Assembly (NCBI RefSeq): GCF_031755915.1
Contig: NC_083386.1
Location: forward strand, 3,193,001-3,257,000
DNA length: 64,000 nucleotides
Direction: 5' to 3'
Source of the DNA: Ziziphus jujuba
Taxonomy: Eukaryota; Streptophyta; Magnoliopsida; Rosales; Rhamnaceae
The first letter of the stretch is position 1, and each line of letters begins with the position of its first letter. Shown piece after piece: positions 1 through 64,000 of the stretch. Both the position numbers and the translations under genes were made by a program. A model generated the notes under the pieces. The model searched no databases. It saw only the letters and a list, made by a program, of their open reading frames with translations, and had not been told where the DNA came from.

Positions 1-171
1 CTTGACTTATCAATAGGTTTTCCATCCCCTATTGTGGTGTCTACATTATACCAAGGTTTCTAACCACAGGTTGGTTAGGGGTTGAGGTCCATTCCATTAG
101 AACTTGAACTTAATTAAGATCCGGGCTAATATAATACGGGTTTAGGAGCAGGTCGTCCTAGGTTCGTATCA
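1..171 (+). repeat. Ty3/gypsy LTR, 3' end only (cut by window edge)
   Basis: These bases match the 3' end of the LTRs at 4794-5578 (plus) and 5746-6544, 9610-9952 and 37897-38696 (minus). All stop at the same terminus, GGTTCGWATCA, with different sequence beyond it, so 171 is taken as the LTR end. The rest of this LTR lies outside the window. Confidence 0.75.
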
Positions 172-455
172 GACCAGGCCAATCACAAGAGCTATAATTA
201 AGAGATTTAAGGACAAACTGGGAGCATTTATACAGGGGGTAATCAATATCAACAGAGCTTGTCCATACTTGAAGATACAAAGCCTATTCTAAGCATCCAA
301 GTGGTGGAAGCCGATACGGACCTGGGTAGCAGTTTTGGTGCAAATATGGACAATGGGCAGCATGAAATGGTTCCAACTCTTTATGGATTCAATAAATATG
401 TCTAAGAGGATATGTAATCAAGTCAAGGCAGCTTCAAAGGCATTCAAAAGGGGGT
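172..455 (+). pseudogene. Ty3/gypsy pol 3'-end fragment and polypurine tract
   Basis: This degraded piece matches the last ~90 codons of the gypsy polyprotein found intact at 4411-4743: the stretch starting near [12 protein letters not shown] and ending in YGFN-Y-stop (stop 403-405). Frameshifts break the reading. The purine run AAAAGGGGG just before 456 is the plus-strand primer next to the following LTR. It abuts an LTR end at 171 with no primer-binding site or gag between, so the upstream internal region is deleted. Confidence 0.7.
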
Positions 456-1077
456 TGTACGGACAGCTTCAAATTTGGCCTGTTTTTTACTGTATTTTGT
501 GCTGGCTTTACTATATTTTGCTGAGTTGGCTTTTTCTTCCTCTTCCAAGCATGGGAAACGTGTGGGACTTCATATTCAGCTTATTTGGCATCCTAAAAAG
601 AATATTGAAGCTGATTTGGAGCTCAATTTGGTCAAAGATTGGTCAAAGTCAACTTAGTCAAAAAGCTAGTATTATAGTTTCCTAATTTGATTCTACTTTT
701 TGTTTTAGGAAATTACCATTACTTTTAGTTTTTATTTATTTATTTTCTGGAACAATAATTTTAGGAAAGTTATTATTTTATTATTTTCATTGTAAATTAA
801 TTAATTCCTAATTCAAAATAAAGGAATTAATTAATCCAAATTAGATTAGGAAAGGAGTGAGAATTTCGGCCACCATAGGAAACTATTTTGTGTGGCCGGT
901 TTTCCCTTTGCTTTTAGGGTTTTATTTCATGGATTTGTAGCCTATTTAAAGGCTTATTTTTCAATAAGGAGGAAGCTTGAATTTTATACAGAAAATTATT
1001 TGTGAGATTGAATTCTTTTTGTTCTTTTGAACACCTAAAACACCATTAATGAATGAGTGTTTTAGTTTGACTTATCA
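456..1077 (+). repeat. 5' LTR of gypsy element 1 (U5 shortened)
   Basis: Starts TGTACGGACAGC after a polypurine tract and ends CTTATCA two bases before the primer-binding site. It has a TATA-like CCTATTTAAAGG near 943. Relative to the other LTRs it lacks the last ~165 bp; the missing piece is bounded by ATCA repeats, which suggests a microhomology deletion. Confidence 0.8.
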
Positions 1078-1079
1078 TT

Positions 1080-1091
1080 TGGTATCAGAGC
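1080..1091 (+). other. Primer-binding site, tRNA-iMet
   Basis: TGGTATCAGAGC, the standard plant initiator-methionine tRNA complement, lies directly downstream of the LTR. Confidence 0.85.
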
Positions 1092-2220
1092 TAAATTTTG
1101 TTCAGGTTTGATCTATCTTTATTTACTTTATTTGTTTTTGTGTTATTCTGCAATTTAGCATTAGGTTAAGGTTGCATCCATCCCATACACATTCTGCATC
1201 TTTAAAAAAGAAAAAAAAAATTCATTCCTAGTTCAATTAGGATTTCCTAGTTTTACCGTATTTTTGTTTCCTAGTTTGTTGGTTGTTTTTCATCATTGTT
1301 CTTGTTGATTTTGGTTTTTGTTGATTTTTCTTTGCTGTTTTAGATTTGCATTCATATATTCAAAAAAAAAAAAAAAAAAAGAGTTTGCGACAACATTTAA
1401 AAAAAAAAAAAACAAACTGCACATTTGTGTTTATTTGGAGGTCACGGGTTTGGTGAATTTCTGGAGTTAGAATTGTAAATTTGTTGTTTATTCTTACTGC
1501 TGCAGTTGTGTTTGATATTCAGTGTGTGAAAAAAAAAAAAAAAAAGAAGGCTGAATATTAAAAAAACTATAAATATATCGGTCTGTGAAAATTGGTGTTG
1601 AAGTTTGTTGCTGGAAATTTCTTGTAGCTGCTACTTTGTTGATTATTTATTCCATATTTGGAGTTTCTGGAGAGTTATTTTTGCTGCTGGATATTTGAGT
1701 TTGAGTGCTAAATTATGGGATTAAAATTAGTTAAAGGATTTGATACAAAACTTGAATTACAAAGAACAACAACCAACACTTTTTTATATTTTTGTTCTCT
1801 TTGATTCTTGTTCGTATTTGAACTTTTTTTTCTAGAATTTTATTCTTGAACTCATAATATATTACCATCTGGTCCAGTTCTTCAAAATTCCAAAGTTTTC
1901 TCATTAATTTGCTTTATTTTACCTAGAAAAGCTGAGAACTAGGTTTTCTTGAATTCTTCGATATTGCCTACTTTTAGCTACTGTTTTGTTGATAAGTTTA
2001 ATTAAAGCATACTTGTGATCTAATTGCTGTGTCAAGAGTGTTTTAATTATAACTTTGAGATAATTCATTGAGTGGAAAAAGGCAAGAGTGTGTGAGCTTA
2101 AAAGAGGGTAAAAGCCGAAACTAATGTGCAAACACGCGTGTCGAGACCTTGTTTGAGTGAAACACATGAGGGAGTGAATATTGTGAGGATTTGTTTTATT
2201 TTTTGCAGTATTTTACTAAC
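1092..2220 (+). other. Untranslated leader of gypsy element 1
   Basis: There is no coding sequence here. The leader is T-rich with several long A runs (around 1205, 1362, 1398 and 1530). It leads to the gag ATG at 2221. Confidence 0.6.
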
Positions 2221-4095
2221 ATGGCAGATTCTAGAATAAGAAGAGGAGATCCACCCTTGAGGATCAATGAGGAAGAGTCCATAGCATTCCATGGTGATGC
2301 CCGAGCTACCGGGAGTGGAGACTGAGTGGACATGAGAGCTGTTTTGGAGTCAATATAGCGGGTTAGTGCTCAAGTTGAGCATATGAATCAAAGAATGGGA
2401 AGGCTAGAAGCTTCACAAGGAATGCCAAACACAAGAAATAGGCAAGAATTCCATGGAGGACGAGGAGGTCGTGAGAGATTGAGCGAGGAATTTGATGAGA
2501 AGCCATTCATTGGAGACTTTGAGGAAGGTATGGATGAAAATTTTTCTGTCTAAGATAGAGCTGGCTGTGGAAGATATAGGAGGGAAGATACAGATGGTGA
2601 TTTGGGAAATATCAAGGTTAACATCCCACCTTTTATGGGTAAAAGTGATCTCGAAGCTTATTTGGAGTGGGAAGAAAAAATGGAGATGATTTTTTATTGC
2701 CACAACTATTCGGAAGGTAAGAAGGTGAAGTTGGCAGCAATGGAGTTTGGCCATTATGCACTCCAATGGTGGACAAATGAGCAAAGCACTCGAAGGAGAG
2801 TTGGTGATGACTTGATTACAACATGGCGACAAATGAAAGGAGCCATGAGAAAGTGGTTTGTGCCATCCCATTACCATAGGTTGCTGCATCAAAGGCTTCA
2901 ATCTTTTTCTCAAGGAAGTAGGTCTGCGGAGGATTATTACAAAGAGATGGAGATGTTAATGATGAGGCTGAATATGAATGAGGATAGGGAGGCAACAATG
3001 GCAAGATTTCTTGGAGGGTTAAACCGTGACATTGCCAACTAGCTTGAACTACAACAATACTTGGAATTGCAGGAGATGTTGCATGTAGCAATTAAGCTTG
3101 AGAACCAATTCAAGAGGAGGGGTGTTAGTTTACGGTTTGGAGGAGTTTCTAGCAGTGGAAGGACAAGTTCAAGTGGCTGGAAAAACAATTCCACTTATGA
3201 AAACAAGCCGAACCCGAAACTGGGTGAAGAAACTACCAATCGGCCAAGAAGAGAAATTAAAGCCGAATCTGCCCAAGCCATTAAAGGTGAGGTAAAATCT
3301 GAACCTAAACCTCAAAAGTCAAGAGAAATTATTTGTTTCAAGTGCCAAGGAAGAGGACATATAGCCAGCCAATGCCCGAATAGAAGGATAACAGTAATTA
3401 AGGGTAATGGAGAGGTGGAATCCGAAAGTGAGGATAGTGAGGCTGAAATTGAACAAGAAGATGAAGGACTTGATGATGAGGCCGAACCATTAAACACATC
3501 AAATGTTGAGCTAAATTTGGTCTCAAGGAGGGTACTTGCTGTTTACAAGGATGAAGAACAAATTCAATGAGGGAACATCTTCCACACTCGTTGTGAAATA
3601 CAAGGTAAAATTTGTAGCATGATTGTAGATAGTGGGAGTTGTACTAATGTAATAAGTAACCTTATAGTTGATAAATTGGGCTTAAAAACAATAAAACATC
3701 CTGAACCATATAGATTACAATGGCTTAATGATAGTGGTGAGATGAAAGTAAACAAACAAGCCAAAGTAAAATTTAATATAGGTAGATATGAGGATGTAGT
3801 TTTATGTAATATTGTACCCATGATTGCTGGACATATACCATTAGGTAGGCCATGGAAATTTGATAAAGAAAGTGGCAAACCTGAGAGCTTGGAGAAGGAA
3901 GGGAAATCCGAAGGTTTGCGCCAATCCAAGGGGGAAAAAGAAAAAGAAATAAAAGAAAGGTCAAGTAGCAACTTTTATTTGAGTTTAGGGGATATTAATA
4001 AGGTTATTGAGAGTAAGAAAGCATTGCTGGTCATGAATTTTAAAGATACTTATTTAAAGATGTTTTTGTTGCATAGAACTTTATCTTCATTGTAA
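2221..4095 (+). pseudogene. gypsy gag-protease, broken
   Basis: The ATG at 2221 opens a gag frame (MADSRIRRGDPPLR) that hits TGA within 40 codons. A retrotransposon-gag domain is readable at 2602-3042 (PPFMGKSDLEAYLEWE, LQWW, ending FLGGL) and a CCHC zinc knuckle CFKCQGRGHIASQC near 3334-3376. The aspartic protease core is IVDSGSCTNVIS from 3622, with the flap side later. Stops at 3040 (TAG) and 3568 (TGA) interrupt one continuous frame, consistent with C-to-T changes. Protease is followed by a linker rich in K and E, then by a deletion. Gag would package the element RNA and protease would process the polyprotein; neither is functional here. Confidence 0.8.
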
Positions 4096-4743
4096 AAGCT
4101 TTACTTAGTGGAAATTTGAAAAGTTGGGAAAGATTATTTGCTAATATTAAAAAGTTTGATGAACTTGTATTTCTAGTATCTGTTGTGATAGTATTTCACT
4201 CGGGAGATTGGTTTTGGTTTCAACCAAGGAAGGAGAGGATTCCCAAACAAAGAAAGTCCAAGCTTATGCCGCGAGGAGATCGATATTTTCAAGTTTTGGG
4301 AAAGGATCAATGAGAATACCTACAAACTTGATTTACCGGGTGGGTATAGTGTTAGTGCTACATTTAATGTTGCTGATTTATCTCCTTTTTCTGCAGGTGA
4401 TGACTTCAATTTGAGGACAAATCCTTTTCAAGAGGAGGGGAATGATGCGAATCCGCCGGAACCCCGACAACCGACAACTCGCTGGGGTGCCGATCCGTTA
4501 CAGATGAAGGTGGGACCAATCACTAGAGCACAAGCCAAGAAGTTCAAGGATAACCTTGCTATGCTTATTCAAAGGATAAATCATAATCAAGAAGGAATGA
4601 TCATGACCAAAGAACCAAGACCTGTTTTGCTGATACAAGCGTTGGAGACTGGTACGGACCTGGGTGACGGTTTTGGTACATTTTTGGAGTCCGAGAAGCA
4701 TGAAATGGTCCCAATGCTTTATGGGTTCAATACATATGCCTAA
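4096..4743 (+). pseudogene. gypsy pol remnant: scrap of RT and integrase C-terminus
   Basis: After the protease linker only a few codons of reverse transcriptase survive (ERLFANIKK near 4122). The sequence then jumps to the integrase C-terminal region ([21 protein letters not shown]) and reads to the polyprotein end [12 protein letters not shown]...YGFNTYA-stop at 4743. Compared with the minus-strand copies, the catalytic parts of RT, RNase H and the integrase DDE core are all missing. Confidence 0.8.
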
Positions 4744-4793
4744 GAGGTCATGGAATCAAGTTAAAGCAGCCTCAAATGCAATCAAAAAGGGCT

Positions 4794-5578
4794 TGTACGG
4801 ACAGCATCAACAATTTGGCCGAATTTGCTGTATTGCTTGCTGGCTTTACTGTATTTTACTGTATTAGCCTTTTCTTATTTTTCCAAGCATGGGAAACGTG
4901 TGGGACTTCATATTCAGCTTATTTCTCATCCTACAAAGCATCTAGAAGCTGATTTGGAGCTCAAAGAGGTTAAAGATTGATCAAAGTCAACTTGATCAAA
5001 AGGCTAGCATTTTTAGTTTCCTAATTTGTTTTTACTTTTTGTTTTAGGAAACTACCATTACTTTTTGGCTTTTATTTATTTATTTTCTGGACAAATAACT
5101 TTAGGAAGGTTTTTATTTTATTCTTTCCATTCTAAATTAATTAATTTCTAATTTAATATAAAAAAAGTAATTAATCAAACTTAGATTAGGAAAGGAAATA
5201 TAGTTTCGGCCAACTAGGTTTCTTTATGTTTGGTGGCCTATTTTCTTTATGCTCTAGGGTTTTTAAGTTGTCTTTTCAAAGCCTATTTAAAGGCTTAGTT
5301 ATCAATAAGAATTAGCTTTGATTTAATAAAGAAAATATTTGTGAGATTAATTATCTCTTTGTTCTTTGAGAACACCTAAAACACCATTAGAGAATTGGTT
5401 GTTCTAGCTTGACTTATCAATAGGTTTTCCATCCCCTGTTGTGGCCTCTACATTATACCAAGGTTTCTAACCATAGATTGGTTAGGGGTTGAGGTCCATT
5501 CCATTAGAACTTGAACTTAATTAAGATCCGGGCTAATATAATACGGGTTTAGGAGCAGGTCGTCCTAGGTTCGAATCA
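4794..5578 (+). repeat. 3' LTR of gypsy element 1
   Basis: 785 bp, TGTACGGAC...GGTTCGAATCA, preceded by the purine tract AAAAAGGGCT. The two ends are imperfect inverted repeats (TGTACGGAC against TGATACGAAC). Promoter-like CCTATTTAAAGG lies near 5281. The end sequence GGTTCGAATC resembles a pol III B box, possibly by chance. Confidence 0.8.
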
Positions 5579-5745
5579 CTTATAAGGCATGCTTCGCTCC
5601 CCTTTCCTGGGAGGCCAGCGTCTTTGCTGGCACATCGATCCAGGTACTGGCTCTGATACCAACTGTAACAGCCCTGCCCACCCACATGTGATATTGTCCG
5701 CTTTGGGCCCCGGCCGCACCGTTTTAAAAGGCCTCACAAGGGAAA
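5579..5745 (-). mobile_element. TRIM fragment between two gypsy LTR ends
   Basis: Contains the end of one TRIM LTR, the short internal region with TGGCTCTGATACCA (iMet primer-binding site on minus) near 5649, and the start of the second LTR (TGTAACAGCCC...GGCCTCACAAGGGAAA). It matches the complete TRIM at 43729-44081 but lacks a few bases from the middle of the LTR. The flanks are the 3' ends of two gypsy LTRs in opposite orientation. Confidence 0.7.
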
Positions 5746-6544
5746 TGATACGAACCTAGGACGACCTGCTCCTAAACCCCGTATTATATTAGCCCGGATC
5801 TTTAATTAAGTTCAAGTTCTAATGGAATGGACCTCAACCGTTAACCAACCTGTGGTTAGAAATATTGGTATAATGTAGACGCCACAATAGGGGATGGAAA
5901 ACCTATTGATAAGTCAAGCTAAAACAACCAATTCTCTACTGGTGTTTTAGGTGTTCTCAAAGAACAAAGAGATAATTAATCTCATAAGTATTTTCTTAAT
6001 CAAATCAAAGTTGTTTTATTATTGAAAAATAAGCCTTTAAATAGGCTTGAAAGAAACAAAATAAACCCTAAAAAATAATTCAAAACTGGACTCCTATAGG
6101 AATGAGGAAACTTGACCAAATTCTAATATGTCCTAAACTAAGTTTCCTAAACTAAATTTGATTAATTAATTCCTTTATTCTGAATTAGGAATTAATTAAT
6201 TTACAATGAAAATAATAAAATAATAACTTTCCTAAAATTATTTGTCTAGAAAATAAATAAATAAAAACTAAAAAGTAATGGTAGTTTCCTAAAACAAAAA
6301 GTAGAATAAAATTAGGAAACTATAATACTAGCTTTTTTTTTACTAATTTGACTTTGACCAATCTTTGACCTGTTTGAGCTCCAAACCAGCTTCTAGATGC
6401 TTTGTAGGATGCCAAATAAGCTGAATATGAAGTCCCACACGTTGCCCATGCTTGGAAAAATAAGAAAAGGCTAATACAGTAAAATACAGTAAAGCCAGCA
6501 AGAAATACAGCAAATTCGGCCAAATTGTTGATGCTGTCCGTACA
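5746..6544 (-). repeat. 3' LTR of gypsy element 2
   Basis: 799 bp, TGATACGAACC...GTCCGTACA on plus. It is the complete reference copy of this LTR family and is preceded (on minus) by the purine tract AAAAAGGGCT. Confidence 0.8.
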
Positions 6545-6594
6545 AGCCCTTTTTGATTGCATTTGAGGCTGCTTTAACTTGATTCCATGACCTC

Positions 6595-9500
6595 TTAGGG
6601 ATATGTATTGAACCCATAAATCATTGGAACCATTTCATGCTTCCCAGACTCCAAAAATGTACCAAAACCGTCACCTGGGTCCGTATTGGCTTCTATTGCT
6701 TGTATGAGTAAAACAGGCCTTGGTTCTTTAGATATGGCCAACCCCTCTTGACTATGACTTATTCCTTGTATGAAGACAGCAAGATTGTCCTTGAACTTCT
6801 TGGCTTGGGCCCTAGTGATCGGTCCCACCTTCATTTGTATTGGGTCAGCACCCCAGCGGGTTGTTGGTCGAACAGTCTCGGGTGGATTCACATCATTCCC
6901 CTCCTCTTGAAAAGGATTTGTCCTCAAATCGAAGTCATCACCTGCAGCAAAAGGAGATAAATCAGCAACATTAAAGGTGGCACTAACACTATACTCACCC
7001 GGTAGATTAGGTTTGTAGGGATTGTCATTTATCCTCTCCAAAACTTGAAAAGGTCCATCACCCCTCGGCATGAGTTTTGATTTCCTTTGTTCGGCAAATC
7101 TTTCTTTCCTTAAATGCAGCCACACCCAATCTCCAGGTTCAAACACCATTGATTTTCGGCCTTGATTAGCCACCTTTGCATATTGCTCGGTCCTCCTCTC
7201 AATGTTTGCTCGTGTCTTCTCATGAATCTGCTTTACAAAATCAAATTTTTGTTTTCCATCTAGATTAGCACACTCACTTAAATGCAAAGGTGTTAAATCT
7301 AATGGAGTCAAAGGATTAAAACCATAAACAATTTCAAATGGAGTAAATTTAGTTGCTGAATGTAAAGACCTATTATATGCAAATTCAACATGTGGCAAAC
7401 ATTCTTCCCAAGTCCTTAAATTTCTACTAATTAATGCTCTCAACAATGCAGACAATGTTCTATTTACTACTTCAGTTTGTCCATCAGTTTGTGGACGACA
7501 AGTAGTTGAAAATAAAAGCTTAGTACCTAATTTAGCCCACAATGTTTTCCAAAAATAGCTTAAGAACTTAGCATCCCTATCCGATACAATAGTTCTTGGC
7601 ATTCCATGCAATCTCACAATTTCCTTGAAAAATAAATTAGCAATATTGGATGCATCATCAGTTTTGTTACATGCAATAAAATGTGCCATCTTATAAAACC
7701 TATCTACTACAACAAATATTGAATCCTTACCTGTCCTTGACCTAGGCAACCCAAGAATAAAATCCATAGACAAATCTACCCAAGGATAGGTAGGGATCGG
7801 CAAAGGCATATACAATCCATGCAGTTTCAATGTTGATTTTGTTTTTCGGCACTTCAAACATCTTTCACAAATTCTCTCAACATCTCTCCTCATGTTAGGC
7901 TAATAAAAATGTTCTTGCAGCAAGGATAAAGTTTTTAAAACACCAAAATGGCCCATTAAACCACCCCCATGTCCTTCTCGAACCAATAATTCCCTAATAC
8001 TACAATTAGGCACACAAAGTTTGTTTTCCTTAAACAAATATCCCTCAAATATGTAAAATTTATTAAATCCATGTTTCAAACAGGTTTTAAAAATTTCTCC
8101 AAAGTCACTATCATGCTCATAAAGTTCTTTCAATTGTTCAAATCCAAGCAATCTAGCATCTAAGGTAGAAAAGAGCAAATACCTTCGGGATAATGCATCG
8201 GCAACCACATTTTCCTTACCTTTTTTGTAGCGGATCACATATGGAAATGTTTCAATAAATTCAATCCACTTAGCATGCCTTCGGTTGAGCTTTCCTTGAC
8301 CCTTGATATGCTTCAAAGGCTCATGATCCGTATGAATCACAAACTCCTTTGGCATGAGATAATGCTGCCACGTCTCCAAAGCCCTTACCAAAGCATACAT
8401 CTCCTTGTCATAAGTCGGGTAGTTTAGGGCAGCTCCATTCAGTTTTTCACTAAAGTAGGCTATGGGCCTTCCTTCTAACATTAAAATAGCTCCAATACCT
8501 ACACCAGAAGCATCACACTCAATTTCAAAAGTCTTAGAAAAATTTGGCAAAACTAACAAAGGTGCATTACACAATTTTTCTTTCAATAAATTAAAAGATT
8601 TTTCTTGTACTTCCCCCCATTTGAAACCAACATTCTTCTGGACAACTTCATTCAAGGGTGCTACTATGGTACTAAAATCCTTGACAAATCTTCGGTAAAA
8701 GCTTGCCAAGCCATGAAAGCTCCTCACTTGGGTGATAGAAGTAGGAACCGGCCACTCTTGAATTGCTTTCACCTTAGCTTGGTCAACTTTAATTCCTGCA
8801 GCACTTACTACAAAACCTAGAAACACAAGCTCTTCCTTGCAAAATTCACATTTTTTAATGTTAGCAAACAATCTTTCCTTTCTAAGAACTTGCAAAACTT
8901 GCCTAAGTTGATCCACAAGGTCATCCAAATTTTGGCTATATATTAGAATGTCACCAAAATAAACAACCACCAATTTACCAATAAATGGACGCATTACATG
9001 ATTCATAAGCCTCATGAAAGTACTAGGTGCATTGGATAATCCAAAAGGCATAACTAACCATTCATACAGCCCATATTTAGTTTTGAATGCGGTTTTCCAT
9101 TCATCATCTTCTTTCATCCTAATTTGGTGATAACCACTCCTAAGATCAATTTTTGTAAACATGCAAGCACCATGCAACTCATCAAGCATATCATCTAATC
9201 TATGAATGGGATGTCTATATTTGATGGTAATGTTGTTTATAGCCCTACAATCAACACACATTCTCCAAGAACCATCCCTTTTAGGTACCAACAAAAGAGG
9301 AACAGCACATGGACTTAAACTCTCACGAATGTATCATTTATCAAGCAAATCACTTACCTGTTTTTGCAGCTCCTTTGTTTCTTCGGGATTGCTCCTATAA
9401 GCTGGTCTATTTGGTATGGCAGCCCCTGGAACAAAGTCAATTTGATGTTCTATCCCTCGAATAGGTGGTAGTCCGCTTGGAATCTCATTTGGGAAGACAT

Positions 9501-9609
9501 CTCCAAATTCCTTCAAAAGAGAAATCATTGAACTTGGCAATTCAAGTTCTTCAAAGTTAGTTTGATCATTAAAATAATTTTCTTTGTAAAGCATGACCAG
9601 CAAAGGTTT
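6595..9609 (-). pseudogene. gypsy pol (RT-RNase H-integrase), two nonsense codons and a mutated RT centre
   Basis: One reading frame runs from 9603 to 6595 with stops at 9334-9336 and 7897-7899. In order: protease-RT linker; reverse transcriptase ([27 protein letters not shown]); RNase H ([36 protein letters not shown]); integrase zinc finger (HGGGLMGH...CERCLKC); DDE core ([34 protein letters not shown]); and a C-terminal tail ending YGFNTYP. The RT metal-binding box reads YFGDIL where copy 3 has YFDDIL, so a catalytic aspartate is lost (8953-8955). It would act in cytoplasmic reverse transcription and nuclear integration, but this copy is dead. Confidence 0.9.
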
Positions 9610-9952
9610 TGATACGAACCTAGGACGACCTGCTCCTAAACCCGTATTGTATTAGCCCGAATCTTTAATTAAGTTCAAGTTCTAATGGAATGGACCTCAA
9701 CCCCTAACCATCCTGTAGTTAGAAACCTTGGTATAATGTAGACGCCACAATAGGGGATGGAAAACCTATTGATAAGTCAAGCTAAAACAACCAATTCTCT
9801 AATGGTGTTTTAGGTGTTCTCAAAGAACAAAGAGACAATTAATCTCACAAGTATTTTCTTAATCAAATCAAAGTTGTATTATTATTGAAAAATAAGCCTT
9901 TAAATAGGCTTGAAAGAAACAAAATAAACCCTAAAAAATAATTCAAAACCGG
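9610..9952 (-). repeat. Partial gypsy LTR (3' 343 bp), left half of an interrupted LTR
   Basis: Starts at the family's LTR terminus (TGATACGAACCTAGG) and matches 5746-6089, then stops at AAAACCGG where TRIM sequence begins. The complementary 5' part of an LTR lies at 23674-24034. Confidence 0.75.
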
Positions 9953-10389
9953 GTTTGGCTCTGATACCATTTCTAGCCCAGGCTCAACCCGCATCAAGAT
10001 ATTGTCCTCTTTGGCCCAGTCCGTCGGGCCTCAAGGTTTTATACTCAAAACGCGTCTTGAAGGGAAAGGGAGCCCCACGCTTATAAGGCGTGCTTAACTC
10101 TCCTTTCCAATCGATGTGGGATATTGGGATATTACGCACCCATCCTTCCCCCTCCTGGGGCCCAGAGTCCGACCTGGCACACCGATCCGGGTTTGGCTCT
10201 GATACCATTTCTAGCCCAGGCTCAACCCGCATCAAGATATTGTCCTCTTTGGCCCAGTCCGTCGGGCCTCAAGGTTTTATACTCAAAACGCGTCTTGAAG
10301 GGAAAGGGAGCCCCACGCTTATAAGGCGTGCTTAACTCTCCTTTCCAATCGATGTGGGATATTGGGATATTACGCACCCATCCTTCCCC
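9953..10389 (-). mobile_element. TRIM doublet (two direct ~200-bp repeats)
   Basis: A ~201-bp segment starting GGGTTTGGCTCTGATACC occurs at 9951 and again at 10189 (offset 238 bp), with near-perfect identity by eye. Each repeat contains an iMet primer-binding-site complement, an LTR-like body starting near TCTAGCCCAGGC, and the start of the internal region (CCCATCCTTCCCC). The unit order is partial internal, LTR, internal, LTR, partial internal, as expected of a tandem TRIM. It is a different TRIM subfamily from 43729-44081 and 47786-48177. Confidence 0.65.
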
Positions 10390-10513
10390 AGGGGAGAAGA
10401 AGTAGAGTATACAACAAGAAGAACAAGAAGGACAAAGATAAGAACAGAGTAGAATAAGATTAAGCGGAAGGAAATGAAAATGACAAAAGATAAAGGCGGC
10501 AAAGCCAGCCAAG
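10390..10513 (-). promoter_or_regulatory. Pararetrovirus copy B: detached end of the intergenic region up to the primer-binding site
   Basis: Reverse complement of 15560-15676, i.e. the intergenic stretch just upstream of the primer-binding site. It ends (on minus) at CTTCTTCTCCCCT, exactly before the GTTGGTATCAG of the viral primer-binding site. It supplies the piece missing from copy B at 16448, so copy B was split here by copy A. Confidence 0.75.
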
Positions 10514-10539
10514 AACAATGAAATATAAAATATAAATAA

Positions 10540-13500
10540 TTAAATGAAAATATTGATTTAATTAATGAAACTAGGAAAGTCATTGAACAAAATAATTACA
10601 CCAATCAAAGTCTTATTACAATAGGTAAACAGTTAGACAAAATAGAAACTAAAATTGATAATTCCTCTAAAGAAGAAATTAGACCTCAACCACTCATAAA
10701 ATTTCCAGATATTACAAAAGTTCCAACTCTTCCAACTAAAACTAATCAACTGAGTCAACTCTTACAAGAATTACAATTAAAAACTTCCAAACATGAAGCC
10801 TCTTCTTCAAATCTAGCTACCATCAACAATAAATCTTCTTCTGATACAGAATCAAATCAATCTTCCTTGGATAATCATATTAATAGACTTAAAAATCAAA
10901 AACCAAGATTTAATACTTTTAAACAATGGAATACTAAACCATTACCCCCCGAATTTCAAGAATCCACCTCTAAACCTCAATTCTCTGTTAGTTCTGATAA
11001 ATTATACGAATGGAATATAGATGGTTTAAAAGAACAAGAAATCCTAACCAAATTACACCACATGTCCATGGTTGCTAATAGTTATTTTACTAATCAAAAC
11101 CTTCCCCAACCTGACATTGTTGAATTACTAGACACAGGTTTTACCGGTACTCTACACTACTGGTGGGAAAAACATTTAACAGATCAATCTAAATCAGAAA
11201 TCATTCATGCAGTTAAATTAGATGAAGAAGGATTCCCCATATTTGATGAGTCAATAGGTCAAGGTGTCCCAGATGGCGTCAATACCTTGTTAGCTACAAT
11301 AATTAGATATTTTATAGGAACCCCTACTGTTGTCACAGAACGAATTCATAGTCAATTAACCAATTTACACTGTCCCACTCTTAGTGATTTCGAATGGTAT
11401 GTCCAAACATTTACCACTGGAATCATGATGAGAGATGATAGTAATCAACCTTTTTGGAAAGAAAAATTTATTAATGGTTTACCCCAATTATTTGCTAGAA
11501 AAATCAGAAATGTCTTAAGTAATGATAGTGGTCACATAGATTACGATTCATTAACTTATGGCGACATAGTCTCAATCATCAAAAAAGAAGGATTAAAAAT
11601 GTGCACTGATATGAAAATAGCTAATCAACTAAATAATGATAAAAAGAAAACTAAATACGAATTAGGAAACTTTTGTCAACAATATGGTCTGTCTACTATA
11701 GCACCCTCTAGAAAAAACAAAATCAAAGACAAATCCTATACGAAACCTTTTAGAAAATCTTATTACAAATCCCATAAGTTTATTAAACCCAATCCTGATA
11801 AATTCTATAAATCAAATAAACATAAAAACGATTCAAAAGATAAAACAAAAATTAAATGCTTTAAATGTAATAAATTTGGTCATTTTGCTAATAATTGCAA
11901 AGTTAAACAAACAATCAAACAATTAGAAATACTTGAAGATCAAAAACAAAATTTAATCAATGTCTTAGGCATCCACAACACAGATAGTGAACATAGTGAA
12001 AACAATATTTACACTGAATCAAGTTCTGACGAATCAAGTAGTCACCCTAAATCCACCAGTGACACAGATAACCCTAAAATTACCCTAGGATGTTTAGATG
12101 CTTGTTGTCTAGATACCTGTTGTAATCAATCACTTAGTGTCTTAACTACTTCTACAGAAGATGAAGATATCATTTTAGAATTACTTAGTAAATTAGAAAA
12201 TCCTGATGAACGAATAGAATACATGAAAAAATATAAAAAGATAATCACTGATAATCACAAAGAAACAAATCAACATCATAAAAGTACTCAAAAAATATGT
12301 TTAACAGAAGCCTTGCAAACATTTAATAAATCCAAAAATAAACCCATAACTGTTCAAGACTTACAAACAGAAATTAAAACAATCAAGTCTGAAATTAAAG
12401 AATTACAAATGGAAAATCATTTAATCAAACATCGATTACAATTCATTCAGGATAACCCCCATCCTAGTCAACTTGATGAACAGGAAGAAGGATCTTCCCA
12501 TCATAATTGTATAGCTTCAATCCAAAAAATCAAACTTAGAAAATGGCATATTAAAATCACCATACTCATAAAAGATTTTCAATTAACAACAATTGCACTT
12601 TTAGATTTAGGTGCAGATTTAAATTGTATTCATGAAAGTCTTATCCCTCATCAATATTATACCAAAACAAAAGAAAAACTAAATTCAGCCAATGGTAGTA
12701 AAATGGATTTACAATATGAAATTAATCAAGTCCAAATTTGTCATAATCAAATCTGTTATACAACCTCTTTTGTCCTTATTAAAAATATGACAGATCAAGT
12801 AATCTTAGGAATCCCTTTCCTTTCTTTATTGTACCCATTTATCACAAACAATGATGGAATCATCAGTCACCCTTTAGGTGAAAAAATCAAATTTGATTTC
12901 TTGCTTCAATCAAATAATGTCCAGACCTTTCAAGATCAATCCATTTCTAAACAGCTTAATTGCATCCACATCAATCATCCTCCTTTTTATTCCTCTTATC
13001 TTCCATTTTTCAATCAATCATACTTCTATATATCTCAAATCATTAAAACCTCATTTTGCAAAATATATTTATATCTCTTTGCATCTCTTTCAACTCTTTG
13101 CATTATTTCAAAATATCTTTTCTCTAATCATTACAGTATGTCTCGCCCCAGCGGCTACATGATCATCAACAGTACATCTGTTCCAATTTGGAGTGGAGAA
13201 AATTCTGAAAAGAATTTCCCAACCCAATTTGAACTAGATATTCCCCAAAGAGCCTTAATCAATTCCGTTTGGAATAAAACCCATTTTGAATCACCAGAAG
13301 AAAAAATAGATTTTATTCAAACCCTTGATAACCTTTGTTTTTATCTCCAATCAATCAAACAAAAGCCCGATAGTAACTACTATTCCCATTATATCTTATT
13401 CACAGGCCGAAACCCTGGCCTTTATAAAACATGGTCCCAAATAGCCCATGAGATAGCAGGCCAAATCAATACCCAATACCGAGGCTATTACAGTCTCCAT

Positions 13501-15081
13501 CAAGCCCTTGAAATCACCCATCGAGAAATAGGTCCACAAGCCTTTATTCACCCTTGGGTCCGAATGGATCCAGAGTTTTCCAAAACTCTCAGATCTGTCC
13601 AAAAAATCATCTCTAATCAAGCTTCTAGTTCCCAATCAGCCCATAAAATGCAACATAATCATCCTTGCCCAATCACTGGTTTTGTCAACCCACAACATCC
13701 CAATACTCAACTTATTCAAACCCAAGATCCACTTGATATCCTCAATATAGAACATCCTTTAGAATTCCGAGTTCATGAACTCAAACACAAAAATCAATGC
13801 CTTGAACACCAAATTCAAACCTTACTCCACAACAATGCCATTCACCAACTTCACATTAATCATCTCCAAACCGATCTCGATTATTGGACCAAAAAACAAT
13901 CTTTTAATCAAAACCAAGCCTCCACCAGCCATTCTAACCAACCTTTCCAACTCATTGACAATCCTTATCCTTTAATCAAAAATTCCACCTTACCTTGGAA
14001 TCCTGTCCGTATATTTTTTTATCCTAATCAATGGTTACACCAAGCTGGTTTACCCAGTGATCTTATTTCCCGCATTTGGAACATTAAAAGAAAACAATTT
14101 TATGATGAATTCAATTCTCTTCAAAAAATGCTCCGCTCATTTATCCAATCACCCAATACCTGCCCCCGTGGTATGTATGTATATTCGGAAGCTGCTTTGC
14201 ATCCTTCCAATATCAAATGTACCACATGTGACCCTGAAAATATACCCCTCAATCATGTTGGCTGTCCTCACCAAATCAGTTATTGTATTTACCGTGTTGG
14301 CCTATATGCCCCAACCTTTCACAATTTCATTTTTCAAAATAAAACAATCACTTGGGCTACCCTCTTTGACTGGGGATTAGTTGGAACCATTATATTCACC
14401 CATACAGATCAAGCCCAAAACTGTACTGAATTAATCAAAATGGCCATTACCTGCCTCTTTTTACCTCACCATTCAGCACCATTAAAACAACAAGGATATA
14501 TTGCTGTTCACATCACATCCACTCCACCAGAATGGATCCATGGATGGGAACCAGCACGCCACCTAATCACTTTTGAAAAATCAAAATATGCTACTAATCA
14601 TTTCCGCCAAGACGAACAGGTACGACGATGTTCCAGCCCAATCACAAGACAACTACGCCACTGGAGAGCTGCAGTATATGGAGACAACTTTAATCTCCAA
14701 CACATTACTCAAAAATATTTTTTAGCAAAAGAAAATCAATACACGAAAATATATTTACATCATGCATTCCGCTATTCACATCCTTTCATTACAAAACCAT
14801 GTATCCAGATCTTGCTGCTATTTATTATAAAATGTTCAAAAATCAGAGAATCATTAATACAGACAATAATCAAGAATCAGAAGAAGACATTGACATTGAT
14901 TCAGACAACGACGACACTTACCAGTTTGGTGAAGAAGAAGATCACAACATCACCAACATGCTGGAAGCCTAAATCACAATCAACAGGAGGAATCTTTGAC
15001 AGTACAAAGTTACTTTCAAAATTCCACCCACAAAAGCAGATCACGAGACTTTACTGTTCAATCACTATTCATGAACAGTAA
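10540..15081 (+). pseudogene. Endogenous caulimovirid copy A: coat/zinc knuckle-protease-viroplasmin polyprotein (5'-truncated, RT-less)
   Basis: The frame is open from 10540 to the TGA at 15079-15081 (about 1,513 codons) with no ATG at its start, because it begins inside the coat-protein region at a rearrangement. In order: coat-protein segment with a basic K-rich tail; CCHC zinc knuckle CFKCNKFGHFANNC (11857-11898); acidic segment; coiled-coil-like region; aspartic protease with DLGAD (12604-12618) where copy B has DSGAD; hydrophobic linker; then MSRPSGYM at 13138 opening the last domain. GRNPGLYKTW (about 13408) matches the Caulimovirus viroplasmin/RNase-H-like fold of the translational transactivator. 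Reverse transcriptase and RNase H, which normally follow the protease, are absent. There are no internal stops, but the protease active-site change and 5' truncation make it nonfunctional. Confidence 0.85.
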
Positions 15082-15681
15082 AAGGAGCCGAAAGCAGATC
15101 ACTGTTCAATCAACTGTTCCCGACAGCGCACTGTTCAATCAACTATTCATCAACAGGAATCGAGTCCTCCTTTGCCTATTTAAAGGAGCCCCATTCCTCT
15201 TCCAAAATCAAGTTTTTTAAAGCTTTTCAAGTTTCTTAATTCATTTTTCAAGTTTTTCCTTTTGGAGTTTTTCCCGTCTGAAGCTAAGAGTGAGTTTAGA
15301 GAGTTTCTGGCAGATTTCTCCTCTTTTCTCAATCTTCTTCTATCCCAAAAAACTCTGTAATCAATTTATTTATTCTGAGTGTTGAGTGTTGAGTGTTGAG
15401 TGCTTGTAACACTTTGGTTCTTCGTAATCAAGTAAGCATTCATACATTTCATTTTCATTTATATATTGCTTGGCTGGTTATACCGCCTTTAATATTATTT
15501 TCATTTAATCATTCATTTATTTATTTTGTTTAATCATTTATTTATTTTATTTATACTTGGCTGGCTTTGCCGCCTTTATCTTTTGTCATTTTCATTTCCT
15601 TCCGCTTAATCTTATTCTACTCTGTTCTTATCTTTGTTCTTCTTGTTCTTCTTGTTGTATACTCTACTTCTTCTCCCCTGT
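15082..15681 (+). promoter_or_regulatory. Pararetrovirus copy A intergenic region (pregenomic promoter and leader start)
   Basis: Lies between the polyprotein stop and the primer-binding site, as in circular caulimovirid genomes. There is a TATA-like CCTATTTAAAGG near 15175, about 35 bp upstream of where a pregenomic RNA could start. Further features are short direct repeats (CTGTTCAATCA around 15100-15150), GAGTGTT heptamers at 15378-15404, and an AT-rich stretch of ATTTATTT repeats at 15500-15550. No expression evidence can be read from the DNA. Confidence 0.65.
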
Positions 15682-15694
15682 TGGTATCAGAGCC
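15682..15694 (+). other. Pararetrovirus copy A primer-binding site, tRNA-iMet
   Basis: TGGTATCAGAGCC, complementary to the plant initiator-Met tRNA 3' end. It sits between the intergenic region and the movement-protein leader. Copy B has the same site at 23241-23253 (minus). Confidence 0.85.
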
Positions 15695-15976
15695 ATAAGT
15701 GTTCCGATCTATATGCTTACTACTTCTTTTAGCACCCGTAGAGTATTGTATCTGTTTAATTCATTCATTTCCTTGTCTTAATTTCTAAAGGTTTATTAAG
15801 CCAACTTTATTGTTGTCATTCGTGTTCGTCCCTAGCTGAACAGTAAATGGTCCGTGTCTGAACAATAAGTCCCAGGTGAGGCATGAGAGGAGCGGTCTGA
15901 GAGGTCAAGGGAAGAGAGCAATCATATGACAATAGTAAATTTGAATTAATAGAGTTTTAAAAATTAAAATTCGAAA

Positions 15977-16345
15977 ATGGATAGATTATTCAGAACTAAT
16001 TCTTCTACTAGTTCTAGATTAAGTACCAGCTCTAGGTCATCGCTTAATGGAAATCAAATACCAGATATAATTAATGAAGAACATTATAGTTTCACCTCTA
16101 ATGAATCAATCAACCCAGACTGGAATATTCCTCCAGTTTCCCTTAGTGAAATTTACCACCATAAAACTTGGTCTTTGTCCTCCTTTAAAAGTGAATCACA
16201 TATTAAAACTGTTGAACAAGTTTATACAATCAATAAAGAACATGAAACATGCCAGCTAATCACTAAATCAAACATCAATCAACATTTAAAAGATGGTTAT
16301 AAATTCATGCATTTATTGTTGTCATTCGTGTTCGTCCCTAGCTGA
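15977..16345 (+). pseudogene. Pararetrovirus copy A movement-protein start, cut after ~113 codons
   Basis: ATG at 15977 starts MDRLFRTNSSTSSRLSTSSR and follows the copy B movement protein to KFMH (about 16317). There the sequence switches to a second copy of the leader, which adds about nine foreign residues and a stop. The Ser/Thr-rich N-terminus and the beginning of the 30K-type core are all that remain. Leader 15695-15976 has no long ORF. Confidence 0.8.
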
Positions 16346-16447
16346 ACAGTAAATGGAAGAGAGCAATCATATGACAATAGTAAATTTGAATTAATAGAGT
16401 TTTAAAAATTAAAATTCGAAAATGGATAGATTATTCAGAACTAATTC
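16318..16447 (+). repeat. Second, internally deleted copy of the viral leader
   Basis: Direct repeat of about 15808-15993, including the movement-protein ATG (here 16422-16424), but lacking the 61 bases matching 15851-15911. It ends at 16447, where minus-strand copy B begins. It probably formed during viral recombination or repair-mediated integration. Confidence 0.75.
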
Positions 16448-16886
16448 AAAATAAATAAATGAATGATTAAATGAAAATAATATTGAAGGCGGTATAACAA
16501 GCCAAACAATATATAAATGAAAATGAAATGTATGAATGCTTACTTGATTACGAAGAACCAAAGTGTTACAAGCACTCAACACTCAACACTCAGAATAAAT
16601 AAATTGATTACAGAGTTTTTTGGGATAGAAGAAGATTGAGAAAAGTGGAGAAATCTGCCAGAAACTCTCTAAACTCACTCTTAGCTTCAGTCGGGAAAAA
16701 CTCCAAAAGGAAAAACTTGAAAAATGAATTAAAAAACTTGAAAAGCTTTAAAAAACTTGATTTTGGAAGAGGAATGGGGCTCCTTTAAATAGGCAAAGGA
16801 GGACTCGATTCCTGTTGATGAATAGTTGATTGAACAGTGCGCTGTCGGGAATAGTTGATTGAACAGTGAACTGCTTTCGGCTCCTT
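16448..16886 (-). promoter_or_regulatory. Pararetrovirus copy B intergenic region, larger part
   Basis: Reverse complement of about 15085-15536, including the TATA-like box (about 16785) and the heptamer repeats (one unit fewer than in copy A). It stops at the ATTTATTT run; the remainder continues at 10513-10390 on the same strand. Confidence 0.75.
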
Positions 16887-19800
16887 TTACTGTTCATGAA
16901 TAGTGATTGAACAGTAAAGTCTCGTGATCTGCTTTTGTGGGTGGAATTTTGAAAGTAACTTTGTACTGTCAAAGATTCCTCCTGTTGATTGTGATTTAGG
17001 CTTCCAGCATGTTGGTGATGTTGTGATCTTCTTCTTCACCAAACTGGTAAGTGTCGTCGTTGTCTGAATCAATGTCAATGTCTTCTTCTGATTCTTGATT
17101 ATTGTCTGTATTAATGATTCTCTGATTTTTGAACATTTTATAATAAATAGCAGCAAGATCTGGATACATGGTTTTGTAATGAAAGGATGTGAATAGCGGA
17201 ATGCATGATGTAAATATATTTTCGTGTATTGATTTTCTTTTGCTAAAAAATATTTTTGAGTAATGTGTTGGAGATTAAAGTTGTCTCCATATACTGCAGC
17301 TCTCCAGTGGCGTAGTTGTCTTGTGATTGGGCTGGAACATCGTCGTACCTGTTCGTCTTGGCGGAAATGATTAGTAGCATATTTTGATTTTTCAAAAGTG
17401 ATTAGGTGGCGTGCTGGTTCCCATCCATGGATCCATTCTGGTGGAGTGGATGTGATGTGAACAGCAATATATCCTTGTTGTTTTAATGGTGCTGAATGGT
17501 GAGGTAAAAAGAGGCAGGTAATGGCCATTTTGATTAATTCAGTACAGTTTTGGGCTTGATCTGTATGGGTGAATATAATGGTTCCAACTAATCCCCAGTC
17601 AAAGAGGGTAGCCCAAGTGATTGTTTTATTTTGAAAAATGAAATTGTGAAAGGTTGGGGCATATAGGCCAACACGGTAAATACAATAACTGATTTGGTGA
17701 GGACAGCCAACATGATTGAGGGGTATATTTTCAGGGTCACATGTGGTACATTTGATATTGGAAGGATGCAAAGCAACTTCCGAATATACATACATACCAC
17801 GGGGGCAGGTATTGGGTGATTGGATAAATGAGCGGAGCATTTTTTGAAGAGAATTGAATTCATCATAAAATTGTTTTCTTTTAATGTTCCAAATGCGGGA
17901 AATAAGATCACTGGGTAAACTAGCTTGGTGTAACCATTGATTAGGATAAAAAAATATACGGACAGGATTCCAAGGTAAGGTGGAATTTTTGATTAAAGGA
18001 TAAGGATTGTCAATGAGTTAGAAAGGTTGGTTAGAATGGCTGGTGGAGGCTTGGTTTTGATTAAAAGATTGTTTTTTGGTCCAATAATCGAGATCGGTTT
18101 GGAGATGATTAATGTGAAGTTGGTGAATGGCATTGTTGTGGAGTAAGGTTTGAATTTGGTGTTCAAGGCATTGATTTTTGTGTTTGAGTTCATGAACTCG
18201 GAATTCTAAAGGATGTTCTATATTGAGGATATCAAGTGGATCTTGGGTTTGAATAAGTTGAGTATTGGGATGTTGTGGGTTGATAAAACCAGTGATTGGG
18301 CAAGGATGATTATGTTGCATTTTCTGGGCTGATTGGGAACTAGAAGCTTGATTAGAGATGATTTTTTGGACAAATCTGAGAGTTTTGGAAAACTCTGGAT
18401 CCATTCGGACCCAAGGGTGAATAAAGGCTTGTGGACCTATTTCTCGATGGGTGATTTCAAGGGCTTGATGGAGACTGTAATAGCCTCGGTATTGGGTATT
18501 GATTTGGCCTGCTATCTCATGGGCTATTTGGGACCATGTTTTATAAAGGCCAGGGTTTCGGCCTGTGAATAAGATATAATGGGAATAGTAGTTACTATCG
18601 GGCTTTTGTTTGATTGATTGGAGATAAAAACAAAGGTTATCAAGGGTTTGAATAAAATCTATTTTTTCTTCGGGTGATTCAAAATGGGTTTTATTCCAAA
18701 CGGAATTGATTAAGGCTCTTTGGGGAATATCTAGTTCAAATTGGGTTGGGAAATTCTTTTCAGAATTTTCTCCACTCCAAATTGGAACAGATGTGCTGTT
18801 GATGATCATGTAGCCGCTGGGGCGAGACATACTGTAATGATTAGAGAAAAGATATTTTGAAATAATGCGAAGAGTTGAAAGAGATGCAAAGAGATATAAA
18901 TATATTTTGCAAAATGAGGTTTTAATGATTTGAGATATATAGAAGTATGATTGATTGAAAATTGGAAGATAAGAGGAATAAAAAGGAGGATGATTGATGT
19001 GGATGCAATTAAGCTGTTTTGAAATGGATTGATCTTGAAAGGTCTGGACATTATTTGATTGAAGCAAGAAATCAAATTTGATTTTTTCACCTAAAGGGTG
19101 ACTGATGATTCCATCATTGTTTGTGATAAATGGGTACAATAAAGAAAGGAAAGGGATTCCTAAGATTACTTGATCTGTCATATTTTTAATAAGGACAAAA
19201 GAGGTTGTATAACAGATTTGATTATGACAAATTTGGACTTGATTAATTTCATATTGTAAATCCATTTTACTACCATTGGCTGAATTTAGTTTTTCTTTTG
19301 TTTTGGTATAATATTGATGAGGGATAAAACTTTCATGAATACAATTTAAATCTGCACCTGAATCTAAAAGTGCAATTGTTGTTAATTGAAAATCTTTTAT
19401 GAGTATGGTGATTTTAATATGCCATTTTCTAAGTTTGATTTTTTGGATTGAAGCTATACAATTATGATGGGAAGATCCTTCTTCCTGTTCATCAGGTTGA
19501 CTAGGATGGGGGTTATCCTAAATGAATTGTAATCGATGTTTGATTAAATGATTTTCCATTTGTAATTCTTTAATTTCAGACTTGATTGTTTTAATTTCTG
19601 TTTGTAAGTCTTGAACAGTTATGGGTTTATTTTTGGATTTATTAAATGTTTGCAAGGCTTCTGTTAAACATATTTTTTGAGTACTTTTATGATGTTGATT
19701 TGTTTCTTTGTGATTATCAGTGATTATCTTTTTATATTTTTTCATGTATTCTATTCTTTCATCAAGATTTTCTAATTTACTAAGTAATTCTAAAATGATA

Positions 19801-22800
19801 TCTTCATCTTCTGTAGAAGTAGTTAAGACACTAAGTGATTGATTACAACAGGTATCTAGACAACAAGCATCTAAACATCCTAAAGTAATTTTAGGGTTAT
19901 CTGTGTCACTGGTGGATTTAGGGTGACTACTTGATTCGTCAGAACTTGATTCAGTGTAAATATTGTTTTCACTATGTTCACTATCTGTGTTGTGGATGCC
20001 TAAGACATTGATTAAATTTTGTTTTTGATCTTCAGGTATTTCTAATTGTTTGATTGTTTGTTTAACTTTGCAATTATTAGCAAAATGACCAAATTTATTA
20101 CATTTAAAGCATTTAATTTTTGTTTTATCTTTTGAATCGTTTTTATGTTTATTTGATTTATAGAATTTATCAGGATTGGGTTTAATAAACTTATGGGATT
20201 TGTAATAAGATTTTCTAAAAGGTTTCGTATAGGATTTTTCTTTGATTTTGTTTTTTCTAGAGGGTGCTATAGTAGACAGACCATATTGTTGACAAAAGTT
20301 TCCTAATTCGTATTTAGTTTTCTTTTTATCATTATTTAGTTGATTAGCTATTTTCATATCAGTGCACATTTTTAATCCTTCTTTTTTGATGATTGAGACT
20401 ATGTCGCCACAAGTTAATGAATTGTAATCTATGTGACCACTATCATTACTTAAGACATTTCTGATTTTTCTAGCAAATAATTGGGGTAAACCATTAATAA
20501 ATTTTTCTTTCCAAAAAGGTTGATTACTATCATCTCTCATCATGATTCCAGTGGTAAATGTTTGGACATACCATTCGAAATCATTAAGAGTGGGACAGTG
20601 TAAATTGGTTAATTGACTATGAATTCGTTCTGTGACAGCAGTAGGGGTTCCTATAAAATGTCTAATTATTGTAGCTAACAAGGTATTGACGCCATCTGGG
20701 ACACCTTGACCTATTGACTCATCAAATATGGGGAATCCTTCTTCATCTAATTTAACTGCATGAATGATTTCTGATTTAGATTGATCTGTTAAATGTTTTT
20801 CCCACCAGTAGTGTAGAGTACCGGTAAAACCTGTGACTAGCAATTCAACAATGTCAGGTTGGGGAAGGTTTTGATTAGTAAAATAACTATTAGCAACCAT
20901 GGACATGTGGTGTAATTTGTTTAGGATTTCTTGTTCTTTTAAACCATCTATATTCCATTCATATAATTTATCAGAACTAACAGAGAATTGAGGTTTAGAG
21001 GTGGATTCTTGAAATTCGGGGGGTAATGGTTTAGTATTCCATTGTTTAAAAGTATTAAATCTTGGTTTTTGATTTTTAAGTCTATTAATATGATTATCCA
21101 AGGAAGATTGATTTGATTCTGTATCAGAAGAAGATTTATTGTTGATGGTAGCTAGATTTGAAGAAGAGGCTTCATGTTTGGAAGTTTTTAATTGTGATTC
21201 TTGTAAGAGTTGACTCAGTTGATTAGTTTTAGTTGGAAGAGTTGGAACTTTTGTAATATCTGGAAATTTTATGAGTGGTTGAGGTCTAATTTCTTCTTTA
21301 GAGGAATTATCAATTTTAGTTTCTATTTTGTCTAACTGTTTACCTATTGTAATAAGACTTTGATTGGTGTAATTATTTTGTTCAATGACTTTCCTAGTTT
21401 CATTAATTAAATCGTTATTTTCATTTGTGGAAGTTTTAAAGGGTGAAGCTATGACTTGGTTATTTAAATGGGGAATGATTATTTTCTCAACTGGAGGGTG
21501 ACTAGATAGGACTGTGGATTTATCGGATTTAATCCATTTTTCTTTTGTTAAAGTTTTTAAATTATTTAAAGGATAATAAAATTTTTCAAGAAAATCAAAA
21601 AATTTAATATCAAATTTAAGTTGTAACATTGTTTGTTTCCAAGTTTGCCAAATATCTTCTTTTTGATCTCTAGTGTGTGATTGTCTATATTTGATTAGTT
21701 TGTCGTGATTTTTATCAGACATCACTTTTTGATTTAATTGTTTCCAGTGTGGTTTAAAGGGTGTAGCTAAGGTGTTTAATTGGGGATCTATAAAATCTGA
21801 AGCTGTGGGTGACTGTGTGGATTGGATTTCTTCATCACTGTAACGAGGTTGACTCACTTGTCCAGTGTGGTGAATTGATTTTAATCTAAGATTTTTAAGT
21901 TCATTTTCTAATCTTAGTTTGTGTAGTTGTTGTTCTAATTCTTGAATTTTAATTCTTTGTAAATCTTTTTCTATTTCATGATCTCTTCGAGATATACTAT
22001 CAGAAGAGACTGACTCGATGATTGGTTGATTAAGGGATCTTCGGGAGGAGGTTTCTCCTAAGGGTTGATTAGATCTAGGATTTCTATCAAAGGAGATTCG
22101 AACTGATCCATCATCAGATTGTGAGATGAACTCAGTGTTGGTTAATATATTTTGAATAGGTGTTGGACTTCGGACATCAATTAATACCCAATCAGAAGGT
22201 AAATTAACATCTGACCATTTGATTAATTTAGGAATTTGAATATTTAAATCTTGATATTGGCTCTGGATTAACATAGTATGACCTTTAGCATTATGTTGTT
22301 TAGCTTTAAAGTTCATATTAGTTCCTGAGACTTTATATTGAATTCTGTAAATTAAGGCTAAGGGTTGACAACCTTCATCGAAGTGATAACCCGAAGTTTT
22401 TAAATTAAGAGTTAAGACCTTTAATATGCATGGGTCTGTTAAACTGACTGGAAAATTGGGATAACAGTCAAAATGAACAGGGCCATTACATAAACTGGTT
22501 TCTATAACTCCAAAAACACTTTCATTAAAGTTTTTAAAGCTTGCATCTCTAAGACACAGTAGTATAGATGAATTGGTTCCTAATTTGGTTAGGGGTTTGA
22601 TTCCGATTTGGACTAATCCTATATGCATGAATTTATAACCATCTTTTAAATGTTGATTGATGTTTGATTTAGTGATTAACTGGCATGTTTCATGATCTTT
22701 ATTGATTGTATAAACTTGTTCAACAGTTTTAATATGTGATTCACTTTTAAAGGAGGACAAAGACCAAGTTTTATGGTGGTAAATTTCACTAGGGGAAACT

Positions 22801-22958
22801 GGAGGAATATTCCAGTCTGGGTTGATTGATTCATTAGAGGTGAAACTATAATGTTCTTTATTAATTATATCTGGTATTTGATTTCCATGAAGCGAGGACC
22901 TAGAGCTGGTACTTAATCTAGAACTAGTAGAAGAATTAGTTCTGAATAATCTATCAAT
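16887..22958 (-). pseudogene. Endogenous caulimovirid copy B: full MP-CP-protease-viroplasmin polyprotein, RT-less, two stops
   Basis: A single frame of 2,024 codons runs from the position of the copy A start codon (here ATT at 22956-22958) to 16887. Approximate order: Ser-rich N-terminus; movement protein of the 30K superfamily, aa 60-270; coiled coil EIEKDLQRIKIQELEQQL near aa 330; coat protein, aa 400-930; zinc knuckle CFKCNKFGHFANNC near aa 950; aspartic protease DSGAD near aa 1199; hydrophobic linker; and viroplasmin-like domain with GRNPGLYKTW near aa 1470, then a Cys-rich C-terminal part. Stops at 19518-19520 (TAG) and 18018-18020 (TAA) replace Gln codons of copy A. No YxDD polymerase box or RNase H is present anywhere. 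Caulimovirid genomes normally encode both between protease and transactivator. Confidence 0.88.
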
Positions 22959-23268
22959 TTTCAAATTTTAATTTTTAAAACTCTATTAATTCAAATTTAC
23001 TATTGTCATATGATTGCTCTCTTCCCTTGACCTCTCAGACCGCTCCTCTCATGCCTCACCTGGGACTTATTGTTCAGACACGGACCCTTTACTGTTCAGC
23101 TAGGGATGAACACGAATGACAACAATAAAGTTGGCTTAATAAACCTTTAGAAATTAAGACAAGAAAATGAATGAATTAAACAGATATAATACTCTACGGG
23201 TGCTAAAAGAAGTAACAAGCATATAGATCGGAACACTTATGGCTCTGATACCAACAGGGGAGAAGAAG
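22959..23268 (-). other. Pararetrovirus copy B leader and primer-binding site; 5' terminus of the unit
   Basis: Leader matching 15669-15976, with the iMet primer-binding site at 23241-23253. Viral sequence continues 15 bases past it (CAACAGGGGAGAAGAAG on plus) and stops at 23268. The last 13 viral bases are repeated at the other end of copy B (10390 side), so copy B is one genome unit opened at the primer-binding site. Confidence 0.8.
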
Positions 23269-23673
23269 ACGTAATTTGTTCAGAGGGGTGGCTTGACACG
23301 ACTGTTGATTTATCTGGTGGTTCTCCTGTTTCTTTTGGTAATATGTTTATGTTTAGTAAAGGATAATAATCTTTGAGAAAATTAAAAAACAATATATTAG
23401 TTTTAAGATCTATCATTGTTTCTTTCCAACTAGATAAAATATGGGCTTTTTGTTCTTTAGTGTATGATCGTTGGTAATTTAATAATTGATCTTTATGTTT
23501 TTCTAATTTAAATTCGTGATTTAGATGTTTGTAGTTTGGTCTCCATTGATTAGTATTGATTTGTTGGCAGATTTTATCTTGATGTTTTAATTTTGGTATA
23601 GATCTGAATTTTTTATTACTAGATGAACCTAAAGATATATTAGAATTATTATTAATAGATTTACTAAAGACAG
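23269..23673 (-). pseudogene. Fragment of a second, diverged caulimovirid coat-protein region
   Basis: The minus-strand translation is open for ~130 codons without a start. It includes WRPNYKHLNHEFKLEK, QKAHILSSWKETMIDLK and DKSTVVSSHP. These align with copy B's coat-protein segment (KPHWKQLNQK, KEDIWQTWKQTMLQLK, DKSTVLSSHP) at clearly lower identity than A has to B. It is therefore a different virus lineage or an older integrant, joined directly to the end of copy B. Confidence 0.75.
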
Positions 23674-24034
23674 AATAAAGGAATTAATTAATTTACAATG
23701 AAAATAATAAAATAATAACTTTTCTAAACTTATTTGTACAGAAAATAAATAAATAAAAACTAAAAAGTAATGGTAGTTTACTAAAACAAAAAGTAGAATA
23801 AAATTAGGAAACTATAATACTAGCTTTTTTGACTAATTTGACTTTGACCAATCTTTGACCTCTTTGAGCTCCAAATCAACTTCTAGATGCTTTTTAGGAT
23901 GCCAAATAAGCTGAATATGAAGTCCCACACGTTGCCCATCCTTGGAAAAATAAGAAAAGGCTAATACAGTAAAATACAGTAAAGCCAGCAAGCAATATAG
24001 CAAATTCGACCAAATTGTTGATGCTGTCCGTACA
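23674..24034 (-). repeat. Partial gypsy LTR (5' part), right half of an interrupted LTR
   Basis: Matches the start of the LTR (GTCCGTACA at 24034 on plus) back to the GAATTAATTAATTTAC region, equivalent to about 6183-6544. Together with 9610-9952 it makes up nearly a whole LTR. The junction lies in a palindromic AATTAATT stretch, so the exact base is uncertain. Confidence 0.7.
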
Positions 24035-24084
24035 AGCCCTTTTTGATTGCATTTGAGGCTGCTTTAACTTGATTCCATGACCTC

Positions 24085-27000
24085 TTAGGCATATGTATTG
24101 AACCCATAAATCATTGGAACCATTTCACGCTTCCCGGACTCCAAAAATGTACCAAAACCGTCACCCAGGTCCGTATCGGCTTCTATTGCTTGTATGAGTA
24201 AAACAGGCCTTGGTTCTTTAGATATGGCCAACCCCTCTTGACTATGACTTATTCCTTGTATGAAGACAGCAAGATTGTCCTTGAACTTCTTGGCTTGGGC
24301 CCTAGTGATCGGTCCCACCTTCATTTGTATTGGGTCAGCACCCCAGCGGGTTGTCGGTCGAACAGTCTCGAGTGGATTCGCATCATTCCCCTCCTCTTGA
24401 AAAGGATTTGTCCTCAAATCGAAGTCATCACCTACAGAAAAAGGAGATAAATCAGCAACACTAAAGGTGGCACTAACATTATACTCACCCGGTAGATCAA
24501 GTTTGTAGGCATTGTCGTTTATCCTCTCCAAAACTTGAAAAGGTCCATCACCCCTCGGCATGAGTTTTGATTTCCTTTGTTCGGCAAATCTTTCTTTCCT
24601 TATATGCAGCCACACCCAATCTCCAAGTTCAAACACCATTGATTTTCGGCCTTGATTAGCCACCCTTGCATATTGCTCGGTCCTCCTTTCAATGTTTGCG
24701 CGGGTCTTTTCATGAATCTGCTTTACAAAATCAGCTTTTTGTTTTCCATCTAGATTAGCACGCTCACTTAAAGGCAAAGGTATTAAATCTAATGGAGTCA
24801 AAGGATTAAAACCATAAACAATTTCAAATGGAGTAAATTTAGTTGCTGAATGTAAAGACCTATTATATGCAAATTCAACGTGTGGCAAACATTCTTCCCA
24901 AGTCCTTAAATTTCTACTAATTAATGCTCTCAACAATGCAGACAAGGTTCTATTTACTACTTCGGTTTGTCCATCAGTTTGTGGATGACAAGTAGTTGAA
25001 AATAAAAGCTTAGTACCTAATTTAGCCCACAATGTTTTCCAAAAATAGCTTAAGAACTTAGCATCCCTATCCGACACAATAGTTCTTGGCATTCCATGCA
25101 ATCTCACAATTTCCTTGAAAAATAAATTAGCAATATTGGATGCATCATCAGTTTTGTTACATGCAATAAAATGTGCCATCTTAGAAAACCTATCTACTAC
25201 AATAAATATTGAATCCTTACCTGTCCTTGACCTAGGCAACCCAAGAATAAAATCCATAGACAAATCTACCCAAGGATAGGTAGGGATCGGCAAAGGCTTA
25301 TACAATCCATGCGGTTTCAATGGTTATTTTGTTTTTCGGCACTTCAAACATCTTTCACAAATTCTCTCAACATCTCTTCTCATGTTAGGCCAATAAAAAT
25401 GTTTTTGCAGCAAGGATAAAGTTTTTAAAACACCAAAATGGCCCATTAAACCACCCCCATGTCCTTCCCGAACCAATAATTCCCTAATACTACAATTAGG
25501 CACACAAAGTTTGTTTTCCTTAAACAAATATCCCTCAAATATGTAAAATTTATTAAATCCATGTTTCAAACAGGTTCTAAAAATTTCTCCAAAGTCACTA
25601 TCATGCTCATAAAGTTCTTTCAATTGTTCAAATCCAAGCAATCTAGCATCTAAGGTAGAAAAGAGCACATACCTTCGGGATCACATTTTCCTTACCTTTT
25701 TTGTAACGGATCACATATGGAAATGTTTCAATAAATTCAATCCACTTAGCATGCCTTCGGTTGAGATTTCCTTGACCCTTGATATGCTTCAAAGACTCAT
25801 GATCCGTATGAATCACAAACTCCTTTGGCATGAGATAATGCTGCCACGTCTCCAAAGCCCTCACCAAAGCATACATCTCCTTGTCATAAGTCGGATAGTC
25901 TAAGGCAGCTCCACTTAATTTTTCACTAAAGTAGGCTATGGGTCTTCCTTCTTGCATTAAGACAGCTCCAATACCTACACCCGAAGCATCACACTGAATT
26001 TCAAAAGTCTTAGAAAAATTTGGCAAAACTAACAAAGGTGCATTACACAATTTTTCTTTCAACAAATTAAAAGATTTTTCTTGTACTTCCCCCCATTTGA
26101 AACCAACATTCTTCTTGACAACTTCATTCAATGGTGCTGCTATGGTACTAAAATCCTTGACAAATCTTATGTAAAAGCTTGCCAAGCCATGAAAGCTCCT
26201 CACTTGGGTGATAGAAGTAGGAACCGGCCACTCTTGAATTGCTTTCACCTTAGCTTGGTCAACTTTGATTCCTGCAGCACTTATTACAAAACCTAGAAAC
26301 ACAAGCTCTTCTTTGCAAAATTCACATTTTTTAATGTTAGCAAACAATCTTTCCTTTCTAAGAACTTGCAAAACTTGCCTAAGTTGATCCACATGGTCAT
26401 CCAAATTTCGGCTATATATTAGAATGTCATCAAAATAGACAACCACAAATTTTTTCCAATAAATGGACGCATTACATGATTCATAAGCCTCATGAAGGTA
26501 CTAGGTGCATTGGATAATCCAAAAGGCATAACTAACCATTCATACAGCCCATATTTAGTTTTGAATGCGGTTTTCCGTTCATCACCTTCTTTCATCCTAA
26601 TTTGGTGATAACCACTCCTAAGATCAATTTTTGTAAACATGCAAGCACCATGCAACTCATCAAGCATATCATCTAATCTAGGAATGGGATGTCTATATTT
26701 GATGGTAATATTATTTATAGCCCTACAATCAACACACATTCTCCAAGAACCATCCTTTTTAGATACCAACAAAACAGGAACAGCACATGGGCTTAAACTC
26801 TCACGAATGTATCCTTTATCAAGCAAATCACTTACCTGTTTTTGCAGCTCCTTTGTTTCTTCGGGATTGCTCCTATAAGCTGGTCTATTTGGTATGGCAG
26901 CCCCTGGAACAAAGTCAATTTGATGTTCTATCCCTCGAATAGGTGGTACTCCACTTGGAATCTCATTTGGGAAGACATCTCCAAATTCCTTCAAAGGAGA

Positions 27001-27579
27001 AATCATTGAACTTGGCAATTCAAGTTCTTCAAAGTTAGTTTGATCATTAAAATAATTTTCTTTGTAAAGCATGACCAGCAAAGGTTTCTTACACTCAATA
27101 ACCTTATTAATATCCCCTAAACTCAAATAAAAATTGCTACTTAACCTTTCTTTTCTTTCTTTTTTATTTTCCCCCTTGGATTGGCGCAAACCTTCGGATT
27201 TCCCTTCCTTCTCCAAGCACTCGGGTTTGCCACTTTCTTTCCCCTCTCTTTCAGCTTTCCCTTGATCTTTCCACTCAATATTAGCCTTAGAAACCTTACC
27301 TTGATCAGCAACCTCATTCTTACCTTCTTGAAAGGATGGTGAAGTCGTTGGTGCCATACTTGCTTTTTCCTTGAGGTTTTCGGCTTCTCTCCTTTGTTGC
27401 ATTTGTACTTGGTCTTTGTAAACCTCTTTAGGAGATAATGGTTCCAGCTTGACCTTCTTCCCTTTGAATCTGATAACAATACTATTTTCTCGACCAAAAT
27501 GAGTAGCATCTTTATCAAATTGCCATGGCCTACCTAATAGTATATGTCCAGCAATCATGGGTAACAAATTAATTATCAA
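24085..27579 (-). pseudogene. gypsy element 3: protease/RT/RNase H/integrase, frameshifted
   Basis: Same family as 6595-9609. It starts inside the protease region ([13 protein letters not shown] near 27550), runs through a K/E-rich linker, then RT with the intact YFDDIL box (about 26420), RNase H, integrase zinc finger and DDE core, ending YGFNTYA at 24085. Breaks: a frameshift near 26445 just before YFDDIL; a ~14-bp deletion near 25680 in the RNase H end; and a stop at 25321-25323 in place of a Ser codon. The 5' part (gag, primer site, LTR) is missing; sequence beyond 27580 belongs to a CACTA remnant. Confidence 0.9.
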
Positions 27580-28250
27580 ATAAATTAAATATTATCTCAT
27601 TGATATATTTTTACATAATTTGTAAACTATTGTATTTTTTCATAACAAAATTAATATTAATTAAACTTCTATGAATGTACACTCATTGAGATGGAAGTTG
27701 ACTTCCTCTTTTTGACGATATTACACCCTCATACTGCATATAGATAAATTAAAAAGTTATTAACACTTATGCAAAATAAATAAAATATTAATCATTATTA
27801 AATTTGTAATTTAGTAAATGAAAATTTAAAAAATATTACCATCGTTTTTAATATTTGGCGAGACACATTTCTCCTAACTAAAAGTGGAAAACGTATAATG
27901 AAGCAAATAAAAAAATTAATTAAATGAATAATAATAAATGTTATAAATATGACTTAAAACATAAGTTAATAAATATATGTACCAATTTATTTAGAAGATA
28001 TTGTTTATCCATATCCCCTTATAGTCATTACAAACATAGTCACTCTCACATTCATCCTCATTATGATTTTCATCGATACGTGGCAACTATATGACAAATG
28101 GATGTGAGCCATCATAGTATCTCCAAAAACATCTTCTTCAACAAAAGTACGATGTTGTGGTAAAGTAGTTAAAACAACAGACCATCTCTAATCAAGTTGA
28201 TCTTTATCATAAAATACTTGTTGAACTTAGCAAAACAATGTCAAGCAATA
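27580..28250 (-). pseudogene. Decayed CACTA transposon remnant
   Basis: Nucleotide similarity to 58755-59400 is clear (for example AATCAAGTTGATCTT and CATACTGCATATA segments in the same order). Minus-strand fragments recall the DUF4216 region at 59126-59506, but stops and indels prevent any ORF. Confidence 0.6.
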
Positions 28251-28800
28251 TCACAAACAAAATTTCTACAAAAACAAGATTAATAAAACCCAACGAACCT
28301 AACTTGTGGTTAAAATGAAAAAAAAAAAAAACAAAACACCAACCCACCACATGTCTCCGCCAACCACAAAGAAAAAAGAATTTCACCTAAACGATGGAGA
28401 TGAAGAAAGAAGAAACCCAGAAAATCATGCAACACAGAGAAATCCAGCTTTCCGGCCGATGACAACATAGATAAATGAAAAATGAAACCCAAAATATCCC
28501 ACTCTTCAAGTCTCTCTTAGATTGCTTCCAAATCTAATATTTATTAAATAGTGTACTTGATGTAGTTTTAAAAAAGAAAAGGGATTCAAAGGTGTGCGTA
28601 AAAATTTTAAAACGTGCCAAAAAGTTTCAAAAAATGGCACAAATGCGCCTTTTTTCTCAATTTTTTTTTCTTTGATTAATGTTTTAGTTTTCATCTACAA
28701 ATAAAAACTGAAAATATTTCTTAAAAATGAGAAACAAAATATCAAAAATTACTGTTTATTTTTTTGTTTTTCAAATACACTTTTATTCTTTATAAAATTT
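28251..28800. other. Unassigned AT-rich spacer
   Basis: No coding sequence or recognised repeat. There are a few purine runs (28318-28333) and short spurious ORFs only. Confidence 0.4.
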
Positions 28801-29786
28801 GCATGTCTTTTAAAATTTTTGTTTTTTTAATTGAGAGAACAAGCAACACATTCTGTTCAAGAAGGGTAGCCTGTTATTGAATTGTGGGATCAAGCGACAT
28901 ATTATGGTCGAAAAGAGTTGCCTGTTCCAATTTTTATATTTTCTTTATAATCTTTAAATAGTTTTTTAATTGTTCATCTACAAATATGTTCATGTATCAA
29001 TCCAATGAACATAAATTCCATTGATCTAAAAACAGAAAATAGTTTTGTCAATGCTCTTCTCAATTACACACATATATGTGTATAGATGAGACACAAAAAT
29101 TTTCAAAACCTAATTTGAGATAGGGTACCGAATATAGAATTCTAATTCAAAAAGTATTTATTGACCAATTTATCTACATAAGTATGTTAAATGAGCTTAA
29201 CTTTCATGTTTTTGTGGTCAGTGATAGCTTACTTGTTTTTAAAAATTGAAAGTATATTATATGGCTTTTTCTTAAAAAAATATAAAAAAATTGAAGGAAA
29301 AGGCGACGCAATTCCATTAAAATACGTTGCCTATTCCATGTTTTATTATTATTATTTTTAATCTTTAATCAATCATATTTTATTTCAACTTCAAATAACT
29401 TGTGAAAATATTTAAGTAATATAACTGAGCTGGTTTATTTATTTATTTTAAATATAGGTAACAGGTGACCCACAGTCTTTTTTATGCGTCGCCTGCCCTT
29501 TCTTTTTTTTAACCAATCTAATTTTATTTCAACTACAAATAACAAGTGAAAATATTATAGCAACATAATTGAGCTGGTTTATTTTTTTATTTTTTTATTT
29601 TTAGATTTTGGTAACAGGTGATGCATTCTACTTTTTTTTTTTTTTAACGGTTCTTTTTAATCAATCTAATTTTATTTTAACTACAAATAACCAGTGAAAA
29701 TATTAGAGCAACATAATTGAGCTGGTTTATTTTTTTATTTTTTATTTTTGAGATTTTGGTAACAAGCGACGCACAATCTTAATTTG
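28801..29786. repeat. Subterminal-type repeats with GCGACGCA-like motifs, first array
   Basis: Pairs of related motifs (AGGCGACGCAATT, TGCGTCGCCTG, AGCGACGCACA) recur among ~150-bp units carrying TGAGCTGGTTTATTT at about 29423, 29569 and 29722. The stretch from 29385 matches the start of the larger array at 38733. Arrays of short motifs beside a transposase remnant fit CACTA subterminal regions. It is cut at 29786 by copia sequence. Confidence 0.55.
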
Positions 29787-32700
29787 ATGAAAAATAAGAG
29801 AAATATATATTTCTTGGCCATAGCAGTGAGTCAAAACGTTATGGACTATACAATCTAAAACAACTGATAATTTCTAGAGATGTTATCTTTGACAAATTAG
29901 CAGCATGGAATTGGGAAAGCGCTCCCAAAACAGGAGCAAAAATATTTGAAGAAAGTACTGTTCAGGATAAGTCAAATTCAACACCAAGTTGTAACACCTC
30001 GTACCAAAATACACATATTTTAATAACTTGACGAAGTTTGACTAAGTTTGATCAAGTTTGACCAAGTGAATCATATATGGGTCCAAGTTGACTTTTTCTA
30101 TGATCAATATTTTTTGTTTGACTGAGGTAATGTTGTATAGATCTAGTTGATACGAGTTCATAGACTGGCGGCACGTCAAATTATGAGTTACGGATAAAAA
30201 GTTATAATTTAGAGAAGTTTTAAGCATAAGTTTTATATCAACTTCCAACCAGTCCCCAGTTTTTGTCTGTTAGTGAGCCTAGGCTCTATATAAGCCTTGG
30301 TAAGCATGCCAAATAGGAAACCAAATTCCAAAATACCATTTCCAGCCCCCAAAACCCGAGAAATCCTCCCCAGACCCGTAGGTCCAAACTAGGTCGTTCC
30401 GACCCGTTTAATGGTGAACCGGGTCACCGCCGTTTTTGTCCATTCCGACCATCAACTTTTTACATGCACCCCACCAGTGAGAAATAACACTTCGAAGCAA
30501 GCTTGGCCGTGAAATTTCATGGAGAACAGCGGCTGGACGTGCCCAGATCTGGCCAGAGAAGACGGTGCTGGCCAGCTAGGTGGGTCATTGGATTTTCACA
30601 TTTTTCGACCATTTTAGGCCAACATGTAGATATTCCCCACCATTTTTGGACCCTCTGAACTCATTTCCATGGTTCTTTTTCCCAAATTCCTTACCGTTTG
30701 GGAGATACGATGACGGGAAGTTCGGTTGATGCTTCAACTGTGTTTTCCGGCCACCGGAGGAATCTTTGGACCGAGGTGATCACACTGCTGGGTTCCGTGT
30801 CTCTTGGGTTTTCCGTGGATATAAATTTAAGAATTTTGGAGGTTGTTTGATAATTTTTCCATTTTTATTATCAGATAAATTGGGGCTGCATTTGGACAGC
30901 ATTGGTCAAATTGGTTAAAATTGGAGTTGGATTAGTAAAATTGGATATTATTATGACCTATTTAGAGGTTAAATTTTGAAAGAGTAGGCTTCGAGTGAAA
31001 AACCCCAATTTTGGGTACCGGATCCTATGGCACACAGTATAATTGGACTGTCCGGTGTCCAATTTATGTAATTTTATAGTACTAAAAATTAATTTAAGAC
31101 ATTTGGGTCATACAAGTGTCTTTAGTTTAGTTATTTTGAGCCTGAAGAATATTTTATTATATTATAGACAGTCGAGTTGAGCCTGGAGGCGATCCTATAG
31201 GGAAGCAGGAGTGAGCAACTGCGGTACTGTGAGTGGTTATTATTTTTAAAATGTTTTGGGTATATAGAATATATATGTGTGGTTGGATATTTTACGTATA
31301 TACAAATTGATTGAAAGGATTGCTTTATGCATTTATAAATCTGCTTTCTCTTATATGAGTTATCATTTTATGTGGATTTTAATAAGGTTTTTATTGATTT
31401 TTAATTTTGATGAGTTCACAGTGAACTTGTGAATTATGTTAATTAAATATCTTGTTATTTGAATTGAGATTTTAAATTATTTTGGAAAATAATTGATTTG
31501 AGAAATAGATTGAAAATTTATATGATTTTAAGCATGCTCAAATATTTTGTAAATTTTAAGATGGTTAAAATCGGTTTATGGTGGATACATTTCACTATGG
31601 TATTTCTGATTTTCACATGAAAGGATGATTTGAAAATTTTGACATATTTAAATAAGCAGTGGAATTTAAATATTAAATTATAATTTATGATACAATATCG
31701 TTTGAGAAAAATATATATGATTTTACAAAAGTATTTTCAGGATATTATATTTGTTATTTTTAAATTGATGTACCATGTAGTGCCAATATCTTGGATCAAT
31801 ATTATATTATATTATATTACAGCATGCTAGGTTTTGCCACGGTACCATGAGATTTGGCTCAGCCCACAAGATATTATTGCCACGGACCGTTAGGTTGGGA
31901 TGATCCCACAGGTTAATATTTTCATGGTACCATGAGGTTGGGTTCAACCTACAGGATATTATTAACACGGACCATGTGGTTAGATTTATTCCACAGGTTA
32001 ATATTTTCATGGTACCGTGAGGTTGGGTACGTCCTGACGGTTATTTATTTCCACGATGCCTTTTGTATATTGAGGGTCGTGAGGTGGGTATATCCCACGG
32101 TTTACAGTTTGGTATACCAAATGGTACATTGTATATGTTTTGAATACATTGTTGATTTTCAAATAAGGTGGATTTACTGCACTTTCATAAACATTTTGTG
32201 GAACTACGTTTATAATATTTATGCTAAATGTTTATATTTCGATTAAGGCATTTTGTAATATTATATTATTGTTTATTTTATATCTTTTGAGCATCCATTT
32301 CATGATTATAATTTTGGGGTACAAATACGGGTTTTGTGAACTGATTTTAAAAGGGGAACTTTTCGAAAGAGCGAAACGAGAGGTCTTGAGTGAAAGATTT
32401 TCACAGAAATAAATTAATATTTTTCTATTATACTCTACCACTCACTGAGATTTCTTTATCTCATGTTTTATTTGTTTTAAATTTATTCCCCTAGGTCCAG
32501 GCAGTTAGTAGCAGTTTACCTTGCGCTCCTCTTGTTACTTCGTTTCCTTCCATGACAGCAGCAGTATTATCTTTTCGTTATCTTACCTTCATCTTTTCGG
32601 ACATCATTTATTTCTTATTTGTACCTCTAAACTTTGTTAACAACCTTAGAATGCTCTGATTTAAATATTGGACTCAGTAGAGACCATATTTCTTATGGGT

Positions 32701-33303
32701 GTAGTTATGACCTATGGAACAATAGGTTAGGTCGGTTGTGGACTTTGTGCTGTTATGGATTTATTTATATTTATATATTAAGGTATTATTAGTAATGCAT
32801 GTGTTATTTGTCCAAGTTTTAAGGTGAGGTTCCATTAGATATTCCCTAGGAATTGTCCGGTGGAACTTCACTAGGCGGGACCACTCGGAAGATCCTGGGA
32901 GGGTTCCCGGGGTGGGTCCTATCAAAGTCAAGACCCTGGTCCAAGCACAAGTCAAGAAACTCCAAGCCTAATCCAAAGAATGGATATAACTTCAGATAAT
33001 GAATCACCACCAAGAAAGGTATGCTCACTCGTAGATATCTATGAATCTACTAATATGGCATTTTTGGCATGTGAGCCTCAAAATTTTGAAGAAGCAGTAA
33101 ATTCGGATTAAAGCAATGGATGAAGAAATTGTAACAATTGAAAAAAATGATACATGGGTACTAGAAGATCTACCTGAAGGCAAAGATGTTATTGGACTTA
33201 AATGGATCTACAAACCCAAGTACAAAGAAAATGGAACAATTATAAAGTACACAGCACGGCTAGTCGCCAAAGGCTATTCGCAACAGCCAAGAATCATGGA
33301 GCT
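29787..33303 (+). mobile_element. Composite copia element with solo LTR, copy 1 (truncated both ends)
   Basis: Copia integrase C-terminus (29787-29989), solo LTR (29990-32947), then the copia RT start (32948-33303, LPEGKDVIGLKWIYK and ARLVAKGYSQQ). It matches 49895-53360 through the whole length, including the position and target duplication of the solo LTR. Both ends are abrupt. Confidence 0.75.
29990..32947 (+). repeat. Solo LTR of a long-LTR gypsy type inside copia pol, copy 1
   Basis: 2,958 bp, TGTAACACC...CCAAGCA, flanked by CAAGT on both sides (29985-29989 and 32948-32952). No gag or pol occurs inside. Degenerate ~50-bp repeats built on GGTACCATGAGGTTGGG lie at about 31837-32100. It is related to the LTR at 43007 and to the fragment at 59513. 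It splits the copia frame. Confidence 0.8.
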
Positions 33304-33379
33304 CTTCTTGAGTATTCATGTAGGTATAAAAAAGTTAAAGATACTCATTTTTCAGAAAAATTAGCTTCCATTTTTCCAT

Positions 33380-34307
33380 GATACCAACAATCTTTCTTCG
33401 AGTGATTAGGATTTTACACCTTGTGAACTTTCAAAACAAGCAATCTTTTTCTTGCAAATATTACAACGAAGCATCAATTCCTGAATTGCCTCCTACCCAT
33501 TATTGGTTCTGCCTTTTTTCTTCCGAAACCACGGTTAGAATTTGAAGCTCCTCTTCTTGCTTGATATCCTTTAGATTGAATGTTGGGCTACTTTCTTTTA
33601 TTTTCTGCATAATTCTTCTTTCCTGGAATGTTAATCTTTGACTGAAAGGCATGTTCTTTAGGCTGCTTCTTGAACCTGTTAAGTCTCTTTCCATGTGCTT
33701 CAAAAGATTCCATCAACTCATGAAAAGTTAGTTTAGACAGATCATTTGATTCCTTAATCGCTGCAACCTCATGCTCTAACTTTGTAGGAAGACTTCTAAG
33801 ACTTTTTTCTACAACTTTTATGTCCTCAAGCTTATCTCCAAAACTTTTAATTTGGTTTACATATTCAGCCAACTCAAAAGAAAATTCTTTAATATTTTCG
33901 TTGTCTTTCATTGACTAGTTATCAAAATCTCTCCATAAATTTTGTAACTTAATGGATATAACTTTTTAATTGCCTTGAAATTCCTTTTGCAATATTTCCC
34001 ATGCATCCTTAGCCTTTTTAATTCCAAAAATTCTAGAGTAGATGGATTTGCTTACCCATTTCTGAATGTATCTCAAAGCATAAGCATTTTTCATCTGATT
34101 CTCTTTGTATAATTTTTGTTGTTCCTGCGTCCAAGTTGAACTCAACTGTTGGACGTTCTTCATAATCTTCTTCAATTATATCTCATAGATCTTCATATAA
34201 GAAATAAGTTTGCATTTGAGAGATTCAATATCCATAGTATTCTCCATCAAATATGGGACTGCTCCCTGTGAATAGCTGAACATGGGGATAGTGGAACTTC
34301 CTGCCAT
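33380..34307 (-). pseudogene. copia gag (UBN2-type), broken
   Basis: Starts MAGSSTIPMFSYSQGAVPYL at 34307. It continues through the retrotransposon gag region (TWTQEQQKLYKEN, RIFGIKKAKDAWEILQKE, FSFELAEYVNQIK, LTFHELMESFEAHGKR) to a degraded zinc-knuckle area near 33450. Stops at about 34176 and 33912 split it. Gag would form the particle. It is probably the 5' end of the minus-strand copia family whose pol is at 48841-56825. Confidence 0.75.
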
Positions 34308-34600
34308 TCCCAAGAAGAAAAATATGTTATTCTAATGTTAAACGATTTTTTTATTACTCTAACAAGCAAGGGAGTCTTCTTTTCATTATGTTTTCATTGC
34401 AATACAACTAAAACAAGGACTCTAAATGTAGATGCCCATGAAGAGTTCTAGAACAATCTAATTACATTCTTTTGCTTTTCTCACTAGCTATTTAAATAAA
34501 ACATAAACAACCACGAGACACATTCTAGAAACATTCAAGATTGTTTAAATTAATTTCTAACATATGTGTATAACATGTTCTAAGCTTCATGAGCCTATGT
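34308..34600 (-). repeat. copia leader and LTR remnant
   Basis: Upstream of the gag start. The segment around 34480-34560 (AGACACATTCTAGAAAC) matches 48880-48960, which lies beyond the RNase H of the copia element there, so it is LTR sequence. No clean termini or primer-binding site are visible. Confidence 0.5.
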
Positions 34601-34638
34601 TTAATTTAACCAGCAAATTTATGATGCTTAGGTCTTAG

Positions 34639-35825
34639 ATAAAATGCATGCTCATGGTAGTGGTCCTCAAGTCATGCTAAACAGACAATAGAGGGGACAG
34701 CTCAAAATGGAGGTGTTTGATATTTCTTATATATGAATATCTCAGCTGCTTCAACTTCAAACAATGTTAAATTGTATGCTATAACATTGCACGTTTTTTA
34801 GGGCTGCGAGTAGGAGAAATGGAATGTGATTGTTTGATTGCGTATGGCGCTAGTTTGTTGATATTTGGGTGTTTGATGATATCTAGCGATCCTTTTGAAG
34901 TTCAGGTACAGGCTCATCCGCATGCTTCCACATGGAAATTTACTTTTTAGACAAGGAAATGCATGCTTCTCTGCATCAATTTATTTTATTTTCCTTCGAA
35001 AAAATACAAACATGAGACACTATACGGACTGTCACCCATTCAAAAGGATTTTTTCATTTTCTCCAATTTGACGAATGCTATGCATGCATATTCTTTTGGA
35101 CAGCCTTGCTGACGCTTGAAGGCAAGTGAGTCTATTCTGTGACGTCTCGAGGGCATGTTAACCAATTTGGGATCAGAATGAGTAGGAATTAGAATGAACA
35201 GGAATCAAAGCCAAATTGAATTGCAATGAGAGTGAGGGAAACTGTTTAGCTATTTACTATGACTATAAGAAATGGGAATATGAATGAGAGTCATGTGCAT
35301 AAGGTTGTTTACTAACTATCAGAAATTGGATATAAAACGTATATACATGCAGAAAGAGCCTTGTCATAAATAATTGACTTATTTCTTAATTATTTAATAA
35401 TGGTTATTGGAAATTTAAATGAAATTACTTCGAGTGCTTCATTATAGCTTATACTTCCACTCTTGCAGGGCCGTAGAGCTTGTGGTTTGTTGGGTTATTA
35501 CAGCAATATGCTGAAAACTGGAATGTTCATCATGCAAAAGTGGAGATAATTTCTCAACATTGAAGCTTCCATATGCTCACAAGCTGTTAATTCAGGTAAA
35601 ACATTATGACTTAGTTTTTTTATATTTATATTGTCATTTTTCGTATAAAATTTAAAACCGATGTACGCTAGAATATAGATCTTCTGACTTATATTTTTAT
35701 TGCCTTTGAACATTTTCTTTAGCTTTTATAGATCAATGGATGACATTTCTCTGTTCAATGATTGCTCACAGGAACGCCAATTGATTAGCATTGTCCTTCG
35801 ATTACAACTAGCAGAGGCAAAATCA
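34639..35825 (+). pseudogene. NRPC2: Fragment of RNA polymerase III second-largest subunit gene (last four exons)
   Basis: Four exon-like blocks with GT-AG borders encode the C-terminus of the Pol III RPC2 subunit. Exon 34639-34712 reads DKMHAHGSGPQVM, then decays. Exon 34802-34905 reads [18 protein letters not shown]...SSDPFEVQ. Exon 35469-35595 reads RRACGLLGYYSNMLKTG and, in a shifted frame, CSSCKSGDN...LPYAHKLLIQ. Exon 35772-about 35819 reads ERQLISIVLRLQLAEA. A TAG in the first block, a frameshift between the two zinc-binding cysteine pairs, loss of one cysteine, and read-through past the usual end show it is dead. Introns are retained, so it arose by DNA duplication or by breakage of a real gene, not by retroposition. 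Pol III transcribes tRNA and 5S genes; this block is the clamp/zinc end. Confidence 0.8.
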
Positions 35826-36578
35826 ATCGTTGTTTCCTTGTTGTATTTAAAGTATAAGAAAGGAATTGAGTTGTAAGCCTCCAAATTCTGTAAATTTCCT
35901 TCTTGCTAGAGGCCATTTAGCTTGCTAATGAGAGCATAAAACAATTTTATATTTGGCTATTTAGGAAGATAGTAAAATAATACCACAGTGTTTTGTTCTC
36001 TTCTATTTTTGTTGTATGGGGAGTTTACATATAGCAGCTTCATTTATATATATCCAGTCGTCAGGGCTCTTGTCTCAGTTTCTAATTCCTTTACTTGTAA
36101 CGGCGGGCTACCGAACTATTTTCCTCAAAGATAAGAAGCTCCCAGAGCTTGCTAAGCTTGATTCATGGCCATGAATTTTAACAACATACAGAGCCTCTAT
36201 TTCAAATTTGATCGGCAGTGGAAAAATTCATGAAATACCATAGAACTTGCAATTCTAATATGGAATTGGAAGGGAACCTTTGGACTCAGATTGCAACTCT
36301 CTTCCTTTTCTATTACCAAAACCTACGTAAACTTTGACGGTGTTGCCTATGTTACCAACCAAATTCAACAGAATAACAAGGCAGTGAAAGATTGTGCCAT
36401 GATGACTCGATGAGTACAGCCAATAATATCGCATGCCATCCAAAGCGGCCTTTTTTTTTTTTTTTAAATCAAACTGCGGGCCTTTCTTTTTATTTCACTT
36501 GAAGTATTCTTAGAAAAAAAAAATTCTAGATTCCTGAGCATTTACTTTTCGGCCAGATATCTTACAGTCCTCAAGGCA
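35826..36578. other. Unassigned sequence after the NRPC2 fragment
   Basis: May include the former 3' flank of the NRPC2 gene. The minus ORF at 36255-36443 is short and unrecognised. T- and A-runs occur at 36451-36465 and 36513-36523. No supported gene. Confidence 0.4.
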
Positions 36579-37890
36579 TTAAAGAACCACACTGACTTGA
36601 TCAGTCGAAGCTTCTGAAAATATAATAAGATCATCCACAAACATTAAATGAGAAATGTTAGGCCCATTACGAGAAACCTTCAAGCTTTTCCACTTACCAA
36701 TGAAAATTTGTTGAAGAATGGCATGAGATAACTTTTCCATATAGAGGGTAAAAAGAAAAGGGGATAAAGGATCCCCTTGTCTAATCCCTCTACTAGGTGT
36801 GAATCTCTTTGTAAGCTCCCCATTCCAAATAAGTTGCATGCTGTCCACTCTAATACATTGAAGAATAAGCTGAATCCAGTGAACAGGAAGGCCAGTTTCT
36901 CTTAAAGTTGCTTCAATGAACTCCCAATTAACTCTATCAAAAGCTTTTTCTAGATCAATTTTCCAAAGAATCATACCTTTCTTTTCCTTGGACTTGTTAA
37001 AAAGATGAACCATTTCCTGAGTGATGACAAAATAATCAACTATCTGCCTCCCAGGAATGAAGCTAGTTTGACTAGGATGGATTATTTTACTCTTGATGGG
37101 CCTAAGTCTTGAGACAATAACTTTGCTGATCACTTAATACAGGGTATTGCAGAAGCTTATGTGCCTAAACTGCATCATGGTTTGAGGGCAATCACTTCTG
37201 GGAATAATAAAGATCAAAGTATTATTAATACCTTAAGGCAGAGTGCCAGAGAAGAAGAAGTCTTTGAAAAAGTTGCAAATATAGCTACCAATGAGGTTCC
37301 AATATTTTTGAAAAAACACAACAGGAAGGCCATCGATGCATGGAGCCTTCCAAGGACCAATATTAAAGAGAGCACTCTTGATTTCCTCGTCTTTAATATT
37401 GTGATTGAGAGCTCCTAAATTAGCTTCATCTAGACGAGGAAAGAGATTCGGTATAGGAGACCTGGAATCAACAGGTTCTTGAGAGTAAAAACTTTGAAAA
37501 AATTGAATAGCCATGTCCCTTAGAGTTTGTTTATCATAAATCCAATTACCTGCTTCATCCTTCAAGAGTTCCACTCTATTTTTTCTTCTACAGATCAAAG
37601 TGGAAAGGTGAACGTAATTAGTGCTTTTATCTCCATGTTGAAGCCAATCAAACCTTGATTTTTGTTTCCAAAGACATTCTTCTTGCACCAAAACAGAGTT
37701 TAATTCCGAAATCAGTTGTTGTTCCAGAGAAGAAAGATAGAGACTGTCATTGTAGCAAAGTTGTTGTTGGATTCCATTGAGTCTTGTTAATAACTTTTTT
37801 TTCTTGAAAAAAATATTACCGAAGACCTCTTTAATCCAATCTTTTGACCTATACTCGAAGCTTTCAATTTTCTACAGAATATTTCCAGAA
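36579..37890 (-). pseudogene. LINE (non-LTR) reverse transcriptase region
   Basis: Minus-strand L1-type ORF2. The pre-RT segment reads LWKQKSRFDWLQHGDKSTNY (about 37630). RT blocks are PWKAPCIDGLPVVFFQKYW, then after a break SFIPGRQIVDYFVITQEMVH, KIDLEKAFDRVNWEFIEATL, GIRQGDPLSPFLFTLYMEKL and the catalytic FVDDLIIFSEA near 36620. Stops or frameshifts occur at about 37232 and 37134. The C-terminal part beyond 36579 is lost. Its upstream half (endonuclease) is at 40856-41943, separated by inserted repeats. Confidence 0.85.
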
Positions 37891-37896
37891 AGAGCC

Positions 37897-38732
37897 TGAT
37901 ACGAACCTAGGACGACCTGCTCCTAAACCCGTATTATATTAACCCGAATCTTTAATTAAGTTCAAGTTCTAATGGAATGGACCTCAACCCCTAACCAACC
38001 TGTGGTTAGAAACCTTGGTATAATGTAGTCGCCACAATAGGGGATGGAAAACCTATTGATAAGTCAAGCTAAAACAACCAATTCTCTAATGGTGTTTTAG
38101 GTGTTCTCAAAGAACAAAGAGATAATTAATCTCACAAGTATTTTTTTTAGTCAAATCAAAGTTGTATTCATATTGAAAAATAAGCCTTTAAATAGGCTAA
38201 GATTACAAAGAAAAAAACCCTAAAAAATTAATTCAAAACCGGACTCCTATAGGAATTAGGAAACTTGGCCGAATTCTAATATGTCCTAAACTAAGTTTCC
38301 TAAACTAAATTTGATTAATGAATTCCTTTATTTTGAATTAGGAATTAATTAATTTACAATGGAAATAATAAATTAACAACTTTCCTAAACTTATTTGTCC
38401 AGAAAATAAATAAATAAAAACTAAAAAAGTAATGGAAGTTTCCTATAACAAAAAGTAAAAACAAATTAGGAAACTAAAAATGCTAGCATTTTGATCAAGT
38501 TGACTTGGATCAATCTTTGACCTCTTTGAGCTCCAAATCAGCTTCTAGATGCTTTTTAGGATGCCAAATAAGCTGAATATGAAGTCCCACACGTTGCCCA
38601 TGCTTGGAAAAATAAGAAAAGGCTAATACAGTAAAATACAGTAAAGGCAGCAAGCAATACAGCAAATTCGGCCAAATTGTTGATGCTGTCCGTACAAGCC
38701 CTTTTTGAGGCTGCATTTGAGGCTGCTTTAAC
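37897..38732 (-). repeat. gypsy LTR (complete) with 36 bp of internal 3' end, inside the LINE
   Basis: Full LTR 37897-38696 (TGATACGAACC...GTCCGTACA) of the same family as 5746-6544, followed by the purine tract region and a few bases of the polyprotein 3' flank, then a sharp change at ~38733 to the GCGACGCA array. The left flank is LINE sequence. Confidence 0.8.
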
Positions 38733-40470
38733 TTCAAATAACTTGTGAAAATATTTAAGTAACATAACTTAGCTGATTTATTTATTTATTTTAAATATAG
38801 GTAACAGGCGACCCACAGGCTTCTTTATGCGTTGCCTGTCCTTTATTTTTTCTTAATCAATCTAATTTTATTTCAACTACAAATAACCAGTGAAAATATT
38901 AGAGCAACATAACTGAGCTGGTTTATTTTTTTATTTTTTTATTTTTTATTTTTAGATTTTGGTAACAGGGGATGCATTCTGCTTTTTTTTTTTTTTTTGT
39001 ACGGTTCTTTTTAATCAATCTAATTTTATTTCAACTACTAATAACTAGTGAAAATATTAGAGCAACATAATTGAGCTGGTTTATTTTTTTATTTTTTATT
39101 TTTGAGATTTTCGTAACAAGCGACACATAATTAAGATTGTGCGTCGCCTGCTCTCCTTTTTTTTTTTTTGGTTTTTTTATCAATCTAGTTTTATTTCAAC
39201 TACAAATAAGCAGTGAAAATATTAGAGTAACATAACTGTGCTAGTTTATTTTTTTGTTTTTATTTTTTGAGATTTTGGTAACAAGCTTTGCACAATGACT
39301 TCATTGTGCGTCGTCTTTTTTTTTTTTTTTTTCTCTTTATCAATCTAATTTTATTTCAACTACAAATAACTAGTAAAAATATTAGATCAACATAACTGAG
39401 CTGGTTTATTTTTTTATTTTTAGACTTTCGTAAAGGCGATGCACAATCTTCATTGTTCGTCACTTGTTTTCCTTTTTTTTTCAGTTTTTTTTTTATCAAT
39501 CTAATTTTATTTCAACTATAAATTACCAGTGAAAATATTAGTGCAATATAACTAAGCTGGTTTATTTTTTTATTTTTTTATTTTTTAGATTTTGATAATA
39601 GACGATGCACTATGAAGATTGTGCATCGCCTTTTGTTTTTTTTTTTTTCTTTTTATCAATCTAATTTAATTTCAACTACAAATAACTAGTGAAAATATTA
39701 GAGCAACATAATTGAGCTCCTTTTTTTTTTCCCAATATATTGGTAATTGTTGGAGACGCACAATGTGCGTCGCCTATTACTAATTGGAGACGCACATTGT
39801 GCATCGCCTGTTACCAAAATGTTAAAAAAAAAAAAAAAAAAGATAAACAGCTCAGTTATGTTGCTTTAATATTTTCACTGGTTATTTGTTGTTAAAATAA
39901 AATTAGATTGATTAAAAGAAAAAAAAAGAAAAGAAAGAGAATAGGCGATGCATAAAAAAGATTGTGGGTCGCCTGTTATCTATATTAAAAAAAAAAAACA
40001 GCTCAGTTATGTTGCTTAAATATTTTTACTGGTTATTTGAAGTTAAAATAAAGTTAGATTAATTATAAAAAAAAAGAAAAAAAGCAATCAACACACAATG
40101 AAGCTTATGCGTCGCTTGTTACCAGTATCTTAGAAAAAAAAAAAAAAAAAAAAGCTCAGTTATGTTGATTTAATATTTTCACTGGTTATTTGAAGTTGAA
40201 ATAACATTAGATTGATTAAAAAGAAAAAAAAAAAAAAAGAGAACAAGCGACGCATAAAGAATAGTGTGCGTCGCATGTTACCTATTTTCTTTTTTTTTTT
40301 AAAAAAAAAAAACCAGCTCAGTTATGTTACTTAAATATTTTCACTGGTTATTTAAGTTTTAAAGGAAATCAGGTTAATTTTTAAAAAAAAAAAAAAAAAA
40401 AAAGAGAACAGGCGACGCAGAATTATTTTTGTGTGTCCCCTGTTACCAATATCTTGAAAAAAGAAAAAAA
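38733..40470. repeat. Head-to-head array of ~160-bp units with GCGACGCA motifs
   Basis: Left arm: seven units marked by GAGCTGGTTTATTT or variants at about 38772, 38915, 39073, 39236, 39398, 39554 and 39714. Right arm: the same unit reversed, marked by CAGCTCAGTTATG at about 39848, 39999, 40153 and 40315. The centre is near 39775 at GACGCACAATGTGCGTCGCC. Each unit has TTTTATTTCAACTACAAATA, TGAAAATATTAGAGCAACAT, a T- or A-run and a GCGACGCA/TGCGTCGC pair. It has no ORF. It is probably the fused subterminal ends of a CACTA-type transposon. Confidence 0.7.
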
Positions 40471-40855
40471 AAGAATACTATTTAAGAGATTTGCAAGAAT
40501 AAACTGTACATGAAAAATTATATAATTGAACACCAACCTTGTATAATTAAATTTTGTTATTATGTAAGCATAGATAAGTGGATGGTTAATCATTTTTCAT
40601 AAGTCTAACATTTAAACAATACAATTCATATAAAATATAGGCATAGTACTAAAAGCGACTCTGTTCAACCGCATATTCAGCGACTCTTAACAGACTTGTC
40701 GCGTGTTATTGTTTTTAGTGACCGTTCGACATCGACTATTTTGGGATACATGGTATATTTATTGAATTTTTACTGACGTGTTAACCTTAGAGTCGCGGTT
40801 CTATTTTTTCAAACTCATTTGTTTCATAGCGTCGCTAAGTGAGTGTTGCTATATA
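40471..40855. other. AT-rich stretch with GCGACTC/GCGTCGC motifs
   Basis: Short motifs such as AAAAGCGACTCTG (about 40651) and AGCGTCGCTAAGTG (about 40829) resemble the CACTA subterminal repeats at 57961-58620. There are no genes. It ends where LINE sequence resumes. Confidence 0.45.
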
Positions 40856-41943
40856 TCAATTTTCAAGAAGTGAGCAGGAACAATAGAATTAACAAAATTA
40901 TTGAAGTGAGCATGTTGCATCCAGGCCATTTCAAATCTAAAGGTCTTCAATGGGGGGTCAACTTTACAATGTTGATCAACAGCAACTAAGATAGGATGGT
41001 AATCAGTTCTCAAATGAGCAAGGTTTTGCACAATAGCATCAGGAAACATTTTCCTCCAATCAGCACTACAAAAAGCTTTATCAAGTCATTCTCTGGTTAA
41101 TTGATTTCCAGGTCTACCATTGCTCCAAGTAAACTTGGGAACTGTTGCACCAAGATCAATTAAACTACATTCTGCAATAAGACTATAAATTCCTGAGTGC
41201 ATGGGAAAATATAGTAACTAGCTCCTCCTTTCTTTTCCTAGTTGTTAGAAAGTTCATTGAAGTCACCCACCAGTAATAAGCCAAGGGAGTTTATTTATTT
41301 GGTGAATTTCCTTGAGAGTAGTCTAAAGCGTGTGCCTAATTGTAGTAATAGGGCTAGCATAAAAAGCAATGAACAACCATTGCCCTTTCCATCTATGACT
41401 GATAACTACATTAATCGCCTGATTAAAGAGAGGTATTGGTTCAATAGAAACATCCTCCTCTTTCCAAAGAATCCAAATGCCTCCAGAGAAGCCAATAAGG
41501 TCAACTTTAATAGCTTTACTACATCCAATTTTAGCAAGATACTTATCAGCTTGAATACCACCAATTTTAGTTTCCATCAGAACTAGGATATTTGCATTAT
41601 ACTGTCTAATATAAGTTTTGGCAGATCTGATAAAGTGCTGATTTCCAGCACCTCTAACATTCCAAATAAAGATATTCATGTATGTGGAGAAAATGGAAAG
41701 AAGAAAATATCTAAAAGGAAGACTCCTTCGAATTGGTAGGACCAATAAGCCTTTCTTAAGGCACATCACTAGCCAGCTCATCTATATGATTAGCATCCTT
41801 ATGATTATCTGCCAATATGTCATCTGGAGGTTCAGTAACAATATATGTTCCAAAATTTGGAATAGCAGCTTTTCTCTCGGATCCAATAAGCCCTTCCTGA
41901 AGCATGTGATTCGATGTATGTGGTACACCCTTGAAGTGTGAGG
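40856..41943 (-). pseudogene. LINE 5' part: N-terminal region and AP-type endonuclease
   Basis: The minus strand reads an N-terminal piece (41953-41756), then the endonuclease start MNIFIWNVRGAGNQHF, LVLMETKIGG and GFSGGIWILWKE (41781-41323), and the later part with FRFEMAWMQHAHF (about 40930). Several frameshifts and stops interrupt it. It joins 37890-36579 as one L1-type LINE split by the 37897-40855 insertion. The 5' end is cut by gypsy sequence at ~41944. Confidence 0.8.
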
Positions 41944-42963
41944 ATGTATCCAAAGCTCACTAAGTATTATTGGTGGTTTGGCACAATAAAAGAAGTTGCA
42001 AAATTTGAATCAATGTACTTAAATTGCCAACAAGTGGAAGCGAAAAGCAGAACGTTCAAGGTAACTTCAACCCTTTGTCTACTCCCGTGTCGAAGTGGGA
42101 AGATCTCAACATGGATTTAGTGTTCAAACTACTGCCCACAATGAGAAGGTGCAACTACATTTGGGTAATCATCAACCAAGTTAGCATACTTTTTACCTAT
42201 ACGAGAGTGGTTCTCACCAAACAAGTTGGTTGAGCTGTTTGTAAAGCATATAATGAGTCTACACGAAGTGTCGATCACCATTACATCTAATTGAGATTAG
42301 CACTTTACTTCACGACTATGGCAGAAGTTAGTAGGTACACCTAGACCGAGGCTCTATATGGAAGCCAGTGTCGGACCCCACTATGTTGAAGTGAAGTGGG
42401 TGAAGAGAAGCACCATACGGAAAACAATGTAATTGCATCCGAATGCCTATGGATGACCATGAATAAGTGCGAGTCATCTGAGAAAGTTTGAAGGCTGCTT
42501 AGGATCGACAAAAGAGTTACACCAATGTGCGCAGAAAAGATATGGCCTTTAAAGACAGAGGTTAGATTGTCTTGATGTATCTCCATAGAAAGAAGTTGTA
42601 CACTTTAGCCGACAAGGAAATGAAGTTCTCGCGGTATTGGTCACTATCGAGAAAATTGGTTTTATGGCATAAAAGTCAGCATTTTTGGAAGAGTTAACAG
42701 GAGTACGTAACGTAATTCACGTATCACTACTATGAATAGGCATTGAAGATCTATCATACGTATTCGAGACTCCTGACATCAAATTAAGAGAAGACCTATC
42801 ATGCATGGGACAACTAGTACGGATCTTAGGTCATGAGGAATGCGTATTAGTCTATAAGACTGTTTTCCAAGTTAAAGTCTTATGGCGAATTCATCTAGGC
42901 GGGAAAGCAACGCAGGAGCTCGAGACACAGATCCGCGACCAATATTCTTATACGTTTCAGTGA
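41944..42963 (+). pseudogene. Long-LTR gypsy integrase remnant
   Basis: Heavily decayed: YYWWFGTIKEVAKF and LNCQQVEAKSRTF (integrase zinc-finger area), WEDLNMDLVFKLLP (first catalytic Asp), then scattered pieces to the polyprotein end near 42960. A purine tract AAGGGGGGAAGG (42994-43005) follows, directly before an LTR. It belongs with the long-LTR family, not with the 800-bp-LTR family at the left of the window. Confidence 0.7.
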
Positions 42964-43006
42964 TGCACAAAATTTCGAGGATGAAATTTTTGTAAGGGGG
43001 GAAGGT

Positions 43007-46000
43007 TGTAACATTCCATCCCGAAGTACGTTGGAAATTTCTCAAGTTAATTGGGTTTGACCGTCGTTGATCGAGAAGGATCCAATGTTGACTTTTTGAC
43101 TCGGTAAGAATTCTAGGTTGATCGTGGTACCATTGTGAAGTATGGATTGACTCGAGTCCATAAATTAGTAACACGTCGAAAACAGAACTACGGTTTGAAA
43201 GCTATGAGCAAAACACATTGAGGTCTAAACTATCAAAGGGTGTCGGAGTTGACTTTTTATTGTTGCAAAATTAAGCTTTCACTCATGCATGGTTGTGAAG
43301 TACTCATTGATACAAGTTCATCGACTAGCGGCACACCTGAATCGGACATGTGATTTGCAAGTTATGGACCTGCAAAATTTTTCGAATACCGTATTATTTT
43401 AATATTATTTTTTAAATGTGTGAACAGTATGTCACGTGTAGCTTAATAAAGGGTGCCATGTGTCACAATAATAAAATGCCACATGTCAACCATAATTAAG
43501 AATTATATTATTTTATTATTTTTATATTTGTATAATATTATTATTTTAATATTATTTTATATATTTTTATTTTTTTTCTTTTTTCTTTTTTTTTCTCCCC
43601 CGCATGGAGAAACACTTTTCTTTTCCTTTTTCTTTTTTTTTTTCTTCTTCTTCTTCTTCTTCCCTGAGCTCGACAAAAAAGAAAACACACAGAAACTTCT
43701 CTCTTTCTCTCTCTCCTTTGACTCTCTCTGTAACGGCCCAGCCTATCCGCATGTGATATTGTCCTCTTTGGGCCCCGCCTGCACAGTTTTAAAAGGCCTC
43801 ACAAGGGAAAGGTATCCACAGCCTTATAATGCATGCTTCGTTCCCCTTTCCTGCCAATGTGGGATCTCACAATCCTCCCCCCTTGGGGCCCAGCGTCCTC
43901 GTTGGCACATCGATCTGGGTACTGGCTCTGATACCAACTATAACAGTCCAGCCCACCCGCATGTGATAATATCCTCTTTAGGCCCCGCCCACACGGTTTT
44001 AATAGGCCTCATAAGGGAAAGGTATTCATAGTCTTATAAGGCATGTTTTGTTCCCCTTTTCAGCCAATGTGGGATCTCACATTCTCTCTCTCTTTCTCCT
44101 TTGACTGGCCATTTGGCTGTGTTTCAGTGGCCAGACGGTGGCACGCGCCTGTGGAATTGATAGCCCATGGCCAGGTGACGTCGGTGGCCAAATTTCCAGC
44201 CATTTTGCCAGTAGTCCTCCGGGTGACCACCTTTCCAGTGGTTTCTGACCTTGAGACCAGTCCTTCCCCCCAGTTTTCAACCCCCTAGTTCCAAAAATGA
44301 CATACATTTGCCAAAATTCCAAGCCGTTTGTGAGATACATGGAGGGGAGTATTTAGCCAGAACTTCTCATTCATTTTCCTGCCAACCATGGCGACTTTGA
44401 GCTCAATGGAGGCTGGTAATGTATTCCTTGTCTCATTAGCTTTCTATAGGTATCTCATTTGCCAATTTTGGTTAACATTTGTGTTAAATCCTCCGGGTAA
44501 CCGGGTATAATTTATCCGATTAAAATATTAATTTAATCGGTTTATGTATTGTTGATATTTTAGGAGCACGTGTGAATTGTGGAATCGATCCTGTGGAAGA
44601 TCTTGATTTAATTACGTGCTCGAGATGAGTGATCCACCTTCAAATTATTTTCGGGTGTTAAATTATATATATTTTGTAATAATTGAATATTTGAAAATTA
44701 TATTTCATGTCTTAAATATTTAATAAATTTCTATATGGAAATTTGATGCCAAAATTGATTGAATTAAAAATATTTGGGCATTAAGAAATATTTTGGTTTT
44801 AAGAATTTTATGGATTTGGAAATTTGTTAATAATTGTTAAATTTTATTGTTGGAATATAGCATAATTACATATTTGAAAAATATGTTTTGTGTATTGGAT
44901 ATTTAAGAGAAGTTTCCATCTAAAATTATATTGCCAATTTATGATAATTTTTAATATATGTTTTGGTGCCAAGAATATATTTGGGAATTTAAAGAAATTG
45001 TGGTTTTAATTTCTTTTAATTATTCTTATGTTTATTATTAGATCTATTGTGCATAATTGTATGGTTTTAGTAATATATGACTTTATGTGGTTTTAATATT
45101 ATTTTTGGTATGGATTGATTTTATGACATTGAAGGAAATTATTTATTTTCATTTATTATGCATGGAAATAATGGTGGAATTTATTTTACGGTATTGATGA
45201 ATTGTGGTATTTAATCATGCATGAATTTTATGTGATACGTTTAATTTAAATTGATTTTCCGGATTTAAAGGAAATAATTATTTAAATTTATTATGCATAT
45301 AGATGAATTTCGTAAATATGGTATTGGAAAATTTTGAATATATATATATATACCATTGGATTTTGAGATGATGGATTAATTGACGAATTGGAATTGATGG
45401 GTGTTAGCCCTTGTCTTATGAAAATTGGAAATGGATGTATATATATATATGATTTTATTGGTTTTAGACGCACCCATACAGTACTAGTGTTATGTAGTTA
45501 TGGATGTGATTAGCTTACGGGCGGAGTGTGATGAGTGGTCAGTTTTATACTCTCCCGTGATTGCCATCAGATCGAGGGTAGGAAAGTTTGAGATTGGTCA
45601 TAGCCACCCTCCTCCATGGCCAGGATTGAAGGTTATAGCATCAGCGCTGCTAGGATGCCAGCACGGCCTGGATGCAGGTTCTCTCTTTGATCTCCTTGTC
45701 AGGCGGTGCTTTAGGACACTGGCACCGTCGGGCATCACTGGTATATAGTACGGTGTGTCAGGATATTTTCTTGACCAGATGATCAAAAATTAAATGTTTT
45801 CAAAATTGTATTTGAAACTAAAAGTATTTTAATTGTGATTTTATTTTTTAGTTAAATTGTGTCCAAAAATATATTTTACCATGTTTTCAAGGCTTACACA
45901 AATTTAAGATTATCAAAAAGATTTTCTACGGTGTCTCTCTTTATTTTATTAAGTTATTGAGCATAATTTTTACAAATTATTTATTGAAATCAATTTTGTT

Positions 46001-46575
46001 TTACGTTAAACCCCTTTATTACTAAATTGATTTGTTGCATATTATTTGCATTTTATTTATTAACATTCTTTGATTATTCCCATGGCTTGATTAATAAATG
46101 CCATGATTATATGTTGAATTAAATGTTGGCTTGGTTAATTTATTTATGATTGTATTTTATCTTATGATAATTATTATAAACTCAACTACTTGTTATTATA
46201 TTAATCTCGAAGTGTTAAATTTAAGATTCTAAAATTATTTGTATTCTATTTGTTTTATTGGTTAATTACTTTATTGGTTTTTGGGTTATATAAAATATTG
46301 GGCTTTGTGAAAGGCTTTTTAAAAGGGGAACATTTCCAACTAAGTGAATCATAAGGTTTCAGGGAAAATGTTATTTCCTAATATTATTAATTAGCATAAT
46401 TTATTAAAGTATTATATAACTATTCTTATTATAGTAGATATGGTCGCTCACTGAGATGATTGGCATCTTATGTTTGAAATTGCGTTCCCCTAGGTCCAGT
46501 AGGGTTTTTCTAGGATCAGGGCTTGTCTAGTATTCCGGTAAGGAATTTTAGATCGGTCCTGACACGGGTGGCTAC
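43007..46575 (+). repeat. 3' LTR of the long-LTR gypsy family, with a TRIM inserted
   Basis: Starts TGTAACATTCC right after a polypurine tract. It shares blocks with the solo LTRs at 29990 and 50107 (for example TTGACTTTTT with TTGATCGTGG early, and CCCCTAGGTCCAG late, 46491). The 3' end is not certain; it is placed where a second LTR fragment begins. An SSR-rich C/T tract (43565-43730) and an interrupted TA run (45338-45352) lie within. Confidence 0.6.
43729..44081 (-). mobile_element. Complete TRIM (143-bp LTRs)
   Basis: Two 143-bp LTRs (43729-43871 and 43939-44081, TGTAACGG...CTCACA) flank a 67-bp internal part that carries AATCCTCCCCCC (polypurine tract on minus) and TGGCTCTGATACCA (iMet primer site on minus). 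Flanking CTCTC/TTCTC fits a 5-bp target duplication with one change. It has no coding capacity and depends on other elements for movement. Confidence 0.85.
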
Positions 46576-46900
46576 ACACACTGGCTAGCATGGGAGCCCA
46601 TGGTTGGGCAACATTGATGGTTGAGTTTTTGGCTGTTTGGCTGATTGACACATCGGGATTAGTGATCGATCATAGATGACCGATGACTTCCCATCCTCAA
46701 TCGTTTGTGAGATACATTGAAGGGAAGTTAGCCGAAATTTTTAGGCCATTTTCTAGCTAATGCAGGTGGTGTTGAGGCCCAATGGAGGCTAGTAAAGTGT
46801 TCCTCATCCTTGTAGCTTTTCATTGATACCTTATTTGTGAATTATAGTGGTGGATTTGAACAGTTGCCATTTTGAGTAAGTAAATTATGTATTTAATGTG
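46576..46900 (+). repeat. Second fragment of the long gypsy LTR
   Basis: The part from about 46700 to 46860 (CGTTTGTGAGATACAT, CAATGGAGGCTAGTAA) matches 44320-44480 in the LTR before it. It is followed by an AT/TG-rich run and then gypsy RNase H. Confidence 0.55.
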
Positions 46901-47019
46901 ATAATTGTGTTAAATTGTGCACATATGTATATGTTCATGTATAGATATGTGCACATATGTTTGCAAACGTGTATTCTTGTATATATATATATATGTATGC
47001 GAGTATATATGTGTACTCC

Positions 47020-48366
47020 TTTGGTATGTGTTGTCACAAAACCATCAAAAGTACAAATCGATGCATTAAATTTTGCATTGAATGGAGTCTTACTTCAAGA
47101 CTACCATCCCGTCACCTATGAAAGTAGGAATCTATCACGAGTATAAATGAATTATACTACCAAAGAGAAAGAGATGCTCATTGTGATTCATTGTTTAAGG
47201 ATATTGAGATACTACCTATTGGGGTTAAGATTTATCATAAAAACTGACATCTGGTTGTCAGTCACTTTCTCCCATAGCTGAAACTAACTTCAAAGTAGGG
47301 TCGTTGGCATGAATTTATTTCAAAATTTGACTTTGACTTTGACTTCCAACACAATGCAAGGACCAACAATTAAGCTACTAGTGCATCAAGTCGTAAGATA
47401 GAACTCACAGTATTAAGGGTACTAGCTAATTTAGTGGCTAGAACTATAGCTACTTCGATGAAAGAACTCATCAGGGAGAACTAGAGGGAGATTTATGCAT
47501 GCACAACATCATAAAATTGTGCAGAGAAGAGAAAACACCCCAATTCTGGAAAGAAGATGATCTACTTTGGACAAAAAAGGGATAGATTATTTGTCATAAG
47601 ATTTAAGGATTTAAGGAAGATGCTTTTGCTAAAGTGCCATGATACCCATAAGATATCTTGGATGGCAGAGAACATATTTACTAATCAAACAAGCATGACA
47701 ATGTTTTGAATTACATTCAAACATGCCTTATTTTTTAACAAGACAAAGTGGAGAGACAAAAGCCACCAGGATTGTTGGAGCCACTTGTGACAGCCCAGAC
47801 TACCCGCATGCGATCTTGTCCTCTTTGGGTCAAGGAAATTCTTTTACAACCCAGCCCTCAAGGTTTTAAAAGGCCTCGCAAGGGAAAAGTATCCACATGC
47901 TTATAAGCCATGCTTTGTTCCCCTTTCCAACCGATGTGGGACTTCACAATCCTCCCCCCTTGGGGCCCAGCGTCTTCGCTGGCACACCAATCCAAGTCTG
48001 GCTCTAATACCATCTGTGATGGCCTAAACCACCCGCATGCAATATTGTCCTCTTTAGGCCTGGAAAATCCTCTTACAACCCAGCCCTCAAAGTTTCAAAA
48101 GGCCTCATAAAAAAAAGGTATCCATACGCTTATAAGCCATGCTTCGTTCCCTTTTCCAACCGATGTGGGACTTCACACTACTTCTCATCCCTAGCCATCC
48201 ATGGGAGAGTGTGTCACTTAATTTTGTCACAAACCTTCCAACGATCATGAATCTCTCTAGTAGTTTGGTTGTTGTGAACAGATTCTCAACTTTTATCCCA
48301 ACCTCAAAATACTGCACGGTTGAGGAGACAAGTCATTTATCCTTCAAGTTTGTCGTAAAGTATTGA
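47020..48366 (+). pseudogene. Long-LTR gypsy RNase H-integrase remnant, split by a TRIM
   Basis: RNase H is recognisable (IDALNFALNGVLLQDYHPV, TTKEKEMLIVIHCLR, YYLLGLRFIIKTD), then integrase zinc-finger scraps and DKVERQKPPGLLEPL. The TRIM (47786-48177) interrupts here, and the reading resumes PSHPWESVSLNFVTNLPT to 48366. Numerous stops. No RT upstream is visible. Confidence 0.75.
47786..48177 (-). mobile_element. Complete TRIM (163-bp LTRs) inside gypsy integrase
   Basis: LTRs 47786-47948 and 48015-48177 are each 163 bp (TGTGACAG...TTCACA). The internal 66 bp has a C-rich polypurine-tract complement and TGGCTCTAATACCA. The target duplication is CCACT/CTACT. Removing it restores the integrase reading across the site. 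Confidence 0.85.
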
Positions 48367-48840
48367 GAAATGCCCCAACATATTGTTCACCATCAAGATG
48401 CCAAATTCACAAAATCTTTCTTGTCAAAACTGTTCAAAATTCACACGCTCCAAGTTTCAATTTTTTCAATTGAATGCTTTGATTTTCACTTTTGTTTCAA
48501 TTTAGGAGTTCATTTTTATTTTTTATTTTTTAAGTGAAATCTTTAAGTATAGTTTTATCTCATTAGCATTGTATATTTAACCTTTATGGTAGGAAATTTT
48601 ATTTAGTTTTTAATATTTTAAGTTAATAATTTTTAAAAATTTTTAATATGACTTTTATTTTGAATAACATTTTTATAAGATTTTATCTTTAAAAAAAATA
48701 AAATTGAGAATTTTAATTAAAAAAATTGAAAATGGAGCCTACATCAAAATCAAAGTGAAAATGGAACAGGCACACAATTAAAAAAATAAAAATTTAAAGT
48801 GTAACATAAAAAATCAAATTGATTAATCAATACAGATAAC
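48367..48840. other. AT-rich spacer, nothing recognised
   Basis: No coding sequence or repeat structure that I can support. Confidence 0.4.
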
Positions 48841-49286
48841 ATTTTTATTGTTTACATCACCATATTTCCTATGATAAGCTCAGAAATAGCTATTTAAGTA
48901 AAACACAAATAACCAAGAAACACATTCTAGAAACTATTGCCTCAATATTTAAATAAATTATTTAAATCTTGAACTCCCATCATGCTTCTGAAAAAGATGA
49001 ATTTTTCTGCTAGTAATGCCTTCGTAAAAATATCAGCCAGCTGCTATCTTGTTGTGCAAAACTCTAGCTTTATTTTTTCACCTCCAACCAATTGTTTGAT
49101 GAAATGATATCGAATCTTGACATGCTTTGAGCGAGCAAGGAAAACTAGATTCTTTGTCATGGCAATGGCTGGCATGTTATCACAAAAAATATTAGCAGCT
49201 TCTTGGTCTTCTTGCAAATCTTATAGAAGTCTTCTAAGCCATATTGCTTCACAAGCTGTCGAAGTTGATGAAATGTACTTTGCCTC
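48841..49286 (-). pseudogene. copia RNase H end and 3' LTR start (minus element, right part at 55137)
   Basis: The minus strand reads AEAKYISSTSTACEAIWLRR, IFCDNMPAIAMTKN and IKLEFCTT, the copia RNase H C-terminal region, then LTR sequence shared with 34480-34560. The frame continues directly at 55137, so one copia element was split by the insertion at 49287-55136. Confidence 0.8.
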
Positions 49287-49759
49287 TTTTAAAAAATAAA
49301 ATAATAATTATTATAATAATAATTTGTAATTTCATGGCAAAGTGTTCACAAAAGGATGACCTAAGCAAGCATCATTGGTCTTATCCATTAAGCCATTTTT
49401 TTGGACAAACTAGAATCTATCATGATAGAGGACAAATTCAATTTGAACTCTACCACCTTAGGAGAAGTCAAGTTCAGTTTGAACTCTACTTTAGAAGAAT
49501 TCAATTTCAAGTTGAACTCTACCAAAGGAGAATTCAATTTCAATTTGAATTCCACCACCTCTTCTCCTTTATATATATGCATTTAGGCTTGTTGTAAAAT
49601 TTGATCCCATTTTGTAAAAAGAGAGAGCTTTAATTCTCTTCCTCTCAATTGTATTGTCTTGGGTCCACTCTTTCTTTAACCTCCTCTATTTTATCCAAGT
49701 CTCCAATTTTAATTTGTCCAAGTCTCTAATTTTAAATACGTTTTGCATATTATCCAACA
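49287..49759 (+). repeat. 5' LTR of composite copia
   Basis: 473 bp ending TTATCCAACA. The start is slightly degraded (TTTTAAAAAA against TGTTAAAAAG in the 3' LTR). It contains ~30-bp imperfect repeats based on TTGAACTCTACC (49440-49560). A primer-binding site TTTGGTATCATAG follows at ~49762, one base off the iMet consensus. Confidence 0.8.
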
Positions 49760-49784
49760 AATTTGGTATCATAGTTGTCATGAA

Positions 49785-50106
49785 CAAGACTCCATATGAA
49801 GCATGGCACAAACAAAAGCCCCAGGTACATTTTTTTAAAAAAATATTTAGATGCATAGCTTATGCACATGTTTCCTCACAATACAGAGAAAAATTTGATG
49901 AAAAAGGAGAGAAATATATATTTTTTGGCTATAGCAGTGAGTCAAAAGGTTACGAACTATACAATCCAAAAACAACTAAGTTGATAAATTTTAAAGATGT
50001 TATCTTTGATGAATCAGCAGCATGGAATTGGGAAAGCGCTCCCAACACAGGAGCAAAAATATTTGAAGAAATTCCTATTCAGGACAAGTCAAATTCTCAA
50101 CCAAGT
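49785..50106 (+). pseudogene. copia integrase C-terminal fragment
   Basis: NKTPYEAWHKQKPQVHFFKK, YREKFDEKGEKYIFFGYSSE, YNPKTTKLINFKDVIFDE and AAWNWE are typical of the copia integrase C-terminus before RT. The frame is open until the solo LTR starts at 50107. It begins within ~25 bp of the primer site, so the 5' coding region has been deleted. Confidence 0.85.
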
Positions 50107-53021
50107 TGTAACACCCCATACCAAAATACACATATTTTAACAGCTTGATCAAGTTTGACTAAGTTTGACCAAGTTCGACCAAGTGAATCATATATGGGTC
50201 CAAGTTGACTTTTTCTATAATCAATATTTTTGGTTTGACTGAGGTAATGTTGTATAGATCTAGTCGATACAAGTTCATAGACTGGTGGCACGTCAAATTC
50301 TAAGTTACAGATAAAAAGTTATGGTTCTAAGAAATTTTAAGCATAAGTTTTATATCAATGTCCAACCAGTCTTTAGTTTTTGTCTGTTAGTGCCCCTAGG
50401 CTCTATATAAGCCTTGATGAGCAAGCCAAATAGGAAAACAAATTCCAAAATACCCTTTCCAGCCCCCAAAACCCGAGAAATCCTCCACAGACCCGTGGAT
50501 TCAAATTGGGTCGTTTCGACCCGTTTAACGGTGAACCGGGTCACCGCCGTTTTTGCTCATTTTGGCCACCAATATTGTATGTGCACCAGCCAGTGAGAAA
50601 TACCACTTCGAGGTGACCTTGGTTGTGAAATTTCATGGAGAACGGCAGCTGGATGAGCCCGGATCCGGCCGGAGAAGACGGCATCGACCCGCAAGGTGGG
50701 TCGCTGGATTTTCACGCTTTTCGACCGTTTTAGGCCAACCCATAGACTTTTCCCATCATTTTTGGACCTCTGAAGTCAATTTCATGGTTCTTTTTCCCAG
50801 ATTCCTCACCGTTTGGGAGATACGACAATGGGAAGTTTGGCCAATGCTTCAACTGTATTTTCCGGCCACCCGAGGAATCTTTGGACCAAGGTGATCACAC
50901 TGCTGGGTTCCTTGTCTCTTGGGCTTCCCGTAGATATAAATTTTATGAATTTTGGAGGTCGTTTGATAATTTTTCTATTTTTATTATCGGATAAATTAGG
51001 GCTGTGTTTGGACAACATTGGTCAAATTGGTTAAAATTGGAATTGGATTAGTAAAATTGGATATTATTAGGACCTATTTGAAGGTTCAATTTTTAGAGAT
51101 TAGGCTTCGAATAAAAAACCCCAATTTTGGGTATGGGGTTCTAAGGACACGCGGTATAATTGGACTGTCGGGTGTCCAATTTATGTAATTTTATAGTACT
51201 AAAAATTAATTTAAGACATTTGGGTCATACAAGTGCTTTTAGTTTAGTTATTTGGAGCTTGAAGAATATTTTATTATATTACAGACACTCTAGTTGAGCT
51301 TGGAGGCGATCCTGCAGGCGAGCAGGAGTGAGCATCTGCAGTACTGTGAGTGGTTATTATTTTTAAAATGTTTTAGGTATATAGAATAATATATATATGT
51401 GGTTGGATATTTTACGTATATACAAATTGATTAAAAGGATTGCTTTATGCATATATAATATCTGCTTTCACTTATATGAGTCATCATTTTATGTGGATTT
51501 TAATAAGGTTTTTATTAATTTTTAATTTTGATGAGTTCATAGTGAACTTGTGAATTATGTTAATTAAATATCCTGTTATTTGAATTAAGATTTTAAATTA
51601 TTTTGGAAAATAATTGATTTGAGAAATAGATTGAAAATTTATATGATTTTAAGCAGGCTCAAATATTTTGTAAATTTTTAAATGGTTAAAATCGGTTTAT
51701 GGGGAATACATTTCACTGTGGTATTTTTGGTTTTCACATGAAAGAATGATTTGAAATTTTTGAAATATTTAAATAAGCAGTGGAATTTAAATATTAAATT
51801 ATGATTTATGCTGCAGTATCGTTTGAGAAAAATATCAATGATTTTACACGAGTGTTTTAAGGATACTATATTGGTTATTTTTAAATTGATGTACCATGTA
51901 GTGCCAATATCCTGGATCGGTATTATATTATATTATATTATAGCGCGTTGGGTTTTGCCATGGTACCATGAGATTGGGCTCAGCCCACAGGATATTATTG
52001 CCACAGACCATGAGAATAGGTTTATTCCACACGCTATTATTGCCATGGTACCGTGAGGTTGGGCGTAGCCCATAGGATATTTATTGCCACGGACCGTGAG
52101 GTTAGGTATGTCCTGAAGGTTATTTATTTCCACAATGCCTTTCATATATTAAGGATCATGAGGTGGGTATATCCCACGGTTTACAGTTTGGTACACCACA
52201 TGGTAGATTGTATATGTTTTGAGTACATTGTTGATTTTCAAATAAGGTGGATTTACTGCACTTTCACAAATATTTTGTGGAACTGCATTTATAATATTTA
52301 CGCTAAATGCTTATATTTATAGTAAGGCATTTTGTAATATTATATTGTTTTTTATTTTATATATTTTGAGCATCCATTTCATGATTATAATTTTGGGGTA
52401 CAAATTCGCGTTTTGTGAAATGATTTTAAACGGGGAACTTTTCAAAAGAACGAAATGAGAGGTCTTGAGAGAAAGGTTTTTACAGAAATAAATTAATATT
52501 TTTCTATTATACTCTACCACTCACTGAGATTTCTTTATCTCACATTTTATTTGTTTTAAATTTGTTCCCCTAGGTCCAGGCAGTTAGTAGCAGTCTACCT
52601 CACGCATCTCTTGTTACTTCGTTCCCTACCACAACAGCAGCAGTATTATCTTTTCTTTATCTTACCTTTATCTTTTCAAACATTGTTTATTTCTTATTTG
52701 TACTTCTAAACTTTGTTAACAACCTTAGAATGCTTTAATTTAAATATTAGACTCAATAGAGACCATATTACTTATGGGTGTAGTTATGGCCTATGGTACA
52801 ATAGGTCGGTTGTGGACTTTGTGTTGTTGTGGATTTATTTATATTTATATATTAAGGTATTATTAGTAATGCATGTGTCCTTTGTCCATGTTTTAAGGTG
52901 AGGTTCCATTGGATATTCTCTAGGGATTGTCCTGTGGAACTTCATTAGGCAAGACCACCTAGGAGATCCTGGGAAGATTCCCGGGGCAGGTCCTGTCAAA
53001 GTCAAAACCCTGGTCCAAGCG
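50107..53021 (+). repeat. Solo LTR inside composite copia, copy 2
   Basis: 2,915 bp, TGTAACACCCC...CCAAGCG, with target duplication CAAGT (50102-50106 and 53022-53026). Same site and same duplication as 29990-32947. The degenerate GGTACCATGAGGTTGGG repeats are at about 51955-52180. Confidence 0.8.
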
Positions 53022-54660
53022 CAAGTTAAGAAACTCCAAGCCCAATCCAAAGAATGGATATATCTTCAGATGATGAATCACTGCCAAGAAAGGTACGCTT
53101 ACTTGTAGATATCTATGAATTTACTAATATGGCATTTTTGGCATGTGAGCCTCAAAATTTTGAAGAAGCAATAAATGAGATGGATTAAAGTAATGGATGA
53201 AGAAATTGTAACAAGTGGAAAAAATGATACATGGGAACTGGTGAATCTACCTGAAGGCAAAGATGTTATTGGACTCAAATGGATCTGGAAACCCAAGTAC
53301 AAAGAAGATGGAACAATTCTAAAGTACAAGGCATGGCTAGTAGCCAAAGGCTGTTCGCAATAGCCAGGAATAAACTTCAACAAGACATTCGCACCAGTTG
53401 CTCAAATGGAAATTGTTAGAACAGTCCTCGCATTAGCTGCTCAAATGGAGGTACCTTTTATCAACTGGATGTCAAATCTGCCTTCCTTAATGGAGAACTC
53501 AAAGAGGAAGTATATGTGGAACAACCTTTAGGCTACACCATCAAAGAAAAAGAAAACAAAGTCTTATGATTAAAGAAGGCACGATATGGACTAAAGTAAG
53601 CACCACGAGCTTGGAACAGCAAAATTGATTCATACTTCAAACAAAATGGATTTCAATGGAGTCTAAGTGAGCCTTCCTTATATGTCAAAATAGAAGGTGT
53701 GCAAGATATTCTCATTGTCTGCTTATATGTTGATGATTTGATTTATACTGGTGCTAATAAAAAAATGGTAGAAGAATTCAAAAGTGCAATGATGAAAGAA
53801 TATGAGATGACAGATCTTTGCTTGATGAAATATTTTCTTGGCATCCAAGTTCAATAAGCAAAAGGAGAAATATTTATTTCTCAAGAAAAATATTTTAAAT
53901 GATCTTCTCAAACGGTTTCATATGGACAAATGTAAACCAGTATCTATGCTAATGGCGTTAAATGAAAAGTTACGTAAGAATGATGGCGCAGAGAAAGTTG
54001 ATGCAAAAAATTATAGAAGTTTAGTTGGATGCCTCATTTGTCTAACAAATACCAAGCCAGATATTGTTTTTGCTGTTAGTTATGTTTCCAGATTCATGCA
54101 CGAGCCTAGTAACAATCACTACACTGTAGTAAAGAGAATCCTTCGTTATCTACAAGGTACCAGAAAGCTTGGAATTAACTATGCCAAAGAAGCAGATAAC
54201 AAGCTCATTGGATATAAAGATAGTGACTAGGCAGGCTCTGTAAATGACCACAAAACCACCTCAAGATATTTATTTTGCTTGGGTACAAAACTAATTTCTT
54301 GGTCATCAAAGAAGTAAAGGACCGTGGTATTATCTTCAGTAGAAACAGAATATATATCTGCTACAGATGCAGCAAAGTGAAGCAGTATGGCTGAGAAGAA
54401 TTTTATCAGATATGCAACATAAAGAAAGTGCTCCAACAATCATTAGGTGTGATAATATGTCAGCAATAGCAATGACAAAAAATCCAATGTTCCACAGCAG
54501 GACAAAGCACATAGAAATTCAACATCACTTCATTAGATATTGGTCGAAGAAGAAGAAATTAAACTTGAATTTGTCAACACATCTGAGCAACTAGCAAACA
54601 TTTTTACAAAGCTGATAACAATGGAGAAGCTAGAAAGATTTCAATAGCTTTGCCAAAATT
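53022..54660 (+). pseudogene. copia reverse transcriptase-RNase H, decayed
   Basis: NLPEGKDVIGLKWIWKPKYK (53250), [18 protein letters not shown], the catalytic YVDDLIYTG (53729), NDLLKRFHMDKCKPVSML, LVGCLICLTNTKPDIVFAVS, HYTVVKRILRYLQGTRKLG, then RNase H (AVWLRRILSDMQHKES, IIRCDNMSAIAMTKNP, FHSRTKHIEIQHHFIR). Many stops and frameshifts. It ends at the polypurine tract before the 3' LTR. Confidence 0.85.
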
Positions 54661-54676
54661 TCAAATTAAGAGGGGG

Positions 54677-55136
54677 TGTTAAAAAGTAAAATAATAATTA
54701 TTAAAATAATAATTTGTAATTTCATGGCAAAGTGTTTGTAAGAGGATGAGAGGATGACTTAAGCAAGAAAGCATCATTAGCCTTATCCATTAAGCCACTT
54801 TTGTTGACACAGTAGAAGCTATCATGATAGAAGACAAATTCAATTTAAACTCTACCACTTTAGGAGAAATCAAGTTAAATTTGAACTCTACCTTAGAAGA
54901 ACTCAATTTCAAGTTGAACTCTACCAAAGGAGAATTCAATTTCAATTAGAATTCCACCTCCTTTTCTCCTCTATATATATGCATTTAGGCTTGTTGTAAA
55001 ATTTGATCCCATTTTGTAAAAAGAGAGAGCTTTAATTCTCTTCCTCTCAATTGTATTGTCTTGGGTCCACTCTTTCTTTAAACTCCTCTATTTTATCCAA
55101 GTTTAATTTTAAATACGTTCTGCATATTATCCAACA
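54677..55136 (+). repeat. 3' LTR of composite copia
   Basis: 460 bp, TGTTAAAAAG...TTATCCAACA, next to the polypurine tract. It differs from the 5' LTR by scattered substitutions and small indels, so the insertion is not recent. Confidence 0.85.
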
Positions 55137-56825
55137 GCCTCTGCAGATGACAACGATACAATCTTTTGCTTCTTTGTTGACCCAGATGTGACTTTTGTTC
55201 CCAAACAAAACACATAGCCAGAAGTGCTTTTTCTATCAACAATAGAACCAGCCCAATCACCATTTGTGTAACCTTTCAGTTTACTTTCTTCTTCTTTCTT
55301 GTATAAGATGCCAAAATTCTTTGTTCATTTTATATATCTTAGAATCCTTTTAGCTACTACAAAATGCTCCTTGCTTGGGCTGTCCATGAATCTGGAAACA
55401 ACACTGATAGAGAAAATAATATTTGGCCTTGTGTTTGTCCAATAAATAAGTAATCCAACAAGACTCCTATAAATTGATTCATCAAATTTTCTTTTTCCAT
55501 CATATCTTGATAAACTTTCACTTGGGTTCATGGGAGTTTGTGCAACATTGCATTTAGGCAAATTAAACCTTGTCAACAAATCATCTGTAAATTTCTCCTG
55601 GGACAGAAATTTTCTTCCTGGCTCTTGCTTTACTTGAATGCCCAAAAGATACCTCATAAGATCAAGATCGGTCATCTCAAATTCCTTCATCATAGCTTTT
55701 TTGAAATCTTGAATCATTTGATTATTGGTTCCCATATAAATTAAATCATCAACATAAAGGCATACAATGAGAAAATTATGTGTACCTTGCATTTTCACAT
55801 AAAGTGATGGCTCATTTGGACTTTTCGAAAACCATGTTGCTCAAAATATTGATCAATTCTGCTATTCCATACATGAGGTGCTTGCTTCAGTCCCCATATA
55901 AAGCCTTCTAAAGATGGTCAACCTTGTTTTCTTTTCCCTTGACAACATAACTAAGTGGCTGTTCAACATGCACTTCTTTTTCAATTTGTCCATTCGAAAA
56001 TGCAGATTTGACATCTAGTTGGAAAACTTGAAGTTCCATCTGTGCAGCTAATGCTAAAACAGTCCTTATGGTTTTCATTCTTGTTACAGGTGCAGAAGTG
56101 TCGGAGGCTGTTGCGAGCACCCTTTGGCCACAAGTCTTGCCTTGTATTTTTGAATTAAACCATCCTCATTGAATTTTGTTTTATCCATTCTTCATCCATT
56201 GCTTTTTTCAAAGCTTGATCTTTCACAAGCTTCTTCATACTTCTGTGCCTCATGGGAAATGTAAGCAACATCACAATTTTGATAAACTTTTCTATTGAGC
56301 GTACCTTCCTTGGTGGTGTTGATGAATGTGTGCCTGGATTGATGTTTTGTTGCTGTCTTAGACTTGCCGGTGGAGTGTCTTCTTGCTATCTTGGACTTTC
56401 TAGTGGAGTGCTAAATGTATTTTCCTCAATCCTTTTCGATGTTCCAGATGCTTTAAATAAGGGGTTTTGGAAGCTCCTCATGGTTCTGTTTTCAAGCTCC
56501 GTTTTCATAAAAAATGACATCTTTTGACGTTACTTGTTCCCTTGAATTAGGATTATATGAACGATATCCCTTGGACTCTTCAGTGTACCCAATGAAGATA
56601 CATTTCTCACCTTTCTCATCAAATTTTTTCCTGTTATGTGAAGGTATATGGTAGTAATAAACATAACCAAGAACTTTTCAATGATCAACCAGTGGCTTTC
56701 TCTTGAACCAAGCCTCATATGGAGTAATATTTTGTACAGCTTTTGTAGGAGACCTGTTTAGAATATAAACTGCTAAATTGATAGCTTCTGCCCAAAACTC
56801 ATTTGGCAATTTTTTTACCATTAAG
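55137..56825 (-). pseudogene. copia RT and integrase region (minus element, left part at 48841)
   Basis: The minus strand reads integrase C-terminus (NEFWAEAINLAVYILNRSP, NITPYEAWFKRKPLVDH, KFDEKGEKCIFIGYTEES), a decayed linker, RT start ([19 protein letters not shown] at about 56020), catalytic YVDDLIYMGTNN (about 55755), then LLTRFNLPKCNVAQTPMNPS, LVGLLIYWTNTRPNIIFSIS and RNase H, running into the insertion point. The frame is broken between 55800 and 55900 and at several places upstream. It is truncated near 56825. Confidence 0.85.
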
Positions 56826-57960
56826 CATACACTGGGCAACTAGCTAATTAGTGACGCAATTAAATGAACTAAATGAAATAAACAAAGATGCATTCTACTG
56901 TTGAAGTGTGGCAATTTTGCCACTTGATGGTGCATGTCACCGGCTAGCATGCACACCTTGGTATCAAATCCTTTCCTTTTATGAGTTTATATTTTTTTTT
57001 TGTATGTTTTAATTTATGCAAGGTATATTTTGATAATGTTTTGTGCCTAAGTTATGTATGCAAAAGTATAGGCAAAATTATGCACAAAAGAGTAGGAATG
57101 TTATGCTTGAAATGCCTATGGTGCTGGATTCATAATTTCCAGCAATATAGTTCTAATATTTATCTTATATCTCAGGTTGCAAATGGAGTTTTGGGCTGAA
57201 ATTTTGGGGGATATCTACCGACATATATAGAAGACTATGGTTCAAATTTCAGGTCCAAATGACATGGGAAAGTCCATTTTCTATTCCAAACAGATTGCTG
57301 TATCTGATGGGCCCAGTATGCAGAGTATGGGTCAGTTTTGGAGCTGTTTGGCCCATGATCCAGTTCCAGAATATTCCTATCTCTTGGAACAATATTTATT
57401 GATGACCAAGGATGTTTCAAACCAAGTTTCATAGGCAGATACAAAGGGAAACTAAGTAGGTGAAGCTAGTTTGGTTGTTTACCCAAACTAGTTAAACAAT
57501 AGGAACTTAGTTCAAACCATGTGCCACTTTTTACTATATTTGGAATAGACATGTTGCAGCTGTTTTTGACCTCTTTTGTGTATGAAAAGTTAGGTGTTGA
57601 CCATTTTACTTTTTAAATTTCAAATACTTTACTCATTTTGTAAGCTCACATGCTTGGCATGTGTAAACTAGTTGTAATTTCAAGCTTATATTGCAAAATG
57701 AATGAAATGGCTAGTGATCCAAGCCTCAATTTTCAAAAGCAACGTGGTCCCCTTCTTCTTATCTCTTCTTCAACATCTTATAACACTCTAGGAACCCTAA
57801 AAACCAGAAAACACCATAACCAAAACCTAAAAACACAACTCACACACAACCATTCCCAAGAGCATCACCAAAAGCTTGCTTGTTGCTAACACTTCAAGCT
57901 AGCTTGCTCTTGGTCATAACCTTCTCACCCTAACATCTACCATGTCACCTAATGTCTTGT
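56826..57960. other. Unassigned, possibly repeat-derived
   Basis: No convincing ORF. The composition (a run of A/C-rich sequence with AACCCTAAAAACC near 57795) recalls LTR or UTR sequence, but there is no second copy in the window to confirm it. Confidence 0.35.
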
Positions 57961-59512
57961 CACTAAAAACATTCTACCAATGGCGAGGTATAAATCAAAG
58001 TTGCCTAATTATGACGAAACAGCGATGCCGTATAAAATCACATCGCTAAATGTAAAGACACTGGTGACTCTAAAAATAGAGGAATCCCCGACTCTAAACA
58101 CTTACATTGCTAATTTCTAGCATTTGTAGCGACACGTACATACTGCATCACTGTTTTGCCCAAATTAATGCGTCGCTAATATGGAAGAAACAGCGACTCT
58201 ACATTTATGAGTCGCTAATCGTGACTTATTATATTTCGTCACTTTTTTATGTAAACTATGCGTCGCTAATATGGAAGAAACAGCGACCCTATATTTATGA
58301 GTCACTAATTGTATGACTTTTTAGCGACTTATTATACTTCGTCACTGTTTTATGTAAATTTATGTGTCGCTAAGTTGTAGAATTTTTAGCGACTTGTATA
58401 GTTGTACATCGCCTTTTACTTAAAACTACAAGTCACTAATTTCATATATGTTTAACCTTTAGTGACTTTTTTTTTTTGCTTCGCTATATATTTAAATAAA
58501 GCGTCGCTAAAGGTTGAAAATGGTGACCAGGTTGTTATTGTGCATCGCCATAGGTCAAAGTTGTTTTTATGCGTCACTAAATGATCCTTTTAGTGCCAAC
58601 CTTCTTCTTGTACATCGCTGTTTCCTTTTACTAATTTGCTTTTTGTAATTTTGTTACAATTTATTAAAAAATGATAAATAGAAAAAAACTAAAAATTAGC
58701 TTCATTCAAAGTAATTAGAATACAAAATTTGAAAGTAAACATTTGCATAACAAAATAACTGTCAAATAAATTAAATAGTATCTCATGAAATATTTTTACA
58801 ATTCCTTATACTATTGTATATGCAAAAGCAAAAGCAATATTAACTAAATCTCCATGAATTGCATATTCATTGGGATGGAAGTTGTCATTCCCTTGTTGAC
58901 GATATTACACACCCTCATACTGCATATGAAAAAATAATAAATTTATAAACACTTATGCAAAATAAATATATATTAAGTATGAAAAAGTAATAAATTAGTA
59001 AATGAAAATTTAAAGACTATTATCGTTGTTCTTATGAAAGCGAATAACAAAATTAATTAAATGGATACTAATAAATGTCATAAATATTACTTAAAACATA
59101 TAAATAAGTCTACGTACCAATTTATTTAGAAGGTATTTGTTATCCATATCCCCTCACGGTCATTACGAATATAGCCACTCTCGCATTCATCGTCATTATC
59201 ATTTTCATCAACACTTGGCAACTGTATGACAAATGGATTGTGAGCCATCGTAGTATCGCCAAGAACATCTTCTTCAACCAATTCTTCTTCAACAAAAGTA
59301 CAATGTTGTGGTGGAGTTAAAACAACTGACCATCTCGAATCAAGTTGATCTTCAACATAAAATACTTGTTGAACTTGTGGAGCCATAATGAATGGGTTGG
59401 ATTTATATCCAATTTTATTTAAGTTAACACATGTAAACCCCATCTCATCAACTTTCACACCGTTGCTGTCAACCCAATTACACTTGAACATAGGAACTCG
59501 AAACACAGTGTA
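57961..59512 (-). mobile_element. CACTA transposon fragment with subterminal repeats
   Basis: Begins CACTAAAAACATT, a plausible CACTA terminus. Then many short motifs GCGTCGCTAA / AGCGACT in both orientations occur from 58000 to 58620 (for example around 58195, 58260, 58330, 58365 and 58500). After 58650 it joins sequence shared with 27580-28250 and the DUF4216 ORF. The other end is missing; an LTR fragment starts at ~59513. Confidence 0.65.
59126..59506 (-). pseudogene. CACTA transposon-associated DUF4216 protein, C-terminal part
   Basis: A 126-codon ORF. MFKCNWVDSNGVKVDEMGFT, VNLNKIGYKSNPFIMA, QVQQVFYVEDQLDSRWSVVL and an acidic tail match the DUF4216 domain found at the C-terminus of plant CACTA transposase-type proteins. 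It is only the last part of a much larger protein. The start is truncated by the LTR fragment, so the Met at 59506 is unlikely to be a true start. Confidence 0.75.
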
Positions 59513-59990
59513 ATTGACATCCCAAATTTTTCTAAAAATAATTTTTATAATTGGGGATACAAAAATAATGGGTTTTGCAAAAATAATTTTAAATGGGAGA
59601 ACATTTCAAAATGAGTGGATTACTAGGGGTTTTGAGGGAAAAAAACTATTTTCTAAGTACTTATTTTATTTTCTTCCGTTATTATTATTATTATTTATTA
59701 TTATTATCATCATTATTATTATTATGATTAGTCTTTTGTTATTTCTTTTACTATTTATTATTATTACTATTATTATTAATATTATTGTTATTATTAGTTG
59801 AACACCACTCATTGGTTTGATTAATATCTCATTAGTTTTCTTCGTTTTTTAATCTGTTCACTTGGTGCTTCTTGTAGTATTTCTATCATTCCTTTGCATA
59901 TTATTCTATTATTATTTGTTATTTCCTCTTTATCTGTAATATCTATATTTTATCGTTCCAACACTCTTAGTATGCTCTGTTATTGTGGGT
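59513..59990 (+). repeat. Long gypsy LTR fragment
   Basis: GGGGATACAAAAATAATGGG, then GGGAGAACATTTCAAAA and a later ACACTCTTAGTATGCTCTG parallel the 3' third of the solo LTRs (32310-32660). An ATT/TTA microsatellite-like stretch (59680-59790) lies inside. Confidence 0.55.
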
Positions 59991-60074
59991 ATGTAAAGAT
60001 ATTTATTATTTATGTTTTATGCTTTTTTATTAAAGAGCTATACATTTGTGGAAATTGTTGGAGAAATAAGATGG

Positions 60075-60565
60075 ATCTGCATTTAGAAGCATATTTTATG
60101 TGCATTAAAAAATTTGGAAAAGTCCATATTATAAATAAGATGCTATCAGATTTTTTGTAGAATTTTTGTGGGCTTTCACTTAATGGGGGACATTCTGGAA
60201 TTCCAACAGGAAAATCTGGATGGAATCATGAAAAATTAGCATTTAAAGCTTGCGAAAGTAAACTAAAAATTCATCAAATTAATTTCCAATTAACCAGGCT
60301 TTATTTATTTATTTATTTTATGTGCATTTAGAAATGTACTTTCTCTGCAGTGAGAAATTTGGAAATGTTCATATTATAAAGAAGATGCTGTCAGGCTTTC
60401 TGTAAAATTTTCGATAGGGTTTCACTTAATCAGGGCCATTCTAGAATTCTTATAGGAAAATCTGGATGGAATCATGAAAAATTAGCATTTAGAGCATGCG
60501 AAAGTAAACTAAAAATTCATCAAATTAATTTCAAATTAGCTAGGCTTTATTTAGTTATTTATTTA
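60075..60565. repeat. 246-bp tandem duplication
   Basis: Two diverged copies in direct orientation; for example AAAATCTGGATGGAATCATG occurs at 60211 and 60457. A third partial piece (AAGTTAACTAAAAATTTATC...) is at 63777-63845. No ORF or known element. Confidence 0.7.
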
Positions 60566-60754
60566 CTTTCACTTAAATAATAATAATAATAACATGAGCA
60601 TACAAAACCAAATTGGTTGGTCAATGGGGATTCCATAATTTTATCATACATATCACCATATCTTCAAGGTCAATTAAGCTAGGCAATATTTTCTAGGAGA
60701 TCGGTAAATAGAATATAGCAAATATAACATACTGATTAAATAAAGAAATATACT

Positions 60755-60880
60755 AACAGGCTTGGTCTAGTGGTGGTATCATTGAGAGTATATCTTTAGA
60801 TCCGAGTTTCAATCTTTGATATGGGTTAAAGATCTTCTCATGTCATAATTAAAATTAAATAAATAAATAAACTGCAAATA
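60755..60880 (+). repeat. tRNA-derived SINE-like fragment
   Basis: Pol III A box GGTCTAGTGG at 60764-60773 and a B-box-like GAGTTTCAATC at 60804-60814 have the spacing of plant SINE heads. An A/T-rich tail (AATTAAATAAATAAATAAAC) follows. Target duplications are not clear. Confidence 0.5.
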
Positions 60881-61137
60881 TAGTAAATAGAATATTTTAT
60901 TAAGATAACTTCTTGTAAGGAAATAATCCCCACAAGATAGGCTACAACTAGTCATGTCCATAGACATGAATGCTGCATGCACAGAGCAGTTGCAACACAG
61001 ACTTATTCTTATAAAGATATATATATATACACACACACACATACACATGTAGGGATATCTATATATGTTGACAAAGCTGTCAATATATATAGTTTATTTC
61101 GCATACATATATATATATATATATATTTTGCATGATA

Positions 61138-61979
61138 TTAATTAATACTGAATAGAGGGAAACCCCACTCTAAGGTCAGTATTCCAGAATATATGCAGAC
61201 ATTATCGTGTTTGTCCTCGTCTCCGCGGATGGACGCCTCAGAGTAGGATCCCTTCAAATCGTCGTGAAAGGGACTTTCCTGTGTAAGCTTGGATGAGACT
61301 AAGTTCCAATCATCACTATCGTAGTGCTCAGGTTTTTCAATTTCAGTGAAAACCTATATGCATAATAAATATTAGATTAAATTAATAATATAAAAAAGGA
61401 AAAAAAAAAAAAAGCTTAATTATTTAAATAAAATAAATATTAATTTATTATGAGAGGTTATTAGTGGTAGAGGGTACATAGTAGCTAGCTACTCACATAT
61501 CGTTTATCGTCGTCGCGTTCATTTTCCCAAGCGTGCAACCAGGCATACGGTTTTCCGTTGTAGTTCTGGCCTGTGTATATAACTGCGGCAGATGATCCCT
61601 CATGGAGTACAACAGCCAACTGGCCATTTTCAATCGTGACAGGGAAGTAATTATCACCTAGAATATGGCCACTGAAATCATGGTGTTTCTTCAAAAGATG
61701 TATGGGACTGCCAGTAGCATTATAAATTTCGCATATTGTATATTTTTTATTATCAGTGTCAGGCTGCTGCTCAATGATCTTCCGCAGAGTCTGCATATAG
61801 GCCTTGTATGTCGTACCCTTTTGAACTGCTTCCTTGAGTCTGTATGCAAAGTAAGACTTATCTGCGGCGTTGACTTCCAGTGTCTCAAATTCAGGAAATT
61901 TTTTCTTCACAAATTGATCATCCACTTTGGTTCCAAACACATTCTGAGGCTCATTACCCTCGGCTGACTGCTTCGACAT
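61138..61979 (-). CDS. 23 kDa jasmonate-induced protein-like, two exons
   Basis: Exon 1 spans 61979-61497 (161 codons, MSKQSAEGNEPQNVFGTKVD...DDDKRY). A 143-bp intron follows (donor GTGAGT at 61496-61491, acceptor ATATAG ending at 61354). Exon 2 spans 61353-61138 (71 codons, VFTEIEKPEHYDSDDWNL...GFPLFSIN, stop TAA). The join is phase 0 and gives 232 residues. The sequence resembles the plant jasmonate-induced 23 kDa protein family; the biochemical function of the family is not settled, so I assign none. No signal peptide or membrane segment is seen, suggesting a soluble intracellular protein. No stops or frameshifts, unlike all neighbouring coding sequence, so it is the one likely functional host gene here. 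A long TA run lies ~150 bp upstream. Expression on jasmonate treatment is expected from the family name only. Confidence 0.75.
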
Positions 61980-62128
61980 GCTAGTGGTAATATATTCTTA
62001 ATGATAATGCAGGAAAGTTGTTGGGCACATATGCATGCCAAGCAAATTAATCACATACATTTATACACACCCACATCCAATCTGTGAGCTCCATCTGTCG
62101 GTCTTACGCGGACAAATATTCTTTGTTG

Positions 62129-62162
<34 letters not shown>
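62129..62162. repeat. (TA)n microsatellite upstream of the jasmonate-induced-protein gene
   Basis: An almost uninterrupted AT dinucleotide run about 150 bp before the ATG of the gene on minus. It could contain the TATA element. Confidence 0.7.
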
Positions 62163-62199
62163 TTTTATTTTTATTCCTTTTCTATCTTAAAGTGGACAA

Positions 62200-64000
62200 C
62201 TACGTAACTTATCTACAGCAGGTGTACAACCCAGCTGCCACACAAAGTTAATATCTATTATGTAATTTTTTATTTATTTTTTTTCTTTAGTAATTTTAAG
62301 GTTCCAGTGATGGTGCTTCTATGCTTTTACTTCTCATTATGGATTTGCGTGGGCATGGGGCAGCCAGGATCATAGCCATAGGGTACTAGTGGGGACAGAT
62401 AGTAATTACTATAATTTTTTTAAAAAAATTGCAAAAACAGTGTACACAATCATTGTTCAATTCTAGCTAGTCATACAAAAATAATTACATAACTGTTATT
62501 TATTTTTTTTAACAAAAAAAAAATTACATAATACCTATATGAATTAGTTTATGCTGAAAAAATTAAAAAAACATTTCTATATAATTTATTTTGCATAAAC
62601 AAATATTCAATATCAAAAATTAAAATTTTAATTTTATAAATATTATGGACATATAATTTAGTAATAAAAATATAATTTAAATTCATAACAAATGTGAATA
62701 ATTCTAATAAAATTTTTCTAAAATTCTAATCCATCAACCATACATAGCCAACCCTACCCCTTCGCTAATGCTTCCATTTATCATCTTGTTAAATAAGTCA
62801 GTTCACCCAAAAAAAAAAAAAAAAAAAAAACCATGTGAAAACAAGACAAACAAATCGTGTAACACACCTAAAAAAAAAGACAAAGAAATTGAAAAAAAGA
62901 CAAAGAAATTGTGTATATGCAACTATATATCCACACACACACCATATGCGTATTTGGGTGGTCCTATCTCACGTTTCAGTTTCAGTCTATTTTTTCTGTG
63001 AGAACCTTTCACTTTCAGTCCTATGCTTATCAACACATACCGATCTAATTTGTCTTATGCCTGCAATTTGTATGACAGGTATTTTGGGTCTTGTGCATGT
63101 TTCATTTGTTAAAAATGTAGTTCATATCTTTATTATCTAATAATGATGAATGGAAATTAAAGACTAAAATAAGACTTGTATTTTTCACCTTTCAAATTGT
63201 GTATATCCAGTCTCGTGTTCATATATATATATATATATATATATGCGTATATCCTGGAAGAGTTCCATTTTGGATAGTAGGCTAACAATTTTCTGGTCAA
63301 TAATCCTTGAAAAAGCATGATTGTTTATTAATCTACTCATGTCCTGCATTCTTCTCTGTTGAAGAATTTAACTCCAATGAGAGGTATACTTGAAATCTGC
63401 GTGGTAAAGCACTAATCTAACTCATTTTTTTTTTTTTTTAAGTTTTTTTAGTCGGATACATGATTCTATCAAGCCAAGATGCACATGTATACATATAAAT
63501 AAAAACAATTTATATAGTGGTAGATTCTATATATATATATATATAAAAGATATATAGACATTGAACGCACCACTATAAAATGGTGATAATTATTATTGAT
63601 GACAAACGTTATTTTTTTTATAATTAAATAGCATTTGAAGCTTGCCATAGTAATACTCATAGATTTGGCCCAATAGTTGTACCACTAAAAATGTACTTTT
63701 ATATCCAAAGTTCAATTATTGAGTTTTGAAAAAGAAAAAATCTCCCTTCCTTTTTAATTAAAAAAAAAATAAAAAAGCTTGCTAAAGTTAACTAAAAATT
63801 TATCAAATAAATTTCCAAGTATCTACTTTATTTTTATTTTTTTTATTTCCTGCATTGTCAATATATATATATATGTTACAAAATCAACTATCTCAAAGTG
63901 TTAGATATGATGTGCGTATAAAAAATTGGTCCACATACTTCATAATAATTTATAAACTACCTTTTAAACGGTTTATTTTTTAATATTACATTTTTAGTTT
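62200..64000. other. Intergenic AT-rich sequence with microsatellites
   Basis: No gene is supported. Holds a poly-A run (62811-62830), TA runs at 63221-63244 and 63529-63544, and a third partial copy of the 60075-60565 repeat at 63777-63845. Confidence 0.5.

What the first reader, a model, noticed from the sequence alone, without database searches (positions are those of the whole stretch)
10390..23268. Pararetrovirus family that encodes movement, coat, protease and viroplasmin proteins but no reverse transcriptase
Seen: in both copies the frame runs from the protease (ILGIPFLSLLYPF) through ~110 codons straight into MSRPSGYM and a viroplasmin-type domain (GRNPGLYKTW). No RT or RNase H motif occurs anywhere in the 7-kb unit. 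Known: caulimovirid genomes place RT-RNase H after the protease, and some endogenous florendoviruses have been proposed to be bipartite. Inference: this is either a helper-dependent deletion form that kept its frame, or one component of a divided genome whose RT is on another segment. Because A and B share the same lesion, it was not created by decay at this locus.
Basis: partly seen in the sequence, partly recalled or inferred. Interest (0 to 1): 0.88.

Follow-up and report, generated by a model that had tools for sequence, protein, structure and literature searches.

The report
Half of a two-part plant pararetrovirus
A plant chromosome carries two fossil copies of a virus segment that has the genes for movement, coat, protease and a viroplasmin-like domain but no reverse transcriptase; a matching segment with reverse transcriptase lies elsewhere in the same genome, as published for rice in 2014, and a piece of it sits right beside these copies.

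Summary
Both copies read coat domain, zinc knuckle, aspartic protease, about 100 codons, then a viroplasmin-type domain, with no RT in the viral cluster. Copy a lacks about 1.2 kb of MP; copy b has two in-frame stops. The arrangement is in print: Geering 2014 (PMC4241990, passages and 2 of 7 parts read) describes it as component B of a putative bipartite florendovirus. Of the 40 scored intergenic places in this genome I class 19 as B, 13 as A (no MP core, divergent protease); of 5 A places read far enough, 4 carry RT. The protease-viroplasmin junction recurs 9 times at 8 other loci; B domains show pN/pS 0.14-0.28, linker 0.58. Possibly new: B's extension carries an RNase H1 N-terminal/viroplasmin domain (7 of 7 stop-free copies scanned), modest in score, with no detectable counterpart in A's ORF2. 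Papers seen give ORF2 no known domain and florendoviruses no TAV homologue.

The parts
10389..10552 (-). leader fragment in inverse orientation; its outer end stops at the edge of the tRNA-Met primer site and abuts host DNA
   Evidence: 92.7% to 15522-15680; sequence
10542..16315 (+). copy a of component B, circularly permuted, MP core missing
11347..12447 (+). copy a: coat domain and CCHC zinc knuckle
   Evidence: PF22909, PF00098
12544..12903 (+). copy a: aspartic protease
   Evidence: PF00077 E 3.2e-8
12904..13137 (+). copy a: variable in-frame linker where RT-RNase H would be expected
   Evidence: pN/pS 0.58, alignments with gaps among copies
13138..13698 (+). copy a: viroplasmin-type region; RNase H1 N-terminal/Cauli_VI domain at 13399-13509
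   Evidence: PF01693; NF046109 N-terminal part E 9.1e-5, below that model's own cut-off; PDB 1qhk E 0.0072
13699..15081 (+). copy a: C-terminal extension and end of polyprotein
   Evidence: no Pfam family at E 5
15177..15184 (+). TATA-like box of the putative pregenomic promoter
   Evidence: motif only
15682..15694 (+). tRNA-Met primer binding site, copy a
   Evidence: TGGTATCAGAGCC
15977..16321 (+). copy a: MP amino-terminal fragment
   Evidence: tblastn 94% to MP aa 2-117
16312..16447 (+). further leader/MP-start fragment between the copies
16447..23268 (-). copy b of component B, with MP core; frame 22964-16889 has two in-frame stops
18459..18569 (-). copy b: RNase H1 N-terminal/Cauli_VI domain
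   Evidence: PF01693 E 8.7e-5; position by offset to copy a
21822..22964 (-). copy b: movement protein
   Evidence: PF01107 E 3.2e-19
23242..23253 (-). tRNA-Met primer binding site, copy b
23269..23674 (-). fragment of component A (the RT-bearing partner), fused to the start of copy b
   Evidence: 96-98% nt identity to A units such as L044, L045, L047, L056, L016; 47% aa to B's region after MP, E 1e-21

Best explanation
This is component B of an endogenous florendovirus of the Oryza sativa B virus type, captured in the chromosome together with a piece of component A. Shown: B carries MP, CP, protease and a viroplasmin-like extension in one frame and no RT; A shares the leader, primer site, the start of MP and the 3' end, lacks the MP core and CP, and carries a diverged protease, RT and RNase H and its own ORF2. 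Inferred: A supplied RT in trans, B supplied movement, coat and viroplasmin functions, and the shared leader let both RNAs be primed, reverse-transcribed and packaged by one set of proteins. The copies probably entered as DNA with an end at the primer-site discontinuity, and have since decayed.
For: Both unit types under one leader in one genome: of 40 scored places 19 B, 13 A, 2 A', 1 A/B chimera, 3 B without MP core, 2 unclassed (my reading). RT after the protease at 8 fetched places: 7 with A-type protease (two of them, L044 and L045, a duplicate pair) and 1 A' (Pfam RT and RNase H in L053, L054, L056). Leader identity to copy b: A 94.9% (11 alignments, 11 of 13 A loci used), B 95.4% (10 alignments from 9 of 19 B loci), while protease DNA is 81-84% A to B and 92-96% B to B: the leader is kept alike, the coding parts are not. 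Low pN/pS in B: MP 0.15, MID 0.15, CP 0.17, AP 0.18, viroplasmin region 0.28, C-terminal part 0.14. Component A fragment fused at 23268/23269. Compound A+B loci also at C5 14.26M and C10 12.82M. Published: PMC4241990.
Against: No test of particles or replication. A' units (C10 4.59M and its duplicate at 4.83M; C11 25.43M) hold CP sequence and one has RT, so the split is not clean. Many sites are rearranged, and 40 of 345 candidates were scored. For 8 of the 13 A places too little was fetched to see RT; one of the 5 read further (C10 12.82M) is cut off after the protease. The pN/pS comparisons all use a window copy as reference, include duplicate loci, handle gaps crudely, and for AP 5 of 13 alignments are A or A' units.
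Confidence: 0.82

Rival explanations
1. B is a helper-dependent deletion form (satellite-like) of a complete florendovirus that supplied all functions, not a genome part.
For: Geering 2014 says helper dependence cannot be discounted. A' units with CP sequence, one followed by RT, show that other forms circulated.
Against: No unit with both MP core and RT was seen in the stretches fetched. A itself lacks MP core and CP in the 13 A places, so A would need a helper too. B has its own conserved extension with no detectable counterpart in A's ORF2.
Confidence: 0.15
2. The RT was lost by a deletion at this locus and the two copies are a local inverted duplication.
For: Copies a and b differ by only 0.8% over 4.98 kb.
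Against: Same junction 9 times at 8 other fetched loci, with synonymous divergence of 0.12-0.20 in the B domains other than protease; different ends and permutation in a and b; a-b differences look neutral (24 N, 9 S, p 0.28).
Confidence: 0.02
3. The units spread as non-viral retroelements inside the genome.
For: Multicopy; the primer site is also typical of plant retroelements (recalled).
Against: No LTR repeat or integrase was seen inside the viral cluster; MP and coat domains; circular permutation. LTRs and integrase were not searched for in the other loci.
Confidence: 0.02

Closest known systems
Oryza sativa B virus component B (tentative Florendovirus), Geering 2014 PMC4241990
   Same: MP-CP-AP polyprotein, no RT, C-terminal extension, intergenic region nearly identical to an RT-bearing component A, compound A+B loci, B more frequent than A
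   Different: The paper calls the extension homologous to A's ORF2 (more divergent in rice); here no similarity was detected and a viroplasmin-type domain was found. No sequence comparison with the published consensus was possible.
Bipartite florendoviruses VvinBV, VvinDV (grape) and Sorghum bicolor virus (PMC4241990, PMC9719215; passages)
   Same: Same division into A and B as described there
   Different: Other hosts; not compared by sequence here
Transactivator/viroplasmin (TAV, P6) of caulimoviruses
   Same: PF01693, named Cauli_VI, matches here (that P6 itself carries it is recalled)
   Different: Here the domain is inside a polyprotein after the protease; no TAV function shown; PMC5902531 states no TAV homologue recognisable by BLASTP in Florendovirus
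Bipartite begomoviruses (recalled)
   Same: Two components sharing one nearly identical common region
   Different: Unrelated single-stranded DNA viruses; analogy only

Membership tests
OsatBV component B | MP, CP and protease in one polyprotein without RT | tested here: met
OsatBV component B | Partner component A with RT and near-identical intergenic region (>90%) in the same genome | tested here: met
   94.9% over 11 A alignments of the leader; RT
OsatBV component B | C-terminal extension homologous to A's ORF2 | tested here: inconclusive
   none found by BLASTP at E 10 or hhalign, probability 0.1 of 100; 7 and 2 close sequences, so little power
OsatBV component B | High identity to the published consensus | not testable with these tools
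Florendovirus | RT placed in the florendovirus clade | not tested
   no tree was made
Caulimoviridae | tRNA-Met primer site, MP PF01107, coat domain PF22909, retropepsin | tested here: met
TAV/viroplasmin | PF01693 domain | tested here: met
   7 of 7 stop-free copies matched; 5 of 5 scanned alone above the curated cut-off of 21 bits, at 21.4-23.8
TAV/viroplasmin | Inclusion-body formation and translation transactivation (recalled as TAV functions) | not testable with these tools
   needs bench work

The most novel reading that the evidence does not exclude
Component B is not a deletion form but owns a gene: a viroplasmin-like protein with an RNA:DNA hybrid-binding type of domain, fused behind the protease and absent from A, so that the two segments divided labour into polymerase (A) and movement, coat and virus-factory (B). 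This would be the first TAV-type domain in florendoviruses as far as my searches show.
Probability: 0.45. Interest if true: 0.55.

Novelty: already known. Interest (0 to 1): 0.4.

Why it matters
A bipartite genome is called unique among viral retroelements in PMC4241990, and PMC10377300 says no multipartite example is known in Ortervirales otherwise (passages read), so a locus with both parts fused is fossil evidence that they travelled together. A viroplasmin-type domain limited to B would say which functions were split and would give the unnamed extension a testable role.

Tried and rejected
Local decay as the cause of the missing RT: rejected. RT elsewhere in the window belonging to the virus: no, the RT frames at 9333-7903 and 27591-25646 (-) lie beside Ty3-type integrase frames. 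Homologues of the extension in the large protein collection: 1597 candidates, none at E 0.01. Viral contigs: extension and MP-CP region, none. Single-sequence AlphaFold2 of 13138-13947: pLDDT 46, not interpretable, no fold search made. A profile of 7 copies found no PDB chain at E 1 and the 266-aa piece found 1qhk only at 0.093, although the 56-aa domain alone found it at 0.0072: results that weaken the domain call. Leader folding: z -2.27 on 20 shuffles, weak. (TA)n repeats, frequent at published loci: no run of 6 or more units in the 10.4 kb left of the cluster or within 21 kb to its right. Literature: searches; the TAV statement on florendoviruses that I saw is that of PMC5902531; no paper whose passages I saw reports PF01693 in a florendovirus. 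Papers: PMC4241990 outline, passages and parts 2 and 5 of 7; PMC10377300, PMC13308828, PMC5902531, PMC4411674, PMC9719215, PMC10458927, PMC10641527 passages only; the rest listings only.

Full report
What is there. The cluster holds copy a (+, 10542-16315) and copy b (-, 23268-16447), 99.0% alike over 4987 columns and 97.7% over 649, plus an inverted leader fragment (10389-10552) and a small leader piece (16312-16447). Both copies read CP, zinc knuckle, protease, about 100 codons, then a viroplasmin-type domain and a long extension. The MP core is present only in copy b; copy a lacks about 1.2 kb of MP. Copy b has two in-frame stops.

No RT. A profile from 8 RT loci of the same genome finds the Ty3 elements on both sides and nothing in the cluster at E 10; tblastn with the same 8 finds nothing in 10389-23900 at E 1. 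The same profile does find RT in A units, so the absence is not a failure of the test.

The partner. The intergenic region (15420-16000) gave 47 rows; 40 of 345 candidates were scored. I dropped the 7 shortest, partial rows and classed the other 40 by eye from a map of protein pieces and the RT profile on 43 loci: 19 B (MP core follows); 13 A (no MP core, MID region at 32-52% and protease at 70-75% aa identity; the MP start, about 43 residues, is detected by tblastn in 9 of the 13); 2 A' (MID 61%, part of CP at 75%, protease about 83%); 1 with A-type start and B-type linker and viroplasmin (L028); 3 B-like units without MP core (L018, L035, L039) whose 5' spacer partly resembles A's; 2 unclear (L013, L036). 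Some loci look like duplicates of each other (C6 0.24-0.27M with C11 1.36-1.44M; two places on C10). Of the 13 A places I read 5 far enough downstream: 4 have RT (L015/L053, L024/L056, L033/L054, L048/L055), 1 is cut off after the protease (L047). In all, RT follows a protease of this family at 8 fetched places: L042, L044, L045, L048/L055, L053, L054, L056 with A-type protease and L052 with A'. Pfam confirms RT and RNase H in L053, L054 and L056 and the RNase H end in L055. After RNase H, A has an open frame of 441 residues, ORF2 (L054).

Not a local lesion. Protease-linker-viroplasmin stands together 9 times at 8 of the 13 ten-kilobase loci: L040, L041, L043 twice, L047, L048, L050, L051 and, with a broken linker, L052; no RT hit lies between. 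Against a window copy as reference, pN/pS is 0.15 for MP (12 alignments), 0.15 MID (7), 0.17 CP (6), 0.18 protease (13, of which 5 are A or A'), 0.58 linker (12), 0.28 viroplasmin region (12), 0.14 C-terminal part (8). Alignments are not independent and gaps were handled crudely. The linker is the least constrained, as expected of a spacer at an old junction. A to B homology runs through the protease and ends within the linker. Copies a and b differ by 24 nonsynonymous and 9 synonymous changes, not distinguishable from neutral (p 0.28); with recalled grass rates of 1.3e-8 and 6.5e-9 per site and year this gives 0.32 to 0.64 million years if they entered as equals. The 15667-16315 stretch is more diverged (15/649 against 41/4980, p 0.0013), so the copies may descend from different viral molecules there.

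The partner in the window. 23269-23674 matches component A loci at up to 98% (L044, L045; 97.1% over 408 bases in L047), A' at 84% and a B-like unit at 75%, and is fused to the first base of copy b. The outer ends of the B cluster, 10389 and 23268, lie within about 2 and 15 bases of the tRNA-Met primer site, which fits capture of viral DNA with an end at that discontinuity (inference).

How it works, and how sure. Shown: complementary gene sets under one leader that is about 95% alike in A and B while the protease differs by 16-19% in DNA. Inferred: A gave RT, B gave movement, coat and viroplasmin; template exchange kept the leader alike. Helper dependence stays open.

The extension. PF01693 is above its curated cut-off in copy a, copy b and the five other copies scanned alone, and matched 7 of 7; copies with stops in this region were not scanned. 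Scores are just above the cut-off (21.4-24.8 against 21 bits). The N-terminal part of an NCBIfam RNase H model also matches (E 9.1e-5, below that model's own cut-off), and the RNase HI domain chain 1qhk (E 0.0072 for the 56-aa piece; 0.093 for 266 aa); a profile of the 7 copies found no PDB chain at E 1. None of the six other copies aligned reads GRNPG as the window does, and they still match. A's ORF2 gave no PF01693, no BLASTP hit at E 10 and hhalign probability 0.1 of 100. Geering 2014 calls the rice extension a divergent ORF2 homologue and ORF2 free of known domains; PMC5902531 says no TAV homologue is recognisable in Florendovirus. So the domain call may be new, and the ORF2 homology could not be reproduced with these shallow profiles.

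Verdict. The main finding is real and already published; the compound locus, the recount in this genome and the viroplasmin-type domain are additions.

Noticed in passing
window 9949-10389: 203-base direct repeat in two identical copies, each containing a tRNA-Met primer-site complement; looks like a small LTR element directly against the viral end
   Followed up: partly
window 6595-9651 and 24085-27591 (-): Two Ty3-type elements sharing repeats of 95-99%, same orientation, on both sides of the viral cluster
   Followed up: partly
L052 (C10:4590390-4600389), L040/L057 (C11:25.43M): Units A' under the same leader without MP but with CP sequence (76% in L057); RT follows in L052, none was found in the 5 kb of L057. 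Possible intermediate between complete and divided forms
   Followed up: partly
L018, L035/L041, L039/L043: B-like units that lack the MP core and carry a partly A-like 5' spacer, suggesting exchange between A and B
   Followed up: partly
L028 (C9:3410101): Unit with A-type start and protease followed by B-type linker and viroplasmin region
   Followed up: no
L020-L025, L044, L045: Similar rearranged A/B clusters on both C6 (0.24-0.27M) and C11 (1.36-1.44M), apparently a duplicated chromosome stretch
   Followed up: no
window 13138 onward: Base composition rises from about 29% to 38% GC near the start of the viroplasmin region
   Followed up: no
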